From: a virus
Reading direction: 5' to 3' (one strand)
Length of the DNA stretch: 64,000 nucleotides
Virus record (IMG/VR): IMGVR_UViG_3300047553_000984
Location: 1 to 64,000 of that record
The notes under the pieces were generated by a model. The model was not told where the DNA came from. It was given only the letters and a program-made list of their open reading frames with translations, and did not search any database. Made by a program: the position numbers and the translations under genes. Below, piece after piece: positions 1 through 64,000 of the stretch; the stretch's first letter is position 1; every line of letters starts with the position of its first letter.

Positions 1-545
1 TGCGATCGCGTTAGCTAAGTTTTTCATAGTGCTTTTAGTGAGGAAATTTCCTCATTTGTGGTAAAATGCCACGTATATTGTGTAAGTTTGCATCTCCACA
101 ATATCAAATTCCTCCTTGTCTGTCAAGGGGGAATTTTGTTTTTGCGGTCTAATTATTTTCGTAATTACTGACATAAATTAATCGCTTCAAGTCCCACTGG
201 TTATAGTTTTCGCTTCATAGTTGCAGGCACTCTGTTTGTTTGCTTTCAAAAATCATTTGATAGAGTTTTTCTAATGCGATTGTTTGATGCCACTCTCTTA
301 CCCGTCCCCTGGATCGAGATTGCCACCGGCAACCGTCAGGCGTGGTTAAGGGATTCATGTGATCGCTTCAGACTCTTTTCTTGGATCCCCCGGTTAAATC
401 TGTTATCGGTTTTGAGGGAATTTGCGAAAAATGGTTATTTCAGGCTCTATTGTAAAGAAATATTACGAAGTGGGTGTAAAGTGGGTGTAAGGTGATAGGG
501 TAAAGGAGTAGTTAAAAACTCAATGAGAAAAATGAACGAACGAAA
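1..545. other. Intergenic stretch, no supported gene
   Basis: No convincing gene is visible. There are two small dyads: GAGGAAATTTCCTC near 41-54, and CCTTG/CAAGG around 115-130. Near 470-495 the 11-mer AGTGGGTGTAA occurs twice in direct succession. A 73-codon open frame (274-495) has no ribosome-binding site and an unlikely composition, so it was not called. A HIP1 site lies at the left edge. Confidence 0.5.
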
Positions 546-755
546 ATGATTTTAAGTTCTGAAATTGAAAAAATAATAAGTGCCTGGTTGTTTGGCGACT
601 CAGAAAAAGCTATTTCTCTTACGGAGCTATATCGCAAAAATCATCAGAAGAAGTGCTTGAAGTGCGAAAAAGTATTGGCCAAACAAGCCAAATATCCTTA
701 TTGTACATTTCACAGAGAATACAATCCGATTAGACTTAAATCGAGGAAAAAATGA
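546..755 (+). CDS. Small zinc-ribbon-like protein
   Basis: This 69-residue basic protein of unknown function has Cys and His spaced as CLKC, then about 13 residues, then YCTFH. That would suit a single zinc-binding knuckle (residues about 37-57). The rest is an N-terminal helix and a Lys/Arg-rich tail. It starts at an ATG only a few bases after another out-of-frame ATG, and its stop overlaps the start of the next broken reading frame (ATGA overlap at 752-755), so the two were probably co-translated. Nucleic-acid binding is an inference from the zinc knuckle and positive charge only. Confidence 0.5.
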   Translation: MILSSEIEKIISAWLFGDSEKAISLTELYRKNHQKKCLKCEKVLAKQAKYPYCTFHREYNPIRLKSRKK

Positions 756-841
756 ACAACGATTTAAAGGCATTGATACATATTAGAAAGCAACGGAAAA
801 CCGCTTAACAGCACGAAGAAAGCAATTTACTGAGACGTTAA
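752..841 (+). pseudogene. Tiny reading frame with in-frame stop
   Basis: An ATG overlapping the previous stop opens an 18-codon frame (MNNDLKALIHIRKQRKTA) that ends in TAA at 806-808. The same frame then continues for another ten sensible codons (QHEESNLLRR) to a TAA at 839-841. This looks like a very small gene broken by a nonsense mutation, or two short peptides. It is followed at once by the AAGGAG ribosome-binding site of the next broken gene, consistent with a decaying operon. Confidence 0.35.
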
Positions 842-856
842 ATTAAGGAGAAAAAC

Positions 857-1036
857 ATGACTAGCTTAAATTTTCGATGTGCTTCAACTGATGGCTATGG
901 CGATAGAGATGACATTGCCTTGGAACGTGATCGGATGTGGGATAATCGTCAGTAAAATCCTGATTGGCGCGATACCGTTTCCTACGATTGGGGCGAAGAA
1001 GGTAAATCTACACACATATATGAAATTGTGAAATAA
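857..1036 (+). pseudogene. Small acidic protein gene interrupted by TAA
   Basis: The start is clear: ATG 857 is preceded by AAGGAG at 845-850. The frame reads 32 codons to TAA at 953-955, then continues in the same frame for 26 codons ending ...THIYEIVK at TAA 1034-1036. Both halves are acidic and rich in Asp, Arg, Trp and Tyr, so they look like one 59-residue protein with a premature stop. No family is recognised. Suppression of the stop cannot be excluded, but decay fits the neighbouring lesions. Confidence 0.45.
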
Positions 1037-1230
1037 ATGATTCTTAATGATACTATGCGTGTATTGTGGTACAAAAACGACGTTTTTTTTCCTGAAAAAA
1101 TGATTATGGCGATGATTATTCAATATTTGATGCTGTTAATGAAGCTTGTATTGATTTAGGTTTGAGTGACGATGATTACAGTCCAGGAATGAACATTAAC
1201 GGTTACGAAGTGGATATTTATTTACAGTAA
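1037..1230 (+). pseudogene. Small protein gene with a homopolymer frameshift
   Basis: The frame begins at ATG 1037, immediately after the previous stop, and reads MILNDTMRVLWYKND... It leaves frame in the T8/A6 homopolymers around 1083-1100. After a one-base shift, the sequence NDYGDDYSIFDAVNEACIDL and on to ...GYEVDIYLQ stays open to TAA 1228-1230. The two parts make a plausible acidic ~63-residue protein. Either the gene has decayed or the homopolymer length is mis-called. Its function is unknown. Confidence 0.4.
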
Positions 1231-1245
1231 CCACAGGTTGGTTTA

Positions 1246-1312
1246 GCGATCGCGCATATTGGATGCCCTCAGCCGGAGTCGGAGCCGGGCGATCGTATTC
1301 CCAAACAGGGAA
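1246..1312 (+). repeat. Cassette leader element, copy A
   Basis: This is the outlying member of a six-copy ~66-bp family; the others are at 36375, 39567, 39732, 40291 and 40676. In order it has GCGATCGC, a GCAT-(5 nt)-ATGC dyad, a CCGG-(8 nt)-CCGG dyad, GCGATCG, then a TTCCC-(5 nt)-GGGAA hairpin. Here the CCGG loop is AGTCGGAG and the last loop is AAACA, unlike the other copies, while the paired arms are unchanged. It is followed by AAGTGGAG and the ATG at 1342. Confidence 0.75.
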
Positions 1313-1341
1313 ACATAAATCAAATTAAGTGGAGTGATATC

Positions 1342-1605
1342 ATGGAATTTAAAAACGTTCAGATTGAGGGAAAAGGCAAAGTATTACTTCAGGTCGTCGA
1401 AGATTCAGACTCTTGCTCTCGGTGGGGATTTTACCTCACTGACGGCATAAACTGTTGGGATGGAGGCTTTGGAATTGCCTCAAACAAAACAATTGTGGCC
1501 ACAAAGCGCACAAGCAAAATAATAGAAACAACAAAGTTCGGTCTGGAAGAAGGACACCTTCTTCCAGACCTAGATAAGTACAAGATGTGTTCAATTTACA
1601 GATAA
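1342..1605 (+). CDS. Hypothetical protein behind leader copy A
   Basis: An 87-residue protein with no recognised family. It looks like a small beta-rich domain (KNVQIEGKGKVLLQVV, then SRWGFYLTDGINCWDGGF) with a basic C-terminal half. It starts at ATG 1342, 8 nt after the GGAG of AAGTGGAG, the same spacing seen in the 36-41 kb cassettes. It is monocistronic: a leader element lies upstream and a strong intrinsic terminator follows 25 bp after the stop. Function not assignable. Confidence 0.6.
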   Translation: MEFKNVQIEGKGKVLLQVVEDSDSCSRWGFYLTDGINCWDGGFGIASNKTIVATKRTSKIIETTKFGLEEGHLLPDLDKYKMCSIYR

Positions 1606-1629
1606 TTTACAGATAGAGTGTAAAAAAAA

Positions 1630-1657
1630 GCCCCCAGGTAATCTGGGGGCTTTTTTT
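1630..1657 (+). terminator. Intrinsic terminator
   Basis: GCCCCCAG and CTGGGGGC form a perfect 8-bp stem with a 5-nt loop, followed by seven Ts. It closes the 1342-1605 transcription unit. Confidence 0.9.
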
Positions 1658-1786
1658 ACAGCAACTCAAAAGAATTTTTCTGCTTTTCTATCGCATCTGG
1701 CGGCACGTCGTGACAATTCCCGTAATTCCCATCGGTGGTTAGCACCGAAACACGGCTTTAAGTATTCCACTTTGCGAAAAGTGGGG

Positions 1787-2062
1787 TCATGCCGCGTCAC
1801 GGTCTGGGATGTATTCGATCAAATCATTAGGGGTTATCAGAACCGACGGATCACGCTCCCTTGCCATCAGGGTTAAGTGTCTGCATAGCGCCCCAAGTCT
1901 GTCACCGTCGATCCGTGGCATATCGTCACGATTTTTCATATTTGATAGTGACTGAGCGGAAATGCCTACCTTTTCCGCCAAGTAATCAACCCTGATAAAG
2001 TATCTAGCCATGATCTCATTTAAACGCCACCGTACCTTACCCATACTTATAATTTGCGCCAT
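1787..2062 (-). CDS. Cro/C1-type HTH regulator
   Basis: A 91-residue DNA-binding protein of the small Xre/Cro class (HTH_26-like). The pattern WRLNEIMARYFI, DYLAEKVGIS, QSLSNMKN, MPRIDGDRLGALCRHL is the five-helix HTH fold at residues about 10-65, followed by a short hydrophobic tail. It resembles the regulators at 35374-35625, 48215-48436 and 52978-53184, so the element carries four paralogous switches. The start at 2062 has GAGG 7 nt upstream. It is divergent from the 2368 gene, and the 2063-2200 interval probably holds its operator. Confidence 0.85.
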   Translation of the reverse strand: MAQIISMGKVRWRLNEIMARYFIRVDYLAEKVGISAQSLSNMKNRDDMPRIDGDRLGALCRHLTLMARERDPSVLITPNDLIEYIPDRDAA

Positions 2063-2168
2063 AGCGTAACCTCAGTATCAGTTTATCATGTCTATTGTAC
2101 TCTGTCTTATGATAGATTGCATTAAGTTTTATCCAAATCAAGTCATTTTATTTATTCTTCAAAATAGG

Positions 2169-2196
2169 TTGCATCAAGTCAATGCCGTGCTATAAT
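2169..2196 (+). promoter_or_regulatory. Sigma70-type promoter
   Basis: TTGCAT (2169-2174), a 16-bp spacer and a consensus TATAAT (2191-2196) face the 2368 gene and diverge from the repressor gene at 1787-2062. Transcription would start near 2203, at or just before the short open frame at 2204. Confidence 0.55.
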
Positions 2197-2203
2197 ACAA
2201 AGC

Positions 2204-2293
2204 ATGGCAAGCAAAAACAAGCCTCACCGAGAATGGTTGAGACTGACCCTTATGGTCACGTTGATGCAACCCCATAAACCCCAAAAACGTTAA
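2204..2293 (+). other. Possible leader peptide / structured 5' leader
   Basis: ATG 2204 lies 8 bp after TATAAT and opens a 29-codon basic peptide (MASKNKPHREWLRL...). The transcript then contains a dyad (CCCG..TCAGCG and CGCTGA..CGGG, about 2297-2338) before the 2368 gene. With no room for a ribosome-binding site, translation would be leaderless. It could equally be an untranslated regulatory leader. Confidence 0.25.
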
Positions 2294-2367
2294 AACCCGC
2301 ATCAGCGCAAAAACTTTCGACGGTTTCGCTGACACGGGCATACCTGTACCTAGAAGGTTCATTACCT

Positions 2368-2706
2368 GTGAATATAACACAGTTTGATGTCGATTGCATC
2401 ATCCGCCGATTAAAGGATGATGCCCCGGACTTCTTAGAGGCGCTTTCGGATGCTGACCACTACTTGCGGGTAGCGCTAGACCTGTTATCGCGCCATGACC
2501 AAAATACAATTCGTGAATTGGTAGGCGCAAGCGATACGGTTTACGAAATTTTGGGTTTAGTTCAAGAATCTCTAGATGACGACGACGCGGATGACGATGA
2601 CGCGGACGTGGCTCTACAAGAAGCTTACGACATCATCGCTGGTGACGACATTGATCCGACTGACGAACAACAACTGGCAGATGAATTGATGCGGGGGTGG
2701 AAATAA
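2368..2706 (+). CDS. Acidic hypothetical protein
   Basis: A 112-residue, strongly acidic protein with an Asp-only stretch around residues 72-82 (DDDDADDDDAD). The N-terminal half is helical (DVDCIIRRLKDDAPDFLEALSDADHYLRVALDLLSRHD). Such charge can indicate a DNA mimic or an inhibitor of a DNA-binding protein, but nothing else supports that. It starts at GTG 2368, with GAAGG about 14 nt upstream. The stop TAATG overlaps the start of the next, frameshifted gene. Confidence 0.6.
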   Translation: MNITQFDVDCIIRRLKDDAPDFLEALSDADHYLRVALDLLSRHDQNTIRELVGASDTVYEILGLVQESLDDDDADDDDADVALQEAYDIIAGDDIDPTDEQQLADELMRGWK

Positions 2707-2937
2707 TGAGAACCTTTACCCATGACGGCATCACCTATCGGTTAGACCGCTCTCAGGCTCTCGTTTTTGAAGCCCGTAAGCAACTTCTTTACCAAGTTTG
2801 AAGCGCACCCACGGGGCGCGGAAACGGCGGCGCTAATTCTGACCTTAGAGCAATCTTTCACCGAATTCTTACGGTCTGAATCTGACCAACAAGTTATCAG
2901 CACGGTGGCTGCAATCGCAGCCAAAGAACTAGCGTAA
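2706..2937 (+). pseudogene. Frameshifted small gene
   Basis: ATG 2706 overlaps the previous stop and reads MRTFTHDGITYRLDRSQALVFE... to a TGA after 31 codons. In the +1 frame the sequence from the T5 run at 2763-2767 onward reads sensibly (SNFFTKFEAHPRGAETAALI... EQSFTEFLRSESDQ... AAIAAKELA) to TAA 2935-2937. The two parts make one ~76-residue protein with a single indel near the T5 run. Function unknown. Confidence 0.5.
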
Positions 2938-2947
2938 AACCCCTACG

Positions 2948-2971
2948 CCCCATAGCTTTCGGGCTATGGGG
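2948..2971 (+). terminator. Hairpin, probable terminator
   Basis: CCCCATAGC and GCTATGGGG form a perfect 9-bp stem with a 6-nt loop, 10 bp after the broken gene. There is no long T-run, so it may be a processing or weak termination site. Confidence 0.5.
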
Positions 2972-2998
2972 GGTACTTCATTTATCAGTGAGGAACCT

Positions 2999-3463
2999 AT
3001 GAAACGACTATACGCAACGCTAACCATCCGCCAACTCAAGGCAAAAATCTCTCACCTTAGCCGAACTGCCTTCAAAATCACCCGACGGTTTTTCCGGTCG
3101 TTGGGTTTTGACAAGCGCGATTGGTCAAGGCTAACTAAGGCTCAAATCATCAAAGTTTTAGATTTTTACTATACCAATGTCATGCCAGTTCCTTACAACA
3201 AAGAAACCAGAAAACTGATTGAGTTAGGTTTCGAGCCTAACCCAGAATGCCTTAGATTTCCTGAATCTGAGGAAATTATGATGACCGTTTATGGGTGGGA
3301 TGTAACCATTAGCGGCGGCGATTTATGCCTCTTTAAGGGGGGGCTATGGGTTGTTTTCGAGCCGGATGGCGGGTGCGATTATGATGCCTTGATAGCTGAG
3401 ATAAAGAAAGTTTTCAAGGAAATGACGAAAGGCTTTAAACCCATCCAATTATCGTTATTTTAG
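2999..3463 (+). CDS. Hypothetical protein
   Basis: A 154-residue protein of no recognised family. The N-terminal part is basic and helical (TIRQLKAKISHLSRTAFKITRRFFRSLGF), with a sequence like a SAP/LEM motif (WSRLTKAQIIKVLDFYY). The C-terminal part is a compact mixed domain (YGWDVTISGGDLCLFKGGLWVVFEP). The ATG at 2999 is chosen because GAGG lies 7 nt upstream; the longer frame to 2966 lacks a ribosome-binding site. It is followed 10 bp later by the 3474 gene, probably one operon. Confidence 0.55.
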   Translation: MKRLYATLTIRQLKAKISHLSRTAFKITRRFFRSLGFDKRDWSRLTKAQIIKVLDFYYTNVMPVPYNKETRKLIELGFEPNPECLRFPESEEIMMTVYGWDVTISGGDLCLFKGGLWVVFEPDGGCDYDALIAEIKKVFKEMTKGFKPIQLSLF

Positions 3464-3473
3464 GAGCAAAACA

Positions 3474-3674
3474 ATGAATACATTTGATAGCGATAAAGCA
3501 TTTGCCGTTTATACTTCTTTAGTTAAGGCTTATTACGCACATTCTCTAAATCACAAGCTACCTCTAAAGCCTGATTGCTACAAAGACTTTGCTAAAGAAG
3601 CTATTCATGCAGCGATGGTCTTTGAAGCAACTTGTAACGACACTTTTCAAGAAATGTATGGGGTGAAAAAATGA
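3474..3674 (+). CDS. Small hypothetical protein
   Basis: A 66-residue all-helical protein with a good ribosome-binding site (AGGAG, 7 nt before ATG 3474). Its stop overlaps the ATG of the replication-type protein at 3671 (ATGA), so the two are translationally coupled and may work together. No family recognised. Confidence 0.55.
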   Translation: MNTFDSDKAFAVYTSLVKAYYAHSLNHKLPLKPDCYKDFAKEAIHAAMVFEATCNDTFQEMYGVKK

Positions 3675-4237
3675 ACGCTGAATTTGGCGATATGGTCTAC
3701 GAACTCAAGGAAACCTTAGAGCGATATCGATCAGCCGGGTTGTTAATTCATCACTCTAACAAGGACAAAGAACAAACCGGCTTAGGCTGCGTTCGGGGCA
3801 ATACTTCGATCGTTGGGGCCGTTTGGGGTGCTTGGCAACTGGACTATCAAAAAACATCCAACCAGAAAGAAAAAGCCACTTACAACCCTAGCGATCCAAA
3901 AAGATCCTTAACGGTTAGCGCCCGCGATGTACAGGGGCAAGCATTAGACTTGGAACTTGACCTCGAACAAAACAGCTTTAAGCGACTGGAATCGGAGGGC
4001 GATCGCGAAACCAAGTCTCAAGCAGATCAAGTTCTTGATTTACTGCATAAGCACCCCTATGGCCTAAACGGAAAAGCGATCGCCACGATGACTGGGATTA
4101 AATCGGTTTATGGGGTTCTCAGTCGGTTACTTAACCGTCGGTTAATCAGCGGGTTTTCGGCGCCAGATGATCGCCGCCGAATGGTCTACAAAATCAGCGG
4201 GGGCACTCCCCCCCCCCTCTGTGTGCAGCAATTTTGA
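3671..4237 (+). CDS. C-terminal remnant of RepA/AAA_25-type ATPase
   Basis: Residues about 20-60 (LLIHHSNKDK..., CVRGNTSIVGAVWGAW) match the late motifs of RecA-fold plasmid/phage replication ATPases, where HHxxK is followed by GxS/TxI. The Walker A and B parts that should lie upstream are missing, so this is a truncated relic or a re-used C-terminal module. A winged-helix-like segment follows (residues ~120-180). The frame ends shortly after a run of ten Cs (4208-4217). A one-base shift there joins it in frame to the segment ending at 4739. It begins by ATGA overlap with the 3474 gene. Confidence 0.55.
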   Translation: MNAEFGDMVYELKETLERYRSAGLLIHHSNKDKEQTGLGCVRGNTSIVGAVWGAWQLDYQKTSNQKEKATYNPSDPKRSLTVSARDVQGQALDLELDLEQNSFKRLESEGDRETKSQADQVLDLLHKHPYGLNGKAIATMTGIKSVYGVLSRLLNRRLISGFSAPDDRRRMVYKISGGTPPPLCVQQF

Positions 4238-4739
4238 AGCTAATTCAGAGGGTAAAATCCCTGAAAACCAGTCACCGTATGGAGAAAAAATAGATCACAA
4301 ATTAGATCACAAGCAATTATTTAGTGAGACAAATTCGGAGAGTCAAATCGCCGAAACCCCGTCACCGTATGGGAAAAAATTAGATCACAAATTAGATCAC
4401 AAATTAGATCACAGTCCAGACAAAAAAATAGATCACAGTTCGGATGAAACAAACCATCGGCCAAAAACCATACTTCAGGAAACTGCCACTTATACCCCTA
4501 TGGCAGCGCAAGCCGGATATGGCCGGTGGAAGCGAATGGGGAACCTCTATGAAATCGATTTTGATCCAAATACAACCGCTTGGCTGTGTCTAGCGGACGG
4601 TCAATTCTATGCCTGGGCCGACATACCCCCCGGTGCAACAGAATCCACCTGTTACATTCCTATTGATCGCATCCCAGCGGATTATATGGATGACTGGACT
4701 AAATGGATAGAGAAACCTAATTTCAAACCTTTTTTGTGA
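4167..4739 (+). CDS. Downstream part of the frameshifted ATPase-like gene
   Basis: No ribosome-binding site precedes this frame. It is best read as the continuation of the 3671 gene after the C10 tract at 4208-4217 (about residues 17-190 of this frame are genuine). It contains an imperfect ~85-bp direct duplication (from about 4236 and 4327) and short tandem repeats of a KLDHK unit, giving a charged flexible linker. The C-terminal domain is compact (YGRWKRMGNLYEIDFDPNTT, WLCLADGQFYAWADIP). Phase variation by C-tract slippage, decay or a sequencing error would all give this picture. Confidence 0.5.
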   Translation: MIAAEWSTKSAGALPPPSVCSNFEANSEGKIPENQSPYGEKIDHKLDHKQLFSETNSESQIAETPSPYGKKLDHKLDHKLDHSPDKKIDHSSDETNHRPKTILQETATYTPMAAQAGYGRWKRMGNLYEIDFDPNTTAWLCLADGQFYAWADIPPGATESTCYIPIDRIPADYMDDWTKWIEKPNFKPFL

Positions 4740-4784
4740 TACATAGCCCGTTGGCATCACTCTGACGCCAACACCTAACCCGGT

Positions 4785-4837
4785 CAAAGTGACAAAGCGC
4801 CAAATACAGGTATCTGTAATGACGCTTTGTCACTTTG
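4785..4837. terminator. 15-bp inverted repeat between convergent genes
   Basis: CAAAGTGACAAAGCG (4785-4799) and its exact complement (4823-4837) flank a 23-nt loop that itself contains TACAG/CTGTA. It sits between the convergent 4167 (+) and 4968 (-) genes and could terminate both. The nested dyad would also suit a protein-binding site. Confidence 0.55.
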
Positions 4838-4967
4838 TTATGTCTTTATGTGATATTTACTAGCTACGTTTTAGTTACAAAGATTGCTGCAACAATGCTG
4901 TCTAGTGACGCCAAAATTAGCTTAAAATCAGCTTGAAATCAGTCTCTTTGGAACTAATTAGTTAGCT

Positions 4968-5249
4968 TTACTCTATATTGAATTGAGCCGCAGTTACCTT
5001 AAAAGCGCCTTTGCCTGATTGCCCACTTAAATATAGCCATTTACGCTTATTTGGGAAATCATAAGTCCACCGGGCGGATGAATAAGTTGGTTCATCTAAT
5101 TCAATTTCTACATCATCTCCGTAATTGTCTTTTAAAAATTCTTTAGCTAATTTTAAAAAAACATCTTTGTCAAGATGTCCTTTACAAAAGATAAATTGTT
5201 CGCCATCGTCATTAAGAATTTCGCTAATGTCTGTTATTTTCGCGTTCAT
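4968..5249 (-). CDS. Hypothetical protein
   Basis: A ~93-residue acidic protein with an alternating helix/strand pattern (FIFCKGHLDKDVFLKLAKEFLKDNYGDDVEIELDEP, KRKWLYLSGQSGKGAFKV). No family recognised. The start is uncertain: ATG 5249 was preferred over a frame reaching 5279, and neither has a clear ribosome-binding site. It is divergent from the 5378 tail gene and convergent with the 4167 frame. Confidence 0.5.
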   Translation of the reverse strand: MNAKITDISEILNDDGEQFIFCKGHLDKDVFLKLAKEFLKDNYGDDVEIELDEPTYSSARWTYDFPNKRKWLYLSGQSGKGAFKVTAAQFNIE

Positions 5250-5316
5250 AGCACGATTGTCGAATATGGAACACATCAAGAGGCATTTTCAATAATTGTA
5301 ATACTTCTTGAAAAAA

Positions 5317-5346
5317 TTGACAATCAATTAAATATTTTGTTATAAT
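5317..5346 (+). promoter_or_regulatory. Promoter of the tail-gene operon
   Basis: TTGACA (5317-5322), an 18-bp spacer and TATAAT (5341-5346) lie 31 bp before the start codon of the 5378 gene. Both hexamers are consensus. This is probably the promoter for the tightly packed + strand structural run to about 16 kb. Confidence 0.75.
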
Positions 5347-5377
5347 AAAAATTCATTGGTGCCGTAAACGTTAAGAC

Positions 5378-8300
5378 ATGAGCCTTAATTTTGTTCTTCC
5401 ACAGAATAGTCGCTGGATGCTCGGTGATTTAGATATCACCGAAATTGTTGTTGATTTTTCAGTGCGTCATCCCATTGCTGAAATCACAACTCCTTTGATC
5501 TGGAAAGGGACGCTTAATGTTGCTCAAAAAGAAGGGGAGCCATTTAAAGAAAGTTTAAGTGAGCTAGAAAATCCTTCGCGGTGGGAAAGATGCCAGCAGC
5601 CGCTAGAAGTTTATTTTGGTAATATTAAATTTTTAACTTTAGAAATTGACTCTTATTTTTATGACGAAGATACCGGGCGCGGTACGGCGGAGGTGACAGA
5701 TAAGCTGGGCTTGCTAGACTGGCGATCGCCCGCTGACGAAATAGAGGGGGTGAAAGTCGGAAAAGACAATGACTGGTGGGAAGTAGTGAAGCTTGCTTTG
5801 ATTCAAGCAGGAAAAAACCCAGAGTCAGGGGCGGAGTACCTAACAAAGGCGGATATTGCTTTTGAGTCAAGCTATACACCGGAGGGAAGTTACGCTGTAC
5901 CCTTGGTCAAGGTGAATGGGTCCTACATTAAATTTGCCCAAGCGGTAGCAGGCGCTCACGGCCATTGGTTATGGTGCGATCGCGACGGGAAAATCCGATT
6001 GGCCAAATATCCGCTTAATCCCACTAGCGCGATCGCCTCACTGTCTAGAAGTCGCGTAGCCAAATATGAAAGAGAAGGCAGTCCAGAGCGGCCCTACGAA
6101 CGAATTATTGTCACCGGGACAAAAGACGAAGTTGCAGACTGCGGAGATCGCGATGGTGGTGAGACAATTGAAACCTGGGGCTACATCGGCGAAAGCAATG
6201 TTGTGATTAGAAGAGAAACGATTAGTCCGGTTGACAGGAAGATAGATAAGGATGTTGTCACCAGAGTAGTCCAGCGAGCCCTCGGAGACATAATGCCCGA
6301 CAATAAAAAATATCAAGGTAGCACACGATTAATTACCGAATCTAACGAAACAGAAACATGGTATTACGATCGAGAAAATCGTTTATACAAAAGAACAATT
6401 ACCAGAAAAAAAGCACTCTGTTCAATGTTCCCTTCAAATTTTCCCGACGACTTCTCTCTTAAAGGATCTGAACAGGAAATCGAAGAATTTATTTTTAAAA
6501 GCAGGGGGATTAGAGCGGCTTTTGATTTCTCGTTATTAAATGGCAAGAAAAGTTCGGAAAACGATGCTGGTAGCAAGTGTCGAGAAAAAAAATTAAAAAT
6601 TGAAAATGATGACAATGTAATTAAGCAAAAGATTTTAACAAAATATTCTCAATTTCTTTTTGCCCAAGGCACTTCGACTCAGGGGGTAAGACAAATTACA
6701 CCTCTTATGATTAGAGAAGAAATCAACGAAACATGGAGCAAAAAAACGCCAGGTGGCGGAACCCGTGCTGCCGGTGCGTCAAGGAAAAAATTGGCTGAAT
6801 GTGATCGCTGGAAGTACAGGCGAACAGTCAAGCGTAGAGATACAATCCGAAAAGAATCTTCTTTTAATGTTTCGGAAAAACCAGAGTGGGAATATGGGGT
6901 CGTCCCCAACGAAGACCCCGAAGGCAGTACATTTACGATAGGAGAAGTTCCTGTAGAAGAGAAACCCAAGGAACCCATTGTCACCGTCAAACCTGGTGAC
7001 TTAGCGCTAATTGAAATCACCACGCAAGAAGATTCCAGACCCCCCGCACCAACATACCGCGAGGCGGAAACTCCTACTGGAACAGTAACATTTTGTGGTG
7101 AGGATGTTTTTGAGTTGCCCTACGATAGTTGCGCCGAAAAAACTCAAGAACAGAATGTAGACTGGTTGACCACTCAAGAAAATGCTCAGTTAATGGCGCA
7201 ATTAATTGGCAAAATTCAGTGGCACCGCCGCTATGCTCGAAGCGTTAGCCATCCCATTTATTATCCTTGGTTTTTAGAAGAATGGGAGCCTTTTGTTTCC
7301 GTAAATATCAAGGATGGCCATTACATTTGCGATGGTTTAGTGGTTTCTTGTGTTCGTTCTTCCGTGAACGAAGCTGAATTTGCCTGGACTGGCAATTATG
7401 TGGGCAAAAATGACAGGGAAATCAAAGACCCGGTATTTAGACAGATTCAATATCCAGCCGCCAAGTGCGGGAATTTTCAGATCATCCGAAACAATCCCGG
7501 CGGGTATTCCTTGACTTACGCGGGGAGCATACCGCCATTTCCTCTCCCTGGAGAGGCGATCGTGACTGGATTGCCTGCCGGTATGAATTTTTCTAACGGT
7601 GTAATTTCTGGTCATCCTGCAACGCCTGGAATTTATAGTGGAAGTATTCAACTTAAAAATATTTTTTATCCGATTGACATATTTTCTACTCCCGCTGTAA
7701 ACCCAAGAACTACTTATCAGTCAATTGGAACGAGTTACACTTTATCGGGAACCAACAATAACAACTTAAATCAAATTCCTGCTGGCTCGACCGTAACAGG
7801 ATTGCCAGAAGGAATTACTTACAATCCTTCAACCGGCAGGTTTGAAGGCAGTCCGATCACTACTGGCACTCATACGATTACAGCCAGCATTAACGGGCAA
7901 GACTACGATTTTGCCCTTGTTGCCACGGAAAATACGGGTACATATCAGCCAACGTCTTATTTAGTTGGCGCACCACAAAATGTATTTTTTGATCCTGTTA
8001 CCGGCACAATTTCTGGTGATGCTGGTTCATCAACTTCTTTTGTTGTCGCGACACAAAACAGCAATGGGACTATCACTTATTCAACCGTAGAGGCAGTGAA
8101 TGACGGAGCGGCATTCACTGCCTCTGCCGTAGTGTCAGGATTGCCACCCAACGTTATGTTTGATCCGATTACGCAAACTTTATCAGGACAAGTCTCCCCT
8201 GGCACCACTTACACTTTTACTGTCCAGCAACCTACCCCCACGGGAATTACTTCTGCCACTTATTCGATTGCCGCCGCTTCACCCCCTCCGCCACCCCCGC

Positions 8301-8917
8301 CAACAATCCAGGATTTTATAGTGGATGAAGGGTATTATATTACATTATATTTACAAGGCATTCAATCAGCCACGGGATTGCCCTCTGGCATAGCCTTAAA
8401 TCAAGAATTTTTACAAGGGCGACCACTATCTTCTGGAACATTTCCTGTTACAGCAACAATTCTTTCTCAGGGAGTCCAACATATTGTCAATTTTGATATT
8501 ATCGTAACAGCCAAGCCAGTGGTAGATCCCTATATTAAGCTGCCATTGGTTTACGAAATTCAAGCAGAAGTAATTGTTCTAGCTTCTGAGTCAAGTTTGA
8601 TTTTTGCTGATTTAATGGTTCAGCAGTTGCCAAAAGTTGTAATCCAGGCAGAAGTAGAAACAGTTCAGGTGACAGCGTTAGATTTTGGATTAATAGTAGT
8701 CGATATGTATGGTAGAGTCTTAACAGAAGAGGGATCTGTAGTGACCCAATCTGTCACCGATGAATTTGACGTAATTGTAATTGATCGCTACGGACAAATT
8801 GTTACGGAAAATGGATTTGTTGTTACAACAACTGGCGATAGCAGATTTAATGCTATACTGGTTAACAAACATGGAGAAGTAGTTACGGAAAATGGCAAAG
8901 TCGTTACATCCCCTTAG
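5378..8917 (+). CDS. Large baseplate/tail protein with Ig-like domains
   Basis: This 1179-residue protein is a likely virion component. The N-terminal ~700 residues are mixed alpha/beta and resemble large tail-hub or baseplate proteins of long-tailed phages, though with no single diagnostic motif. From about residue 720 there is a chain of He_PIG-type Ig-like modules with the hallmark 'LP.G..., G...G.P...G.Y' spacing (LPAGMNFSNGVISGHPATPG; LPEGITYNPSTGRFEGSP; LPPNVMFDPITQTLSG). A proline run follows near 968. The last ~80 residues hold three copies of a short unit (VIDRYGQIVTENGFVVT and relatives). It is the first gene of the tail operon and overlaps the next start by 26 bp. Confidence 0.75.
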   Translation: MSLNFVLPQNSRWMLGDLDITEIVVDFSVRHPIAEITTPLIWKGTLNVAQKEGEPFKESLSELENPSRWERCQQPLEVYFGNIKFLTLEIDSYFYDEDTGRGTAEVTDKLGLLDWRSPADEIEGVKVGKDNDWWEVVKLALIQAGKNPESGAEYLTKADIAFESSYTPEGSYAVPLVKVNGSYIKFAQAVAGAHGHWLWCDRDGKIRLAKYPLNPTSAIASLSRSRVAKYEREGSPERPYERIIVTGTKDEVADCGDRDGGETIETWGYIGESNVVIRRETISPVDRKIDKDVVTRVVQRALGDIMPDNKKYQGSTRLITESNETETWYYDRENRLYKRTITRKKALCSMFPSNFPDDFSLKGSEQEIEEFIFKSRGIRAAFDFSLLNGKKSSENDAGSKCREKKLKIENDDNVIKQKILTKYSQFLFAQGTSTQGVRQITPLMIREEINETWSKKTPGGGTRAAGASRKKLAECDRWKYRRTVKRRDTIRKESSFNVSEKPEWEYGVVPNEDPEGSTFTIGEVPVEEKPKEPIVTVKPGDLALIEITTQEDSRPPAPTYREAETPTGTVTFCGEDVFELPYDSCAEKTQEQNVDWLTTQENAQLMAQLIGKIQWHRRYARSVSHPIYYPWFLEEWEPFVSVNIKDGHYICDGLVVSCVRSSVNEAEFAWTGNYVGKNDREIKDPVFRQIQYPAAKCGNFQIIRNNPGGYSLTYAGSIPPFPLPGEAIVTGLPAGMNFSNGVISGHPATPGIYSGSIQLKNIFYPIDIFSTPAVNPRTTYQSIGTSYTLSGTNNNNLNQIPAGSTVTGLPEGITYNPSTGRFEGSPITTGTHTITASINGQDYDFALVATENTGTYQPTSYLVGAPQNVFFDPVTGTISGDAGSSTSFVVATQNSNGTITYSTVEAVNDGAAFTASAVVSGLPPNVMFDPITQTLSGQVSPGTTYTFTVQQPTPTGITSATYSIAAASPPPPPPPTIQDFIVDEGYYITLYLQGIQSATGLPSGIALNQEFLQGRPLSSGTFPVTATILSQGVQHIVNFDIIVTAKPVVDPYIKLPLVYEIQAEVIVLASESSLIFADLMVQQLPKVVIQAEVETVQVTALDFGLIVVDMYGRVLTEEGSVVTQSVTDEFDVIVIDRYGQIVTENGFVVTTTGDSRFNAILVNKHGEVVTENGKVVTSP

Positions 8918-9557
8918 TCTCGAATACTGGCTAATTAGGCTAATTCTTGGTCGGGCATTGGCAAAGATTGGTATTGCTCAGATTGTTAAGTTTTTGATGA
9001 TCATTGAGTATAGGTTGGGGTGTTTTTTGGCAGAAGCATCTCAAATTCGGGGAATAAAATTACTATTAAGTGAATCACGGATAGAGTTTCGCCACTCTCT
9101 GATACTAAAGAGAGTATATTCACAAATGACGGGAGATAGTGTTAAAATTTTCGCACCAGAAGAAAAGCGGCTGTGCATTTTTTCGGAAGGACAAAACAAT
9201 AAGCAAAATATTTACTACATCAGAGGAGGGACTGCTACTATTGAGCCAGTGCAGCGATTTGTTGGGACTGATTGCGTTGCATTGAGCGATAAAGATTTGC
9301 TTGCCATGTACGGAGAGTTAGAGCGATCGCTAAATTATTTATATCAAAATCTTTATTTTTATACTCAAGAGCCAATATTTTTAAAGATCGCAAAAGATGA
9401 GCAGCTTCAACATGATTTTTTTGAACAGCTTGGAAGTCGCAATTTGCAGAAAAAGTGGAAATTTAAGAAAATCATGGCTTGGATTTACTTTTTAGTCAAT
9501 CGAGAATTTATACCGACGGAATTAGCAAAATGCCTCTCACTAAAAGTCGCCAAATAG
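8892..9557 (+). CDS. Ferritin-like four-helix protein (putative)
   Basis: A 221-residue helical protein. It shows two candidate metal-ligand helices: SESRIEFRHSLILKRVY (residues ~60-76, an ExxH motif) and AKDEQLQHDFFEQL (~160-173), each preceded by a helix with a Glu. This is the layout of ferritin-like di-iron proteins. The second motif is ExxxH rather than the classical ExxH, so metal binding is uncertain. It begins 26 bp inside the end of the baseplate-like gene and overlaps the next structural gene, so it is expressed with tail proteins. A structural role or modification of a tail component is possible. Confidence 0.5.
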   Translation: MAKSLHPLSLEYWLIRLILGRALAKIGIAQIVKFLMIIEYRLGCFLAEASQIRGIKLLLSESRIEFRHSLILKRVYSQMTGDSVKIFAPEEKRLCIFSEGQNNKQNIYYIRGGTATIEPVQRFVGTDCVALSDKDLLAMYGELERSLNYLYQNLYFYTQEPIFLKIAKDEQLQHDFFEQLGSRNLQKKWKFKKIMAWIYFLVNREFIPTELAKCLSLKVAK

Positions 9558-10192
9558 CCAATTTAAAGCTAATTTATCCTCAAGGAACGACGTTTGCGAT
9601 CGCTCTGATTAACGATACGGTTGCATCTTTTAGTGCGCTTGCAAGCGCAACACTAGATCAGGTCGCCACGACTCAACCCCACGGGTTCATTGAAAATACT
9701 CCAATTGAATTTTCCGATTCTTTTGGCGATTTACCTGTCCCATTGCTTTCTACTGCGACTTATTATGCTGTTCATATTACCGCAGCTAATTTTAAGATTG
9801 CTGCAACCAGTGGGGGATCTCCCATTGATTTAACTACCAACGGTGGTAATTTTACAGTCAACAGAAAAGATTTAGATTCTGATACATCTAGCCTTGCTCA
9901 ATGGGTAGCCCAGGAAGCAAGTTACACTGCTAGGCAAACAGTCACAGTTCCCGGTGTAGAGCCAACTATTAACGCCAATGGAGTGGCAGTTTATCCTACC
10001 GTGGAAACAACTTGGATTAATGAAGGTTCCACGTCAATTTTATTTAATAAAGCTATTCTTATAAGAGGAGGATCTGCGACTAGGGGTAGCACTACCGGGG
10101 AACTGGATAGCTATGTCGAATTTCCTGGAGAACAAGTTGTTCAAGCGAATGAACAGCGAAAAATTAAATTTATATTTGGACTGGTGACGTAA
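9530..10192 (+). CDS. Virion-associated tail/fibre protein
   Basis: A ~220-residue, Thr/Ser/Ala-rich, beta-strand-rich protein typical of tail or fibre proteins (TPIEFSDSFGDLPVPLLSTATYYAVHI...). A C-terminal segment ending VVQANEQRKIKFIFGLVT resembles a structural beta domain. ATG 9530 is preferred over an upstream in-frame ATG at 9479 because it carries GGA nearby and shortens the overlap with the ferritin-like gene to 28 bp. The 2-bp gap to the next gene indicates translational coupling. Confidence 0.6.
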   Translation: MPLTKSRQIANLKLIYPQGTTFAIALINDTVASFSALASATLDQVATTQPHGFIENTPIEFSDSFGDLPVPLLSTATYYAVHITAANFKIAATSGGSPIDLTTNGGNFTVNRKDLDSDTSSLAQWVAQEASYTARQTVTVPGVEPTINANGVAVYPTVETTWINEGSTSILFNKAILIRGGSATRGSTTGELDSYVEFPGEQVVQANEQRKIKFIFGLVT

Positions 10193-10193
10193 T

Positions 10194-10478
10194 ATGAATA
10201 TTCGCGAAATTTTATCGGCATCTCAGCGACAACAACAGCGATCTCAGTACAAAAGCGATCGCCAGCAGAGTCAATGGTCAATGGCAAATAGAGTGCAAAA
10301 TACTTTGTTTGCTGGAGTTGATCCACAAACAGGACAGTTTTTGTCCACTGGACTTGCCGGGGGTGTTGTCAGGGGGATTAGTATTACCAGTGGCGCATTG
10401 CCCAGGAATAGTTGGATAGCTGCCACTATTTCATCAAGCGGAAGCATGGGTACATTAGAGGGGAAAGCGAGGGGGTAA
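10194..10478 (+). CDS. Small structural protein
   Basis: A 94-residue protein with a Gln/Arg/Ser-rich helical start (ILSASQRQQQRSQYKSDRQQSQWSMANRV) and a glycine-rich hydrophobic end. It is packed between tail genes with 1-2 bp gaps. A minor virion or fibre-assembly role is inferred from position only. Confidence 0.55.
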   Translation: MNIREILSASQRQQQRSQYKSDRQQSQWSMANRVQNTLFAGVDPQTGQFLSTGLAGGVVRGISITSGALPRNSWIAATISSSGSMGTLEGKARG

Positions 10479-10479
10479 T

Positions 10480-10659
10480 ATGGCCGCTCATAAAGATTTA
10501 TTTACCACTAGAGTTTTAGTGGCGGCAAACAAAGCTGCACTAGATTCAGTTGTTGGCAATTATCAGCAAGGACAACTGGGAGTTGCTAAGGATGTTAACT
10601 ATTTGTATTATATAGATGTAGTGAACAATAACAAAATCTGGACTCGGTTGGTAACGTAA
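10480..10659 (+). CDS. 59-aa tail-operon protein
   Basis: ATG 10480 begins one base after the previous stop and reads to TAA 10657-10659, which overlaps the ATG of the next gene (TAATG). GGGGG upstream could serve as ribosome-binding site. The peptide (MAAHKDLFTTRVLVAANKAALDSVV... YYIDVVNNNKIWTRLVT) resembles short fibre-tip or attachment modules, with a GxLGVAKDV-like turn followed by a Trp strand. Expression is supported by perfect packing in the operon. Function unknown. Confidence 0.6.
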   Translation: MAAHKDLFTTRVLVAANKAALDSVVGNYQQGQLGVAKDVNYLYYIDVVNNNKIWTRLVT

Positions 10660-11231
10660 TGGAACACGCAAACTCGGTTGAGTCGGTAGTAAAAATTCAT
10701 TCTACTGCAAATCCTTCTAATGCGGATTTAATTTACGGAGAAGGAATATTAGCTGTTTCTAGTGTCAACAATCGACTGTTCTATGCTAAAAATGTAAATA
10801 ATCAACTTACGTGGCAGATAGTTGATTTAACTCCTCCTGCTACTTCTACCTTGACTTATGCGGTTAACCCAAAATCAAGTGGAAATTGTGATGGCAATTA
10901 CATAGAATTCTTAACTTACGAAGAAAACAAGAGTTATATCGCAACTATTTCAGTTCACCCCAGTATCGTAGTTATCGGATCTGGCATTCAACTGCATTTA
11001 TGGAATCAAGTACCTAATAGTGATTTTTTGGGTAGATTTTGGCAAGGAGAATTGACGGGAAATAATGGACAGTTGCCATTTAAATTAACCAACACATTGA
11101 AGTATTTAACTTTAATGGCTCGAAATCCAGGAATGTCTGATTCATGGGATTCAGTTTTTTTTACAGTTTTATCGGCAAATAATTCAGCAATAAATATTCA
11201 AATTGGAGTCGGTGACTTGTCACCATTTTAA
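10659..11231 (+). CDS. Tail/fibre-associated protein
   Basis: A 190-residue beta-rich protein. Its first ~60 residues (HSTANPSNADLIYGEGILAVSSVNNRLFYAKNVNNQLTWQIVDL) look like the repeated strand-turn-strand units of fibre proteins, related in style to the preceding 59-aa protein. The remainder resembles a jelly-roll carbohydrate-binding or adhesin domain (TISVHPSIVVIGSGIQLHLWNQ). It starts in overlap with the previous stop and is followed by the 698-residue gene after 3 bp. Confidence 0.6.
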   Translation: MEHANSVESVVKIHSTANPSNADLIYGEGILAVSSVNNRLFYAKNVNNQLTWQIVDLTPPATSTLTYAVNPKSSGNCDGNYIEFLTYEENKSYIATISVHPSIVVIGSGIQLHLWNQVPNSDFLGRFWQGELTGNNGQLPFKLTNTLKYLTLMARNPGMSDSWDSVFFTVLSANNSAINIQIGVGDLSPF

Positions 11232-11234
11232 AGC

Positions 11235-13331
11235 ATGGAACAATCAGACGAGCAAAGAAATCTTCAAAAAGAGGAGTATAAATCTACTCCAGACTCTCAA
11301 CCAAAAATATCTTTTATTGGCAATGATGCAGAAACTAATAAAAAATGGATTAATTATGGAGCGGGTCAAATTCGCTATGCCAAATACTTGTCTAATGGCG
11401 CAATTTCCAGGGGGACGATTCCAGAACATTACAGAACAACTGATTCTGCTGAATCGTTGATTGACTGGAAAATGTTTACTCCAGTCCCTTTTTCTTTACC
11501 AGCTAATGACAATGCAGATGAAATCACTCAAATTCCTGTTTCCATAGTTTTAATTCAAAAGAGCACTAAAACTCCAATCGCCATTGCTTTAATACAAGCA
11601 AACAAAAAAATAGCAACGTCAATAATATTAATTCAAAAAAAATCAAACAACATAAGTATTATAGCGCTTGTTGCAAAATCCGAATTGAAAACGGCTTATA
11701 TTGCGCTTTTAGAATTGCAAACTGAATATGTTTATATTTATAACCCAGAGGTACATTCTTGTGACAGAATACCTGTTTCAGAATTAATACAATATCACGA
11801 TGTTTACAAAGACTACGAAGAATGCAAGGAAGATAAAAAACATTGTTCCGGCGGCTTGAGATCAGGAGGTGGAGGTGGAGGTGGATCGGATGGATTTGAC
11901 TCCAGTATTGCTGCAATGGACTCCATTATAGAAAATCATCCTGGATGGGAATTCACTGTTTATATTGCTCATGGCTCTCGTGTTATTCAGCACGTTAACC
12001 CAGCATCCATTTGGTATAATGGGACTATTGCTTGGCCTATTAGCGAAGTCCATAATTCTGGTAAACCAGGAAATCCTGTTGTGTCTCCTAGTAATTCTCC
12101 TAATTATCGCGCTTTTGGTAATCAACCTTCATATGAAACTATTTATAACAGTCAGTCTGAATTAATACACAATCCTTGTGATCAAGGATTGATTCCAGAA
12201 AATGTGACTGACTATGAGCAATACACAGGTTTTTATATTTATTCTAGTGGGGGATCAAAGGATAGTGTCATAGAAGACATTAAAAAAAGACCCTTGCTAA
12301 ATTTCCAAGGAGGCTCATCCACTGAATGTCTAGATCACGGATATTTTTTCTCTGATTTTCAATTAGCTCCAGTAAAAGGTCAATTTTTCACAGAAGTTTT
12401 TCCTTATCGAGTAACTGGCTATTTGGCTTATACGCCTAAATCGACTTACGATAAACCAAGTACAAATAGATTTTTTCCGGGCGGCGATAACGGTGGCGGT
12501 GGCGAAAGCGGATGGATTAATGGTGAACCTTACTGCGGAAACTATCCTAGCGAGAGAAAAAATCTTTGGAGAGAATACAGTTTATTGTTTGAGGGCAAAA
12601 AATTTAATTCTGGATTGGCTATACCTGCCGATGATACTAATCCAGCGAACAATCATAAATTTGTTTTAGGAATAGAAACGGATGAGATATTGCTTAAGAT
12701 TTGGCACAAAATGCGTAGCATGAATCGCTTGAAAGTTTTAACGACATTTTATTTAAATAAAGCAGATTTAAGCATTAAATCAAAAAAAATAGAAATAGCC
12801 TCTGGGTTTGTTTATTTCGGAGACGTAGACTATCGTTTTTACCATGCGTCAGGGATTCAAAACGATGAAATAATTTTTGATCGCACTTTTCAGACTACAT
12901 CTTTATTATACCGTGATTTTATAGACGATTTTCTGCCAAAGATTTTTGAGAGGAATGATTCAAAGATTACATTCGTGCCTTATAATCATACTTATGGATA
13001 TTATTCTAGTAAATTAATAAAAGGAACATTGAATCCTTTTGTTGAGCCAAACTCTGATTTGATTATTGATATTTATTCTGTGAGTCCCAGTAGTTTAGTT
13101 AATGGCATTACATTAAAAGAGCATATAATTAAATCAAATGAATCAATTGAGCAAGCAAATATTATCATTCCAGTTGTAAGATATCGCCGAATAAAGTCCC
13201 AATCAGGAGATGTTTTTGTACTAAAGACTAATCGAATAGAAAGATTGAATAGTTTACAGCCTGGATTTGGCATTACAGATCAAGAAAGCTATAATATAGC
13301 TAGAATTGCTGGAGTTTATATTTATGTCTGA
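11235..13331 (+). CDS. Large tail-fibre-like protein
   Basis: This 698-residue protein has residues ~95-160 with several copies of a ~13-residue strand unit (VSIVLIQKSTKTP, IAIALIQANKKIA, TSIILIQKKSNN), like a stack of beta-rungs. A poly-Gly hinge (residues ~208-216) separates these from a large Tyr/Asn/Gly-rich C-terminal part (YRAFGNQPSYETIYNSQSELIHNP and on). The layout suggests a distal fibre or receptor-binding protein. No enzymatic motif was seen. Gene start at ATG 11235, 3 bp after the previous stop; its end overlaps the next gene by 8 bp. Confidence 0.6.
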   Translation: MEQSDEQRNLQKEEYKSTPDSQPKISFIGNDAETNKKWINYGAGQIRYAKYLSNGAISRGTIPEHYRTTDSAESLIDWKMFTPVPFSLPANDNADEITQIPVSIVLIQKSTKTPIAIALIQANKKIATSIILIQKKSNNISIIALVAKSELKTAYIALLELQTEYVYIYNPEVHSCDRIPVSELIQYHDVYKDYEECKEDKKHCSGGLRSGGGGGGGSDGFDSSIAAMDSIIENHPGWEFTVYIAHGSRVIQHVNPASIWYNGTIAWPISEVHNSGKPGNPVVSPSNSPNYRAFGNQPSYETIYNSQSELIHNPCDQGLIPENVTDYEQYTGFYIYSSGGSKDSVIEDIKKRPLLNFQGGSSTECLDHGYFFSDFQLAPVKGQFFTEVFPYRVTGYLAYTPKSTYDKPSTNRFFPGGDNGGGGESGWINGEPYCGNYPSERKNLWREYSLLFEGKKFNSGLAIPADDTNPANNHKFVLGIETDEILLKIWHKMRSMNRLKVLTTFYLNKADLSIKSKKIEIASGFVYFGDVDYRFYHASGIQNDEIIFDRTFQTTSLLYRDFIDDFLPKIFERNDSKITFVPYNHTYGYYSSKLIKGTLNPFVEPNSDLIIDIYSVSPSSLVNGITLKEHIIKSNESIEQANIIIPVVRYRRIKSQSGDVFVLKTNRIERLNSLQPGFGITDQESYNIARIAGVYIYV

Positions 13332-13983
13332 ATATACAGTCCTTTTTGGAACATTCAATATTCCTTTACCAAAGAGCTATGTTGACGGAGACCATAGGGT
13401 GTTTGTGACAGCAACAAGTCAACACTACTTGGTTACAGTGCATTACGATCTGGACACAGTAAATCAACTTTATCAAAAAAAAGATATTCATAAATTAAAT
13501 TTAGTTGAATTAAAAAACAACAATATTGTTTGGGATTCAAGCGAAGAACTGGAGGTGACTGACAATGTTTTGCATACTCCCCCGGACTGGAGACAGCAAG
13601 TGACAATAGATCCAAATCAAAATATTAGTATTTCGCAAGTCGATGATTGTTTTCAGCAAGAAATCAACACTCGTCTTTTGACTAATTTTGCGAATACTAT
13701 AGTACAAGAAGTTGATGTAAGCGCGGATATTTGGGAGTTTGATCCGGAATCAAAAGCAAAAACTGTAGACACTAAAATAACTGATTTGCTATTAACTGCG
13801 CCAAAAAATATCGCACAAGTAGTTGATTTTGACATTAACAAAAAAACATTAACAAAAGTAGAAAATGAATGTTCCATTAAGGATGAAACAATTACACTTG
13901 GTGAGCTTCCTGGAGGGATGGAATTAACAGAACAAGATATTCCGAGCTACGCTGTTAAAAGTTTTTTGATTTTGTATCAGTAA
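13324..13983 (+). CDS. Hypothetical tail-operon protein
   Basis: A ~219-residue acidic, strand-rich protein (MSEYTVLFGTFNIPLPKSYVDGDHRVFVTA...). ATG 13324 lies within the end of the fibre gene and was chosen over a TTG at 13306. The middle shows a repeated pattern of acidic turns and strands (VVDFDINKKTLTKVENE). No family recognised. Co-transcribed with fibre genes, it may be a fibre chaperone or a short fibre. Confidence 0.55.
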   Translation: MSEYTVLFGTFNIPLPKSYVDGDHRVFVTATSQHYLVTVHYDLDTVNQLYQKKDIHKLNLVELKNNNIVWDSSEELEVTDNVLHTPPDWRQQVTIDPNQNISISQVDDCFQQEINTRLLTNFANTIVQEVDVSADIWEFDPESKAKTVDTKITDLLLTAPKNIAQVVDFDINKKTLTKVENECSIKDETITLGELPGGMELTEQDIPSYAVKSFLILYQ

Positions 13984-13996
13984 AAAGAGGTTAATT

Positions 13997-15349
13997 ATGA
14001 GCGCCATTGATTATTGGGGTAAATTATCCCAGGAATTTGCTAATTTTTATCGATCTTTGAGAACAGCATTAAATAATCCTGGAGACATCCCTGTTGAAGC
14101 GCAGACTAACGATGGAATAGCTTCAAGCATGGCAACATGGGAAGCGATCGCTGGTTTAGACCTAACTCCATTTAGGAGTGCTTTTCCTTTGACGGTAGCA
14201 GATGATTCTTTAATCGGCATCACCCCGGAAGATACTTTTGTTTCGTACCCAGTTAATCTGCCATTAGGGTTTGCCCGTCTTGATTCAAATGGCATTATTC
14301 CCGTGGATTTTTTGCCACCAATTACAGGAGGCTTAAATTATTTAGGTTCATGGAATGCCAGCACCAATACTCCAACTTTAACAACAGGAGGATTGAGAAA
14401 CGGCACTTTAACATCTAACGGAGATTTTTTTATTTGCAATATTGGTGGAACTTTGTCGGCAATTGACGGAGAGACAAATTTTAATCCTGGCGATCAAATG
14501 ATGTCTGACGGGACTAAATGGATTAGAATTCCTGACAACAACTCAATTTTATCGGTAAACGGCTTGACTGGCACAGTTGTATTAACCCCAGGAATTATTG
14601 GAGCGCAGCCTTCGGGAAATCAGCTATCTGCAATTCAATCATTGGCGTGGCCTGGATTCACCGTTCCGTCCGCTCTTTCTTTTAATGGAACATCATGGAG
14701 CTATCAGCCAATTGGTGTTGCGAGTGGCATCGCTACGCTAAATGCCAACAACAAGTTAGTGCAGATGCCTACAGCAGTAGACATTGGAGCAGACAGTACA
14801 GGAACAGCTATAGGATTAATGACTGCTCACAATGCACAGCATAATCATTCGTCCTTTGCGTCTCAAATAATGGTACAGAATGCTATAAATACACACGAAT
14901 CGTCTTACAATCATGCAGCGTTTTTAACAGAGTCTCAAGCAAATGCAATTTATGTTACAAAATCTGATTTTTCTACTGATGCTTCTGTGGCCGTTTTATC
15001 AACGGAAACCGTAGATGCAGCAGCAACAATTATTGGCAGTTATCCGCTAAGCATAAATGAATCAATTACTGTTTCTGGTCACGTCGCAGGAAAAGGAGTC
15101 AGCGGCACAAACGCAGGAAAGATAATGTTTTTTGAATTTAATGTTAGTGCCATTAACGACAACGGGGAAATCCGTATCGTTACTTCTCCGGGATACGAAT
15201 CGGAGATTGTTGTACGTGGAGACATTTCCGCTGGATGGTCGGCAATCGCTGATATAAACCAAGGAACAGATAATTTTGAAATTCGTGTAATTGGAGATGC
15301 TGCCACAGCCGTCCGATGGAAGACTTCACTGTTAATATCTAAAATATAA
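13997..15349 (+). CDS. Tail-fibre protein
   Basis: A 450-residue protein with classical fibre composition (Asn, Ser, Thr, Gly) and typical phrases: GFARLDSNGIIPVDFLPPITGG, GDQMMSDGTKWIRIP, ILSVNGLTGTVVLTPGIIGAQPSG. Such 'DGTKW..V..VNGxTG.V.LT..DIGA' blocks are found in many phage fibres. The C-terminal ~110 residues form a distinct beta domain, probably the receptor-binding tip. Well-spaced GAGG precedes ATG 13997. It likely determines attachment to the host sheath or lipopolysaccharide. Confidence 0.75.
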   Translation: MSAIDYWGKLSQEFANFYRSLRTALNNPGDIPVEAQTNDGIASSMATWEAIAGLDLTPFRSAFPLTVADDSLIGITPEDTFVSYPVNLPLGFARLDSNGIIPVDFLPPITGGLNYLGSWNASTNTPTLTTGGLRNGTLTSNGDFFICNIGGTLSAIDGETNFNPGDQMMSDGTKWIRIPDNNSILSVNGLTGTVVLTPGIIGAQPSGNQLSAIQSLAWPGFTVPSALSFNGTSWSYQPIGVASGIATLNANNKLVQMPTAVDIGADSTGTAIGLMTAHNAQHNHSSFASQIMVQNAINTHESSYNHAAFLTESQANAIYVTKSDFSTDASVAVLSTETVDAAATIIGSYPLSINESITVSGHVAGKGVSGTNAGKIMFFEFNVSAINDNGEIRIVTSPGYESEIVVRGDISAGWSAIADINQGTDNFEIRVIGDAATAVRWKTSLLISKI

Positions 15350-15361
15350 GAAAAAATTAAA

Positions 15362-16063
15362 ATGAATATAAATATTATACATGATGCGGGCGGACGGCTA
15401 AGTTTGGCTCAAGGAATTTCGCCTTTTATTGACAGCAAGTATATTCTTAAAGGGATTAAGCCCACAAAAGAATTAATTGAACAGCAAAATTTATCAATTG
15501 AGTCAATCGCTTCTGATTACGCAGATAAGATAATAACCAGTCAATCACCTCCTTATTTTTTGTCGGGCATTTGCATAGGTGGTATGATTGCATTGGAAAT
15601 CGCAAGAATTTATTTAAATAATCAAATTGAGGTGTCAGGAATTGCTCTTTTTGATCCGCCTATGTTTTTTGTACAAACTGAAGAAGAAAAAAATATTGCA
15701 AAAGATTTATGGTTGAAAATAAAAAAACCGGCAGCTATTCAGCGAAGAATGCTTGAAGGAATGACACAAGAAGAAGCAGAGGAATCAACAAAAACAAGTG
15801 ACTTTTTCATCAATTCATCTTTAAGCTATGAACCAAAATATTTTGAGTTTGATCAGGAAGTGACTTTTTTCTACGCTCAAGATAATGCTTTATTGCCTCG
15901 TAACGCCAACAATGTCTTTCAATTTACTTCTTATCTAAACTGGCAGTCCAAAATCAAAAATTTTTGTTTAATTCCAGTTTTAGGCTATCACGACAATTTA
16001 TGCGATAACGTAAACATAAAATACTTGGCAAAAGCATTTATTGATCACTTTGGCTTAAAATAA
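15362..16063 (+). CDS. Thioesterase-like alpha/beta hydrolase
   Basis: A 233-residue protein like the stand-alone or terminal thioesterases of peptide and polyketide synthases. The opening INIIHDAGGRL resembles the usual 'F.pgGg' start. The nucleophile elbow is GICIGGMIALEIA (residues ~73-85), with Cys at the nucleophile position. LFDPP (~100) supplies the Asp region and GYHDNL (~215) the His. Cys in place of Ser is known in some members. It is the last gene of the tail operon, which is odd. It might act on a lipid or surface thioester of the host, or be a captured metabolic gene. Its stop overlaps the first tRNA-like gene on the other strand. Confidence 0.6.
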   Translation: MNINIIHDAGGRLSLAQGISPFIDSKYILKGIKPTKELIEQQNLSIESIASDYADKIITSQSPPYFLSGICIGGMIALEIARIYLNNQIEVSGIALFDPPMFFVQTEEEKNIAKDLWLKIKKPAAIQRRMLEGMTQEEAEESTKTSDFFINSSLSYEPKYFEFDQEVTFFYAQDNALLPRNANNVFQFTSYLNWQSKIKNFCLIPVLGYHDNLCDNVNIKYLAKAFIDHFGLK

Positions 16064-16137
16064 AGCGAACAGGAGTTGAACCTATACTACCGATTTTCTT
16101 GCGATATCGGTGCGCTACCCAATTACGCGATCGCTTT
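16062..16137 (-). tRNA. Atypical tRNA, 11-nt anticodon loop
   Basis: The reverse complement folds as a tRNA: 7-bp acceptor stem AAAGCGA/TCGCTTT, D arm with GGG in the loop, anticodon stem CCGAT/ATCGG, T arm with loop TTCAACT. The anticodon loop is 11 nt (ATCGCAAGAAA) instead of 7, so no anticodon can be assigned safely. The stem could extend by a mismatch and one pair to leave a 7-nt loop without the invariant T33. No CCA is encoded. It may be degenerate, or a tRNA with a specialised function. Confidence 0.6.
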
Positions 16138-16141
16138 AAGA

Positions 16142-16257
16142 GGAGCAGACGGGATTTGAACCCGCGACCACCGGCCTTGAACCGATTGCAGATTTGAACT
16201 GCTTGGCCAACGACACCAAGAAGGTGCCGGTATGCTTCCTAGCTGCGCTACTGCCCC
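16142..16257 (-). tRNA. tRNA-Leu(CAA)-like gene with ~30-nt extra arm
   Basis: On the minus strand the ends pair as a 7-bp acceptor stem (GGGGCAG/CTGCTCC, one G.T). The T arm is GCGGG-TTCAAAT-CCCGT. A variable arm ATCGG-(7 nt)-CCGGT and an anticodon arm GCAG-TTCAAAT-CTGC give anticodon CAA, fitting tRNA-Leu with its long variable arm. Between D region and anticodon arm an additional hairpin, CGGCACC-TTCTT-GGTGTCG, lengthens the gene to 116 nt, about 30 more than usual. It may be a fusion of two tRNA fragments or a decayed gene. Confidence 0.55.
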
Positions 16258-16268
16258 ATTGATTTTTA

Positions 16269-19200
16269 TCATACATCAGGATATTTAGTTGCGGAGACTT
16301 TGTTAATCAAACTTAACGTATCTGCGATCGGTGTCGCGGTGGAAACAGAGATATTGCGAGGAGAGTTCGCTAATCGCATAATGCGATCGCCCAAAGCGTC
16401 TAAGCGAATAGACAATTCTTTATTTGAATTATTTACCATGCCTACGCCGGGGGTCGCATTGGCGCTTACGGGTGCAGGCTTACCATTTGGGATAATTTGC
16501 CCACTGGTAGAAGGAATAAACAATTCTGGCCCTTTTTCTCCAACCAAGTAAGTTTTATTGACATCAACTGGACCACCCATTGCTCTTGCCCCGTCTACAA
16601 CTGTCTTTGGATCAACTTCCCATGAGGGAACAATAGTGCCACCTCCGGGTAAGGGGATTCGCAAAGACATTGGGTTTGCGCTTATTCCCTTGCCTCGATT
16701 TCTTTCGATTACACCCGGCCCCCATAAAGCGCCACTACCTTCGCATTTTTGTTGAAATTCAGTTTCTATGCCATTAACGCGCTCAGTTCGATCTGTTAAT
16801 TGAGCATATTCCCTTCCGCTTCTGGTTGATGCGTTAGCTTCTGCATTACTGGCTCTACTTACCGCGTCGGCAGCGTTATTAGCACTTTGCTCCATTCCTT
16901 GATATGCGGCAGCCCGTTGATCCGCTCTTGCAGCCGCTTCTGCCTCTGCCATTGCTGTTTGATGTTGCACGTCCAGTGTTTGCTTGGCAATCTCTGAGGT
17001 TTTTGCTTGTAACTCCATATTGCGCTTGGCGGCTTGTATTCCCAGATCGGATGCCGCGACTTGCTTTTGTGCAATATTTAATTGAGATTGCGCCAATGCT
17101 ATCTGCTCTGCATCTTTAGTTATTTTGGCCTTGGACAAATTCATTTCAGCTTCTAAGACAGCCGACTCTGCTTTCATTTTGTTGATTTCAGCTTCCATTG
17201 TCATTTGTTCAGCCGCCAACTGATTGCGCTGAGTCTCAATTTCTAATTGCTGAAGCTGAATCTCATACTCCTCTTTAAGTTGAGCAATTTTTGCTGCATT
17301 CAATTGCTCTTGAAGGCTGGCCTTTGCTATTGGATCTTCGGTTTCATTGAGATTAATCTGAATTTGACTAACCTCTGCATCAAACCTTGCTTTTTGCAGT
17401 CCCGCCTGTGCATCAAGTAAGGTTTTGTCAAAATCAAGCATTTGAGTCTTGTGATCTTTTAGTGCTTTTTCTGCATCTACTGCGGCAGACAACTCATTCA
17501 TTCTTTGCTGTTCAGCCGCTATTTGCAGATCAATTTGTCGGATGATTTCGTCCGTTTCCGCTTGTTTGATCTGCTTCCGGGTTTCAGTCAATCCTTTTTC
17601 TATTTCCAGTATTTCTTTCTCTGCTTCTATTTTTCGTTGCTGATAATCAAATTCGGTAATCAATCCTGTGGATTTTAGTCTATTTAACTCTCGCTGATTT
17701 TGTTTGGCAAGATTCAACCGCTCTTGCTGCATTTGTTGCTCTAACGCTAATTCAGCGCTTCTAGCTTGACGTTCTAATGCTTCGATCGACTGAGAATCTA
17801 TTCCACTTAGTACAGCCTGTTGTATGCTTAGTTGTTGTTTTGCTTCAGCAATTTCTAGTGCTGAATTAGCGGCTTGCTGGACTCTTTCTAATTCAGCGAT
17901 CGCCGCATCAGCAGCCAGTTGTCTGGCATTCATCTCATTCTCAATTAAGTCAAGCTTTAATTGAGATAGCTTAATTTCGGTTTCTGCAATACGATCATTT
18001 GCTGTTTCCGCATCTATAATTCCTTCTCTTCGCAAACGACTTATTTCAGCCAATTCCATCTGTGCTTGGCGAATCCGCTCCAGTGTTTGTTCTTTTTCTA
18101 ATTTATTTGTAGAAATTTCAGCATTTTTCCCTGCCTTTTCTTCGCCCAGAGATTGAACTTGTCCGAGTTCAGTTTGGCGAATTTCTATTTGGCCTTCAAT
18201 ATTTATTTTTTCTAAAGCTTGTTCTGATTTTTGTATGACCTTTTCTAATTCAGCGATCGCCGCATCAGCAGCCAGTTGTCTGGCATTCATCTCATTCTCA
18301 ATTAAGTCAAGCTTTAATTGAGATAGCTTAGTTTCGGTTTCCGCAATATGATCATTTGCTGTTTCCGCATCTATAATTCCTTCTCTTCTCAAACGACTTA
18401 TTTCAGCCAATTCCATCTGCGCTTGGCGAATCCGCTCTAGTGTTTGTTCTTTTTCTAATTTATTTGTAGAAACCTCGGCATTTTGCCCTGCTTTTTCTTC
18501 GCCTAAAGACTGAACTTGCCCAAGTTCAGTTTGGCGAATTTCAATCTGACTATCGGTATTGATTTTATCTAAAGCTTGCTCAGATTTTTGGATCACCCGA
18601 TCTAGCTCTTCCAATGCAGCGTTAGCAATTTGCTCCTGAAGACTAATTTGCTGTTCAAAATTTTGCACTTTTAACTCAGCCAGAGATTGTTCAGCCGCAG
18701 TCATTTGTTCAAAGTAAGTCTGCTGGGAAATGGTTCCTTCGTTGTAGGCATCTTGGATTTCTCTGACTTGCTTTTCTGTCGCCTTAAGTCTTTCTTGTAC
18801 TGCGATTAATTCTGATTCGGATTGAGCGATCTCCGCTGTAGTTGCGGCCAATCGACGCGAAGATGATCCTTTTTTTAGCTGATCTTCTTTTATCGAGACG
18901 GATCTCTGAGATTGCAACTTATCAATTTTTGACTGAGACTCGCTAACGGCACGTTCAATTTCCGCTGTAGCTGAGTTAGCAGCTTCTCTCTGTTGGGCTA
19001 ATGTGTTTTCCAGTATCTGAATTTTGATATCGGCAAGTTCTTGCTCTGCGGCAATTTGCCGATCCGTATATTCCTCTTGGCTCAAGATATTATCATTGAG
19101 CATTTTCTTGTTGGCTTCAACAGCTTGAACTTTAAGCTTTTGCTGTTTCTCTAACGCTTGTCTGTCCGCTTTTAGCTGATCCTGATTAGCAAGAGCATCA

Positions 19201-22200
19201 ACGCGATCTCCTTTTGTTTGATATTCCGTAATTTGAGTTTGAATAATATTTTGTTTGGCAGTTGACGATTTTTTGTTGATGGCGGCATCTGCCATAGCAT
19301 TAGCGCGTTCTAATTCGTCAAGGATTCTTTCTTTGATCGCTTCCCTCAACGCCAATTCTTCCTCTAATGCTTGAGTCTTTGCGGCACTAAGTTCGGTAAC
19401 TAAATCTCTTTCCCGACTGGCAAACTCTGATTCCGTAATATAACCTTTTGTGCGAGCCTTTCTTAGTTCCATCAACTGTTTTTCTTTGATGGTAACTTCT
19501 GCCTTTGCTCGATCGGATGCTAATTTAGCCAATGCTTCATTAGCCTGAGATTCTGTCATTTTTCTGTCTAGCTGTGCTTTTTTAATGATAGCAGTTTGTT
19601 GATTTTGTCTTTGCTCCATCAAGGCAGTCGCTATTTGCAATGCTTTTTCCATTTCATCTAATACTTTTTGCTGCACAGCCTCTTGTGTGGCGACTTTGGA
19701 TTCTATTAATTGCTTTTGCTCATCGGCTAATTGCTGTTCTAATCCTTGCATTTTTTCAGCGTAGACATCAGTGGAGATAATTCCTTTTTTGTGAGATCCT
19801 TGTAGTTGTTTGATTTTATTTTCTGTCAGTTTAATGGATTTTTCTGCGTTAACCTCTTCCAATTGCCTCATTCTTAACTGAGACTCTTGCTCATTAATTT
19901 CTTGATTCAACAACTGTCTTTGAATCAACACTTCTTCATCTGTAGCTGCCAGCTTAAGTTTATTTGCTGCTTGATCATAAGTGTTTTCAATAATTTCAAT
20001 TTCGGCTGCTTCTTTAGCTCGTTTTAATTCAATAGTTTTTGCAGCTAATTCTTGTTCTCCGCTTAGTATTTGTGATTGCTTTTCCCTGTAAGATGCAACT
20101 AATTCTAAATTTTGTTTAATAGCTTCATCTGTGAACTTTTCCCCAAGCGCAGAAATTTGATCGGAAGAAAGAGACTGAATTATTTCATCAAAAGTTTTAG
20201 CTCCACTTGCGTCAATTCCAAGATCCCCTATTTCTGCTCTTAAGATGCGCTCAATGTTGCCAAACTCAGCTTGTGAAGTAATTTGTTCTTTTGCTAAGTT
20301 TGCAGATTGTTGCTCCTCACTCAATCTTTGCTGCGCTATTTCTTGCTCTTGAGTTTTTCTGTCTACGTCTAAACGAGAAGACAGAAATCTTGCATTAGGA
20401 TTACTAAATTCAGCAATTTCTTTTTCTGATAAATCAATATCAAGATTTGTTGCATAATTTTCAAATCTTGCAGCGATTGAATTAAACTGATTGTTTAAAC
20501 TACGCAACGCCACAGCAAAGCTTTTAACTGCTGACATATTGGAAGCTTCCGCTTCTGCTACTTCTAGCATCGTCTGAGCTTTTTTAACTAGATTCAACTG
20601 AGTCTGTAAACTAGAAATAAGTTGAGGATTTTTTTCGGTTTCTAACTGCGATTCTAATTGCTTTATTGCATCTAAGTTGGCAGATTTGAGATTGTTTATT
20701 TTTTCGTCAACCAATGCTTTGGTGCTATTTAATCGAGCAATCTCTCCTTTGACGATTTCTTTGCGCGGATCAGCATCAGAAAGACGACCGGATTCAACTG
20801 TTAACGATTGAATTTGGCGATTTTTGTTTTCAGCTTCAGCTAAAATTCCCACATTGCCTTGATATTGACCAATCGTTTTTAATATTTCGTAAACATTTAC
20901 GTTTGATTGTTTATTGAATTTTTCATTATCATTAATTCGCCATTCTTCTTGCACTTGAGTCCAGGTAATAGTTTTGCCTCCTTGACCCTTCATCCAACTT
21001 ACGGTCTTGTTGAAAGCAAGTGCAGCGGCTGCAACCAATCCTATGATCACAGCAAATTGAACCATGCCTACTAGAACAGCACTTAAAGTTGGAAGAGCAG
21101 CCACAGCAAATGATTTTGCCATTAATGCTATATCGGCTAACGGCCCAACGACAGATGCTCCAGCTAAAAGAAACTTAGAAGACAATTTAGTGGCAGCATT
21201 GCCAAGCGGAGCAAACGCTTTAGCGACAGAAGCCGCTGTGCGACCTAACAAGTTGATGCCTGGGATATTTCCTACAAGGCGACTAGCTCCACGGCTAAAG
21301 CTTCCCGTTCTTGCTATTCCAATCCCGTTCACAGCACTTCCGGCAATGGATGCACCAGTTTCCATTGCCGCATTTCTAGCGGCAACTTTAGCAGGCAGGC
21401 CTCCTAACGTTTTCAAAAAATTTGTTAAAAATTTATCAAATCCTTTATATAATTTTCTGTTGAGTTGATTAAAATCATTAAATTTACCAAATGTAGTCAA
21501 ACTTGTCATGCGATCGTATATTCGCATTGATTTAGGTTTTTCTACATTATTTATTCCGTGACTGGTGTAATACCATTCATCAATAAATTCTGGAGAAGAC
21601 CGAAGTATTTTTTGTGTAGGAACATCGGCTTCGCCTGCTCTAAATAAAGCTTCGTCTTGTCCTCTCTTGATTTGAGCAACTCTGCGGATCTCCTGATCAT
21701 AGGCATGATAGTCGCTCCGAACAAGGTCAAAAGCAAATGCACCACCAATGTAGGCAAAGTCTTTGATGGCACCCATTTCTCCTTTAAGTATTTCTTCTTG
21801 GGAATTTTTATTGTCCCATCTTAATTTGTCGTCAATTGGGCTGACTGACTTAATATTTGCTGTAGAATTTGCTAATTTATTTGCTGATTCAGTTGATTCG
21901 TTTAAGCTTTGTTTTAGCGCTTGAACAGAATTAGTTATTCTTTCTAATGCTTTATCTGATTCTGATTGATACAGCGTGACACCAAATAATTCAATTTTAG
22001 TATTAAGACCATCTATTAATGTGGTGATAATCGGAATATATAGCGTGAATAAGCCTATCCACTGCCTTATTTCAAAAACTTGAGCCATAAGAGGCAACAA
22101 AGCAAGAAATGGTGTTGCAATTCCTGCTGCACCAGCAGCTATTAGTGGCGCCAGTCCAACTATTCTTACTATATGTCCAGCGATAATTTTTAGGAATCCG

Positions 22201-25200
22201 GCTATTCCTTTCAGTGATCCTAAAAATATAGTACCTGCCATAAAAGCAACTAAAGGAGCAAGTTTTTTTGCTGTATTTATCAAGAAAATAAATCCTCGGC
22301 CCAAAACTTTTAATCCTGGTTCTATGGTTTCAACGACTTTTACTCTAAAGTTAAATACAATATTTTCGTATTCCTGTCTAATTGACGCAAGCGATCCTGT
22401 GGCTGATTTCGCCGCATTAGCCGTTTCATTTTTTAATTGCTGTGCAAATTTAGGCAAAAAGATATTTGCTGCAAGTTGTCCACTAGAGACTAACTCAACG
22501 AGTTCGCCTTGAGTCATTTGCATCGCTCTTGCTGCGATCGCCATTGCTCCTGGAAGTCTTTCGGACAACTGCCCCCTTAATTCTTCCATTGAAATAGTGC
22601 CTCGTGACATCATTTGAGTTAAGGCTAAAAAAGTCCCTTCTTGTTGATCCCTGGTCAAGTTGTATGCACGAGAAGCTTGCGTTATACCTTCAAATATTTT
22701 TTTAGTGGGATCTCCTTCCATGCTTGTTCCTTGAGCAGAAGCGTAAAATCCCTTAAATCCCGATTCAGTTGTTGCGCGATCTAAGCTAAAAGTATTAATT
22801 TGCTTGTCAAGAAAAGTTTGAATGTCTTGATATTCTTGTCCTGTAGAGGTTAATCCTTTTAATACGCCTCTGTTTGTCAGCAAACCCAGCACTTGTTCTA
22901 AACTTTCTTGAACAAAATCAACTGCCTGACCAAGCATAGACTGAAAAGTTTCCATAGATCCAAGAAAAGCTAATCCTTGAACCATGAAATCTTTTACCCC
23001 AGGAAATAGATTGTCAAATTGTTGTATCCGTTCTTGAAATACATTTTCTATTCTTCTGGTTTCTTCATAAGAGGCTTCAGCGTTAAAGGGATTTTCCTGT
23101 CTATTTTCCTGCTTTTCTTTTCTTTTATACTGATCTTTCAGTCGGCTTTCTTGTTGAGATTCTTCGCTTGAGATATTGGCAATATTTAGCTCAACCTGAC
23201 TCAATCCCTCAATTAACTGCTGCCTTTCTTCTAATATTTCTTGCAGTTTATTCGATTCGTCCTGATTAATTTCTTCTATTTGTGACTTCAGTTGAGATGC
23301 CGCATTTCCCATTGGATCTGAAGCATAATTATTTAATTGCTCTGTTAATTCTTTTACTTTTTCTGCCGTGAAATCAATTATTTGGTCTCTTGCTGCATCC
23401 AATTCATTTATCTTGTCAACAATTTCTTTTTGCTCTTGTTCCAACACTTCCTTTTGTCTTTTTAGCTCTTCTACGGCGGATTCCAGTTGTTGAATTTTAG
23501 CTTCAATACCGGGCATTTTGGCAAATGCGTCTCTATTAAAGATTCCTTGCATTTCGCTATTTACAGTTTCTGCTGCGTCCAAGAAAAGACTAAATAAGTG
23601 CCCTTGATATTCTGTTTGATCAAAATATGTTTTTGCTGCTGCTTTTGCATACCGGGATGCTTTCATTAAATATTCTTTAGCCTTTTCTTTCCAGGCATCA
23701 AATCGATTCACATGAACCGGACGTTCTTCTGATAATATATTTTCAAGGCTTGGCAGACCATCCTCTTGCTCTGTTTCTTCCGTTCTGTTAAACGTATCAT
23801 TAAAAGCCTTTAGCCAAACAGAAATAAAGTGATCATCCCCTAAAGAGGACTGGCTGATTGCATTGGCACCTTCTAGGGATTTTAGTAAATGTTTTTTTAA
23901 ATTTTCCCTAACTCCATCTTCATTTGTTGGCTGTGCTTGCTTTAAAATGTCGGCTACTTCTTGAAGTATTTCGCTACTACTTAAACTGTCTTTTATCGTT
24001 TTTCCGCTCAGTATGTCTCTGAAAACATCAATAACATCACGAGAAATTTCTTTCCCTAAATCCATTGAAGAAAGAGAACTGACGACTTCCATTAAAGTGC
24101 TTACGCTTTTTAGCACTCCTTTGTTTCTTGACAAAAGATTGTCTATCTCCGACTGTAAGCCCGAATCGGTTCCTAGCACATTCTCCGTTGCTCCAGCGGC
24201 GGAACTTGCGGCAACTTCTCCCATTCCGCCCTTATTGCCTATGACTCGACCATCTCCCTGCATTATTTGGGAATTATTAATAAAAGATCCACTAAAAAAT
24301 CTTAAGAAGTTGGATCCAACGCCATCCATGTCTTGACTTAATACATACTCGTAAACCTGTTTAGCTAAATCGTCAAGGCTTTCTTTGTTTTCGCTAAGTA
24401 TTTTTTCTGCGGAGATTCCCAATAATTCTCTTATTGTGTTGTTAAGTGTTTCTCCTCCTATTCCTGTATCTACACTATTAATAATTCCACCTATAGAATT
24501 TTTTAAGGTCATTTCTAGATCGTTGGTTCTAAGACCTTCTAATATACCTTTTATTATATTTTCTCCGACGATTTTTCCCCAACCCGACGGTGAATTGATA
24601 TCAAACTTGTCTCTGATAGTTTTATCTATAATATTAAATACAGCAGTTGCACTTTCTTTTAGTAAATCATTACCATCTTCAATCCCAACAGCTATCCCTT
24701 GAGCGATGTTTTGGCCTGATTTTTTTTGCGGTAATATTTTTTGGCCCGTAAAAGATTCTATTTGAGAGATTTTATTACTACTTTCTTGATCAATTTCTTT
24801 ATCTATTCCCCTTAACTTTTTAACGATTAAAGTATCGTACTGGCCTATTTTTCTTAAGATTTCTATATAACGTTGATAGAACTCACTGCCAGATGATAGC
24901 AATTGCTCTTCTTTGGGTAACGAATTATCGCTTTTTTTTGCTTTTCTTAGACCTTGCTTTATATTGTATCCACTGTCTGTCAATTCATGGATGCGGCATA
25001 TATCAATATTGTCAACAGATTGATTTTTTATTTCATTATAATGTCGCTGTCTTTCTTCTACAAAAGCTTCACCTTCCTCCATTATGCTTTTATAATTTAC
25101 TTGTGTCGCTACGCCAAAAGAATCAACTTCTTTTGCGCCATTTACTACAATAATAGATTCATTTAACTTCAGTAGATTTCTTGCAAGATCATCTGATACT

Positions 25201-26444
25201 TGCGTGATTTCTTGAAAATAAGAGATCAATGAATAGCTTTCACTGAAATTAGGATGAACAACAATAGAAGAATCATCTGATTCTTCTGAAATTCCAGCAA
25301 ATAATCCGTCAGAAATATTTTTAATTGCGCCCATGACGGAGTTATCTTCTTCTGCCTCTTTTGAGAAGATACCATCAAAAACCTCTTGGATCTTATTTTT
25401 GATGACGCCAGATGTGTTGTTTACCGCGTTAGAGAAAAACTGACCAAATATTTGATTGAATATATTCTTTATCTCATCTGCCGCAACATTCGCCCCTGCT
25501 ATTTGTGCCGCCATAAGCAAAGGGTTTTGACTGTTGTTTCTTTGAGGAGATAATGACTCTAGAGACAAAGAAGGAATACTCGACAGTGCAGAAGCTAATG
25601 AGTTAATTTCTTTTTCTGTGTTTGCAAGTGATTCAACTATCCTGTTTGCTGCATCAGTTAGCGACCGAGAAACAATGATGGCCACATCAAGATATTCAGA
25701 CTCGCCTACTTTTGACACAGAATTAGACGAAGAATCCCATGACTCAAGGTATTTTAATAATTTGCTAAATCCAGGTATTACGGTATCAACGTCTTTATTG
25801 AATTTTTCAGATCCAGGTGAATTATTTGCAAATTTTGCTCCTTTTCCAATTAATACACCTATTTTATTTGGGCCAGAACCACCCCCTGTAATCGAATCAG
25901 ATATCAAGTTTCCCGCTGTTTGATTTACTATTCTGCCCGCAGCTTTAAATATGTTGTCTTTAGGCAGCAATTCCCTTAGAACTGATTCCGTTGATTCAAG
26001 TGCTACAGCGATACCTTCTCTTATCGATACTGCGGTTTGCTCAATCGCTAACCTAAGAGACTTTATTCCAAGAATAATACCCTCTTCTCCAGTGAATTCC
26101 TTCTCACTTCTTGCGCCCGATGAAGACTGGGTAGACCGAGTTCCAACTGAGACAGATCGAACAGAAGAAAATGCGACTGTCGCTTTTTCTATAGCTTCTT
26201 TTAATTTCTCAATATTTTCTTTGGTCTGTTGATCTTCCCCTTTCTGGGATTTTGTCTGCTCTTTTTTTTCTTGTATGGATACTTGCTTGACTTGCTTTTG
26301 TATATCTTGAGCTAAATTTTTAGGTGGTTCAATGCAAATAGGAATACACGGCAGTTTTTGATTTTTAATCCGATTTAACTCTTGATTAAAACTATCAAGA
26401 TTTAGCCTTACATCAAATTCGACCGACCCTACTACATTGCTCAT
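16269..26444 (-). CDS. Giant tape measure protein
   Basis: A 3391-residue protein that templates tail length and is ejected with DNA. Residues ~1230-1320 carry the conserved phage tape-measure domain (GTISMEELRGQLSERLPGAM, then ELVSSGQL) known from TIGR02675-type proteins. Hydrophobic segments at ~1395-1461 and ~1785-1815 could insert in the host membrane. Residues ~1900-3150 are coiled coil built from about seven repeats of ~115-120 residues. One unit is a nearly exact tandem duplication. The C-terminus has the usual signature (ARAMGGPV, YLVGEKGPELFIPS, ~3281-3321). Its start overlaps the end of the tail-completion gene at 26441. Confidence 0.93.
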   Translation of the reverse strand: MSNVVGSVEFDVRLNLDSFNQELNRIKNQKLPCIPICIEPPKNLAQDIQKQVKQVSIQEKKEQTKSQKGEDQQTKENIEKLKEAIEKATVAFSSVRSVSVGTRSTQSSSGARSEKEFTGEEGIILGIKSLRLAIEQTAVSIREGIAVALESTESVLRELLPKDNIFKAAGRIVNQTAGNLISDSITGGGSGPNKIGVLIGKGAKFANNSPGSEKFNKDVDTVIPGFSKLLKYLESWDSSSNSVSKVGESEYLDVAIIVSRSLTDAANRIVESLANTEKEINSLASALSSIPSLSLESLSPQRNNSQNPLLMAAQIAGANVAADEIKNIFNQIFGQFFSNAVNNTSGVIKNKIQEVFDGIFSKEAEEDNSVMGAIKNISDGLFAGISEESDDSSIVVHPNFSESYSLISYFQEITQVSDDLARNLLKLNESIIVVNGAKEVDSFGVATQVNYKSIMEEGEAFVEERQRHYNEIKNQSVDNIDICRIHELTDSGYNIKQGLRKAKKSDNSLPKEEQLLSSGSEFYQRYIEILRKIGQYDTLIVKKLRGIDKEIDQESSNKISQIESFTGQKILPQKKSGQNIAQGIAVGIEDGNDLLKESATAVFNIIDKTIRDKFDINSPSGWGKIVGENIIKGILEGLRTNDLEMTLKNSIGGIINSVDTGIGGETLNNTIRELLGISAEKILSENKESLDDLAKQVYEYVLSQDMDGVGSNFLRFFSGSFINNSQIMQGDGRVIGNKGGMGEVAASSAAGATENVLGTDSGLQSEIDNLLSRNKGVLKSVSTLMEVVSSLSSMDLGKEISRDVIDVFRDILSGKTIKDSLSSSEILQEVADILKQAQPTNEDGVRENLKKHLLKSLEGANAISQSSLGDDHFISVWLKAFNDTFNRTEETEQEDGLPSLENILSEERPVHVNRFDAWKEKAKEYLMKASRYAKAAAKTYFDQTEYQGHLFSLFLDAAETVNSEMQGIFNRDAFAKMPGIEAKIQQLESAVEELKRQKEVLEQEQKEIVDKINELDAARDQIIDFTAEKVKELTEQLNNYASDPMGNAASQLKSQIEEINQDESNKLQEILEERQQLIEGLSQVELNIANISSEESQQESRLKDQYKRKEKQENRQENPFNAEASYEETRRIENVFQERIQQFDNLFPGVKDFMVQGLAFLGSMETFQSMLGQAVDFVQESLEQVLGLLTNRGVLKGLTSTGQEYQDIQTFLDKQINTFSLDRATTESGFKGFYASAQGTSMEGDPTKKIFEGITQASRAYNLTRDQQEGTFLALTQMMSRGTISMEELRGQLSERLPGAMAIAARAMQMTQGELVELVSSGQLAANIFLPKFAQQLKNETANAAKSATGSLASIRQEYENIVFNFRVKVVETIEPGLKVLGRGFIFLINTAKKLAPLVAFMAGTIFLGSLKGIAGFLKIIAGHIVRIVGLAPLIAAGAAGIATPFLALLPLMAQVFEIRQWIGLFTLYIPIITTLIDGLNTKIELFGVTLYQSESDKALERITNSVQALKQSLNESTESANKLANSTANIKSVSPIDDKLRWDNKNSQEEILKGEMGAIKDFAYIGGAFAFDLVRSDYHAYDQEIRRVAQIKRGQDEALFRAGEADVPTQKILRSSPEFIDEWYYTSHGINNVEKPKSMRIYDRMTSLTTFGKFNDFNQLNRKLYKGFDKFLTNFLKTLGGLPAKVAARNAAMETGASIAGSAVNGIGIARTGSFSRGASRLVGNIPGINLLGRTAASVAKAFAPLGNAATKLSSKFLLAGASVVGPLADIALMAKSFAVAALPTLSAVLVGMVQFAVIIGLVAAAALAFNKTVSWMKGQGGKTITWTQVQEEWRINDNEKFNKQSNVNVYEILKTIGQYQGNVGILAEAENKNRQIQSLTVESGRLSDADPRKEIVKGEIARLNSTKALVDEKINNLKSANLDAIKQLESQLETEKNPQLISSLQTQLNLVKKAQTMLEVAEAEASNMSAVKSFAVALRSLNNQFNSIAARFENYATNLDIDLSEKEIAEFSNPNARFLSSRLDVDRKTQEQEIAQQRLSEEQQSANLAKEQITSQAEFGNIERILRAEIGDLGIDASGAKTFDEIIQSLSSDQISALGEKFTDEAIKQNLELVASYREKQSQILSGEQELAAKTIELKRAKEAAEIEIIENTYDQAANKLKLAATDEEVLIQRQLLNQEINEQESQLRMRQLEEVNAEKSIKLTENKIKQLQGSHKKGIISTDVYAEKMQGLEQQLADEQKQLIESKVATQEAVQQKVLDEMEKALQIATALMEQRQNQQTAIIKKAQLDRKMTESQANEALAKLASDRAKAEVTIKEKQLMELRKARTKGYITESEFASRERDLVTELSAAKTQALEEELALREAIKERILDELERANAMADAAINKKSSTAKQNIIQTQITEYQTKGDRVDALANQDQLKADRQALEKQQKLKVQAVEANKKMLNDNILSQEEYTDRQIAAEQELADIKIQILENTLAQQREAANSATAEIERAVSESQSKIDKLQSQRSVSIKEDQLKKGSSSRRLAATTAEIAQSESELIAVQERLKATEKQVREIQDAYNEGTISQQTYFEQMTAAEQSLAELKVQNFEQQISLQEQIANAALEELDRVIQKSEQALDKINTDSQIEIRQTELGQVQSLGEEKAGQNAEVSTNKLEKEQTLERIRQAQMELAEISRLRREGIIDAETANDHIAETETKLSQLKLDLIENEMNARQLAADAAIAELEKVIQKSEQALEKINIEGQIEIRQTELGQVQSLGEEKAGKNAEISTNKLEKEQTLERIRQAQMELAEISRLRREGIIDAETANDRIAETEIKLSQLKLDLIENEMNARQLAADAAIAELERVQQAANSALEIAEAKQQLSIQQAVLSGIDSQSIEALERQARSAELALEQQMQQERLNLAKQNQRELNRLKSTGLITEFDYQQRKIEAEKEILEIEKGLTETRKQIKQAETDEIIRQIDLQIAAEQQRMNELSAAVDAEKALKDHKTQMLDFDKTLLDAQAGLQKARFDAEVSQIQINLNETEDPIAKASLQEQLNAAKIAQLKEEYEIQLQQLEIETQRNQLAAEQMTMEAEINKMKAESAVLEAEMNLSKAKITKDAEQIALAQSQLNIAQKQVAASDLGIQAAKRNMELQAKTSEIAKQTLDVQHQTAMAEAEAAARADQRAAAYQGMEQSANNAADAVSRASNAEANASTRSGREYAQLTDRTERVNGIETEFQQKCEGSGALWGPGVIERNRGKGISANPMSLRIPLPGGGTIVPSWEVDPKTVVDGARAMGGPVDVNKTYLVGEKGPELFIPSTSGQIIPNGKPAPVSANATPGVGMVNNSNKELSIRLDALGDRIMRLANSPRNISVSTATPIADTLSLINKVSATKYPDV
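17886..18599. repeat. 357-bp tandem duplication in the tape measure gene
   Basis: Two adjacent ~357-bp units (17886-18242 and 18243-18599) are almost identical and in frame, each encoding 119 residues of coiled coil. Substitutions between the copies are few and many are at third positions, so the duplication is recent. More diverged copies of the same unit lie upstream in the gene. Confidence 0.85.
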
Positions 26445-26863
26445 GCTACGAACCTATAAGTGCTTAATTCTATTCTAACAGTTTCCGGCTGATTTTTGCC
26501 ACGATTTGACGGATTTGTAAAAATATTTTCTACTTTAAGGAAATTTAATTCATTTAGCGCTGATACCAGCGATTGAACTGCCATTGTGGTTGATTCATTA
26601 AAATCCCACTGTTTTAAAAATAAATACCATGTCAGTCTTAAGTCATGTCCTCCTAGAAGTGTTGACGCTTTGACTTGGGGAAACATCAAGACGACTTCGA
26701 TGCCTTCGGTAGACGTGCCAGCGGGAGGGTATTCTTGATCGTAAGATTTCAATACTGCGATCGCTGGGGCAACTTCCCCGGTCACAAAGCGATAAGTTCC
26801 AAGATGGCCTTTCATTCCATCTTGTATAGTTTGCCTGATTTTAATAATTGGCAATTTATCCAT
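26441..26863 (-). CDS. Tail terminator-like protein
   Basis: A 140-residue protein directly upstream of the tape measure gene with a 4-bp overlap. It has the length and alpha/beta layout of tail-terminator or tail-completion proteins that cap the tail tube (start LPIIKIRQTIQDGM; VVLMFPQV; LRLTWYLFLKQWDF; VRIELSTYRFV). The assignment rests on position between a gp10-like protein and the tape measure and on size. No unique motif is visible. Confidence 0.6.
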   Translation of the reverse strand: MDKLPIIKIRQTIQDGMKGHLGTYRFVTGEVAPAIAVLKSYDQEYPPAGTSTEGIEVVLMFPQVKASTLLGGHDLRLTWYLFLKQWDFNESTTMAVQSLVSALNELNFLKVENIFTNPSNRGKNQPETVRIELSTYRFVA

Positions 26864-27264
26864 TACTGAAATTCAGCTTTTAATGTTTCCACGAAGTGTT
26901 CACGGGTGTTTAATTTTTCTTCTGATCTATTAGGCCAATCGCGACCAGGGATAAAATTCCCCGCGTAAGAAGTGAACCCCAGAAAAACGTCTCCTGCATA
27001 GGCGCGACCGTCCTCTGGGTTAATGGGATTCCACACATATCTGACAGAAACAAGATCGCCTTCATCTACGGTTTCGACAATCTTAGAGTTATGCAAACGG
27101 CCCGTGTCAACAATGTCTTGATCCAAAAAACCAAGATCGGCAAATTCCCAAGGATCTTGAATCACTCGATCTTGCATTTTGTCCAAGACATCAACTGTCC
27201 GATTAAAGCAATTTTTGATTTTGAGTTTAATTGTATCAACTTTATCTCGGTCAACGTGAATCAT
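26863..27264 (-). CDS. HK97 gp10-like neck/tail-completion protein
   Basis: A 133-residue protein with the layout of the HK97-gp10-like family: an N-terminal helix (KIKNCFNRTVDVLDKMQDRV), the core DTGRLHNSKIVETVDEGDLVSVRY, then a Tyr/Ala segment (YAGDVFLGFT) and a C-terminal tail. Family members sit at the head-tail junction. Its start overlaps the end of the 27261 gene and its end abuts the terminator-like gene, so the three are co-translated. Confidence 0.7.
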   Translation of the reverse strand: MIHVDRDKVDTIKLKIKNCFNRTVDVLDKMQDRVIQDPWEFADLGFLDQDIVDTGRLHNSKIVETVDEGDLVSVRYVWNPINPEDGRAYAGDVFLGFTSYAGNFIPGRDWPNRSEEKLNTREHFVETLKAEFQ

Positions 27265-27641
27265 AAGCTTAGATTTCCTTTAATCACCGTACCACTATAT
27301 TGTAGCACATATAAACTTTTTTGCAATACTGGCATTAAAATTATTTTTACTTCGCTATCCCTCCAGATTCCTTTTGTATTAAACGGATAGCTAATGGGTA
27401 CAGGGAAAGTTGGTGGATCGACTAACCAACCTTCAAACCCAACTAAGGACGGATCGTACCCTGACTGATCTGAATAGCTTTTTTCCCCGCCCATTGGCTT
27501 GATCAATGCCTTAATCCAAATATCTGTTCCCGATCTTGTGTAGTTACCAGTCTCTGGATCTATTTTTAGGGTTCCTTGAATATTTTTTACTAAAATTTTT
27601 AAACTGTCTAAATAAGTTTCTCCGACTTGCATTATTGTCAT
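27261..27641 (-). CDS. Head-tail connector/neck protein (putative)
   Basis: The first gene of the minus-strand neck/tape-measure operon, 126 residues. It has an N-terminal helix (YLDSLKILVKNIQGTL) and a beta-rich C-terminal half (VPISYPFNTKGIWRDSEVKIILMPVLQKSL). Position immediately before a gp10-like gene suggests a head-completion or stopper protein. An internal ATG nine bases downstream is an alternative start. No diagnostic motif is present. Confidence 0.5.
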   Translation of the reverse strand: MTIMQVGETYLDSLKILVKNIQGTLKIDPETGNYTRSGTDIWIKALIKPMGGEKSYSDQSGYDPSLVGFEGWLVDPPTFPVPISYPFNTKGIWRDSEVKIILMPVLQKSLYVLQYSGTVIKGNLSL

Positions 27642-27687
27642 TTGAGTTGCTAAAATAGGGGCTAAGTTAATTATAGAGGTAAATACT

Positions 27688-27855
27688 TTGATTGAACCAA
27701 ATAATTCAACCGCCCCTTGTCGTAATCGCTGCTGCCCTGCTATTTCTAAGGACGATGAAGATATGCTGATTATTACTGACGATTATGGCGGAACTGTTAG
27801 AATCAACTTTTTGCAGTTGGAACGACTTTGGGAAGAGGCGCAAAAGTTAAAATGA
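27688..27855 (+). CDS. Small acidic protein, TTG start
   Basis: A 55-residue frame from TTG 27688 with AGAGGT 8 nt upstream. Its TGA overlaps the ATG of the next gene (ATGA), strong evidence for translation. The protein begins Cys/Pro/Arg-rich (TAPCRNRCCPAIS) and ends in an amphipathic helix (GTVRINFLQLERLWEEAQKLK). It may bind zinc through the three Cys. Function unknown. Confidence 0.55.
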   Translation: MIEPNNSTAPCRNRCCPAISKDDEDMLIITDDYGGTVRINFLQLERLWEEAQKLK

Positions 27856-28172
27856 TTGAATCTTGGGTGGTATTCTGCTTGTACTCGCTGGGGATTCGCT
27901 GGCTAATCTTTGATTACAAAAAGACGCAGTTTGTTCGGGACTTGATTGGCAAAGTTTCTTTAGAGCTATTGCACTGTGTTTACTGTCAAATGATTGAATG
28001 CTCAATAATTGTTTATGCCTGTCTTGTCCTGTCGGGTTCTGCCAACTTTAACTGGTTTCACTTTTTGTTTGGCGCTTTGACTAACGGACTGACGGCGATC
28101 ACCATTGATGGAGTCACCAGTGATTTGATTGACAAAACCGAGCAGTCTCGCGATTTTACTTTTGATGAATAA
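27852..28172 (+). CDS. Membrane protein, DUF1360-like
   Basis: A 106-residue protein with membrane segments around SWVVFCLYSLGIRWLIF and MIECSIIVYACLVLSG, and a further hydrophobic stretch (FLFGALTNGLTAITI). The LHCVYCQMIE turn between them recalls the Cys-x-x-Cys of DUF1360, small inner-membrane proteins frequent in phages. ATG 27852 overlaps the previous stop and is preferred to the TTG at 27828. A terminator follows. A lysis or membrane-modification role is possible but not shown. Confidence 0.55.
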   Translation: MIESWVVFCLYSLGIRWLIFDYKKTQFVRDLIGKVSLELLHCVYCQMIECSIIVYACLVLSGSANFNWFHFLFGALTNGLTAITIDGVTSDLIDKTEQSRDFTFDE

Positions 28173-28179
28173 ATCCTAA

Positions 28180-28206
28180 ATGCCGCATGGTCAGCGGCAT
28201 TTTTTA
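28180..28206 (+). terminator. Intrinsic terminator
   Basis: ATGCCGC and GCGGCAT form a 7-bp stem with a 7-nt loop followed by six Ts, 8 bp after the 27852 gene. Confidence 0.85.
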
Positions 28207-28674
28207 TTCCTTGTTGTCCCATGTTGGCAATTTGCAACTAAAGTTTAAAGGACTTGACTAATGGGATGACTGGGGGGTAGCGCCACAGAAAAAACACCCC
28301 AAAAAACCAAAAAGATCATGCTATAACTTTTACTTACCCATTCATTAGTTATTATAGTTAACTCAGTAGTTGACTTTATTAATCAGATAGGTTGTCATTG
28401 TAGACAACAACGCAATAGGTATCTGCAATGTTTCACCTTGAATCGATCCCAAATAACAACAACTTCTATATGATCAGTTTTTTCCCTAGTAAAGGCGTCT
28501 ATTTTTGTCTAGTAATCCATAATTCTTTTATAAATTTATAAATTTAGAATTTCAGGTTTATAAATTTGCTAAGGGGGAAAAAGCTGATTTTCTGGGAATG
28601 TCGGATAAATAAAAAAGCGATCGCACGATAAAATTTTTAGACATGGAATGGTTCCAGGGTTATTTTTTTAGGTA
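28207..28674. other. Non-coding interval
   Basis: No gene is visible in 468 bp between a terminator and a strong promoter. The segment is AT-rich with near-repeats of TTTATAAATTT around 28530-28570 and one HIP1-like site near 28618. It may hold regulatory sequence for the 28.7-35.3 kb block; nothing specific can be named. Confidence 0.5.
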
Positions 28675-28703
28675 TTGACAAACCTAAATTGATTAGGTAT
28701 AAT
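28675..28703 (+). promoter_or_regulatory. Consensus promoter with overlapping operator dyads
   Basis: TTGACA (28675-28680), a 17-bp spacer and TATAAT (28698-28703) are a perfect sigma70-type promoter. TTAGGTAT, ACCTAA and TTAGGTAT again are interleaved with it, so a dimeric repressor could bind across both hexamers. The ATG at 28705 lies before the expected transcription start and so cannot be the true start codon. Confidence 0.85.
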
Positions 28704-28740
28704 AATGAAAAGCACTGAAACCGCGATCGGTTTTGAAAAT

Positions 28741-29946
28741 ATGAACACTCAAACAAGAATTTCAGATCAGTTACAGCGCAACGCATGGGAATCATTCATT
28801 TCCAAGCCTTATTGTGGCAATGAGTGGAAATCGTTGGGAGAGGACTTTTCCTTAAGCAAGTGTGAAAAAGTAATAGATTTAGGTTATCTCACGGATCGCA
28901 TTGAAACCGCTAAATTTGACTTTAACAACTTAATCCCAGTTTTTGGCGTTGCAGGTAGTAAAGGAAGATTTACCCAGTGGTATCTTGTCATTGATACTCA
29001 CTACTACTATGTAGGTGGTAAAGAATCGGAATCTAAAATACAAAATTATGCTGAGGATCTTAAGTGGGTTTTTGCTAAACATTTATCACAACCGGAAGAT
29101 CAAGCCATGTCAGATACTCGATCCCTTCAATCGCTAGGAAAATCAGCACTAAAACAACAGGCGATCGATCTTGGCGTCTACACCAAAATTGGTGGCAAGG
29201 CTCCAACCAAGGAAATGTTGATTGAGATGATCCACAATCACTTGATCAGTAGCGGTAGTGATACCGCTACTGTCATTGATACCGGCGCAGTGGCAATCAC
29301 GGTCAACAAGGAATATTTTGTTAACACTGTTAATAATGTTGGCAGTGTTGATTTATTGATTGAAAAGTACAAGGGCACTGATAAATACAAAACCAGTTTC
29401 TTTAGCTACTTAGATCGGTTGTTCTTAGAAATTCAATTGGCATTAAATGCATCTTTACTAGAATCCCCGGCGATTAAGCCGGTTCTTATCGGCATTCGGA
29501 TCAAGAGTGCTGCAATTTATGCCTTATTTGCCGCGATCGCCTCCGAATCCACCACCGCGATCGCCTCCGAATCCACCACCGCGATCGCCTCCGAATCCAC
29601 CACCGCGATCGCCTCCGAATCCACCACCGCGATCGCCTCCGAACCCACCACCGCGATCGCCTCCGAACCCACCACCGCGATCGCCTCCGAACCCACCACC
29701 GCGATCGCCTCCGAACCCACCACCGCGATCGCCTATAAACGGACTACTTTTAATTTTGACATTAATGTCATCAAAGATGACATCAAAAAATTAAACAACG
29801 TTAAATCCCAGTGGCTTTTAAATAGCTATGGGATGCTTTGGGCCGTCGAACATCAATGCCTAGCGATAAGCATCATAAATGATGCGATCGTGAATTTCCG
29901 CCAGGGATTAACTGACACTGAACTTATGGAGTTGATCGGAGAGTAA
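28741..29946 (+). CDS. SAP-like protein with an octapeptide minisatellite
   Basis: About 401 residues. The N-terminal ~120 residues are a mixed domain, followed by a SAP/Rho-N-like helix pair ([26 protein letters not shown], ~130-168), which usually binds DNA. Residues ~265-330 are eight perfect copies of an eight-residue unit (AIASESTT four times, AIASEPTT four times) encoded by 24-bp HIP1 repeats. The promoter hexamer TATAAT ends two bases before ATG 28705, so the next in-frame ATG (28741) is proposed as start. First gene of the DNA-metabolism block. Confidence 0.65.
29533..29732 (+). repeat. 24-bp HIP1-containing tandem repeat, eight copies
   Basis: Eight perfect 24-bp units start at 29533, each opening with GCGATCGC, and a ninth GCGATCGC lies at 29725-29732. 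Units 1-4 differ from units 5-8 by a single T-to-C change (Ser to Pro). Being a multiple of three, copy-number change by slippage keeps the reading frame. Confidence 0.95.
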
Positions 29947-29952
29947 AAGTAG

Positions 29953-29987
29953 TGGTACTTACTCATAAACATTGTGAGTAAGTACCA
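29953..29987 (+). terminator. 13-bp inverted repeat after the SAP-like gene
   Basis: TGGTACTTACTCA and its exact complement are separated by a 9-nt loop. The hairpin lies in the 71-bp gap between two co-directional genes. No T-run follows, so partial termination or mRNA stabilisation is as likely as full termination. Confidence 0.5.
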
Positions 29988-30017
29988 TGATTAATCCCTA
30001 ATTTTGGAGTAAGCAAA

Positions 30018-30686
30018 ATGACGGCAGCAAAAATATTATCTAGTCAATCTCTTTTTAAAGAGATTGAAGCTTTAATTACCATCGGGTACGAGTCCCTAGT
30101 AATTCAAACCACAAAATTAAAATACAACGACAATTCTTTAGTTGTTGTGTTACCGGGTAAGTTGTTGATCGCGCTATGGAAAGAGTTGGATTTATGTTAC
30201 TACAATTTGTCCCAAGATGAATTGTGGGATCTAGCTAAGTATTACAAGGAAAATGATTGTCCCCTACCAGAAAAACTGGTAGTTGGATACAACAAGATTT
30301 TAGGCACTTACTTAGAGTTAATGAACTATCTGCTGCAATCTTCTGAAGTGATTAACATACAGCCACCGAGGGAAATTGGGCTAGATGGATTGATTGGTAA
30401 TAAACAAAAATATGAGTCACAGAAAGTGATTAGTCTATATGACAAGATTGATAAGACCATCTTGTCAGCAGACATTAAGGCTGAAATAATCAGCCAGATA
30501 GAGGGACAGACTGGACTAAAATTGTCCGGTAAAAATGAACGTCAGCTAAAGATGATCGCTGACAATAACGATGACTTAAAGGAAATCATCATTACCTTTA
30601 AAGCGGAATCTAGTAAAGCCACTTACAAACTAAAAACAATCAAAAATGCCATCTATCTGATGATGGCATTGCGTTGCCACAATTAA
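30018..30686 (+). CDS. Protein with PPRxxGLD-type domain
   Basis: 222 residues. Residues ~50-130 resemble the N-terminal domain of the methyltransferase at 32990: both have L.IALWK.L, a stretch with LVV, and then PPR.(I/V)GLD.L(I/L). No known family was recognised, so this looks like an element-specific domain used twice. The C-terminal part is helical and charged. GGAG sits 11 nt before ATG 30018. A role in DNA replication or modification is inferred from neighbours. Confidence 0.55.
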   Translation: MTAAKILSSQSLFKEIEALITIGYESLVIQTTKLKYNDNSLVVVLPGKLLIALWKELDLCYYNLSQDELWDLAKYYKENDCPLPEKLVVGYNKILGTYLELMNYLLQSSEVINIQPPREIGLDGLIGNKQKYESQKVISLYDKIDKTILSADIKAEIISQIEGQTGLKLSGKNERQLKMIADNNDDLKEIIITFKAESSKATYKLKTIKNAIYLMMALRCHN

Positions 30687-30709
30687 ATTACTACCACTAA
30701 ATCACCACC

Positions 30710-31867
30710 ATGCTAATTAACACTGCTAATTTTTTCAAAATTCTAGAGGCGGAAAATTTCGCTTCTCATGGCAAATACATTCAGATCGATACAAACATCG
30801 ATCAACATAACCCTAATTTAGTTGTTACTTATGGAAACATAAGCTATATCGCTAATATCGATATAGTGACACCTGCTGATAGAAATTTTTCAATTTTCAT
30901 TGAAGCTGAAAAATTTAAGCGAATATCAACAGAATACAGCGAATCTAGTTGTATTGAGCTATCAATTTTTGCCAAAAACCTGGCAAAAATACAAGATATC
31001 TTAGTTAGATTTATTCCCACCACCACCAAAGTAAAATCTACTGACAATAATTGTTCTAATTACTGTACAAATTTAGAGGAATTTTTAAACGGCATAAAAT
31101 TAATAGAGCCATTTCGTGCCAATAATGAATCCGACAAAGCAGCTAAGTTAAAAAATCTCTACATAATCAATAGCTGTATTGCCAGTTGCGATGGTCACAG
31201 GGTTGCTAAATATAAATTACCAAATTCCTTAATGGATGGTTGTGTTGCGAGTTTTAACCCGCTGATAATTGAATTTATCAAATCTGTTAAAGATGATAAA
31301 TCACTACGGATTGAAGCCACGGCAGATCACTCTATTCAACTACTGAGTGTTGGCAATTGGATTGTAAAAACAGAGAGATCAGATGCCGAAATTAAAAATA
31401 TCGAATCGGTCATTAACGTCATTAAATCTTTAATGATCGACCCTGAGATAAACTACCTAAATATCAAAGAATTTTTGGTTGATAAAGTTTTATTAACCAA
31501 AGTATTATCTCAAGCGAACAGTCAATCATGTAAACACAATCCTGTTGATATCACCTTAAGCAGTGATACCCTGTCCATAAAAATTATTGACGGGGATATG
31601 GATCTAAATCAGCAATTGTCAATAACTAACCTTGCGGTCATTAAATCTGAGATTAATGTTTCTGTAAATCCCAGGTATCTATTAGAAGCCATTAGAAAAG
31701 CGGGTTCCATAAAAGTTGATCATTCTATCAATAAAGGAATGATAAAGATGGAAATAGAACCCCATGAAATTCTTTCCAAAGAAAATAAATCCGTAACCAC
31801 TATTAATGTCGCTTCCGCCGATCGTAAAATGGTAGTCAAAACTGTTGATTGTAGAAAAAAAGAATGA
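30710..31867 (+). CDS. DNA sliding clamp-like protein
   Basis: 385 residues, close to the length of bacterial DnaN (~370). The late segment VSVNPRYLLEAIRKAGSIKV matches the 'F..RYL..AL....' motif of beta-clamp domain III, and CIASCDGHRVAKYKL matches the 'T.GHRLA' loop of domain II. Low Leu/Gly and high Lys/Asn/Ile content show strong divergence from host DnaN. It would tether a replicative polymerase encoded elsewhere. Its stop overlaps the next start (ATGA). Confidence 0.65.
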   Translation: MLINTANFFKILEAENFASHGKYIQIDTNIDQHNPNLVVTYGNISYIANIDIVTPADRNFSIFIEAEKFKRISTEYSESSCIELSIFAKNLAKIQDILVRFIPTTTKVKSTDNNCSNYCTNLEEFLNGIKLIEPFRANNESDKAAKLKNLYIINSCIASCDGHRVAKYKLPNSLMDGCVASFNPLIIEFIKSVKDDKSLRIEATADHSIQLLSVGNWIVKTERSDAEIKNIESVINVIKSLMIDPEINYLNIKEFLVDKVLLTKVLSQANSQSCKHNPVDITLSSDTLSIKIIDGDMDLNQQLSITNLAVIKSEINVSVNPRYLLEAIRKAGSIKVDHSINKGMIKMEIEPHEILSKENKSVTTINVASADRKMVVKTVDCRKKE

Positions 31868-32397
31868 CAAAAGAATTAAGAAAAATCCAGTTTTTTAAAG
31901 AACTGGAAAAAATCATAGACGAGTTAGAGTTAGGGGCATTGCACCCATTCGAGAAAAAGGGACTAGGCAAATATCCATACTCCTATCTAGGGGTAAAAGA
32001 AAAAATCTACACTTACCCCAACGGACATATAACTCTCGTGGGATGCTGCGATTATTGCGGTAACGGATTGAAGTTTGAGTTCAGCCTACAATCTAGCGAC
32101 GGATTAGTATTTAAGGTTGGATCTGACTGTATTAAAAAGGCTTTTGACCTTTCAGATCCGATCACGGCGAAAGTAAACAGTGCCATAAAAGGACTGGAAA
32201 AAACTAAAAAGCAGTCAAGGCTAGAAAATTTGATTGCTTTAATAGAGACAAAAAAGGATGATCTCCTTTTAAGGGATCACCCCAACGAATACATGAAGAT
32301 CAAGGGATTCTCATACTTTGATTACTGCCTATATGTGAACTCGCACGGATCCGAAAAAACCAGACTAAAGCTTTTTAAAGAATTGCAGAAGCTTTGA
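31864..32397 (+). CDS. Zinc-binding single-domain protein
   Basis: 177 residues. The core is a four-Cys zinc site: GCCDYCGN (residues ~59-66), then GLVFKVGSDCIKKAF (~81-95). The 'C..CG......F.....G..F.VGSDC' arrangement occurs in proteins encoded by many phages and plasmids. It is coupled to the clamp-like gene by an ATGA overlap. Role in DNA metabolism inferred from position. Confidence 0.6.
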   Translation: MTKELRKIQFFKELEKIIDELELGALHPFEKKGLGKYPYSYLGVKEKIYTYPNGHITLVGCCDYCGNGLKFEFSLQSSDGLVFKVGSDCIKKAFDLSDPITAKVNSAIKGLEKTKKQSRLENLIALIETKKDDLLLRDHPNEYMKIKGFSYFDYCLYVNSHGSEKTRLKLFKELQKL

Positions 32398-32403
32398 CCA
32401 ACA

Positions 32404-32471
32404 CGCGATCACCACCACCATATCAAACTGGCGATCACCTCTATCCACCACCAAATAAATGGAGTCAAACA
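32404..32471 (+). repeat. CCACCACC leader repeat, copy 1
   Basis: A ~66-bp leader with two GCGATC boxes, two CCACCACC boxes and the ending AAATAAATGGAGTCAA directly before ATG 32472. The second copy at 32924-32989 differs at only a few positions and precedes ATG 32990. Its ending supplies the TGGAG ribosome-binding site. Confidence 0.85.
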
Positions 32472-32906
32472 ATGAAGGGTATCGAAAATACAGCTTTTTT
32501 CAGGGAAATCAATGATTTAATCTCATCAATCCACCTTCTCGCGCTAGAGGAAACAACACATAAGATGTCTCTACCTTACGGTATGAAAATTCGCACTAAG
32601 ACTGGTTCGGAATGGCACTCAACCAGCACGAGATCCGCGATGGTATTCGTAGACAATGAGCCTATTTATAAAAAATTAAAGCCTTTAAAGCAAGAATGGG
32701 AGCTAGTGGGGAACAAAGGAAACCACGGGAAATGGTGTATCGCGGAATATATTTTACCTATTGGAGCACAAATAAAATTTGTTGCTAAAGCAAAAGGGAA
32801 AAAACCCATCGAGGTTGAGTTTGTCGTAGACAACAATTCTACCGATATTGATATTGATGGTTATGTCTGCGGCAATCGATTCTGTGGCTGGATTATTTCA
32901 ATTTAA
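32472..32906 (+). CDS. Hypothetical protein
   Basis: 144 residues. The start at ATG 32472 is fixed by TGGAGT upstream and by the shared leader repeat; the longer frame to 32394 just translates that repeat. The protein is basic and strand-rich with two late Cys/Trp motifs (KWCIAEYILP; YVCGNRFCGWII). No family recognised. Confidence 0.6.
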   Translation: MKGIENTAFFREINDLISSIHLLALEETTHKMSLPYGMKIRTKTGSEWHSTSTRSAMVFVDNEPIYKKLKPLKQEWELVGNKGNHGKWCIAEYILPIGAQIKFVAKAKGKKPIEVEFVVDNNSTDIDIDGYVCGNRFCGWIISI

Positions 32907-32923
32907 TCACATTTAAAAAACAG

Positions 32924-32989
32924 CGATCGCCACCACCATATCAAACTGGCGATCTCCTCTATCCACCACCAAATAAATGGAGTCAATCA
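32924..32989 (+). repeat. CCACCACC leader repeat, copy 2
   Basis: The second copy of the leader seen at 32404. Here the first box is a full HIP1 (GCGATCGC) and the second GCGATCTCC. It ends with AAATAAATGGAGTCAA at the methyltransferase start. A fragment of the same type (ACCACTAAATCACCACC) precedes the clamp-like gene at 30710, and AAATAAATGGAG recurs at 48486. Confidence 0.85.
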
Positions 32990-35317
32990 ATGTTAGAAGA
33001 ACTATTTACAGATATCGAATCTCTGATCAACGAAATGGCAGAGATGGCAGCAATGACACAGAATGATGATCAAATCATCGAATATGATGATTTAGATATA
33101 GATACATTGGCCGATAACAAAACGTTAAACTTTATAGCTGACTCACCATTAGCCAGCACGGGGATATTATTGGCCTTATGGAAATCGTTAAGGATTAATA
33201 AATTTTGTTCCTCTGATTTTCCTTTGGAGCCTGATAATCTTGAACCGCTAGGCAGATCGATAATAATTGATCACGCTAATGGACTGGTGGTTAAAAATTA
33301 TGCTCAATTATCTCGTTACTTAAGCGAAAATAAAGAGAAATTCGCCAACGTCGAGCCGCCGCGAGGAGTCGGGCTGGATCACTTGTTGCCGCCACAGGAA
33401 AAAAGAGAAAAGTCAAAATCTGCTAACAAAATTAAGAAAATTTTAAAAACTGTTTTTAAACTCTGCGAGTTTAAGATTAGAAAGTACAAATCAATGTACA
33501 CAGAAGAAAGCATAACAATTTCCTGGGTTGATGGTCCAAGAAAGGCTGATGTTATAAGTGTGCTGGAGTCAGTAGATTTTGAGTATCGCTTTAACTACGA
33601 GCACAAATGGAGCGATGAGGCGATCACTTTTGCTAAATCTGTCTACGAATCCAACCCAGTGATAGGAACGGCAGATTATTTATTGAGCGATATCTATATC
33701 TGTATCCTAGAGCGTTTTAACAAGTTTGGTTTTTATTATGGGGAGTGCAACCTAGAAGATGCCCCTAGCGCTGACGCCATAATAAAAGCAGAAGTTACCG
33801 ATACCGATACCGATACCGATACCGATACCGATACCACCACCACGGTAGACACTGGTATTGACGACGAGAAAAAAGATCAGTGCTATAAATCATTTATCTT
33901 TGCTCACCAATTCTATCCCACCCCGAAGAAGATCGCCGATAAAATGGCGGCGGAACTAAAGCGCGATCGCGACATCAAATTAGTTTTCCCTGTGCTTGAC
34001 CCTAGCGCAGGAAAAGGGAATCTGTTGGATGCAATCGCTGTTTATATTGACAAATACGACAGCGATCGTAAAAATCGGCTTCGGGGGATCGAAATCGATC
34101 CAGATTTGGCCGCAACGCTGAAAGGCAAGGAGTACCTATTGGTAGGCAGTGATTTTCTGGCTTTCAATGAGCGGGAGTGTTGTCCCTCAATCATTATGAA
34201 TCCGCCATTTTCCAGCGGTCTGGCTCACATTTTCCACGCTTGGGAAATACTCAAGCCAGGGGGACGGATCGTGGCTTTATTGCCAGAAACTCCACGCTTT
34301 ACAAAGAATGTAAGGCTGGCGGAATTAATCCGCCTCCACGGTAAAAGCAAAAGCCTCGGATCTTGCTTTGAATTTGCGGGACGATCCACCGATTGCCCGA
34401 TTCAAATGATTACTCTGGACAAACCAAAGCAGTCCCCCCAAGAATTCAAATTTAAATTTGAGAACGATTCTCATTCTCAACCATTTACTAAAGAGGACTT
34501 TGAAAGTGCGATCGCGCAGCCCACCACCGCAGGACTGGGGCGATCTGATATTATCGCTACCTTGGTTCATCAATACGAACTTGCACTCGATGCCCTGCGA
34601 GAAAAGTTTGTGGCGCAAGCTAAGTTAGATTTTGCCCTCCAGGGGATCGGCTTGCGGGATTGGGAGAGTACCCAATCAAAAACAGAATCAAGCGAACGCG
34701 ATCGTCATAATTCCTTTGAGGAAGAAGCGAAATATCTAAAAGCGCGGTTCTGGGATGAAGTTTTTCGGCGTACCGAGTTGCGTGATGCTTGCACCTCCGA
34801 CTTTATAGAGAAATTTGACGAATTCCAAAAAGAACAGGAATTAATGGCATTTAATGAGGAGAATATCCGCAGTCTCTTATTAATGTTTTGGGAGAACAAA
34901 AAACAAATCGACGTTGACTCGGTAATTAAAGTTTTTGATGAATTAACCCGCTACCATGCCAAAAACACGATCGCCTATAAAGGATGGAAAACTAACAAAG
35001 CATCAAAGCTTAACTACAAGGTGATCATACCCTATTGTAAGAATTATTCTGGCTATGTTGAGTATGAATCCAAACAAAAATTGACAGACATAGACAAAAT
35101 TTGCTGCATCGTAACCGGGAAAAAATTCTCGGAAATTACGCGGATCGTAGATGTAATTAAGGGCTTCGGTACAGAGGAGCAATTTGAATCTACCTTCTTT
35201 AAAATCCGAGCATTCGGAGTCGGGACAGTCCACCTGGTTTTCAAGGATCGTACTGTCTGCGATCTAATCAATCAAGTTGTAGCGGTTGAAAGAAAGTGGA
35301 TCGGTAGCGATTACTAA
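32990..35317 (+). CDS. N6-adenine DNA methyltransferase with extra N-terminal domain
   Basis: 775 residues. Methyltransferase motif I is LDPSAGKGNLLDA (~337) and the catalytic motif NPPF is at ~404 (IIMNPPFSSG), typical of gamma-type N6-adenine enzymes. FYPTPKKIADKM precedes motif I, as in phage and plasmid solitary methylases. Residues ~50-140 share the PPRxVGLD domain with the 30018 protein, and an Asp-Thr repeat (~270-284) links it to the enzyme part. A long helical C-terminal region follows. No restriction gene is adjacent, so protection of the element's DNA is the likeliest role. Confidence 0.8.
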   Translation: MLEELFTDIESLINEMAEMAAMTQNDDQIIEYDDLDIDTLADNKTLNFIADSPLASTGILLALWKSLRINKFCSSDFPLEPDNLEPLGRSIIIDHANGLVVKNYAQLSRYLSENKEKFANVEPPRGVGLDHLLPPQEKREKSKSANKIKKILKTVFKLCEFKIRKYKSMYTEESITISWVDGPRKADVISVLESVDFEYRFNYEHKWSDEAITFAKSVYESNPVIGTADYLLSDIYICILERFNKFGFYYGECNLEDAPSADAIIKAEVTDTDTDTDTDTDTTTTVDTGIDDEKKDQCYKSFIFAHQFYPTPKKIADKMAAELKRDRDIKLVFPVLDPSAGKGNLLDAIAVYIDKYDSDRKNRLRGIEIDPDLAATLKGKEYLLVGSDFLAFNERECCPSIIMNPPFSSGLAHIFHAWEILKPGGRIVALLPETPRFTKNVRLAELIRLHGKSKSLGSCFEFAGRSTDCPIQMITLDKPKQSPQEFKFKFENDSHSQPFTKEDFESAIAQPTTAGLGRSDIIATLVHQYELALDALREKFVAQAKLDFALQGIGLRDWESTQSKTESSERDRHNSFEEEAKYLKARFWDEVFRRTELRDACTSDFIEKFDEFQKEQELMAFNEENIRSLLLMFWENKKQIDVDSVIKVFDELTRYHAKNTIAYKGWKTNKASKLNYKVIIPYCKNYSGYVEYESKQKLTDIDKICCIVTGKKFSEITRIVDVIKGFGTEEQFESTFFKIRAFGVGTVHLVFKDRTVCDLINQVVAVERKWIGSDY
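33798..33837 (+). repeat. 6-bp GATACC microsatellite in the methyltransferase gene
   Basis: About six tandem GATACC units encode alternating Asp-Thr, followed by four Thr codons. Length changes in six-base steps keep frame and alter only a linker. Confidence 0.8.
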
Positions 35318-35333
35318 TCACCGCCACCAAAGA

Positions 35334-35369
35334 AAATAAATCCTCTCCCTGACAAGAGAGGATTTATTT
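35334..35369 (+). terminator. Terminator between convergent genes
   Basis: AAATAAATCCTCTC and its exact 14-nt complement are separated by 8 nt. The A/T-rich arms supply T-runs in both directions, so it can end both the methyltransferase transcript (+) and the repressor transcript (-). Confidence 0.85.
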
Positions 35370-35373
35370 ATAG

Positions 35374-35625
35374 CTATCTTGTTCGCTTGTAGCTATAAGT
35401 AATCAAATCAGATGGGGCAATGATGCTACTACTTTGCCCCGACTCGTGGATCAAGTCATTCAAGGCGTCGCACAATTGGTTTAATTTTTGCCCTGACAAA
35501 TAGGGCATCTCTTTCGCTATTCGGAATTTCGATACTGTGTTGGTGGATATTTCTAACTTTTTAGCTAGATGGATCCCTTTGATCCCGTATCTCGCCATAA
35601 TCTCACTTAGTCGCCATTGGTGCAT
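35374..35625 (-). CDS. Cro/C1-type HTH regulator
   Basis: 83 residues, HTH_26-like: WRLSEIMARYGIKGIHLAKKLEISTNTVSKFR, MPYLSGQKLNQLCDAL. It is closest in pattern to the regulator at 1787-2062 (shared WRL.EIMARY start and a C-terminal I.PSDLI segment). It is divergent from the cassette-region promoter at 35727, which it probably controls. Confidence 0.85.
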   Translation of the reverse strand: MHQWRLSEIMARYGIKGIHLAKKLEISTNTVSKFRIAKEMPYLSGQKLNQLCDALNDLIHESGQSSSIIAPSDLITYSYKRTR

Positions 35626-35726
35626 CTATCGAACCTCAACACTGTACCACCACAGCATAACATAGATCATACAAGACCTTCGGAGATAAATTACAGCCTT
35701 TCTTGGATTTTTACAAGAAAGCGCTT

Positions 35727-35755
35727 GACAAATCCAAAAGAGTGCGATATATTTA
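35727..35755 (+). promoter_or_regulatory. Promoter of the cassette region
   Basis: TTGACA (35727-35732), a 17-bp spacer and TATATT (35750-35755). The expected transcription start near 35762 is only a few bases before the first 86-nt structured element. Confidence 0.75.
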
Positions 35756-35769
35756 GGACATGGCAAAAA

Positions 35770-35855
35770 AAGCCACCGAAACCACTACCCGGCGTAACAC
35801 CGGATGAACAAATAAGATGTAGCGATTTCGGTAGCCCCTGACGGGGGCGCGGCTT
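35770..35855 (+). ncRNA. Structured RNA-like element, copy 1
   Basis: An 86-nt unit that could fold as a three-way junction. The outer stem is AAGCC/GGCTT, a long arm is ACCGAAA/TTTCGGT enclosing a CCGG-(7 nt)-CCGG hairpin, and a second arm is CCCC-TGA-(C)GGGG. It lies at the very start of the transcript from the promoter at 35727. A 15-codon open frame (MAKKATETTTRRNTG) starts just before it. No known riboswitch or ribozyme class was recognised by eye. Confidence 0.55.
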
Positions 35856-35884
35856 ACAAAGTCAATAGAACATGAGCAAAAAGA

Positions 35885-35970
35885 AAGCCACCGAAACCAC
35901 TACCCGGCGTAACACCGGATGAACAAATAAGATGTAGCAATTTCGGTAGCCCCTGACGGGGGCACGGCTT
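35885..35970 (+). ncRNA. Structured RNA-like element, copy 2
   Basis: The second copy, 115 bp downstream of the first, with the same stems and very few changes, all in loops or in the outer linker (for example GCGATTTC to GCAATTTC and GCGCGGC to GCACGGC). The preceding short frame reads MSKKKATETTTRRNTG, one codon longer. A tandem pair at the 5' end of an mRNA is the usual arrangement of tandem aptamers or self-cleaving RNAs. Confidence 0.55.
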
Positions 35971-36019
35971 GCAAAGTCAAGAAACAACAGCCATGAAAGA
36001 AACAAACGGAGAAAATATT

Positions 36020-36367
36020 ATGAATAGTCAAAGCATTGCTGCCACTGCTATCGATCGTTTTCGCTCTTGCTCTTCGCAAGAGCAGATTGAGATTAATGAG
36101 TCTACTGTATATGCGACTTATGAATCAGGGCGATATAATGCCTTTTACGCTTCCGAAGCCGAGGCAATTGCTCATTGTTCAGAAAACGGGTGTGAGTTTA
36201 ACGGGCAATGGTATCAAGATCGCTACACAGCGTTTAATTCTGGTGAATTATTTGTCAACAGCACAGGTAACGTTTATGTGTCAAAGGACAAGTCTCCCTA
36301 TCTCGATCCAATAGCAGACAAATCTGTGGTTCCTGTTGTATGGAAAAAGGGGGACAATCTCAGCTAA
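36020..36367 (+). CDS. Hypothetical protein, first cassette gene
   Basis: 115 residues from ATG 36020 (GGAG 8 nt upstream). It is Tyr/Ala/Asn-rich, with the core YATYESGRYNAFYASEAEAIAHCSENGCEFNGQWYQDRYTAFNSGE, which looks like a small alpha/beta domain. No family recognised. It is preceded by the tandem RNA-like elements and followed 7 bp later by leader copy B. A fragment resembling its 3' end (GGGGACAATCTC.GCT) recurs near 39670, suggesting duplication and loss of a related cassette. Confidence 0.6.
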   Translation: MNSQSIAATAIDRFRSCSSQEQIEINESTVYATYESGRYNAFYASEAEAIAHCSENGCEFNGQWYQDRYTAFNSGELFVNSTGNVYVSKDKSPYLDPIADKSVVPVVWKKGDNLS

Positions 36368-36374
36368 ATTAACA

Positions 36375-36440
36375 GCGATCGCGCATACTGGATGCCTTGC
36401 CGGGGTCGGAACCGGGCGATCGTATTCCCGAATAGGGAAA
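36375..36440 (+). repeat. Cassette leader element, copy B
   Basis: Same order of GCGATCGC, GCAT/ATGC, CCGG/CCGG, GCGATCG and TTCCC/GGGAA dyads as copy A. It starts 7 bp after a stop codon and ends 26 bp before the ATG of the intron-split gene. Confidence 0.8.
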
Positions 36441-36466
36441 TGTAGACCAATTAGATAGAGAGAATT

Positions 36467-39400
36467 ATGAAGACTTATGTGCGATTCGTTTGGTGCAAAA
36501 GTAGAGGACATACACCCGAAACGTGGCACCAGTAAGGGATACGGGAGTCATATTGCACTAACAGAGTCAAATCTGGAATCGTAGACACGCACCCTTATAA
36601 ATGTGGTTTTGTTACCCAATGGTGGGTAATTACCTGGATTTCCTGACATTTCGTAATAAAAATTTACTATGTCAGAGGTAATCGGCAACACCCCCACCCG
36701 GAGACTCACTATCAATGGTGTGAAGCGGGGTGTAAAGGTGGTAACTCATAACCATAATGAGAATCCCATCAAGCCAACTAGCAATGGTCAGCCGTGAGGC
36801 GAATGCCCGACTTGAACCCTCTTAATCATTAAGTAGCGAAATTTGGTTGATACGCTGCGTTCAAAATGAACACGGGAATAGGTTGAGAGTTGGAAGTCTC
36901 ATCAACAAAAGGCAGGGAAGTCATACCATACCTGCTAAGAAATCCCAAAATTCCCAGGGGGATAGGGCAGCATCCTAAAGCTAGATACAACCCAAGACCA
37001 CGGAACGAAGTAAAGCCCATGTTGGCTCTTAAGAGAGGTCGATACTCTTAAGTAGTGAAATAAAGTGTAAGCGCAAGCCACATGGGGGAGAGATGCAGTA
37101 CAGAAGCCAATGACCAGCATAACAACTGGTATATGCTGACAGACTGCGCCTAGGTTGAAATGTAAAGTCACAAGTAGCAATATATATGTCTAAAGCACAA
37201 CAACAGTTGATGATGGAATGGAATGAAATTCCCTGGAAGAAAATTCAGCGGAAAATCTTCAAGTTGCAAAAGCGAATTTACAGAGCGGCTAGTAGGGGCA
37301 ATCATGTCTTAGCAAAAGGGCTTCAACGGATACTGTTGAAATCGTATTACGCGAAGTTACTCGCTGTCAGGCAGGTGACACAACTCAATCGAGGCAAGAA
37401 AACTGCCGGGATAGATGGGATTAAATCCCTAACACCCCAAGAAAGAATGGAGTTGACAAACAACCTGACATTAACCAAAAAGGCCAAAGCAGTCAGACGG
37501 GTATGGATTCCCAAACCCGAAAGAGACGAAAAACGACCTTTAGGGATCCCGACAGTAGAGGACAGAGCGCGTCAGGCATTGGTCGAAATGGCACTAGAAC
37601 CATATTGGGAAGCCAAATTTGAGGATACCAGCTATGGATTCAGGCCAGGAAGGTCAACACACGACGCCGTATCCAGAATCTTTCTGACAATAAAGCAGAA
37701 ACCAAATTATGTTCTGGATGCGGATATATCCAAATGCTTTGACAGAATAAACCACGCCTACTTACTGAAAAAGCTCCAATGCTCAAACCCAGTGAGAAAG
37801 CAAGTGAAAGCTTGGCTGAAAGCTGGGATTATGGACAATGGAGCCTTTGAAAAGCCTGTAGCGGGAACACCCCAAGGAGGGGTTATCTCCCCGTTATTGG
37901 CAAATATAGCTTTAGATGGAATGATACGAGAGGTTGAAGCAAAATTCCCAAAGATTCAAGGGAAAAACGCCCAAACTCCCATTAGAATCATTCGCTACGC
38001 CGACGACTTTGTGGTGCTACACCCAAAGATAGAGGTCATCTATAAAGCTAAAGAAGCAATCGAAGCTTGGCTTAACCCAGTCGGACTAGAACTAAAGCCG
38101 GAAAAAACCAGGATATGTCACACTCTGAATCATATAATGGTTCCAGAAAGTGAATTAACTGTACCACCAGGTTTTGATTTTCTAGGATTTAACATCCGAC
38201 AATACCCTGTTGGTAAACACCACAGTGGAAAAAACACAAATTCCGAATTACTCGGATTTAAAACTATCATAAAGCCAAACAAGAGAGCAATCAAAGCCCA
38301 CCATGCAGCCATAAAAGCAGTCATCAAAAACGAACGAACTGTCCCTCAATCCGGGTTAATTAAACATCTTAATCCGATCATCAGAGGGTGGGCGAACTAT
38401 TACTCTGGGGTAGCGTCCAAAAAGACGTTCTCCTCAGAAGACTACATAATGTGGTCAATGCTCAGAGCATGGGCAGTAAGTAGACGAGGCCGAAAAACCA
38501 AAGCCCACGCCATACGAAAATATTTTCGTATGGGAAGATATGGGAGTTGGACATTCGCCACGGCGGATGGTCTAACCCTATGGAAGCACCAGGATATCAA
38601 AATTAAACGACATACCCTGATTCAACCTGACAAATCACCATACGACGGAAATTGGGTCTATTGGAGTACCAGGCGAGGAAATGATATTGGAACCCCTACA
38701 AGAGTAGCAAAACTGCTTAAGAAGCAAAAGGGTAAATGCCCACATTGCGGACAATACTTCACTAGCAGCGACCTGCTAGAAGTAGACCACATCATCCCAC
38801 GTTCACAAGGTGGGAAAGATGAATATAAAAATCTGCAATTGCTTCACGCCCACTGTCACGACATCAAGTCAAGATATGACGGAAGCACCCAAGGACATCA
38901 GGAAGAAGAACAGCTACTCTGGTAGTCGTACTCATGTAAAGAGTCAATTTAGGTAGGAGCCTAGTGCCGTGAAAGTGGCACGCTGGGTTCTGAATGGGAG
39001 GTGGGGAGAGCGATTTCCCCATCGACCCCTAATAACATTAACCCCAGAAAAGTAGTCGTCGCCGATTTCGAGATGTTTGCGGTTACATTAGGCGAGACCG
39101 GACGTGGACGCAAGTGTATCCACGTTGCGTGTCCGGAAAATTTCACATTTTTAGAAATAGGAAAAACAAAAACGGGAAAACCCCGTTTAAATAAATCATC
39201 CAGCACCACGGGCTGGATTGCCCGGATTTCAACATCCGGGGCGTACATCCGAGGTGCCACTGGAAACGCTGATGTTTCCAGTGAGTTTATAGATTCGATC
39301 CACGTGCCGGTTCGTGGGCAGGGTGCCTTCGGCGCTGCCGGACGGACTGGTACATGGGACGATGTAATCGTCTCCACTGAATTGGATGAGTTTTGGCTTC

Positions 39401-39549
39401 GTGTGAAGCCCACCCGTGGAGACGCCTACATTCTGCTTTTTAAAAAAACAGGCGAAGTTTCCAAGTTAAGCTACCCAGAGGCAGAGTTGTTGGACTTTGA
39501 CCTCTGCGGATCATCTCCAACCAGTCGAGGTGAATTAATTCGGCTATAG
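36467..39549 (+). CDS. Hypothetical protein gene split by a group II intron
   Basis: Exon 1 is 36467-36478 (ATG AAG ACT TAT) and exon 2 is 39034-39549. Removing 36479-39033 gives an uninterrupted 175-residue frame beginning MKTYNINPRKVVVADFEMF. A GTG start at 39001 would translate intron domain VI and is rejected. The protein has a small alpha/beta character (CIHVACPENFTFLEIGKTKTG; GRTGTWDDVIVSTELDEFWLRV). Function unknown. GAGAG precedes the ATG. The gene sits between leader copies B and C. Without splicing only four codons plus intron sequence would be translated. Confidence 0.75.
36479..39033 (+). mobile_element. Group II intron with reverse transcriptase
   Basis: The 5' boundary is GTGCG at 36479 and the 3' end is ...CCTAAT at 39033. 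Domain V is the 34-nt hairpin 38957-38990 (GAGCC... GTGAAAG ...GGTTC) and domain VI follows, with a candidate branch A at 39025, eight bases from the 3' end. Domains I-III fill 36479-37185 and the maturase frame occupies domain IV. Length 2555 bp. Both splice sites fall between codons. All parts look intact, so the intron is probably active. Confidence 0.92.
37186..38925 (+). CDS. ltrA: Group II intron reverse transcriptase/maturase (HNH)
   Basis: 579 residues. RT motifs are GIDGIKSL (~82), the fingers motif GFRPGRSTHDAV (~150), TPQGGVISPLLANIAL (~228) and the catalytic YADD (~270). A maturase X domain follows (GWANYYSG, ~400). The C-terminal HNH endonuclease is CPHCGQ...EVDHIIPRSQGG...HAHCHD (~517-562). 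This full set (RT, X, En) is typical of chloroplast-like lineage introns in cyanobacteria. The protein folds and splices its host intron and performs target-primed reverse transcription. Confidence 0.95.
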   Translation: MSKAQQQLMMEWNEIPWKKIQRKIFKLQKRIYRAASRGNHVLAKGLQRILLKSYYAKLLAVRQVTQLNRGKKTAGIDGIKSLTPQERMELTNNLTLTKKAKAVRRVWIPKPERDEKRPLGIPTVEDRARQALVEMALEPYWEAKFEDTSYGFRPGRSTHDAVSRIFLTIKQKPNYVLDADISKCFDRINHAYLLKKLQCSNPVRKQVKAWLKAGIMDNGAFEKPVAGTPQGGVISPLLANIALDGMIREVEAKFPKIQGKNAQTPIRIIRYADDFVVLHPKIEVIYKAKEAIEAWLNPVGLELKPEKTRICHTLNHIMVPESELTVPPGFDFLGFNIRQYPVGKHHSGKNTNSELLGFKTIIKPNKRAIKAHHAAIKAVIKNERTVPQSGLIKHLNPIIRGWANYYSGVASKKTFSSEDYIMWSMLRAWAVSRRGRKTKAHAIRKYFRMGRYGSWTFATADGLTLWKHQDIKIKRHTLIQPDKSPYDGNWVYWSTRRGNDIGTPTRVAKLLKKQKGKCPHCGQYFTSSDLLEVDHIIPRSQGGKDEYKNLQLLHAHCHDIKSRYDGSTQGHQEEEQLLW

Positions 39550-39566
39550 AGAAAAGAAATGACAAC

Positions 39567-39609
39567 GCGATCGCGCATACTGGATGCCGCAGCCGGGGTC
39601 GAAACCGGG
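39567..39609 (+). repeat. Cassette leader element, copy C (truncated)
   Basis: It begins with GCGATCGC, GCAT/ATGC and CCGG/CCGG as in the other copies but diverges right after the second dyad. It lies 17 bp after the stop of the split gene. The following 120 bp contains no intact gene, only debris similar to the 3' end of the 36020 gene. Confidence 0.7.
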
Positions 39610-39731
39610 GACGGGGGAGTTTTTCTACGATCCCCAGTTTTTACCCTGGTTAGAAGAAAAGCTGGGGGGGGACAATCTCCGCTCACACAAAATGGGGGAA
39701 ACATAAAATGTATTCCTAAATAACAAATAAA

Positions 39732-39797
39732 GCGATCGCGCATATTGGATGCCGCGCCGGGGTCGGAACCGGGCGATCGCATTCCCGAATAGGGAGA
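39732..39797 (+). repeat. Cassette leader element, copy D
   Basis: A full copy including TTCCC-GAATA-GGGA. The 24 bp after it (ATAAAGACAAAATAAGTGGAG) are shared with copy E and supply the ribosome-binding site. Confidence 0.8.
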
Positions 39798-39831
39798 TAA
39801 AGACAAAATAAGTGGAGCAACAAAGAGAAAA

Positions 39832-40278
39832 ATGAGTATTGAAGCCCGTAAAAAACAAATTTTAGAAAATCTCCAGCGGTATCCAGCGCTAGGGATTGAG
39901 TTAAACGAAAAAGACATTAATTACTGTGCTTCTGCAAATATAATTTCTTTAAAAAGTTTGACAGAGCATCAAAAAGCCGCTTGTCGAATCGCATCGGACT
40001 TAACAGGGTGGCATCCTTGTTATATTGCAGAAAATATAATTAGCCGCCCTTCGTTATTCCGACAGATAACTGACCTAGCATGGGAAACAAAAGCAAAAGT
40101 CTGGCAATCCGAACACGATATGAGTGTTTCTGATTTAGCAATAAAGTATAAAAAAGAATTTCTGAAAGTAGCAGATCGCCTTTACGAACCAATTGAAAAG
40201 CGTAAAGAAGATGGAGTAATAATTTCTTGCTATGACATAGGAAATGGTAAAGATCCTTGCCTTGCAATGGAATGGTAA
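39832..40278 (+). CDS. Hypothetical cassette protein
   Basis: 148 residues from ATG 39832, preceded by AAGTGGAG and a GAGAAAA stretch. All-helical and charged (SIEARKKQILENLQRYPALGIELNEKDINYC...; VSDLAIKYKKEFLKVADRLYEPIEKRKEDG). No family recognised. Lies between leader copies D and E with 13 bp between stop and next leader. Confidence 0.6.
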   Translation: MSIEARKKQILENLQRYPALGIELNEKDINYCASANIISLKSLTEHQKAACRIASDLTGWHPCYIAENIISRPSLFRQITDLAWETKAKVWQSEHDMSVSDLAIKYKKEFLKVADRLYEPIEKRKEDGVIISCYDIGNGKDPCLAMEW

Positions 40279-40289
40279 GTATCTCTTAA

Positions 40290-40357
40290 GTGATCGCGCA
40301 TAGTGGATGCCTTGCCGGGGTCGGAACCGGGCGATCGCATTCCCGAATAGGGAGATA
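40290..40357 (+). repeat. Cassette leader element, copy E
   Basis: A full copy whose first box is GTGATCGC instead of GCGATCGC and whose first loop is AGTGG. All paired arms are otherwise kept. It ends 21 bp before ATG 40379. Confidence 0.8.
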
Positions 40358-40378
40358 AAGACAAAATAAGTGGAGATT

Positions 40379-40657
40379 ATGAAAAAAGTAACACTTGGAT
40401 GCCCAGAAATTTCACCTCAAGGGGGACACAGGCACACTTATATCGAAATTCCTTGTGATGAGGAACAATCACCAGAATCGCAAGTATCCACCCCTGACGC
40501 ATTATTACTAGAGATAAAATTCAAGGGAAGCATTACCATTCAAGGATATCGTCTAGTAACAGAAGAGCCTGATGGTTCCATTGCCCAAGAATTTCTTTTG
40601 GCTCCTGATGCGGCTTATGAATTGTTTTTAATTTTAGCCCAAATAGATAAATCCTAA
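40379..40657 (+). CDS. Hypothetical cassette protein
   Basis: 92 residues from ATG 40379, with GTGGAG just upstream; an in-frame GTG at 40370 is part of that ribosome-binding site. Strand-rich and acidic (HRHTYIEIPCDEEQSPE; LLLEIKFKGSITIQGYRLVTEEPDGS). No family recognised. Stop is 18 bp before leader copy F. Confidence 0.6.
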   Translation: MKKVTLGCPEISPQGGHRHTYIEIPCDEEQSPESQVSTPDALLLEIKFKGSITIQGYRLVTEEPDGSIAQEFLLAPDAAYELFLILAQIDKS

Positions 40658-40675
40658 GCCTAAGCCAAAGATTTA

Positions 40676-40741
40676 GCGATCGCGCATACTGGATGCCGCA
40701 GCCGGGGTCGGAACCGGGCGATCGTATTCCCGAATAGGGAC
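40676..40741 (+). repeat. Cassette leader element, copy F
   Basis: A full copy, nearly identical to copy B in the arms. It is followed by AAGGGG and a CTGCACT/AGTGCAG dyad (about 40767-40795) that overlaps the start of the last cassette gene. Confidence 0.8.
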
Positions 40742-40760
40742 AGCAAATTAAGTTAAGGGG

Positions 40761-41129
40761 ATTAGTGCTGCACTTTCTGCTCTTACGAGTGCAGCCCAAT
40801 TGAATGGCCTGTTGCGTCATTCATACCAGGTTCAAGCTTGTGGTGTTAGCTATCGAGATTTGGCAGCAGCCTATCAAACACATAAGGATGGTGAAAATGA
40901 CATTCGCACAATGACACTCCTTTTACAGAGAAAGCTTGAGCAACATATCAAGTTGTTTGCGGTCATTGAAGATCGTGGTGGCATTCAATGGCTGGAAACT
41001 TGCGAATATGCTGACGACTCTGCTTTCTGGCAAGGGATTGGTCAAGACTCTCCATATATCAGGTGCTTAATCTCCGCATTCAAACAAGTATATTGCAACC
41101 TTTATTTACCTCCTGACTACGAAGGATGA
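40761..41129 (+). CDS. Hypothetical protein, last cassette gene
   Basis: The open frame runs from 40752 to 41129. The start is unsure: ATT 40761 sits right after AAGGGG and gives ISAALSALTSAAQLNGLLRHSY..., while TTG 40800 gives 109 residues but no ribosome-binding site. The protein is helical with SYRDLAAAYQTHKDGENDIRTMTLLLQRKLEQHIKLFAVIED. No family recognised. A strong terminator follows 37 bp after the stop, ending the cassette transcript. Confidence 0.5.
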   Translation: MSAALSALTSAAQLNGLLRHSYQVQACGVSYRDLAAAYQTHKDGENDIRTMTLLLQRKLEQHIKLFAVIEDRGGIQWLETCEYADDSAFWQGIGQDSPYIRCLISAFKQVYCNLYLPPDYEG

Positions 41130-41165
41130 TCAAAAAACCAATAATCAAATAAAAAACATACAATC

Positions 41166-41197
41166 ACAGACCAGGGCTATTCCGGGTCTGTTTTTTT
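41166..41197 (+). terminator. Intrinsic terminator of the cassette region
   Basis: ACAGACC and GGTCTGT pair with a CCGG-like extension inside, followed by seven Ts. Confidence 0.85.
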
Positions 41198-42290
41198 GTG
41201 AATAAATTTTTCTTATATTTTGACGCCTTATGTCAGCCACCACCACACATCGTCACCAGCCGCCCTACGGATCAAGGTGGACAAAAACCTGTTTGGGTGA
41301 CAAGACCCTCCCCAATCTCTTAAGAGGATAAGAGTGAGTGAGTAGGTTTAATTTGTTTAATTTCCCTATATATAGCCTTATATAGGGAAATTAAACAAAT
41401 CCTCTTTCACCTCAAACCTATTGCCTTTGGGGGCTTGACTCACTTAAACCCTTTATCCCTCAAGATGCGGGGCGATCGCTTGTCTTTTTACCTTGGACAT
41501 CTGAAATGGGGCGAATTTAATCCGCGATCACTTCAACCGTCACTCAAAAACAATATTCCATCCCCCATTACCCTTATTTCTTACTAAAAAAATATTTTTA
41601 AACACAGCAAATCTCACTAAATCTTAAAAGACGTAGTGTTGCGTAACTGCCAATTAAGGGTCAAAATTTATTGACCGCTTTTAAAAGCAGTAAAAAAATA
41701 TAAGGTTTAATTATTTAGTTTTTTCAACTTAAATCCTTGGTCCAGTAACAAGCCGGGTTCAGTAATTCTTGCTAACTAATCCCCCTAAGAGAGCCGCCCT
41801 TTTCCTCTGATCTAAACGACACAAGAACAGTTATTCTTGGCTATTTGAACTATTTCATTCAAGAGTCTGTTCCCTTTTAGATTTCTCTGCGTATTTACCA
41901 CAGGAGCCTATTTACGTGGATAGGCGGTGTTGACCCCCACAACCGAGTATGTTTTGTCTTATTTTCATCAGACGACGCCTCGCACTTACCGGCCATCCCT
42001 AGCCACCTGACTAAATCTCTTGCTTTCATATCAGCCCGGTTTCCCGGTCGGGGGAGAATTGCCCCGGCAATTTAATCAGATACCCGTAATCCGCTTGCGG
42101 CTTAATAGCCGCCGGTAGAGGTACGAGAGTTCAGCCGGATTCCCCGGACTACTCTCGGATGGGAACAAAGAAATCCTTGTTCCCGAATTAATTCTATCAT
42201 ATCTTTCCTGATTTTGGCAAGCACTTTGTCATTTATTTTGTTATTACCTGTAACAAATGTGTTACCTGTTGTTAAAATAGGATCGTTAAG
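41198..42290. other. Hairpin-rich non-coding kilobase
   Basis: No credible gene in nearly 1.1 kb. The first part holds a 21-bp perfect inverted repeat (41351-41400). From about 41905 to 42180 hairpins follow one another: GCCTAT/ATAGGC, CCGG/CCGG, AATTGCC/GGCAATT, CCGC/GCGG, GAGAGT...ACTCTC enclosing CCGG/CCGG, and GGGAACA/TGTTCCC. GC content here is higher than around it. This fits a large structured RNA or a replication/packaging origin. A 44-codon minus-strand frame (41895-42029) begins like a HicA toxin but lacks the rest. Confidence 0.55.
41351..41400. repeat. 21-bp perfect inverted repeat
   Basis: Arms 41351-41371 and 41380-41400 are exact complements around an 8-nt loop. A further TAGGTTT/AAACCTA pair lies outside. 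Such a long AT-rich palindrome suits a cruciform, a protein-binding site or a bidirectional terminator. Confidence 0.85.
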
Positions 42291-42322
42291 ACCTTGACAA
42301 CAGACTGAAGTTATGCTATTAC
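42244..42322 (+). promoter_or_regulatory. Promoter with TTACCTGT direct repeats
   Basis: TTGACA (42294-42299), a 17-bp spacer and TATTAC (42317-42322) precede the 42366 gene. Two direct TTACCTGT boxes (42244 and 42262, 18 bp apart) lie upstream. The same TTACCTGTTG text overlaps the promoter at 53256, suggesting a common regulator. Confidence 0.6.
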
Positions 42323-42365
42323 TTAGTAAAGTATTTCACCGAGGCTATTTCAGCCTTGATCAACA

Positions 42366-43250
42366 ATGGCAAGAAGAGAACACGCTTTTCGCGCAGAGAT
42401 AGTAGACAAAAGTGCCTATCTAAATAGCGAGTTTGGGATTGATCTAGCTCAAAAGAAGCTAGGTCTTTCAGAGCAGGAAATTGTAGAGATAGTTGGTCGC
42501 TACACTCGCGGCCAAAGAAAAGGCCAGATCCGGGGGAGAGTAACCTGGCTTAAGGTTGAAGCTGGTGGGTGGATCACTGGCCTAGGGGTGGTAAAGCCTT
42601 GTAGCTTTGGCTATGCGTTGACCAACTGGGAAGGAGAAATACTTTTTCCAGAAGAGTATGTCGCTATTCAAAAATTTTATTGTGGTGACAAAGGAGGAAC
42701 AAAGGAAGTAGAAAAAGCAATCTTCCGTGAATGGAGGCTCCAACAACAAAAAAAACGCTGGGACGAATTTTGCGAAGATCACGGGGTTCCTGTCCCCACG
42801 AACTACGAAGTGTATGCAAGATTTCTCCTCTATCACGATCCCAGCGAAGAACTCTTGCAGGAATTAACAAAACAAGATAATGAGTTCACTGAAAAAAATC
42901 TAAAGAGCAGGAAAGAAAGCCTTTGCGAAGACTACTTTGATGTCGTAAAAAAAATTCTCTTTTATTACCGCGACATTACGACAGAACAGCCTTTTGTATT
43001 GCCAGAAGAAGTTCTACAGCAGTTTAAGGAAAGCGACTCTGTTCTTTGTGAAATTGACAAGGATCCGCTGCCGAGGCTAAAACCGTTTATCGATCAATGT
43101 CGAGACAGATTGATTGAGTTCATTTTAGATAAAGAACTCGGAATAGATCCTGGCCTATTCAATGCCGAAAACTCTAAGCGATATAATGAGCTACAACAGA
43201 AAAAACAGAAAAACGGACAAACAACTTCTTCGATTATTTGTCGGACTTAG
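42366..43250 (+). CDS. Hypothetical protein
   Basis: 294 residues, charged and largely helical. The opening (RREHAFRAEIVDKSAYLNSEFGIDLAQKKLGLSEQEIVEIVGRYTRG) could be a helix-turn-helix. The middle has WLKVEAGGWITGLGVVKPCSFGYALTNWEGE, a strand-rich domain. No family recognised. No ribosome-binding site is evident; a nearly leaderless or weakly translated mRNA is possible. It has its own promoter and terminator, so it is an independent unit. Confidence 0.6.
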   Translation: MARREHAFRAEIVDKSAYLNSEFGIDLAQKKLGLSEQEIVEIVGRYTRGQRKGQIRGRVTWLKVEAGGWITGLGVVKPCSFGYALTNWEGEILFPEEYVAIQKFYCGDKGGTKEVEKAIFREWRLQQQKKRWDEFCEDHGVPVPTNYEVYARFLLYHDPSEELLQELTKQDNEFTEKNLKSRKESLCEDYFDVVKKILFYYRDITTEQPFVLPEEVLQQFKESDSVLCEIDKDPLPRLKPFIDQCRDRLIEFILDKELGIDPGLFNAENSKRYNELQQKKQKNGQTTSSIICRT

Positions 43251-43280
43251 TTGATTCTTTAGAAATTAACTAAAATACCG

Positions 43281-43308
43281 AATCGGCGACTTCTAAGTGT
43301 CGCCGATT
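43281..43308 (+). terminator. Terminator hairpin
   Basis: AATCGGCGAC and GTCGCCGATT form a 10-bp stem with an 8-nt loop, about 30 bp after the 42366 gene. The T-run is short. Confidence 0.75.
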
Positions 43309-43327
43309 TCTATCTATTAACAAGTAT

Positions 43328-43714
43328 ATGCAAGTATTAAAAGTTTCTGCGATTCTACCCAGTCAAAATCATTATCAGCAAATTGCTCCGAGGCACACGG
43401 GTCGCTTTCAGTGGGCGGATAAAGCCACTGATGCCGTTCGGATTGTATCCCCCGTGTCGGATCCTTGGGTAAGTTATCAAAAAATTTTATTAAGAATTAC
43501 CCAGGGAAAAACTCGCGGAGGGCTTTATTACCCCAAGCGGCTTGACCTGGTTGTACTTCCGTCGGATGCCCAGGATGTTGTTTCCGCAAAGATCATCCGG
43601 GAGAGATGGAAGGGTTTGTTTGCATATAGCGAAGAACCCACCCTGCGGTTCTTCGCTTTTCCGGTGGAAGACATCAGCCAGAAGTGGCTGATGATGTCGA
43701 TTCTGCCTGATTAG
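43328..43714 (+). CDS. Hypothetical protein
   Basis: 128 residues, strand-rich (QVLKVSAILPSQNHYQQIAPRHTGRFQW; RGGLYYPKRLDLVVLPSDAQDVVSAKIIRERWKGL). No family recognised. Two strong hairpins lie within its 3' part (CGAAGAACC/GGTTCTTCG at about 43630-43657 and CATCAGCCA/TGGCTGATG at 43671-43693), unusual for coding sequence. They may stabilise the mRNA or act in termination. Confidence 0.55.
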   Translation: MQVLKVSAILPSQNHYQQIAPRHTGRFQWADKATDAVRIVSPVSDPWVSYQKILLRITQGKTRGGLYYPKRLDLVVLPSDAQDVVSAKIIRERWKGLFAYSEEPTLRFFAFPVEDISQKWLMMSILPD

Positions 43715-43779
43715 GTTGATTGTGTTTTTACCTGCGCCATACCGATTACAATACTAAAAACTTAACAAGGCAAAGAGGC

Positions 43780-43980
43780 ATGAAACGAGAGGATGACGAC
43801 GATAATCGAAACCCGTTGCAACCTGACTTTACCATTAACGAGTTAGCATCGGCGGTTTTTCTTTTGATAGTGCTGGGAACCGGCTGTTTCTGGGTGTACG
43901 AAAATTTTTTTGCCCCCGATCCTGCTGCCGAAGAATTCAGGCAAAAGGTAGAGGATCTGCAAAAAACACTAGGGGAGTAG
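43780..43980 (+). CDS. Small single-pass membrane protein
   Basis: 66 residues from ATG 43780. An acidic N-terminus (KREDDDDNRN) is followed by one membrane helix (LASAVFLLIVLGTGCFWVY, ~24-43) and an amphipathic C-terminal helix. AAGAGG lies just upstream. Topology resembles Rz/holin accessory or small spanin-like proteins but no motif proves it. Confidence 0.55.
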   Translation: MKREDDDDNRNPLQPDFTINELASAVFLLIVLGTGCFWVYENFFAPDPAAEEFRQKVEDLQKTLGE

Positions 43981-44042
43981 CTAGGGGGGAATAGCGTGAA
44001 ACTGTGCTATTTTTTGGGTGTAAGCCCAACATATCTTAAAAT

Positions 44043-44312
44043 ATGGCAGATTCTAATAATTGTAATCCCGGTAAACCGGGCAATCCCGAAATCCGTAGGC
44101 ATTCTTTTAAGCTTAAAAAGGGGTTCAATTACCCACGGAACAAAGTTATCGGTCTTCAAGTAGAGGAAGCTATTTATCGCCTGATTCGCCAAGCCAACAA
44201 AGACCTACTCCGAAAAGCTATAATCGAATCTCTTATCTCTCAAGGATTTGAAGTTCCGGAAGATATAGCTCAACCCTACCGAGACATGGAGTCTCAACCA
44301 ATCCTAGAATAG
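44043..44312 (+). CDS. Hypothetical protein
   Basis: 89 residues. Begins Pro/Gly/Asn-rich and continues as a basic helical region (KVIGLQVEEAIYRLIRQANKDLLRKAIIESLISQGF) that could be a ribbon-helix-helix or small DNA-binding domain. No clear ribosome-binding site. Followed by an inverted repeat and promoter. Confidence 0.5.
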   Translation: MADSNNCNPGKPGNPEIRRHSFKLKKGFNYPRNKVIGLQVEEAIYRLIRQANKDLLRKAIIESLISQGFEVPEDIAQPYRDMESQPILE

Positions 44313-44322
44313 CAAAAAAAGC

Positions 44323-44377
44323 AGCCATAATAGCGTAGCCTCTATTGACAATAGCATATTAGTGCGCTATTATGGCT
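44323..44377 (+). promoter_or_regulatory. Promoter bracketed by a 13-bp inverted repeat
   Basis: TTGACA (44345-44350), a 17-bp spacer and TATTAT (44368-44373) drive the 44405 gene. AGCCATAATAGCG (44323-44335) and its exact complement (44365-44377) flank it, the right arm covering the -10 box. A looping or dimeric repressor could close this promoter; the same repeat could also terminate the upstream transcript. Confidence 0.75.
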
Positions 44378-44404
44378 CCATATTCAACACATTAGGTTAA
44401 TGCC

Positions 44405-45265
44405 ATGTACATTTTAGCACAAAATAATGGTCGTTACCATATATCGGGGCAAAATGTCCTGCAAAATACAAATATCTTAATAATTAACGATATTGCTAAA
44501 AACGATAGCGTTGAGGTGATCAAATTTGGGCTAACCAAAAAAGGTCAGCCGTGGATCGTCTACCGATCCGAAGGTAAGATCCGCAGCCAATTTTTGAAAA
44601 AATCTGATTATATTTTGTGCTGTCAGTTGATTCCCACAGAGGAACACAAGGTGTGGATACACTGGAAAGTGTTCGCCACAAAAAATGCAGACCAAATGAA
44701 AAAAAATAACAAGAATTACGCAACCAATATTTATATTTCCCAAGAGGATAAGGTTAGTATAAGTTGCAATTGTAAAAGTCATTACTTTGCCCCTATAGAC
44801 AAAAAGCAGTGTCGGCACACTGACATGGTTGCCGCCTTCAGTAACAATTTGGTAAATAAAATTCTTAAAACTCAAGCGGGAGAAGAGATCAAGCCCGATC
44901 CCGTGTTGGTAGCAAAAGAAATTTGGGAGTCAAGCTTGGCTCCGATCAAAGTAAGCGTCGGTCAAGCGGAGTACATCGCCAAACGAATTTCAGCATTACA
45001 GCACGATGACTTGAAAAACTTTGACCTAGGGGGACTGCAAATCATTGAAACACCCGCTGGAGTGTTTTTGGGTAAAAAGATTGTTCAGCCGCCAGTTCGC
45101 CGTCAGACTACCTCTAGCCAGGTGGCACCCCGTCAACCAGTTTCCGTCCCCGCTTCTACACCAATTCCTGAAAAAATAGCGGCAGCGCATCGCAGTATTC
45201 GTGCCGCCATCAAGCAAAAAATCGCAACCACAGCCACAACTACAGCAGGTGGACTGGAGACGTGA
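44405..45265 (+). CDS. SWIM-type zinc-finger protein
   Basis: 286 residues. Residues ~118-140 read SCNCKSHYFAPIDKKQCRHTDMV, the CxC...CxH pattern of SWIM zinc fingers, which mediate DNA or protein binding. The N-terminal ~110 residues are strand-rich and the C-terminus is a Pro/Thr/Ala-rich linker plus basic helix. The gene ends 6 bp before the CRISPR-like array and converges with the TnpB-like nuclease gene. A link between the two is possible but unproven. Confidence 0.6.
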   Translation: MYILAQNNGRYHISGQNVLQNTNILIINDIAKNDSVEVIKFGLTKKGQPWIVYRSEGKIRSQFLKKSDYILCCQLIPTEEHKVWIHWKVFATKNADQMKKNNKNYATNIYISQEDKVSISCNCKSHYFAPIDKKQCRHTDMVAAFSNNLVNKILKTQAGEEIKPDPVLVAKEIWESSLAPIKVSVGQAEYIAKRISALQHDDLKNFDLGGLQIIETPAGVFLGKKIVQPPVRRQTTSSQVAPRQPVSVPASTPIPEKIAAAHRSIRAAIKQKIATTATTTAGGLET

Positions 45266-45271
45266 TTTACG

Positions 45272-45641
45272 CTTGCAATTTCCCCTCAGAGATCGCGTCC
45301 TCATTGCTGCCGTGTAAACCAAAACGAGTACCTTGCAATTTCCCCTCAGAGATCGCGCTCTCATTGCTACCACCGGGACCAAGAGTTGCCCGCTCTTGCA
45401 ATTTCCCCTCAGAGATCGCGTCCTCATTGCTGCACACAGTAATCCAGGCACAATGGAGAGCTACGACTACTTGCAATTTCCCCTCAGAGATCGCGCCCTC
45501 ATTGCTGCGGCAATTTTCCGGGATGCTGCCATCGGTCAAAGAGACTTGCAATTTCCCCTCAGAGATCGCGACCTCATTGCTGCGCCCACCCTAGCTCAGG
45601 GTCTTGCAATTTCCCCTCAGAGATCGCGACCTCATTGCTGC
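45272..45641 (-). CRISPR. Six-repeat CRISPR-like array
   Basis: Six 39-bp repeats start at 45272, 45332, 45395, 45470, 45545 and 45603. The unit runs CTTGCAATTTCCCCT to CTCATTGCTGC and differs between copies mainly at positions 27-28 plus one change at 38. Five unrelated spacers are 21, 24, 36, 36 and 19 bp. Each repeat has GCAAT...ATTGC near its ends. On the minus strand the array directly follows the RuvC nuclease gene, whose stop codon lies inside the last-listed repeat. Spacer lengths are too variable for a standard array, so a non-CRISPR interspersed repeat remains possible. Confidence 0.55.
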
Positions 45642-47551
45642 CCATCCCCCCACAAGTCAAGCCCCAACTGGATTTGATCGTTGGTTTGCGCGGATCGCTT
45701 CTTTCGGGTCGCTTTCTTGATAGAATTATTGCAAGATATAGTCGAGGATGCTTGCCCGGTAAGGGGCGCGGATTCGGTGAGATATTGCGATTTTTCCGAA
45801 GTGGAAATTGAAGGGGAAATATTTCCCCTTGGTGCCGATTGCTCGGCTTCCTGCTTCGTTGCCGGGGACGGATCCCCATGCTCCACAGGCTTATCATCCC
45901 CGGCCCAAGCCGGGTAGCTTCCGAAGAAGTCTGCGCGATCGCGGATATTTTTTGCAGCGTTGGTATCCGCGTGGTCGATGTGCCCACATTTAAGGCACAA
46001 AAACTTGGTTCCTTTGCGGTTATCTTTTTCTTGGTGTCCGCAATTATTACAGGTCTGGCTAGTTCCAGCCGCCCTGACCTTTTTAAAAATTCTGCCTGCC
46101 ACTTCAGATTTTGACTTAAGAAAGCCAATGAATCGTCCCGGCGTATTGTTGATAATAAATTTTTTCGTCAGTCCTGATTTTTGCTTACGGCGATTTTTGG
46201 CATATTCGCCGTCGTTCCCCACCTTAGTTTTTGCTTTGCGGGACATATTATTAAGTTTCAAGTCTTCAACGGCGATCGCGCTGTACTTTCGCACAATTTG
46301 GGTAGAGTGGTAATGATCCAAAGTGCGGCGACGATTGGCGATGCGCTCGTGCAGCTTACCAATAATTTTTTTAGTCTTCTGCCAATTTTGTGACTTCAAT
46401 TTTTGCCGAGACATTTTTTTCTGGAGTCGCAGCAATCGTTTTTGCAGTCGGGTCACATCTTTAGGTGGCACCAAATCGCCATTGCTGGTAGCGTAAAAGC
46501 AACCGGCGTTAACGTCAATCCCAACTACCTGTTCTTGGCCGGGTTCGTGACGCTTAATTTTACGGGGTGGCTCAAAGAAGTCTCCTGTCAACTGCAAATA
46601 GTAGCTAGAAGCCTTTCGGACAATCTTTAAATTTTTGACATAGCGATTGCCCCAGCGCTTATTCAGCCCTTTGGCTTTGTAAGTTTCACCGGAGAAATAA
46701 ATTTTATCACCAGGCAAAACCTTGGCATTTGACCCTACCAAGACGCCATCTTTGGTGATAGCGGTATTCGTGTCAATCAAGGAGTCAATCGGATTTTTTC
46801 GACTTTTGTATTTAGGTCTGCCTTTTTCTCCGAATCGAGCCTTCCATGCTGCCAGCAAATTTTTGCCAACCAAATTATTGATAAACTTTGATGGAATTGA
46901 TTGTGAGTTGGACTTGGTAAAAAATGCTTTAATTGCATCCGGTACATATTCATCCTGAACAATTCGCTTCTGAGCAACGCTTTTGGTAATATCGTACTCA
47001 GAGGCGATCGGGCATGATTGGGTAAAAACCACATTTCTCCCGTCGCGCACCCAGCACCCCACGGAACATAGCCTAAATACTACGCCTTTCCGAGCCTGAG
47101 TTTCAATGACAAATTGACCCGGATAAAGTTTTTCTAATCCACTCCAAACCTTGTAATTCCCAAAATCTTCACAATGGGCAGTCCCAGATTTGATTTCCGG
47201 GTAATCATTCAGACTGACATTTACATAAATCGTGCGATCGCTGTACAAGGCATACTGCTTACCTCCCAATCGACTCACTCCCAGATTAGAGAAAGCCAAA
47301 TCGAAGCCAGGAACTTCTGGTAATACTTCGTACTTTGGTGCTTTCTCGTGGTCTGGTTGCGACAGATATGCCCCCGGAAACCCCGGAGTAGGGTAATAAC
47401 TTAGTGCCTTAAATTTGGACTGATATTCCAACCAGTCCAGCAGCTTTAAGGATCGGTTCCAAACATAGTTACAAACACCCATCCAGTCGTCAATTAATTG
47501 CTTTTGACGACTGGATAAAGATAGTTTGAACTCTACGATTTTTACCGACAC
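45632..47551 (-). CDS. TnpB/type V-U-like RuvC nuclease
   Basis: 639 residues, longer than a typical ~400-residue TnpB. The RuvC centre is complete: D346 (GIDVN), E429 (AVEDLK) and D529 (HADTNAAKNI). A zinc ribbon C501/C504/C519/C522 lies between the last two motifs. The ~330-residue N-terminal part is enlarged compared with IS605 TnpB, and a ~100-residue basic tail follows. Such proteins are RNA-guided DNA nucleases, either transposon TnpB (guide from the element's right end) or Cas12 of subtype V-U beside a small array. No TnpA is adjacent and the array is, which favours the second reading. A 15-bp palindrome lies just upstream. Confidence 0.85.
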   Translation of the reverse strand: MSVKIVEFKLSLSSRQKQLIDDWMGVCNYVWNRSLKLLDWLEYQSKFKALSYYPTPGFPGAYLSQPDHEKAPKYEVLPEVPGFDLAFSNLGVSRLGGKQYALYSDRTIYVNVSLNDYPEIKSGTAHCEDFGNYKVWSGLEKLYPGQFVIETQARKGVVFRLCSVGCWVRDGRNVVFTQSCPIASEYDITKSVAQKRIVQDEYVPDAIKAFFTKSNSQSIPSKFINNLVGKNLLAAWKARFGEKGRPKYKSRKNPIDSLIDTNTAITKDGVLVGSNAKVLPGDKIYFSGETYKAKGLNKRWGNRYVKNLKIVRKASSYYLQLTGDFFEPPRKIKRHEPGQEQVVGIDVNAGCFYATSNGDLVPPKDVTRLQKRLLRLQKKMSRQKLKSQNWQKTKKIIGKLHERIANRRRTLDHYHSTQIVRKYSAIAVEDLKLNNMSRKAKTKVGNDGEYAKNRRKQKSGLTKKFIINNTPGRFIGFLKSKSEVAGRIFKKVRAAGTSQTCNNCGHQEKDNRKGTKFLCLKCGHIDHADTNAAKNIRDRADFFGSYPAWAGDDKPVEHGDPSPATKQEAEQSAPRGNISPSISTSEKSQYLTESAPLTGQASSTISCNNSIKKATRKKRSAQTNDQIQLGLDLWGDGQQ

Positions 47552-47580
47552 CTTAATCTCCTGTTTCTATACATATTCAA

Positions 47581-47615
47581 GAAATATATAGAAAATCCAT
47601 TTTTCTATATATTTC
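47581..47615 (-). promoter_or_regulatory. 15-bp palindrome upstream of the RuvC nuclease
   Basis: GAAATATATAGAAAA and its exact complement are separated by 5 nt, 30 bp upstream of the nuclease start. It could be an operator in the nuclease promoter or the hairpin of a transposon left end. Confidence 0.7.
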
Positions 47616-47697
47616 GTCAGACAATCTCCCCGCCGATCTTGATCCCTTTTTGGGCATTTAGCGGTTGTTGTTGACCCCAAAAGTATCACAAGCAAAA

Positions 47698-47744
47698 GAG
47701 CGACCAAATTGCGCCTTGTGTTCACGCAATAATTTTAGTCGCTC
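47698..47744 (-). terminator. Hairpin after the exonuclease remnant
   Basis: GAGCGAC/GTCGCTC outer arms with TTGCG/CGCAA inside. On the minus strand it lies after the 47779 fragment and is followed by TTTT. Confidence 0.6.
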
Positions 47745-47778
47745 CAAAAAAAATATTCAAGCTTTTTTGGACAAATGT

Positions 47779-48084
47779 CTAAACGGGTTTTAGGATCTTG
47801 CCGTTATTCGGGTCAATCAATTCCCCATTTTTGTATTTCAGAAAAAGCTTACGAGTGATTTGGCAGTCATTAAGGCAATAGTCGATTACTTCCCGGTACT
47901 TTCCATCTTGCCAAAGTTGAGGGGCAAGTGCTCCATTCCCGGTCTTTGCGTACCCGTTTGCGCGGGCGATCGCATCCAGTGAATAAGAATATCCTTCTGG
48001 TTGGTCTTGCCAATTTACTGAGCCATAAGCACTTCGCCGAACCAATCTTAATAAATCATAGTCTGAGCGGACTAGATTAAACGG
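47779..48084 (-). pseudogene. 3'-5' exonuclease domain fragment
   Basis: The C-terminal ~100 residues of an RNase H-fold exonuclease. DYDLLRLV resembles the middle of the Exo II region, and VIDYCLNDCQITRKLFLKY matches the Exo III motif (YC..D......L). Exo I and any downstream polymerase are missing and the frame is closed upstream by TAG at 48085-48087. An internal TTG start would give 88 residues without active-site completeness. It is a remnant of a DNA-polymerase or YprB-like gene. Confidence 0.6.
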
Positions 48085-48140
48085 CTACGGATTCAGGGAC
48101 ATAAGTTTTGCATTCTAAAATCCAGCGGTCGTACGCTAGT

Positions 48141-48162
48141 AAATCAACCTATTGGTTGATTT
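48141..48162. promoter_or_regulatory. Palindromic operator candidate
   Basis: AAATCAACC and GGTTGATTT are exact complements around TATT, 53 bp upstream of the HTH gene at 48215. Related half-sites (GATTAGTT, GTCAACC) follow at 48171-48199. It is a likely autoregulatory operator. Confidence 0.6.
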
Positions 48163-48214
48163 AATTACCATGATTAGTTAAGTTGCAATTGTCAACCGTA
48201 CTACTTGTGTCAAT

Positions 48215-48436
48215 ATGGGCTTAGTTTGGAGATTGAAAGTGGTAATGGCAGAAAGGGGGGTCACGAACGCAGACCTAGCAAGAGAAACCGGGTTTTCTCT
48301 CCAGCACGTTTGTCGATTGCGGCAGAAACCGCCAAAGCAGCTTTCTGGGGACGCACTGGAGCGTCTCTGTCATGCGCTGAGATGCCACCCTGGAGATTTG
48401 CTTGATTGGGAAGGAGAATTTTACGGGCGGCTCTAA
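48215..48436 (+). CDS. Cro/C1-type HTH regulator
   Basis: 73 residues, HTH_26-like (VWRLKVVMAERGVTNADLARETGFSLQHVCRLRQ; LSGDALERLCHALRCHPGDLLDWE). The best-preserved HTH of the four in this window. A palindrome lies upstream. It converges with the minor head gene, a terminator separating them. Confidence 0.85.
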   Translation: MGLVWRLKVVMAERGVTNADLARETGFSLQHVCRLRQKPPKQLSGDALERLCHALRCHPGDLLDWEGEFYGRL

Positions 48437-48447
48437 GAAGATTCCAC

Positions 48448-48478
48448 AAAAAAACACCCAGCCAAATCTAGCCAGGTG
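48448..48478 (-). terminator. Terminator of the portal/minor-head operon
   Basis: On the minus strand CACCTGGC...GCTGGGTG (imperfect stem) is followed by seven Ts, about 35 bp after the minor head gene. Confidence 0.6.
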
Positions 48479-48512
48479 CAAACCAAATAAATGGAGATTT
48501 ACATTATACCCT

Positions 48513-49160
48513 CTATGGCGGCTGCGCTGCATCTTCCGGGAATAGTTGGTTGCTATAAATTTTGTAGCAACCACAATTTGATCGACAATTACAGGCGACT
48601 GTGGGTGGGGGCAGTACACCGATTCGTTGCCATCCCCTCAAAGAATATTCGTAACATTGATTGCAATTTTCTGTTTTTGTCAAAATTCTTTGTTCCCAGA
48701 GAAAACCGTTTTTTTTGTGAGAAGTTTGTTTAGCCCCTTCGTAAGTCCCGCGAGATGATCTCGTAAACATTTTGATTCGGGCGTTTAATTGAGAATCAGA
48801 AACAAGTCCTTTTTCGTAGTCGTTACTTAATCTACGCAGATATATCAATTCGGACTTTACCCGATTATTGATCGCTTCAATATCTGAATCTTCTAAATTT
48901 TTCTCCCCTCCAATACCCAATAGGTAGCTAATCGCGTGTTGCCGAGTCAAAATTTGACTTGCTTGTTCTTCCCACTCTTTAAGGGATTTTTTTTCAGTGG
49001 TCAACTGCTTAGTTAGCGCTAAAAGATTATTGGTGCTTTCGGAGATAAAATTTTCACGAGATTGAGTGACCGTTGCACCGGAAACCATTTTTCCTTTCAA
49101 AGAACCAGATCGGTGATGATAGCGCTGTGTTTTTTGATTAAAATAATATTCTTCGCTCAT
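48513..49160 (-). CDS. Phage minor head protein (Mu F/SPP1 gp7-like)
   Basis: 215 residues. The C-terminal half carries the head-morphogenesis signature: RSSRGTYEGAKQ, then RILTKTENCNQCYEYSLRGWQRIGVLPPP, then CNCRSNCGC, matching the 'C..C......G....G.LP......CR.NC.C' pattern. The N-terminal half is helical. A few copies sit inside the procapsid near the portal. Its ATG overlaps the stop of the 50-aa protein upstream, which overlaps the portal gene, so the three are co-translated. Confidence 0.8.
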   Translation of the reverse strand: MSEEYYFNQKTQRYHHRSGSLKGKMVSGATVTQSRENFISESTNNLLALTKQLTTEKKSLKEWEEQASQILTRQHAISYLLGIGGEKNLEDSDIEAINNRVKSELIYLRRLSNDYEKGLVSDSQLNARIKMFTRSSRGTYEGAKQTSHKKNGFLWEQRILTKTENCNQCYEYSLRGWQRIGVLPPPTVACNCRSNCGCYKIYSNQLFPEDAAQPP

Positions 49161-49309
49161 GGCCGATTCTCTGCCGTTAAAAATGCTTTCAGCGAAGGTG
49201 GTAGCGTTTCAATAATTGCTAAGACTTTCTCCTTTGTTAATTTACTTTCCTTGATCAATTCCTCGAAAGGAATTAGCGTTGTATTGATGCTAGGGTCTAT
49301 ATTAGGCAT
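49157..49309 (-). CDS. 50-aa protein between portal and minor head genes
   Basis: It starts at ATG 49309-49307, inside the end of the portal gene, and stops at 49157, inside the start of the minor head gene. AAGGAG-type sequence is absent but coupling by overlap at both ends is convincing. The peptide (MPNIDPSINTTLIPFEELIKESKLTKEKVLAIIETLPPSLKAF...) is helical with a short linear start. It may be a scaffold or portal-associated peptide. Confidence 0.65.
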   Translation of the reverse strand: MPNIDPSINTTLIPFEELIKESKLTKEKVLAIIETLPPSLKAFLTAENRP

Positions 49310-50756
49310 ATATTTCACTCCGGTATTGGTTTTTTAATTCTTGTAATCCAGTGGGTGTGATTATACTTCTGCGGTTGTAAGTTCCTTGGCCTGTAAATTG
49401 ATATCTTTCACATTCACCAATAAATATTTTATTACCTGTTTTTTGAGCGACATCAAATTCTTTTTGCTGGTTGCGATAAAGTTTTTTGTCTAAGTCCAGA
49501 ACATTTTGATCCTCTGTGTTCATTTCATCAAATTCTGGATTCATTTGCCCAAAGGTGTGAGGAACATAAATTCGAGGCCAGACGATTCTATATTGGGCAT
49601 TCTTAATTCCATGCAGCGCTAATTCTAGGTCACATAAAAATCTAATTCCCCTAGTGATTTCGGCACGGCGCTTATTTAGAAATAAGCCAAAATGCCTTTC
49701 TGGGGCATAGCTAATTTCTCTTGCACCGATCGCTGGCAGCCCTAATAACCAAGGTGGAACTTGTGATTGACGGGCAATTTGGTAAAGAACGTGGTCGATT
49801 TCTTGCAAAATCCCTGCTAAGTCTGGATTGAAATTAGAAAGTCGTTTAATTTCTGCGTCATTTTGCACAAAAAAATCAGTGATAATGCCGCGCTTGATTC
49901 TCTCTTGATATGCCGCACGATAATCCTCGATCGCCGTTTGGCCGTAGTCGCAAGGTAATTTGTGAATCAAAGGATTATGGGCTAAAGTTTTTGTGGCATC
50001 CCTAAGTTGTTGTTGCAATTCCAGCAATAGCAACCAGTCTTTTCGTGATTCGTAAAACAGGGAGATACCGTAAAGTTTTTCGGGCTGATGTCGCCAATGG
50101 ACGCACCGGATCGGATGGAACACTATCCCCGCCGCATCAGCGACACTTGTCCGTTGTTCAAATCCAAGCAAAATGCCATCGTTGCTTTCAATCCGAAACA
50201 TTTCCCATGTAGGCAAAAACATGAGGCGCTCAATTTGTTTTTTTGACCAATTGATTGAAATTGAGGCAAAGGCATCGCCGAAATAAAGCATTTGGTGGGG
50301 GGCGCGTTGCAATGCGTCGCCGCCAATTACCTCGGAAATTAAATTTCTCAGAATTGCGTAAACTTCTGAATCGATTGGCGTCCCGTCTCCCAAGAATTTT
50401 GACACAATAAATCCGATGTCGTCCCCATCGCTAGATGAGTCCAGCCGATCTGCGATAATGTCGATCGCGGTTGCGGCCAATGAGCAATTTTCTTTAAAGT
50501 GAATCAACTCCCTGGCAACCTGAGCGTCACGCACCGGAAGTTCGCGGATCTCCAGGTCAAAATTCCGATCATAGATTGACTCGTCTCCGGAATAAATTAC
50601 CCCAGAAATCGGTCGCTGACTCCCTTGTATTGGAGCGGCATTGAAAGGATTAATTTCATCCCACAATTGCTTTAAACCTGAAGCGATCGGTTGATTATAC
50701 CACTTGTAATTTTTAGGTTGGTTTTGTTGCTGACTCGACGATCTGGATGGATACAT
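49302..50756 (-). CDS. Portal protein
   Basis: 484 residues, the usual size. The helical stem/wing layout of SPP1/HK97-type portals is recognisable: VARELIHFKENCSLAATAIDIIADRL near the N-terminus, LPTWEMFRIESNDGILLGFEQR and a core ARQSQVPPWLLGLP followed by a long helix with LCDLELALHGI. It forms the dodecameric DNA entry channel and docks terminase. Divergent from the terminase genes across a 45-bp gap. Confidence 0.85.
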   Translation of the reverse strand: MYPSRSSSQQQNQPKNYKWYNQPIASGLKQLWDEINPFNAAPIQGSQRPISGVIYSGDESIYDRNFDLEIRELPVRDAQVARELIHFKENCSLAATAIDIIADRLDSSSDGDDIGFIVSKFLGDGTPIDSEVYAILRNLISEVIGGDALQRAPHQMLYFGDAFASISINWSKKQIERLMFLPTWEMFRIESNDGILLGFEQRTSVADAAGIVFHPIRCVHWRHQPEKLYGISLFYESRKDWLLLLELQQQLRDATKTLAHNPLIHKLPCDYGQTAIEDYRAAYQERIKRGIITDFFVQNDAEIKRLSNFNPDLAGILQEIDHVLYQIARQSQVPPWLLGLPAIGAREISYAPERHFGLFLNKRRAEITRGIRFLCDLELALHGIKNAQYRIVWPRIYVPHTFGQMNPEFDEMNTEDQNVLDLDKKLYRNQQKEFDVAQKTGNKIFIGECERYQFTGQGTYNRRSIITPTGLQELKNQYRSEIYA

Positions 50757-50801
50757 ATTAGAATTAGAATGATAACGATCCTCATTCTCTTAGTATAGAA
50801 T

Positions 50802-51284
50802 ATGCCCCGCCCATCTCGCCCACAAGAAGAATTAGACGACGAATGCCGATTAGTAGGTGAATTAATTCGAGTTCAGCAAAAAAGTTATCTGGAAGTTGCC
50901 CAAATTCTGGGAACTACCTATAGAAATATTCACACTCTGATCCGCCGCTATGACCAAATAAGTGCTATTCATGCACTTAATAGAAGCGTTGAGGAAACCT
51001 ATAATAATCAGTTAATAAAGCTTCAAGCGATCGAGAGAGAAGCGTGGTCACTGTATTACATTCAAATGCAAAATAATCAGAGTCAAGCCAGTAAAACTTT
51101 AGACCTAATTCGGCGAACGGTTGCCGACGAAAATCGATTATTGGGGCTGACAAAAGATCCGCAAATTGCGATCGTTCAAAACACGGAAGCGATTGCCGAA
51201 AGATACTGGCAGAAAGCGGAGGAAATGTATCTTCAATTAAAGTCTGCCCAACCCCTAGACTCAATGGATGAGGGAGCGGAATAA
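50802..51284 (+). CDS. Terminase small subunit (putative)
   Basis: 160 residues. An N-terminal helix-turn-helix (SYLEVAQILGTTYRNIHTLIRRYDQ, ~28-52) is followed by long helices (TYNNQLIKLQAIEREAWSLYYIQM; ASKTLDLIRRTVADENRLLGL), the layout of DNA-recognising terminase small subunits. It lies directly upstream of the large subunit, whose start is 1 bp after its stop. The leader is very short (TATAGAAT just before the ATG). Confidence 0.75.
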   Translation: MPRPSRPQEELDDECRLVGELIRVQQKSYLEVAQILGTTYRNIHTLIRRYDQISAIHALNRSVEETYNNQLIKLQAIEREAWSLYYIQMQNNQSQASKTLDLIRRTVADENRLLGLTKDPQIAIVQNTEAIAERYWQKAEEMYLQLKSAQPLDSMDEGAE

Positions 51285-51285
51285 A

Positions 51286-52914
51286 ATGGCGGCATGGGAT
51301 AAACTGGGGGATGAAACAGCAGTAGAATATATGTGTTTTTGTCAATATCGCGATCTTGGGCTAGATCGTACACTGCTGAAGGCGTGGCAATTATCTGCTC
51401 GATCGTTCAACTTTGAATACTGGAATAATCTTTACTGGCGGTTTGGTTGGCAAAAAAGGGCTGAATCCTACGATCAATTTATGATTGAATTTTTCTTTAA
51501 GCAGCGATTTAAAGAAAAATTCAATGCGGCAAAAAAAATATCTTTGAAAAAATTTGTACAAGAAGCTTGGCCTATTGTAGAGCCAGGAGTTCCATATCAA
51601 GGAAATTGGCATATCGACGTAATTTGCGATCATTTAGAAGCGGTAAGCAAAAGAGAAATTAGAAATTTAATTATTAATATTCCGCCCCGGCACGGCAAAA
51701 GTACCTTGGTTTCTGTTATGTGGCCATGCTGGGAGTGGGGGGAAATCAATCCATCTTCAAAATGGCTGTTTAGTTCTTACGCACAAAGCTTATCGAAAAG
51801 AGATTCGTTGAAATGTCGCAGATTGATTCAAAGTGATTGGTATCAGACCCGGTATGAAGTAAGAATTTGCTCAGATCAAAATGAAAAATTAACTTTTGAA
51901 AATACTAATGCCGGGTGCCGGGTTGCGACCTCTGTTGGTGGTGCTGCAACAGGAAAGGGTGGGGACTATATCGTGGTAGATGACCCAATCAAAGCGGGGG
52001 ATGCCGAATCTGACACAATGCGAAATGCCGTGATTGATTGGTGGAGCCAAGAAATGTCAACGCGAGGCAATGACCCAAGCACAGTGGCAAAAGTAATTAT
52101 CATGCAGCGATTGCACGAAAATGACTTGGCCGGATATTTGCTGGAAAATGAAAAATTTGAGCACCTTTGCTTGGCGACCGAATATGACCCAGCACGACAT
52201 TGTTCTACTTCTATTTGGTCGGATCATCGCAAGGAGTCAGGTGAATTACTATGGGGCGATCGCTATACCAGGGAAGTAATCGAAAAACTTAAAAAAGAAC
52301 TTGGCAGCTATGGTTATGCGGCACAACAACAACAAAATCCTGTGCCTGCTGGTGGTGGAATGATCAAAACTTCTTGGTTTAATTTTTATGAGAATTTACC
52401 AGAAAGCTTTGAAAAAATCACTCAGTCTTGGGACACAGCTTCTAAAGGAAATGAGTTAACTAATTGCCCTTGGGTCTGCACAACTTGGGGTGAAATTAAC
52501 GGCGAATATTACTTGATTAATGTTTTCCGTAAATTTCTGGAATACCCGGAAGGGCTTCGGGCAATTCAAATTTTGGCGCAAAAATATAATCCCGATGCGA
52601 TCTTGATTGAGGACAAGGGCACCGGGACAACAGCTATTCAAGATTTACGCAGAAAAGAAATACTAAAATTCCCGATAATTCCAGTTCGGCCAACAGCGGA
52701 TAAACTGGTTCGGCTTGCCGCTCAGTCTCCGGTGATCGAGGCTGGCTTAGTACACCTTCCAAAGCTAGAAGAAAATTGGTTGACCGAGTATCTTAACGAG
52801 ATTACCAAGTTTCCTAAATCTCAATACGCAGACCAAGTGGATAGCACCTCTCAATTTTTAGAATGGGCGAAGCGATCAGGTCGCTCAGTCGCTTTTGATT
52901 TTTTGGTTGGCTAA
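51286..52914 (+). CDS. Terminase large subunit
   Basis: About 542 residues. The ATPase has a Walker A-like NIPPRHGKS (~134) and a Walker B YIVVDDP (~226). The nuclease domain shows ILIEDKGTGTTAIQDL (~440) and a late acidic QYADQVDSTSQFLEW (~520). This is the DNA-packaging motor and genome-cutting enzyme. ATG 51286 with GGAG 8 nt upstream is preferred over an in-frame ATG at 51268. Confidence 0.93.
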   Translation: MAAWDKLGDETAVEYMCFCQYRDLGLDRTLLKAWQLSARSFNFEYWNNLYWRFGWQKRAESYDQFMIEFFFKQRFKEKFNAAKKISLKKFVQEAWPIVEPGVPYQGNWHIDVICDHLEAVSKREIRNLIINIPPRHGKSTLVSVMWPCWEWGEINPSSKWLFSSYAQSLSKRDSLKCRRLIQSDWYQTRYEVRICSDQNEKLTFENTNAGCRVATSVGGAATGKGGDYIVVDDPIKAGDAESDTMRNAVIDWWSQEMSTRGNDPSTVAKVIIMQRLHENDLAGYLLENEKFEHLCLATEYDPARHCSTSIWSDHRKESGELLWGDRYTREVIEKLKKELGSYGYAAQQQQNPVPAGGGMIKTSWFNFYENLPESFEKITQSWDTASKGNELTNCPWVCTTWGEINGEYYLINVFRKFLEYPEGLRAIQILAQKYNPDAILIEDKGTGTTAIQDLRRKEILKFPIIPVRPTADKLVRLAAQSPVIEAGLVHLPKLEENWLTEYLNEITKFPKSQYADQVDSTSQFLEWAKRSGRSVAFDFLVG

Positions 52915-52977
52915 TAACCCGGAATGAATCCGTATAGTGCATTGATGAAATCATTGCATTTTTTCCGTGAAGAGACA

Positions 52978-53184
52978 TTATTTTTCCTCCTCAATTAAGT
53001 CCGTGACTTTGCAATTTAGCGCTTGGCACAGATCCTCCAGCAACTCCCCGCTAATGCGGGGCATTTTGTCGGAATTTTTCATAGAACCAACTGAGTTAGG
53101 GTGCCGGTTGATCTGTTTACCGAGTTCTCTGTTGGTAATCTTGCGGTCTGTCATAACGTGCCGCAACATCCATCGTATTTTCAC
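52978..53184 (-). CDS. Cro/C1-type HTH regulator
   Basis: 68 residues, almost only the HTH fold (MLRHVMTDRKITNRELGKQINRHPNSVGSMKN; MPRISGELLEDLCQALNCKVTDLIEEE). It is divergent from the 53313 gene. The TTACCTGTTGACA operator/promoter text lies between them, so it probably represses that promoter. Confidence 0.85.
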   Translation of the reverse strand: MKIRWMLRHVMTDRKITNRELGKQINRHPNSVGSMKNSDKMPRISGELLEDLCQALNCKVTDLIEEEK

Positions 53185-53255
53185 TTTAGTCTTTTGCCTT
53201 TAACGTCATTCTTGAGTATATCACAAGTAAATTTAAAGTAACTTACGTTTACCTG

Positions 53256-53284
53256 TTGACATTTAAAATTAGGTGAGCTATGAT
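53256..53284 (+). promoter_or_regulatory. Promoter overlapping an upstream ATG
   Basis: TTGACA (53256-53261), 17 bp and TATGAT (53279-53284). TTACCTGT overlaps its left side and TTAGGTGA lies in the spacer. Since the -10 box contains the ATG at 53280, translation must start later. Confidence 0.6.
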
Positions 53285-53312
53285 GGTGTTGTCGTTGCAA
53301 TTCAACTGCTGT

Positions 53313-53651
53313 ATGAGCATTTCACGACTAAAGCCCAAGTATTCAGTATCAGTGGGTATCACTCATGTTAGTGATACCATTGACATAAAATTTGTGTACC
53401 ATCCCGGTTACGAAGGGATGAGTGTAATTCAAGAATTGGAGTCCATTCCTGGATTTAAAGTGTTTGAACTTACCGGAGAAGTATGGTTTACGGTCATATT
53501 TTCTGATGCTTATAACACAAAGAATGTCGCTGAATACATTGCAACACGATTAGAAGAAGTAGGAATGAAAGTGGGAAGACTGAAATCCGATGAAACCAAT
53601 CCCCGCAGAGTGGACAATTCCCCACGAATTGAAGTAAAAAAGTTTGTCTAA
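53313..53651 (+). CDS. Hypothetical protein
   Basis: 112 residues from ATG 53313, the first ATG after the inferred transcription start. A compact alpha/beta domain (KYSVSVGITHVSDTIDIKFVYHPGYEGMSVIQELESIPGFKVFELTGEVWFTVIF; NVAEYIATRLEEVGMKVGRL). No family recognised. The alternative start 53280 lies inside the -10 hexamer. Confidence 0.55.
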   Translation: MSISRLKPKYSVSVGITHVSDTIDIKFVYHPGYEGMSVIQELESIPGFKVFELTGEVWFTVIFSDAYNTKNVAEYIATRLEEVGMKVGRLKSDETNPRRVDNSPRIEVKKFV

Positions 53652-53713
53652 TTCCAGTCTGATTTCACAAGAAAAAGTATATTACGAATGTTCAAGGATT
53701 TGTGGGTAAAAAA

Positions 53714-54199
53714 ATGAAAATAATTGTCAACATCCCGGAAGATCAAAAATATTGGACTCCAGTCCTAAAGGCACTGTCAATAAATACTTGGGAGGTAAGT
53801 GATTCGTTTCTCAGACGAATCCTAGAATTCACCTTAGTCGTCGGCTATTCCGTTGTCACCGATCCCGGTGACAGGCTTGTTTCGCCTGGTACTGGAATCA
53901 TTGAACAAAAAATCAACTCTCTTGACTTGGACTGCTGTGAATGGACTTATGAATCACCATCCGAAGAATTTGGCGACATTGAGATAGAAATAACCCCATC
54001 GACATATTGGTTCGCGCCGCAATTTTTCACAATTGTTGAAAAATATTGCCACAATTTTGACTTGCTGTGCGGAGATGATTTCGGAACACTTATTAGTGTT
54101 ATTTGTGAGTTGTTAAGGAACAACATCAAAATAAGTATTGTTAGCGCCTCCTTAATGAAACAAATTGTTATCTTGATAAATGAATCTATTAAGGATTAA
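53714..54199 (+). CDS. Hypothetical protein
   Basis: 161 residues from ATG 53714 (a GTG at 53702 is possible; AAGGAT lies upstream). Alpha/beta character, acidic, with EWTYESPSEEFGDIEIEITPSTYWFAPQFFTIVEKYCHNFDLLCGDDFG. No family recognised. Ends just before a bidirectional terminator. Confidence 0.55.
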   Translation: MKIIVNIPEDQKYWTPVLKALSINTWEVSDSFLRRILEFTLVVGYSVVTDPGDRLVSPGTGIIEQKINSLDLDCCEWTYESPSEEFGDIEIEITPSTYWFAPQFFTIVEKYCHNFDLLCGDDFGTLISVICELLRNNIKISIVSASLMKQIVILINESIKD

Positions 54200-54219
54200 T
54201 GCTTATTTAAGCAAAAAAA

Positions 54220-54241
54220 CCGACTACAAAAGAGTAGTCGG
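54220..54241. terminator. Bidirectional terminator
   Basis: CCGACTAC and GTAGTCGG form a perfect 8-bp stem with a 6-nt loop. A poly-A run precedes it, giving a T-run for the minus-strand MazG/RNR operon. It also ends the + strand 53714 gene. Confidence 0.8.
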
Positions 54242-54323
54242 TTGATTCTCCGGTTGCTGTCACCTTCTTTCTCGGTAAACAACCTTTATATTGTAACCCA
54301 ATCAAAAGCACAAAGCCAACACT

Positions 54324-54632
54324 TTATCGATAATCTCCGCTGCCAGATAAAGTGTTATTTTTTTGCCTGTTTCTTAGCTTTTCAATGTTGGCAATGGCTA
54401 TATCAGACAACGAAATTCCATGCTCTGAGGCAATAATAGCTAAGTACCACAAAACATCTCCCAGTTCTAACTTTAGCTTTTGAATATCAAGAGGCGCGTT
54501 GTCTCGAATTGATTTTTTAATCAATTCACTTACTTCCCCAACTTCGCCTGCCAAACCAAGAGCAGGATAATTAACTCCGTGCGGGTAAAAAGCGGTCTTA
54601 ATCGCCATTGACTGATAAGTATCAAAGTTCAT
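54324..54632 (-). CDS. MazG-like nucleotide pyrophosphohydrolase
   Basis: About 102 residues. The MazG metal-binding signature is present: LGLAGEVGEVSELIKK (ExxE) and later LELGDVLWYLA (ExxD). These enzymes hydrolyse (d)NTPs or ppGpp to monophosphates, and phage versions are thought to adjust nucleotide pools or alarmones. ATG 54632 is preferred over a TTG at 54662 that overlaps the ribonucleotide reductase gene. It is the last gene of that operon. Confidence 0.85.
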   Translation of the reverse strand: MNFDTYQSMAIKTAFYPHGVNYPALGLAGEVGEVSELIKKSIRDNAPLDIQKLKLELGDVLWYLAIIASEHGISLSDIAIANIEKLRNRQKNNTLSGSGDYR

Positions 54633-54654
54633 ATTTCTCAAGAAAAACAATAAT

Positions 54655-56955
54655 TTATCCAATCAGACACTTATCAGAATCACATGGCGCAGGCCCATGA
54701 TAATCAAACTCTTGTGTCCTTAGATGGTATTGTACTCGTTGATCAAAATATTCTTCGGTAGCAGTAATTCGATTCAGGCGATCGCGATATGTATCTTCTG
54801 AGATTGGTTCAAATGGCAATCGGGGAAACGCTTGATGATCATCAAAGCGGGAAAGGAGAGCAAAAGATACATACCCCTCGTCTTTTTTAATTGCCTGAAA
54901 AATTCTTTTTCCCAATGGCTTAATTTCTGTCTCTCTTAGCTCAATCGTCGCACTGGTATTGTGCGTACTATAATAATTTTGCACACCCATAGCAAAATCA
55001 AATTGAGCCAAGGCACTGATTTTGCTGGGACAAAAATTCACCTCATCTGCCAATTCTGCCCAGGCAACTTTAACAGGAATCTCAATCAACCATTCGTTGC
55101 AACGAGAATCGTAAGGATCGTCAAGTAGATGACCGTTTTCATCTTTATCGGACTGGGAGGGGATGACGTTGTAGCCATAGTCAATGCAGGCTAAGGCTAC
55201 CGGATCGTTTTTGCGGAAGGTGATCCTCCTAATATAACGAGTGGCTTTCGGGGGGTGCCAACCGGGAGAAGCTCCAGTCAAAAGAGATTTAGTGCCACTG
55301 GGTTGAACGGTGGTGTAACGGTTGGGACGTTTTAACCCGTGGCGATCGCAAAAATCCCAGACGTACTTTTGCGCCCACAGCCGAAATTTATTAAGCCACA
55401 TTCGCTCTTGATCACGGAAAAAAACCGCCAGATCGTACTGAGGTGCATCGGGGTTGTTGGATATGAAAGAAGAACACCGATCCTTGCTCCACCATCGCAA
55501 ATAGTCTGCGCCAAACTTAACAACAAAAAAATCGAATAATCCGGTAAAGCTTATGCCCACAATAGGGTCGATTTCCCGACTGTACTGTAGCTGGGGGTGT
55601 TGGAATTTTTGGGTCAATTGCCGACAGGCATTAATAGCGCCGACCCGAAAAGCTTCTTCTATTACTGCCTCTGATTCTAATGCCAGTCGGTTCAGATGAA
55701 TCTCCGACAAATTGCAAAAAAAATTCGATCCTATTATTTCCGCGCAGGGATTCAGCGCATACCGATTTAATCGGTGATTTATTTCCTGATCGCTCATTTC
55801 TGGGTGGCGAGATTTTAGCCAATTACGGCATCCTTCGGCTCCGTAAACGTCCAGGTATCTTAAAAAATTATGCTTAAGCTGGTTATCGGCCAGGATATCA
55901 GCATTCGCACGGGCGATCGCCTCTGGAGCATATTGAATCGCCCCTTCTCCCGAATAATATTGTTGCTGAACGGCTTCAATACATTCTGCTTCCATGGGTT
56001 TGTGATGAAATACTCGTGTGTGATTTGCCATTCTGAGGGCGTCTCTCTCTGGATCAATCGACCAATTACCATTCTCATCCTCACGCCATAAATACAGCTT
56101 TGCTTGGCCAAATCCCGAATCCTCGGCGCTTCCCTGCCGAATACCCGCAGATCGACGAACATTGCCGCTCACAACCACAGATGCCGGTTCATCCAAAAGT
56201 AAACAAACCTCTACTGATGTCAGCTTTCGCAAAAATGCTTTATTAAGGATTTTTGCAATTTTAACAAATAGCTGAGGCAACATAGATGGGTTGGCAGTGC
56301 CACCAAACCCCTTGATCGGAGTTCCTTTAGGCCGCACAAAATTAAAGAAAAATTCAACAGTAATTGGGTGAGACTGCTTTGGTTTTATAGCAATTTCCAG
56401 CAATCCCATATACGCATCAATCCAGCCTTTTCGAGAGTCACCAATAATTATTTGATAATGACTCCCAGAAATTGATGAAATGAAAGTATTCTCTTTTTTT
56501 ATTGCAGACTCCCATTCTTTTCTCCGAGGAATGGGACGGGCGATTTGAACTTCAATCAAATTATTGATTGTGGGCAGTGCCGCGATCGCTTCCCGCTCTA
56601 CCACAACTCCTACACCGCATCCCAGCATAAGGTGATCAAAGCATAGGCGAAAAACATCTAAGCCTAGAGTTCTTGGGTCTAGGGAATTACAGTTATATAG
56701 CCCAGGAACATTTTCTGGTTTTTTGCTATTCTCCGTGCCGCCAAACCACAACCGGCGACCCGAAGGCAGGCTATACAATTTCAACCCGTACTCCAAAGAA
56801 AGTTGCCTTTCTTCCTCTGTAAGAATTTCGCTATCCGTCCCCGTCAGAGAACGTGCGATCGCTTCTTCTGGTGTTTCTAATTCCAAGGTTCCATTCAGCT
56901 TTCTTGAGTAAGTGCGAAAAAAAACTGGCGCTCCAGTCAATGAGGGAAATTTCAT
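54655..56955 (-). CDS. nrdJ: Class II (B12-dependent) ribonucleotide reductase
   Basis: 766 residues, similar in length to the monomeric RTPR of Lactobacillus. An early Cys is in GLYNCNSL (C89). The catalytic loop NPCAEIIGSNFFCNLSEIHL holds the thiyl Cys, the Glu two residues on and the partner Cys. VQPSGTKSLLTGASPG is the phosphate-binding region. The C-terminal redox pair is C758/C763 (PCDSDKC), at the spacing of the Lactobacillus enzyme. It makes deoxyribonucleotides independently of oxygen but requires adenosylcobalamin, which cyanobacterial hosts replace with pseudo-B12. Confidence 0.95.
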   Translation of the reverse strand: MKFPSLTGAPVFFRTYSRKLNGTLELETPEEAIARSLTGTDSEILTEEERQLSLEYGLKLYSLPSGRRLWFGGTENSKKPENVPGLYNCNSLDPRTLGLDVFRLCFDHLMLGCGVGVVVEREAIAALPTINNLIEVQIARPIPRRKEWESAIKKENTFISSISGSHYQIIIGDSRKGWIDAYMGLLEIAIKPKQSHPITVEFFFNFVRPKGTPIKGFGGTANPSMLPQLFVKIAKILNKAFLRKLTSVEVCLLLDEPASVVVSGNVRRSAGIRQGSAEDSGFGQAKLYLWREDENGNWSIDPERDALRMANHTRVFHHKPMEAECIEAVQQQYYSGEGAIQYAPEAIARANADILADNQLKHNFLRYLDVYGAEGCRNWLKSRHPEMSDQEINHRLNRYALNPCAEIIGSNFFCNLSEIHLNRLALESEAVIEEAFRVGAINACRQLTQKFQHPQLQYSREIDPIVGISFTGLFDFFVVKFGADYLRWWSKDRCSSFISNNPDAPQYDLAVFFRDQERMWLNKFRLWAQKYVWDFCDRHGLKRPNRYTTVQPSGTKSLLTGASPGWHPPKATRYIRRITFRKNDPVALACIDYGYNVIPSQSDKDENGHLLDDPYDSRCNEWLIEIPVKVAWAELADEVNFCPSKISALAQFDFAMGVQNYYSTHNTSATIELRETEIKPLGKRIFQAIKKDEGYVSFALLSRFDDHQAFPRLPFEPISEDTYRDRLNRITATEEYFDQRVQYHLRTQEFDYHGPAPCDSDKCLIG

Positions 56956-56964
56956 GGCTTTAAG

Positions 56965-57162
56965 TTAAGGAAAATAAACAATAAACGGGGTATCGACTCT
57001 CCAGTACCATCCGTTAACCCCTTTCTCGACACCAACAGAAAAAGGGTGTCTGATCATTTCTTGACTTCCGTTATCGTAAGTCAATCTGAATTGATCAATA
57101 CCGATCTGTTCAATGTTTTTGATTTTACCATTTTCTGACTTAATTTCGACAAAGTTCAACAT
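56965..57162 (-). CDS. Small hypothetical protein
   Basis: 65 residues with an excellent ribosome-binding site (AAAGGAGG 6 nt before ATG). An all-beta small domain (MLNFVEIKSENGKIKNIEQIGIDQFRLTYDNGSQEMI). It lies 9 bp upstream of the reductase gene and is co-transcribed. Similar DUF-type small beta proteins occur in phages. Function unknown. Confidence 0.65.
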   Translation of the reverse strand: MLNFVEIKSENGKIKNIEQIGIDQFRLTYDNGSQEMIRHPFSVGVEKGVNGWYWRVDTPFIVYFP

Positions 57163-57302
57163 CTTTTCCTCCTTTATCTATAATACATAAAAAAGTTTTT
57201 CTCCAAAAAAACTTGGTGTAAGAAATTCAGCAAAGTGAGATACTCTCCAGAACAGATAAACGAGGAAAATACAGGATCTTGGGTGTTTTACCGGGTTTCA
57301 TT

Positions 57303-57776
57303 TTAAGCCACCCGTCCGTCGAACTTATTAATAACCTCTTCGTCTCTCCATTTTTGAAGAATTCGTTCGCGGTGGATTCCCCACAATATACACAACCTCT
57401 CATAGGGAATTTGCCAATTTTCAAAAGTCTTGCCATTGCGATTAAGGTCTTGCTGCAAAGAGCCAACCACTGTTTTAATATCTTTTGGCGTACCATCTCT
57501 CTCTTTTAATTCTAGCAATTCAGCCAAAATCCTTAGATTGTTTTGGGTATTTTCCTCGCTCCATCCATCCTCTGGCCAGCAAGCGATAAATTGCTGCAAA
57601 GTAAATTCAGAAGGTGGCAAGACTTTTTTGCTTAGGGTTTTGTACCAAGGTGGCAGCGTAGCGGATGACTTGAGGGCCTTACGCAACCCTCGACTATCTC
57701 TTTGCCAGTAGCCCCTCATAAGGTCAACGACCCTGTTCTGAAATTGAGATTCAAAAGTGAATATTTTTTTCATCCA
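57303..57776 (-). CDS. Hypothetical protein
   Basis: 157 residues if started at ATG 57776 (MKKIFTFESQFQNRVVDLM...), with GGAT about 10 nt upstream. The frame is open to 57887, but that extension would translate a strong hairpin and is basic without clear order. The protein is helical, with FTLQQFIACWPEDGWSEENTQNNLRILAEL and a C-terminal ERLCILWGIHRERILQKW. No family recognised. Confidence 0.5.
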   Translation of the reverse strand, partial: WMKKIFTFESQFQNRVVDLMRGYWQRDSRGLRKALKSSATLPPWYKTLSKKVLPPSEFTLQQFIACWPEDGWSEENTQNNLRILAELLELKERDGTPKDIKTVVGSLQQDLNRNGKTFENWQIPYERLCILWGIHRERILQKWRDEEVINKFDGRVA

Positions 57777-57830
57777 GATATCCAGATGCGATCTTTGTGT
57801 TATCATGGCGATCAAGACTGTAATAGGTCT

Positions 57831-57877
57831 AGTCCCCGGCTTGGGTCCCAATTTCCTAGCCGGGGACTCTTTTTTTA
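57831..57877 (+). terminator. Intrinsic terminator on the + strand
   Basis: AGTCCCCGGCT and AGCCGGGGACT form an 11-bp perfect stem followed by seven Ts in the + direction. No + strand gene ends here, so it may end read-through from 53.3-54.2 kb or a short antisense RNA across the 57303 gene's 5' end. On the minus strand it would be a 5'-leader hairpin. Confidence 0.75.
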
Positions 57878-57951
57878 TTTTAGCCAATCAAACCAAAAGA
57901 TCAAGGGCATTTAGACATTTGTCTAAATGGGTTTTATGAAGTTTCAATACT

Positions 57952-58632
57952 TTGAGCAAGCTTAATCCCCGTTACGACCAAAATTTTTTGACATTTGTAG
58001 AAAAACCCTTGCGATTCCTTTGGTGCGTGAAATATGGTTGTTTGTGTAAAGCGCAAGAGGAAATAAAAAATTGCACATTGAACTCAAATATTAGCTATGT
58101 AGATTTTTGCGATGGCTTTATTCAGGTTCCGACAAAAGAGGCGGTCCCAACAAAAAGCCAGTTAACGAAAATTTATCAAACAGACTTTCGGGCGATTGCT
58201 CGAATAATCGATGATTACTTCCCGATTGTTCTATCCTTAAAACAAGTTTCTTTAATCTATGCAGATCAAAGAATAGATACTTGGGACGATGACGGATATT
58301 TGGCTTGGTTTTTAACCCTATGTTTAGGAAGATATTTTCGGTTTCCTGGAACCAATAAAATCAATCACAAAAAGTTAAAAACATCAATTTTATTGAGCAA
58401 GCCAGCATTTTCCTGGGAAATGTTTAAATGTGACAAAGACAGGAAACTGCCCAGCGAAGAAGACATATTAAAAAATGTCGGAGTTCTCCGATACACCGAA
58501 TCACAAATCATCAACGAATTTGATTATCTACAGGAGATCAAGGGTAATGAAAAGAAAAGAACTACTGCAAAATCTAGGGCTGCAATCAGATCGAGTTCTA
58601 ACTCAAATTCTCTCTCAACTTTCTGGGATTGA
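57952..58632 (+). CDS. Hypothetical protein
   Basis: 226 residues, TTG start at 57952 not well supported. Alternating helices and aromatic-rich segments (LRFLWCVKYGCLCKAQEEIKNC; DDGYLAWFLTLCLGRYFRFPG). The last ~30 residues are basic and Ser-rich and overlap the next gene by 86 bp. No family recognised. First gene of the 58-64 kb module. Confidence 0.55.
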   Translation: MSKLNPRYDQNFLTFVEKPLRFLWCVKYGCLCKAQEEIKNCTLNSNISYVDFCDGFIQVPTKEAVPTKSQLTKIYQTDFRAIARIIDDYFPIVLSLKQVSLIYADQRIDTWDDDGYLAWFLTLCLGRYFRFPGTNKINHKKLKTSILLSKPAFSWEMFKCDKDRKLPSEEDILKNVGVLRYTESQIINEFDYLQEIKGNEKKRTTAKSRAAIRSSSNSNSLSTFWD

Positions 58633-59098
58633 TCCTAATGCCGAGGAAATCCCTAACGATATCGCTCAAGGATTGATTGATGCAAGAAAATCTCATCAGG
58701 AACAATCCCAGCAACCTCAGCAATCTCAGCACCAAAAGTCCCATCAAATCGGACAGGCAACGGCAGATCCGTTTGAGGAGCTACAGCAAGTTGCTGCACA
58801 AAATAAAGTCTTATCAGATCAGCTTTATGAAAGAAGTCTTCAAGCCGCAGTGCAAGAAGGAGTAAATTTCGGCACACGCCTTGGGCAAATACAAGCAGTG
58901 GCAGCACAAATCACTGCCACCGAAGTCTGGGCCAGAACAATGGGGGAGTTCAGCAATCAATCCAAGTCGCGAACGGACAAGTTCTTCAGCACCAAGTTGA
59001 GTCAACTGATGCCAATCCAAACACAATCGACCGAACACTTACTTCAAGGTCAGGAGAACTTAGCGACGAAATCGCTGCCACAATCAACACTATTTTAA
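58547..59098 (+). CDS. Gln-rich helical protein, possible -1 frameshift
   Basis: 183 residues from ATG 58547 (GGAG 11 nt upstream). A helical N-terminus (ELLQNLGLQSDRVLTQILSQLSG), a Gln/Ser/His-rich linker (~48-65) and a coiled-coil-like region. After the G5 run at 58942-58946 the zero frame turns into low-order Ser/Gln text. The -1 frame instead stays open for 348 bp and reads well (VQQSIQVANGQVLQHQVES..., GELSDEIAATINTILIV) into the membrane segment ending at 59292. A programmed or accidental -1 shift would give a ~247-residue membrane-anchored protein. Confidence 0.5.
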   Translation: MKRKELLQNLGLQSDRVLTQILSQLSGIDPNAEEIPNDIAQGLIDARKSHQEQSQQPQQSQHQKSHQIGQATADPFEELQQVAAQNKVLSDQLYERSLQAAVQEGVNFGTRLGQIQAVAAQITATEVWARTMGEFSNQSKSRTDKFFSTKLSQLMPIQTQSTEHLLQGQENLATKSLPQSTLF

Positions 59099-59118
59099 TA
59101 GTAAGCAAGCGATACACA

Positions 59119-59292
59119 GTGAATAAATTGATTCAACTGTCTATTATCTCTGCTTTTGCCGCAATGCTGGGAGTAGTGACTCAAAACATTAATAATAATT
59201 CGATTAAATCACTACTCCCAGTAGCATTATCTTTACTGTCTTCAGGAGCGTTTGTCACCAATGAAACTCTTAAAAAAACTGACCTATCCTAA
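59119..59292 (+). CDS. Small two-helix membrane protein or frameshift extension
   Basis: From GTG 59119, 57 residues with two hydrophobic helices (LIQLSIISAFAAMLGVVT; SLLPVALSLLSSGAFVT). Its frame is open upstream into the 58547 gene, so it may be the C-terminal membrane anchor of the -1 frameshift product rather than a separate gene. Its end overlaps the next start at 59261. Confidence 0.45.
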   Translation: MNKLIQLSIISAFAAMLGVVTQNINNNSIKSLLPVALSLLSSGAFVTNETLKKTDLS

Positions 59293-59503
59293 CATAGACC
59301 GAGCAATTGATTTATGCTTGCTCACATTCATTTCACTGGGATTAAAATCTTTAATTCCTTGGCTATCCTTTTTTGAAATAGCCGCTGTCGTGAATAGCTT
59401 TGGCTTTTTCTTTTTAGGTGAGATTCGGGCTAAGTTCCAGACTTATCCTTATGAAGCGGAACAAACCGTAGAAGCAGAAATTGTTTATCCATACTTATTT
59501 TAA
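59261..59503 (+). CDS. Small membrane protein
   Basis: 80 residues, two hydrophobic segments (AIDLCLLTFISLGLKSLIPWL; FEIAAVVNSFGFFFLGEI) and an acidic C-terminal tail. ATG 59261 chosen; GGAG lies 12 nt upstream. No family recognised. Part of a run of small membrane proteins that precedes the membrane ATPase. Confidence 0.55.
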   Translation: MKLLKKLTYPNIDRAIDLCLLTFISLGLKSLIPWLSFFEIAAVVNSFGFFFLGEIRAKFQTYPYEAEQTVEAEIVYPYLF

Positions 59504-59514
59504 GAGAGGAAAAT

Positions 59515-60306
59515 ATGGCTGCTGTAATAATTACCGAAAACCCTTTATCTTTGGCATTCACCAAAGAAACTGAATGGTGGTGGAAAGCAGGATTCGCGGG
59601 ATTGGCGGCAATAGGGTTTGCCTCTCAAATGCAGCCGCCGCCATCCTTGCCAATAACGGAAACAGATCCGCAAGAAGCCGCTGTCGAACAAGCCAGGGAA
59701 GAAATGGCCGCTAAGTATCGAGAGATCCTGGAATCGCTAAATACAACAAATTTAAGCCCTGTCACAACTGAAGGCGGGGGTCTGGAACAGTTGGCGACCG
59801 TAAACGCGGGAATTGAAATCCGAGAAAAGGTGGAGGAACAAATCAAAGATCCTTCTCACCCAAACTATCGTCAAGATGTCCAAACCGCGCTTATGCGATC
59901 GCTGCTAACCAACGCTACTCAATTAGCTTTAGCAGCAGAAGTGGACGATATTACTACCAAGAAAGGTGGGGAAAAGGGCATCGTTGTTAGTTATTTTTCC
60001 ACAGAGGAAAACAAGCAAAAATCTCTTGTACTACCAGAATCTATGCTGCAAATCATTGCTTTGTCATATACAGAAGCGCTGGTATCGCAGGCTCAGATTG
60101 GGCAAGTAGTCGAGCAAGAAACGGCTATCGAGACGCAAAAGTTAATCCAGAATATAAATAATTTTGCCGACTCTAATCTAGTTGTACAAGCTGAACTGGG
60201 TAAAGAGGAAACAACGGCGCAATTGCACGACTTAAAACAGCAAATAAAACAGGAGGCAATGATGTATGTTAGTCCGGACGGCTCCGTTGTCAACGAAGAC
60301 AATTAG
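59515..60306 (+). CDS. Hypothetical protein with one hydrophobic segment
   Basis: 263 residues, good ribosome-binding site (AGAGG). One weakly hydrophobic segment (WWWKAGFAGLAAIGFASQM, ~20-38), then a Pro/Thr linker and long acidic helices (EAAVEQAREEMAAKYREILESL; LLTNATQLALAAEVDDI). It looks like a membrane-tethered coiled-coil protein. The end overlaps the ATPase start by 41 bp. Confidence 0.6.
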   Translation: MAAVIITENPLSLAFTKETEWWWKAGFAGLAAIGFASQMQPPPSLPITETDPQEAAVEQAREEMAAKYREILESLNTTNLSPVTTEGGGLEQLATVNAGIEIREKVEEQIKDPSHPNYRQDVQTALMRSLLTNATQLALAAEVDDITTKKGGEKGIVVSYFSTEENKQKSLVLPESMLQIIALSYTEALVSQAQIGQVVEQETAIETQKLIQNINNFADSNLVVQAELGKEETTAQLHDLKQQIKQEAMMYVSPDGSVVNEDN

Positions 60307-61594
60307 CTTGTTGCTGCTATCAAGTTCGCTCTCCTTGATTGTGGTAATGTTTGCATTATTAAATAAGGCGAACTCTTTGATGGCTATCCCATCGATCGCT
60401 GATAATGTATTAAATCAGCCAACAATAAAATATGTCCTCAATCCAAACAAAAGCTTACTGCAATTCATTGCTGGAGTAACTGGAATTGCTTCAGTAGGCT
60501 TGGGATGGGTTGGAGTAGATGGGTTGGTCAAACAAGGATCGGAGAGATCGGCTTCTGCTCGACATAGTATGGCTGCACCGCCCGTGAATCGCCCAATCTC
60601 CAGTCAGGAACAGCAACAGAACCCTGAATACATTTCTCCCAGTGCTGATTTTGAAAATATTGGGTATAACTATCCCGATCCAGACAATTTAAATGCGGAT
60701 CCCTGGGAAGAAAATCGATCATTTGATGATCCACAAAATTGGATTTTTTCAGCAGAAGAAGAATTAGAACACCCGGCATTGGATTACAGAAAATGGTCCG
60801 ACGAATTAGCTATTTTGCTATACGGTCAGCAAGGTGGCGGAAAAACTTCTAAGCTTCTATGGCTTGCAGAAGAACACCTTAAGAAAGGAAATATTGTATT
60901 GATTGTCTCTCCATTCGCCTACTCTGGATGGGTAAATGGGATTGAAATAGCGGGAATCAATCACGATTATTTGTCCATAAACCAAGCTCTTAACAAATTT
61001 TGCAATGAGAGTGACGAACGATTAAAGTACAGAAGATTTTACCCCAATGGACAAGCTTATTTTCCGGAAGACTTGCCTACAGTTATTCTGATATGCGACG
61101 AAATCACCTCTTGGGGCGACAACCCTGAACTAGAGGTAGTCTCAAGGAGGCTAGTAAAAGTAATTACTCAAAACTTAAGACAAACGAATTGTCGAGTTTA
61201 TTTCGGCGGACACGGTAACACTGTTGCCTGTTTGTTGGGCAAGGCTTTGGCGGGCAAAAAAGACGTTTTTAATCGTCAATTTACTAGAATTCAAACTAAA
61301 GCCAAACAGGACAAAAAGATTGATGGTGGACTAAGATGTGCGGGCGAATGTTTGATTACTTATTCTCACAATGGAGAAGACGTTAATCGCCTTGTAAAAA
61401 TACCTACGATTCTGCCATCAAATGATTGCGTAAAAATCACATCTTATCAATTACCCGATGGAAGTCAGTCGAAAAAAGCCACTTACGACTTTTCTAGGTA
61501 CAAATCCATTCCTTTTTCCAAATATCACCAGGAAGAAACTGTGAAAAGACAAGAATTAAATAAGCTTTTGCAGTCGCAAGAACCAATAGCTTGA
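60266..61594 (+). CDS. Membrane-anchored P-loop ATPase
   Basis: 442 residues. Two membrane helices (~12-35 and ~63-85) precede a ~90-residue linker and a P-loop domain: Walker A YGQQGGGKTS (~186) and Walker B VILICDE (~274), followed by sensor-like segment CRVYFGGHGN. This layout (two N-terminal helices, cytosolic motor) resembles coupling or Zot/FtsK-type ATPases, although sequence similarity is not specific. AGGAGG lies 9 nt before ATG 60266. It could energise DNA or protein passage through the envelope. Confidence 0.65.
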   Translation: MLVRTAPLSTKTISLLLLSSSLSLIVVMFALLNKANSLMAIPSIADNVLNQPTIKYVLNPNKSLLQFIAGVTGIASVGLGWVGVDGLVKQGSERSASARHSMAAPPVNRPISSQEQQQNPEYISPSADFENIGYNYPDPDNLNADPWEENRSFDDPQNWIFSAEEELEHPALDYRKWSDELAILLYGQQGGGKTSKLLWLAEEHLKKGNIVLIVSPFAYSGWVNGIEIAGINHDYLSINQALNKFCNESDERLKYRRFYPNGQAYFPEDLPTVILICDEITSWGDNPELEVVSRRLVKVITQNLRQTNCRVYFGGHGNTVACLLGKALAGKKDVFNRQFTRIQTKAKQDKKIDGGLRCAGECLITYSHNGEDVNRLVKIPTILPSNDCVKITSYQLPDGSQSKKATYDFSRYKSIPFSKYHQEETVKRQELNKLLQSQEPIA

Positions 61595-61609
61595 TTAAAG
61601 GAGGACACA

Positions 61610-61867
61610 ATGCTGCCCATGTTAATACTTTCGCTTTATGCACCAATACCTTGCCTTACCAACACAGGACAGTCGGGATACTTGTTGTACATGGTGTCAA
61701 AAATATCTAGCAATCAAATAACAGAAAGAACAATTGCTTGCGTAGAAGGAAATATTGATGAATTTCAATATTTTGAACTTATCGACATTAAAGAAGCGCA
61801 GCCTCAATACAATTGTCCCTCCATTCCACCCGAAGAAAGGTCCATTCATCCTGAATGCAGAAAATAA
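61610..61867 (+). CDS. Small exported or membrane protein
   Basis: 85 residues, strong ribosome-binding site AAAGGAGG. The hydrophobic start (LPMLILSLYAPIPCL) may be a signal peptide; the remainder has four Cys and could be disulfide-linked outside the cytoplasm. No family recognised. Confidence 0.6.
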   Translation: MLPMLILSLYAPIPCLTNTGQSGYLLYMVSKISSNQITERTIACVEGNIDEFQYFELIDIKEAQPQYNCPSIPPEERSIHPECRK

Positions 61868-61884
61868 TTAAAGGAGAAAAATAA

Positions 61885-62193
61885 ATGGCTAGACCAACAG
61901 AAGAAAGAGACGCTCCATTTTATCCGACATACCCAATGCCTCAACAATCTGCACCTGGAGGAAAGCTTTCGGTGAAGCTAGACAGAGCCGGACAAGAGCA
62001 TACTCAGGTTTATTTTAACTTTGGAAAGCTTCTAGGAAGATACGGATTAATGATTGGCGGATTATTATTCATACTGAATGGTTGTTCCCTAATGATATTT
62101 CGTGATGGTTACGGAATAGGGCTTGATCGGGTCAAGGTGGAAACAATTCAAGAGGTTAAACCGATCAAAGAAATCCCCCGCCCCAGGAGATAG
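61885..62193 (+). CDS. Single-pass membrane protein
   Basis: 102 residues, strong ribosome-binding site AAAGGAG. A Pro-rich cytosolic start (~1-50), one membrane helix (LMIGGLLFILNGCSLMIF, ~55-72) and a basic C-terminus ending in PRPRR. Co-transcribed with the muralytic enzyme. Confidence 0.6.
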   Translation: MARPTEERDAPFYPTYPMPQQSAPGGKLSVKLDRAGQEHTQVYFNFGKLLGRYGLMIGGLLFILNGCSLMIFRDGYGIGLDRVKVETIQEVKPIKEIPRPRR

Positions 62194-62208
62194 TATCAGG
62201 AGATAATA

Positions 62209-63471
62209 ATGATGGAGATCGAATTTAAGTTGAAAGCGGGGGAAGACGCTAAAAAAAATCGTTATACCCAAAACGAACAAATACAGCAATTTTCCCCTGT
62301 TTCTGCTGCCAAAAAGAAAAAATTTTCTATTAAGACGCTGATAGTAGTTGGATTGATCGGATTGGTTGGTTATAATGGATATAACTTTCATCGACAAAAA
62401 ATTAAACCAATTACAGAAAAAATCGAAGCAGTTGAAGATGTGCTTAAAGATATTAGGGAATTTGAGTTTCGAGTTTTTTTTGACATTATTGGCGACAAAA
62501 CAAAAAAAACGAAACAGAAAAACAAGCAATCTTTAAGCCACTTAAATATCAACGGAGAACAACCGCCAAAAGGTAGTTATGTGGCAGGATACGAAGTAAC
62601 AAGCCCTAGAGGTTGGCGAATTCATCCAATCACAAAAGCGCAAAAATTTCACAACGGTTCTGACCTTGCAACTCCAATTGGAACTCCAATTTATGCCGTA
62701 ACCGATGGGAAAAACGAGTGTTTTAATCAGCCCGGTTTGGCTGGAATATACTCAGTTTTCACTTTTGATGGAGGTAAATATAGAGTAAGGCATTTTCACT
62801 TGAATAATTGTAATCCTGGCAATTACAAGGTTGGACAAAAAATTGCAGAGACAGGCAATACAGGCGGCTCAACTGGCCCACATCTGCATATCGAGTCACA
62901 AATTCTCGTAAATGGGGATTGGGAATCAAGAGATCCTTCAAGGAAGTTAATTCAATTTTCTCTGAAACCATTTTCTGCTACGCCTGGACAACAATCATCT
63001 GCAAAATATGACGGCACAAAAGTTGCTCTTAAAGGATTAAGCCCCAATATTGCAGCTTTCCTGGACACGATCGCCTATGCAGAGGGAACTCTGCGACCTG
63101 ATGGGTACGAAATAACTTACGGGTACGAACAAATTACAAATTTCGACAAACACCCCGACCGGGTAATTTGCCGAAAATACAACGGAAGGGATCTTTGTAG
63201 CAGTGCAGCGGGACGCTATCAATTCCTGACGACAACCTGGAACGAGTACGCTCAACCAGATTTCACGTCAGAATCTCAAGATAGAGCGGCGATCGCACTA
63301 CTAAAAGCCAAGGGCATCTTACCTTTAATCGAAAAAGGAAATATTGCTCTTGCTATTCAAAAATCCGGGTCAACATGGGCAAGTTTTCCTCACAATAATT
63401 ACGGGCAAAGGCAATTGTCTTTAAAAAAATTGCTTAATGTTTACCAGGAAAGAAAAAAAACATACGAATAA
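62209..63471 (+). CDS. Membrane-anchored M23 peptidase / lambda-R-like lysozyme
   Basis: 420 residues, two muralytic domains. A membrane helix (~38-55) anchors it. The M23 zinc endopeptidase has HNGSDLATPIGTPI (~147) and the HxH motif GPHLHIE (~225). The C-terminal ~135 residues match the lambda R endolysin family (GH104-like): AFLDTIAYAEGT, SSAAGRYQFLTTTWNEY, the late ILPLIEKGNIALAIQKSGSTWASFP. It would cut both peptide and glycan bonds, as in tail-associated or secretion-system lysozymes or a signal-anchored endolysin. AGGAG precedes tandem ATGs. Confidence 0.88.
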   Translation: MMEIEFKLKAGEDAKKNRYTQNEQIQQFSPVSAAKKKKFSIKTLIVVGLIGLVGYNGYNFHRQKIKPITEKIEAVEDVLKDIREFEFRVFFDIIGDKTKKTKQKNKQSLSHLNINGEQPPKGSYVAGYEVTSPRGWRIHPITKAQKFHNGSDLATPIGTPIYAVTDGKNECFNQPGLAGIYSVFTFDGGKYRVRHFHLNNCNPGNYKVGQKIAETGNTGGSTGPHLHIESQILVNGDWESRDPSRKLIQFSLKPFSATPGQQSSAKYDGTKVALKGLSPNIAAFLDTIAYAEGTLRPDGYEITYGYEQITNFDKHPDRVICRKYNGRDLCSSAAGRYQFLTTTWNEYAQPDFTSESQDRAAIALLKAKGILPLIEKGNIALAIQKSGSTWASFPHNNYGQRQLSLKKLLNVYQERKKTYE

Positions 63472-63481
63472 AAGGTGGTTC

Positions 63482-63721
63482 ATGGAAGAAAAAATACTAA
63501 AAAAGATTGGATTCAAGGAAACATTCGATCAGCCATCTAACTACAAATATATTCATCCTGACGGTTGGTGGCATAGGATTGAATTTTATGCACAAAATAG
63601 CGACATAGCAGCTATTTATGGATCAAAAGTATTTAAGATTGCATTAGACAGCAAAAGCGCCAAAAGAGGGGCCGAGGATAGTATAAGATTGATTGAGGCA
63701 TTGATATATGAAATTACTTAG
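63482..63721 (+). CDS. Small hypothetical protein
   Basis: 79 residues from ATG 63482 (AAGGTGG upstream). Alpha/beta, aromatic-rich (FDQPSNYKYIHPDGWWHRIEFYAQ). No family recognised. Overlaps the next small gene start. Confidence 0.6.
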   Translation: MEEKILKKIGFKETFDQPSNYKYIHPDGWWHRIEFYAQNSDIAAIYGSKVFKIALDSKSAKRGAEDSIRLIEALIYEIT

Positions 63722-63881
63722 TTTGCTAGGTTTACTTTCTTCGATCTTATTCTTTTTGAATGGCGGAGGCTTAAGCTTAGGTTCTCACGGCAATGCTATT
63801 ACCGTGCCAGATATTATAGAGCTACCCGGTGGCACCTACGGAAACAGATATCCAGCAAAACAAGGTAAAAATTCACTTTAG
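63708..63881 (+). CDS. 57-aa secreted or membrane peptide
   Basis: ATG 63708 overlaps the previous stop. A hydrophobic start (LLSLLGLLSSILFFLNGGGLSLG, signal-like) is followed by a Pro/Gly-rich tail (ELPGGTYGNRYPAK). It ends 9 bp inside the minus-strand gene. Probably an exported accessory of the membrane module. Confidence 0.5.
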   Translation: MKLLSLLGLLSSILFFLNGGGLSLGSHGNAITVPDIIELPGGTYGNRYPAKQGKNSL

Positions 63882-64000
63882 AATTTTCTCTAAAAAATCT
63901 GTCATTTCTTTTTGTGCGTTTTTAAGCCGTGAACCTTCTGGAGCAAAAAACAGTAATCCCTCGACAAACAAAATAGTGAGAAGAGTAACTGTTGCAACAA
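63873..64000 (-). CDS. Partial gene at the right edge (C-terminus)
   Basis: Only the last 41 codons are in the window: a hydrophobic helix (VATVTLLTILFVEGLLFFAP) followed by a charged amphipathic tail (EMTDFLEKILK). It looks like a small membrane protein converging on the 58-64 kb module. Start lies outside. Confidence 0.5.
   Translation of the reverse strand, partial: VATVTLLTILFVEGLLFFAPEGSRLKNAQKEMTDFLEKILK

Follow-up and report, generated by a model that had tools for sequence, protein, structure and literature searches.

Is a short array of repeats, joined to the end of a TnpB-like nuclease gene in phage DNA, a minimal type V-U CRISPR locus, or are its repeats unrelated to CRISPR? An initial annotation raised this question for the first 64,000 nt (positions 1 to 64,000, hereafter the window) of the IMG/VR virus record IMGVR_UViG_3300047553_000984, which has a total length of 69,059 bases. 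The best reading of the locus is a new, deep-branching variant of the phage-borne type V-U2 systems, whose function we infer from comparison with related loci and from predicted RNA folds.

The window contains six 39-bp repeats (45272-45641), which are read on the minus strand and directly follow the nuclease gene. In minus-strand order, repeats 1 to 6 are located at 45603-45641, 45545-45583, 45470-45508, 45395-45433, 45332-45370 and 45272-45310 (the distal array end), and are separated by spacers of 19, 36, 36, 24 and 21 nt (45584-45602, 45509-45544, 45434-45469, 45371-45394 and 45311-45331), which are mutually unrelated. Five of the repeats differ only at position 13 (T, T, G, A and A on the minus strand), and the remaining one, repeat 5, carries two further changes. 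This confirms the six repeats and five unrelated spacers of irregular length that had been annotated. The proposal that the array ends exactly at the stop codon of the gene holds for their adjacency but not for the exact edge: the stop codon (45634-45632) lies inside repeat 1, and gene and array consequently overlap by 10 nt. Folded alone, the repeat shows no unusual stability (z 0.23), and a hairpin repeat is therefore not claimed. The repeat has six copies in the phage record, all at this locus. Apart from this record, the array was found only in an 86-kb record with a 100% match over 9.9 kb, which represents the same phage and is no independent case; the array is known from one phage.

The main rival named in the initial annotation was an interspersed repeat of non-CRISPR nature; the unit might likewise be a plus-strand coding repeat or a set of binding-site iterons. 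In agreement with such readings, the lengths of the 39-bp unit and of four spacers are divisible by three, a plus-strand ORF (45262-45594, 110 aa), which starts in a GTGA overlap with the upstream gene, contains five in-frame array repeats (CNFPSEI..SLL), and other interspersed repeats are present in the same phage. However, the sixth repeat is out of frame, and there is no multiple-of-three excess among the spacers of related loci, as only 99 of 358 fit, so that the concern about lengths fades. Furthermore, an exact-match search of 84,980 bacterial and archaeal genomes with the repeat core GCAATTTCCCCTCAGNGATCGCG found nothing, and the 16-nt conserved repeat end yielded isolated one-mismatch matches only, and never a multi-copy array, in 386 cyanobacterial genomes. 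From both searches it follows that the unit is not dispersed as a repeat across host genomes, at least among those searched. Related loci keep the gene-array layout with unrelated repeats, their spacers turn over and match phages, and the window unit pairs with the anti-repeat of a conserved scaffold, as described below. A non-CRISPR repeat is thus disfavored and appears extremely unlikely.

The gene preceding the array (45632-47551, minus strand; GTG start) encodes a C2c8-like (type V-U2) RuvC nuclease of 639 aa, the length originally annotated. Pfam, NCBIfam and PADLOC assign it to the TnpB/Cas12f superfamily. In the comparison against models of the V-U families that had been proposed, C2c8 was the best NCBIfam model (257 bits, below the cut-off of 350) and Cas12u2 the best PADLOC model (2.4e-85). 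Because its score is under the C2c8 annotation threshold, the nuclease is filed as a V-U2-like variant and not as a typical member; the cut-off is likewise missed by three array-bearing relatives (L177, L189 and L190) and exceeded by the proteins of cyanophage CL131 and Microcystis. Residues D346, E429 and D529 and the zinc-ribbon cysteines C501/C504/C519/C522, the former triad and the zinc ribbon having been noted initially, show no variation when the protein is aligned with array-bearing relatives, and the intact triad rules against a type V-K (Cas12k) nuclease with inactivated RuvC. The core of an AlphaFold model resembles TnpB, Cas12p and Cas12f; only this core was used because the overall confidence of the model is low (pLDDT 61). 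The C-terminal tail (residues about 545-639; 45635-45919, minus strand) is predicted to be disordered (pLDDT about 32) and ends in a QL(T/G)xLW motif conserved in the alignment.

In a maximum-likelihood tree of 33 proteins, the nuclease groups with all array-bearing C2c8 proteins (100/98 support) in a clade that also takes in three array-less cyanobacterial C2c8 proteins, with 19 array-less TnpBs falling outside. By its sequence the nuclease is therefore a member of the C2c8 clade and not a plain TnpB. It forms the first, deepest branch of this clade, its exact depth being unsure because the branch is long (1.36). The C2c8 proteins of Chroococcidiopsis, Chlorogloea and Gloeocapsa (L009, L010, L095 and L099) form one clade; their genes have no array within 4-6 kb, and the Chroococcidiopsis protein (L009) has lost both its zinc ribbon and the first aspartate of the RuvC site.

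Neither Cas1 nor a Y1 TnpA (PF01797) is encoded in either record of the phage, in agreement with the annotated lack of cas1 and tnpA nearby. The locus thus has the RuvC/zinc-ribbon nuclease of an IS200/IS605 TnpB element, and the Y1 transposase is absent from both records. Portal and terminase genes are located close to the nuclease and array, as expected from the initial description of a cassette beside phage head genes.

Alignment-based searches of viral contigs identified about 50 IMG/VR records in which a C2c8-like gene is immediately followed by an array read in the same direction; many of these records are copies of a few phages. This layout is also found in the published phage CL131 and on a Microcystis plasmid (p1). 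The original proposal of a minimal, TnpB-derived type V-U locus in phage DNA is hence supported and can be narrowed to type V-U2 (C2c8), with many phage-borne examples. The relatives contain at least seven repeat families besides that of the window, and the families are unalike except for their 3' ends (TTGCAAG, TTGGCAAG, TTGAAAG and ATTGAAAC). Families A and B share with the window locus a gene that terminates within repeat 1. Irregular spacers are likewise found in CL131 (26-45 nt), and the first spacer of L028 has 19 nt. The arrays of three relatives (L017, L025 and L030) have their leader-distal spacers in common but not those at the leader end. In two others (L021 and L022) the last three spacers are the same and the earlier ones are not; together these two arrays contain two spacers that are near-synonymous variants of one coding sequence. 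These patterns, together with the spacer targets described below, are evidence that the CRISPR arrays of the relatives function or did so until recently. One Microcystis phage (L014) carries two different C2c8 systems in tandem (2079-3968 and 4974-6659), with arrays of the Microcystis type (4066 on) and the GATTGCAAG type (6656 on).

A tracrRNA appears to lie within the 3' end of the nuclease coding sequence. The minus-strand RNA from 45930 to 45603 is predicted to fold far more stably than shuffled sequences (z -3.84), and in the in-cis MFE fold the pairing partner of repeat 1 is an ORF segment located 173-136 nt upstream of it. This putative anti-repeat (45777-45814, minus strand) would pair with repeat positions 8-39, with a predicted duplex energy of -32.1 kcal/mol for its own repeat and -25.4 kcal/mol for the next best, foreign repeat; taken alone, it is of moderate significance only (shuffle p 0.028). 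Directly 5' of it, and also within the ORF, a two-hairpin scaffold (45811-45853, minus strand; z -4.34) with covarying stems would form the 5' half of the putative tracrRNA. Scaffold and anti-repeat together lie 212-136 nt upstream of repeat 1, in the part of the mRNA that encodes the disordered tail. An earlier local pairing had placed the anti-repeat at -94 (z 2.4), but folding, cognate repeat swaps and the position of the scaffold favor -173 to -136.

The scaffold directly 5' of the anti-repeat is common to the window and families B, D and E/CL131, in the order CAGGAAG, hairpin 1, CACC, hairpin 2, and is predicted to fold alike in all of them (z -3.0 to -4.3). Between the window and family B, 7/7 counted stem pairs are kept, three of them changed on both sides, compared with 29-54% paired in slid controls; this covariation is modest by itself because it involves five sequences only. 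In hairpin 2, nearly every stem position differs between L021 and L028, with pairing kept. The two-hairpin motif has 14 matches in the 3.8 Mb scanned (both strands counted), all 14 at the gene 3' end of V-U2 phage loci and none in ordinary TnpB loci. Furthermore, repeats were swapped between loci of nine families (the window, W, and A-H), using the same region upstream of repeat 1. In six of them (W, A, C, D, E and G) the cognate repeat is the best partner of the gene end, with residuals of -8 to -24 kcal/mol (off-diagonal sd 2.5; 0/20,000 permutations as good). Families B, F and H showed no cognate preference in this region, where F and H have no anti-repeat and B a weak one. The initial annotation had suggested that nuclease mRNA and guide RNA are one transcript, as for TnpB reRNA; a link of this kind is indicated in an unforeseen form, a tracrRNA-like scaffold within the ORF end. 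No description of a tracrRNA inside a C2c8 coding sequence that covaries with the repeat, or of the present deep-branching C2c8 variant, was found in the literature searched, the coverage of which was incomplete.

Spacer targets were sought in phages, plasmids and viral contigs. The search for spacer matches to mobile DNA that had been proposed gave no convincing target for the window's own spacers: blastn of the locus against phages and plasmids returned no match, and the spacers gave one 19-nt match in these databases, which is at chance level. Exact searches of viral contigs with spacers 2 and 3 recovered only the same phage. A candidate target of spacer 4 was rejected: in six near-identical viral contigs, a gene agrees with it over the first 18 nt and fails to do so over the last 6 nt (18/24 overall, flank ATC), which we judge to be chance level because the viral contig collection is large.

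Targets were found for spacers of related loci. Two spacers of the Microcystis plasmid match phage L163 (31/36 each, flank GTT), and spacer 2 of L020 matches the 3' (guide-RNA) part of a family A phage c2c8 gene (35/36, flank GTC; 6453-6488 in L014), so that the 5' motif beside the relatives' protospacers in rival phages reads GTY. Spacers against the same phages, with GTT/GTC flanks, are also present on a genome contig of Microcystis that has cas6 and an array of similar repeat, which points to Microcystis as the host of these phages. Uptake of spacers by host Cas1-Cas2 fits these observations, which do not prove it. These matches suggest that phages may use V-U2 systems against each other. 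In Microcystis sp. LSC13-02 (L093, 1461-8377), a cas6-like gene and a c2c8 remnant preceded by another TnpB are found with two phage-type repeats, which are followed by a long array of host type whose spacers are directed against these phages, an arrangement suggesting that a phage array has fused with one of the host. For the window phage, a terminase comparison gave no useful host assignment.

The similarity between phage and host repeats in the Microcystis group raises the alternative that the array is a host-type decoy or mini-array exploiting host Cas proteins, with the neighboring nuclease incidental; such phage mini-arrays are known (PMC11656645). A host-repeat mimic of the window repeat was sought in the 386 cyanobacterial genomes and not found, the 16-nt repeat end forming no array there, and the repeat core is missing from all 84,980 genomes. 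Moreover, the repeats match the anti-repeat of their own nuclease gene and nuclease and array are linked in all families found, which makes this alternative very unlikely. Somewhat less improbable, and still unlikely, is a domesticated or homing-type TnpB with one omega RNA at the gene end, for which the array would be a passive by-product, e.g. of repeated duplication of the right end of the old element. The TnpB ancestry is clear, the scaffold occupies the omega RNA position, repeat 1 overlaps the gene end, and several window spacers are short and without known target. This alternative is at odds with the turnover of the relatives' spacers and the GTY flank shared by protospacers in other phages, with the anti-repeat changing in step with the repeat in six families, with the grouping of all array-bearing proteins in one clade, and with the absence of tnpA from both records of the window phage.

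The locus is probably a phage-borne single-effector V-U2 (C2c8) CRISPR system with an ORF-end tracrRNA and array-derived guides, and represents the deepest branch found here. Points against this reading are the missing target for its own spacers, the short length of three of the five spacers (19, 24 and 21 nt), the C2c8 score below cut-off, the moderate significance of the window anti-repeat taken alone, and the missing (F and H) or weak (B) anti-repeats of three families. In the proposed mechanism, the nuclease mRNA and the guide RNAs would be carried on one minus-strand transcript, the guides overlapping the 3' end of the mRNA. Processing would release the final ~220 nt of the ORF as a tracrRNA with the two-hairpin scaffold followed by the anti-repeat, a counterpart of the TnpB omega RNA. 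The array would yield crRNAs, each comprising a spacer and the 3' portion of the 39-nt repeat, that pair with this anti-repeat. The RuvC nuclease would then cut DNA matching the spacer, and the system would probably be directed against phages, plasmids or prophages with which the phage competes in a shared cyanobacterial host. As no cas1 was found, new spacers would presumably be supplied by host adaptation proteins.

Phage-borne V-U2 is already known from cyanophage vB_AphaS-CL131 (PMC6293099), which shares with the window a C2c8-clade nuclease beside a terminase gene, a same-orientation array directly downstream with irregular spacers and no other cas genes, and a scaffold-plus-anti-repeat region. 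It differs in its protein (about 33% identity), its unrelated repeat and its ORF, which stops before the scaffold region, whereas the scaffold of the window is coding. The CL131 effector ORF (L012) stops at 5093-5095, where those of L021 and L028 read on, and lacks the tail. Scaffold and anti-repeat remain downstream of this shortened ORF, which suggests that these elements are kept as RNA. The CL131 system was described as lacking a tracrRNA and as possibly regulatory (PMC6293099), and no demonstrated mechanism for type V-U2 was found in the accessible literature. Microcystis C2c8 loci (NIES-2481 p1 and IMG/VR relatives) likewise combine a C2c8 gene and array with an anti-repeat in the gene 3' end, but have longer, regular arrays (34-37-nt spacers) that begin about 100 nt past the gene, a host-like repeat and another scaffold sequence. 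TnpB with omega RNA (ISDra2, IS200/IS605) shares the RuvC core, the zinc ribbon, good fold matches and a guide scaffold that overlaps the gene 3' end; the window differs in lacking tnpA, in its array-derived guides and in a scaffold split into anti-repeat and repeat. Splitting of the guide RNA in TnpB-derived systems has been published before: TranC reportedly pairs a TnpB-derived nuclease with a guide RNA that is divided between an array and a tracrRNA-like part. The window nuclease matches LaTranC weakly in sequence and fold, and the TranC lineage is distinct.

The ORF-embedded putative tracrRNA and the repeat bearing the stop codon would constitute a plausible snapshot of the transition from transposon nuclease to CRISPR effector. 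More broadly, we tentatively propose, with somewhat less than even confidence, that phage C2c8 loci are living TnpB-CRISPR intermediates with a split omega RNA, spacers from host Cas1-Cas2 (as suggested by the GTY flank and the host-like repeats in the Microcystis group) and a role in inter-phage warfare, of which the window is the deepest branch. If so, the tracrRNA would still be coding, the crRNA array would begin in a stop codon, and the systems would also be aimed at the C2c8 systems of rival phages. With coordinates and covariation at hand for a candidate guide RNA, type V-U2, a subtype that has received little study, becomes testable in a single plasmid experiment.

The window contains several further elements. 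Within the phage DNA lies a group II intron (37186-39033) whose reverse transcriptase/maturase/HNH ORF is intact, with an Rfam intron domain at 38955-39033. An interspersed repeat of about 60-90 nt (GCGATCGCGCATA..GGATGCC..GCCGGGGTCGGAACCGGGCGATCG) occurs in six copies between phage genes (1242-1323, 36371-36460, 39563-39611, 39728-39817, 40286-40375 and 40672-40762) and looks like a small mobile or regulatory repeat. In addition, a tRNA gene is encoded on the minus strand (16061-16137), and a 24-bp tandem repeat (CCGCGATCGCCTCCGAATCCACCA) is present in about eight copies (29531-29746). This tandem repeat contains GCGATCGC, the cyanobacterial HIP1 octamer, of which the window has 49 sites.
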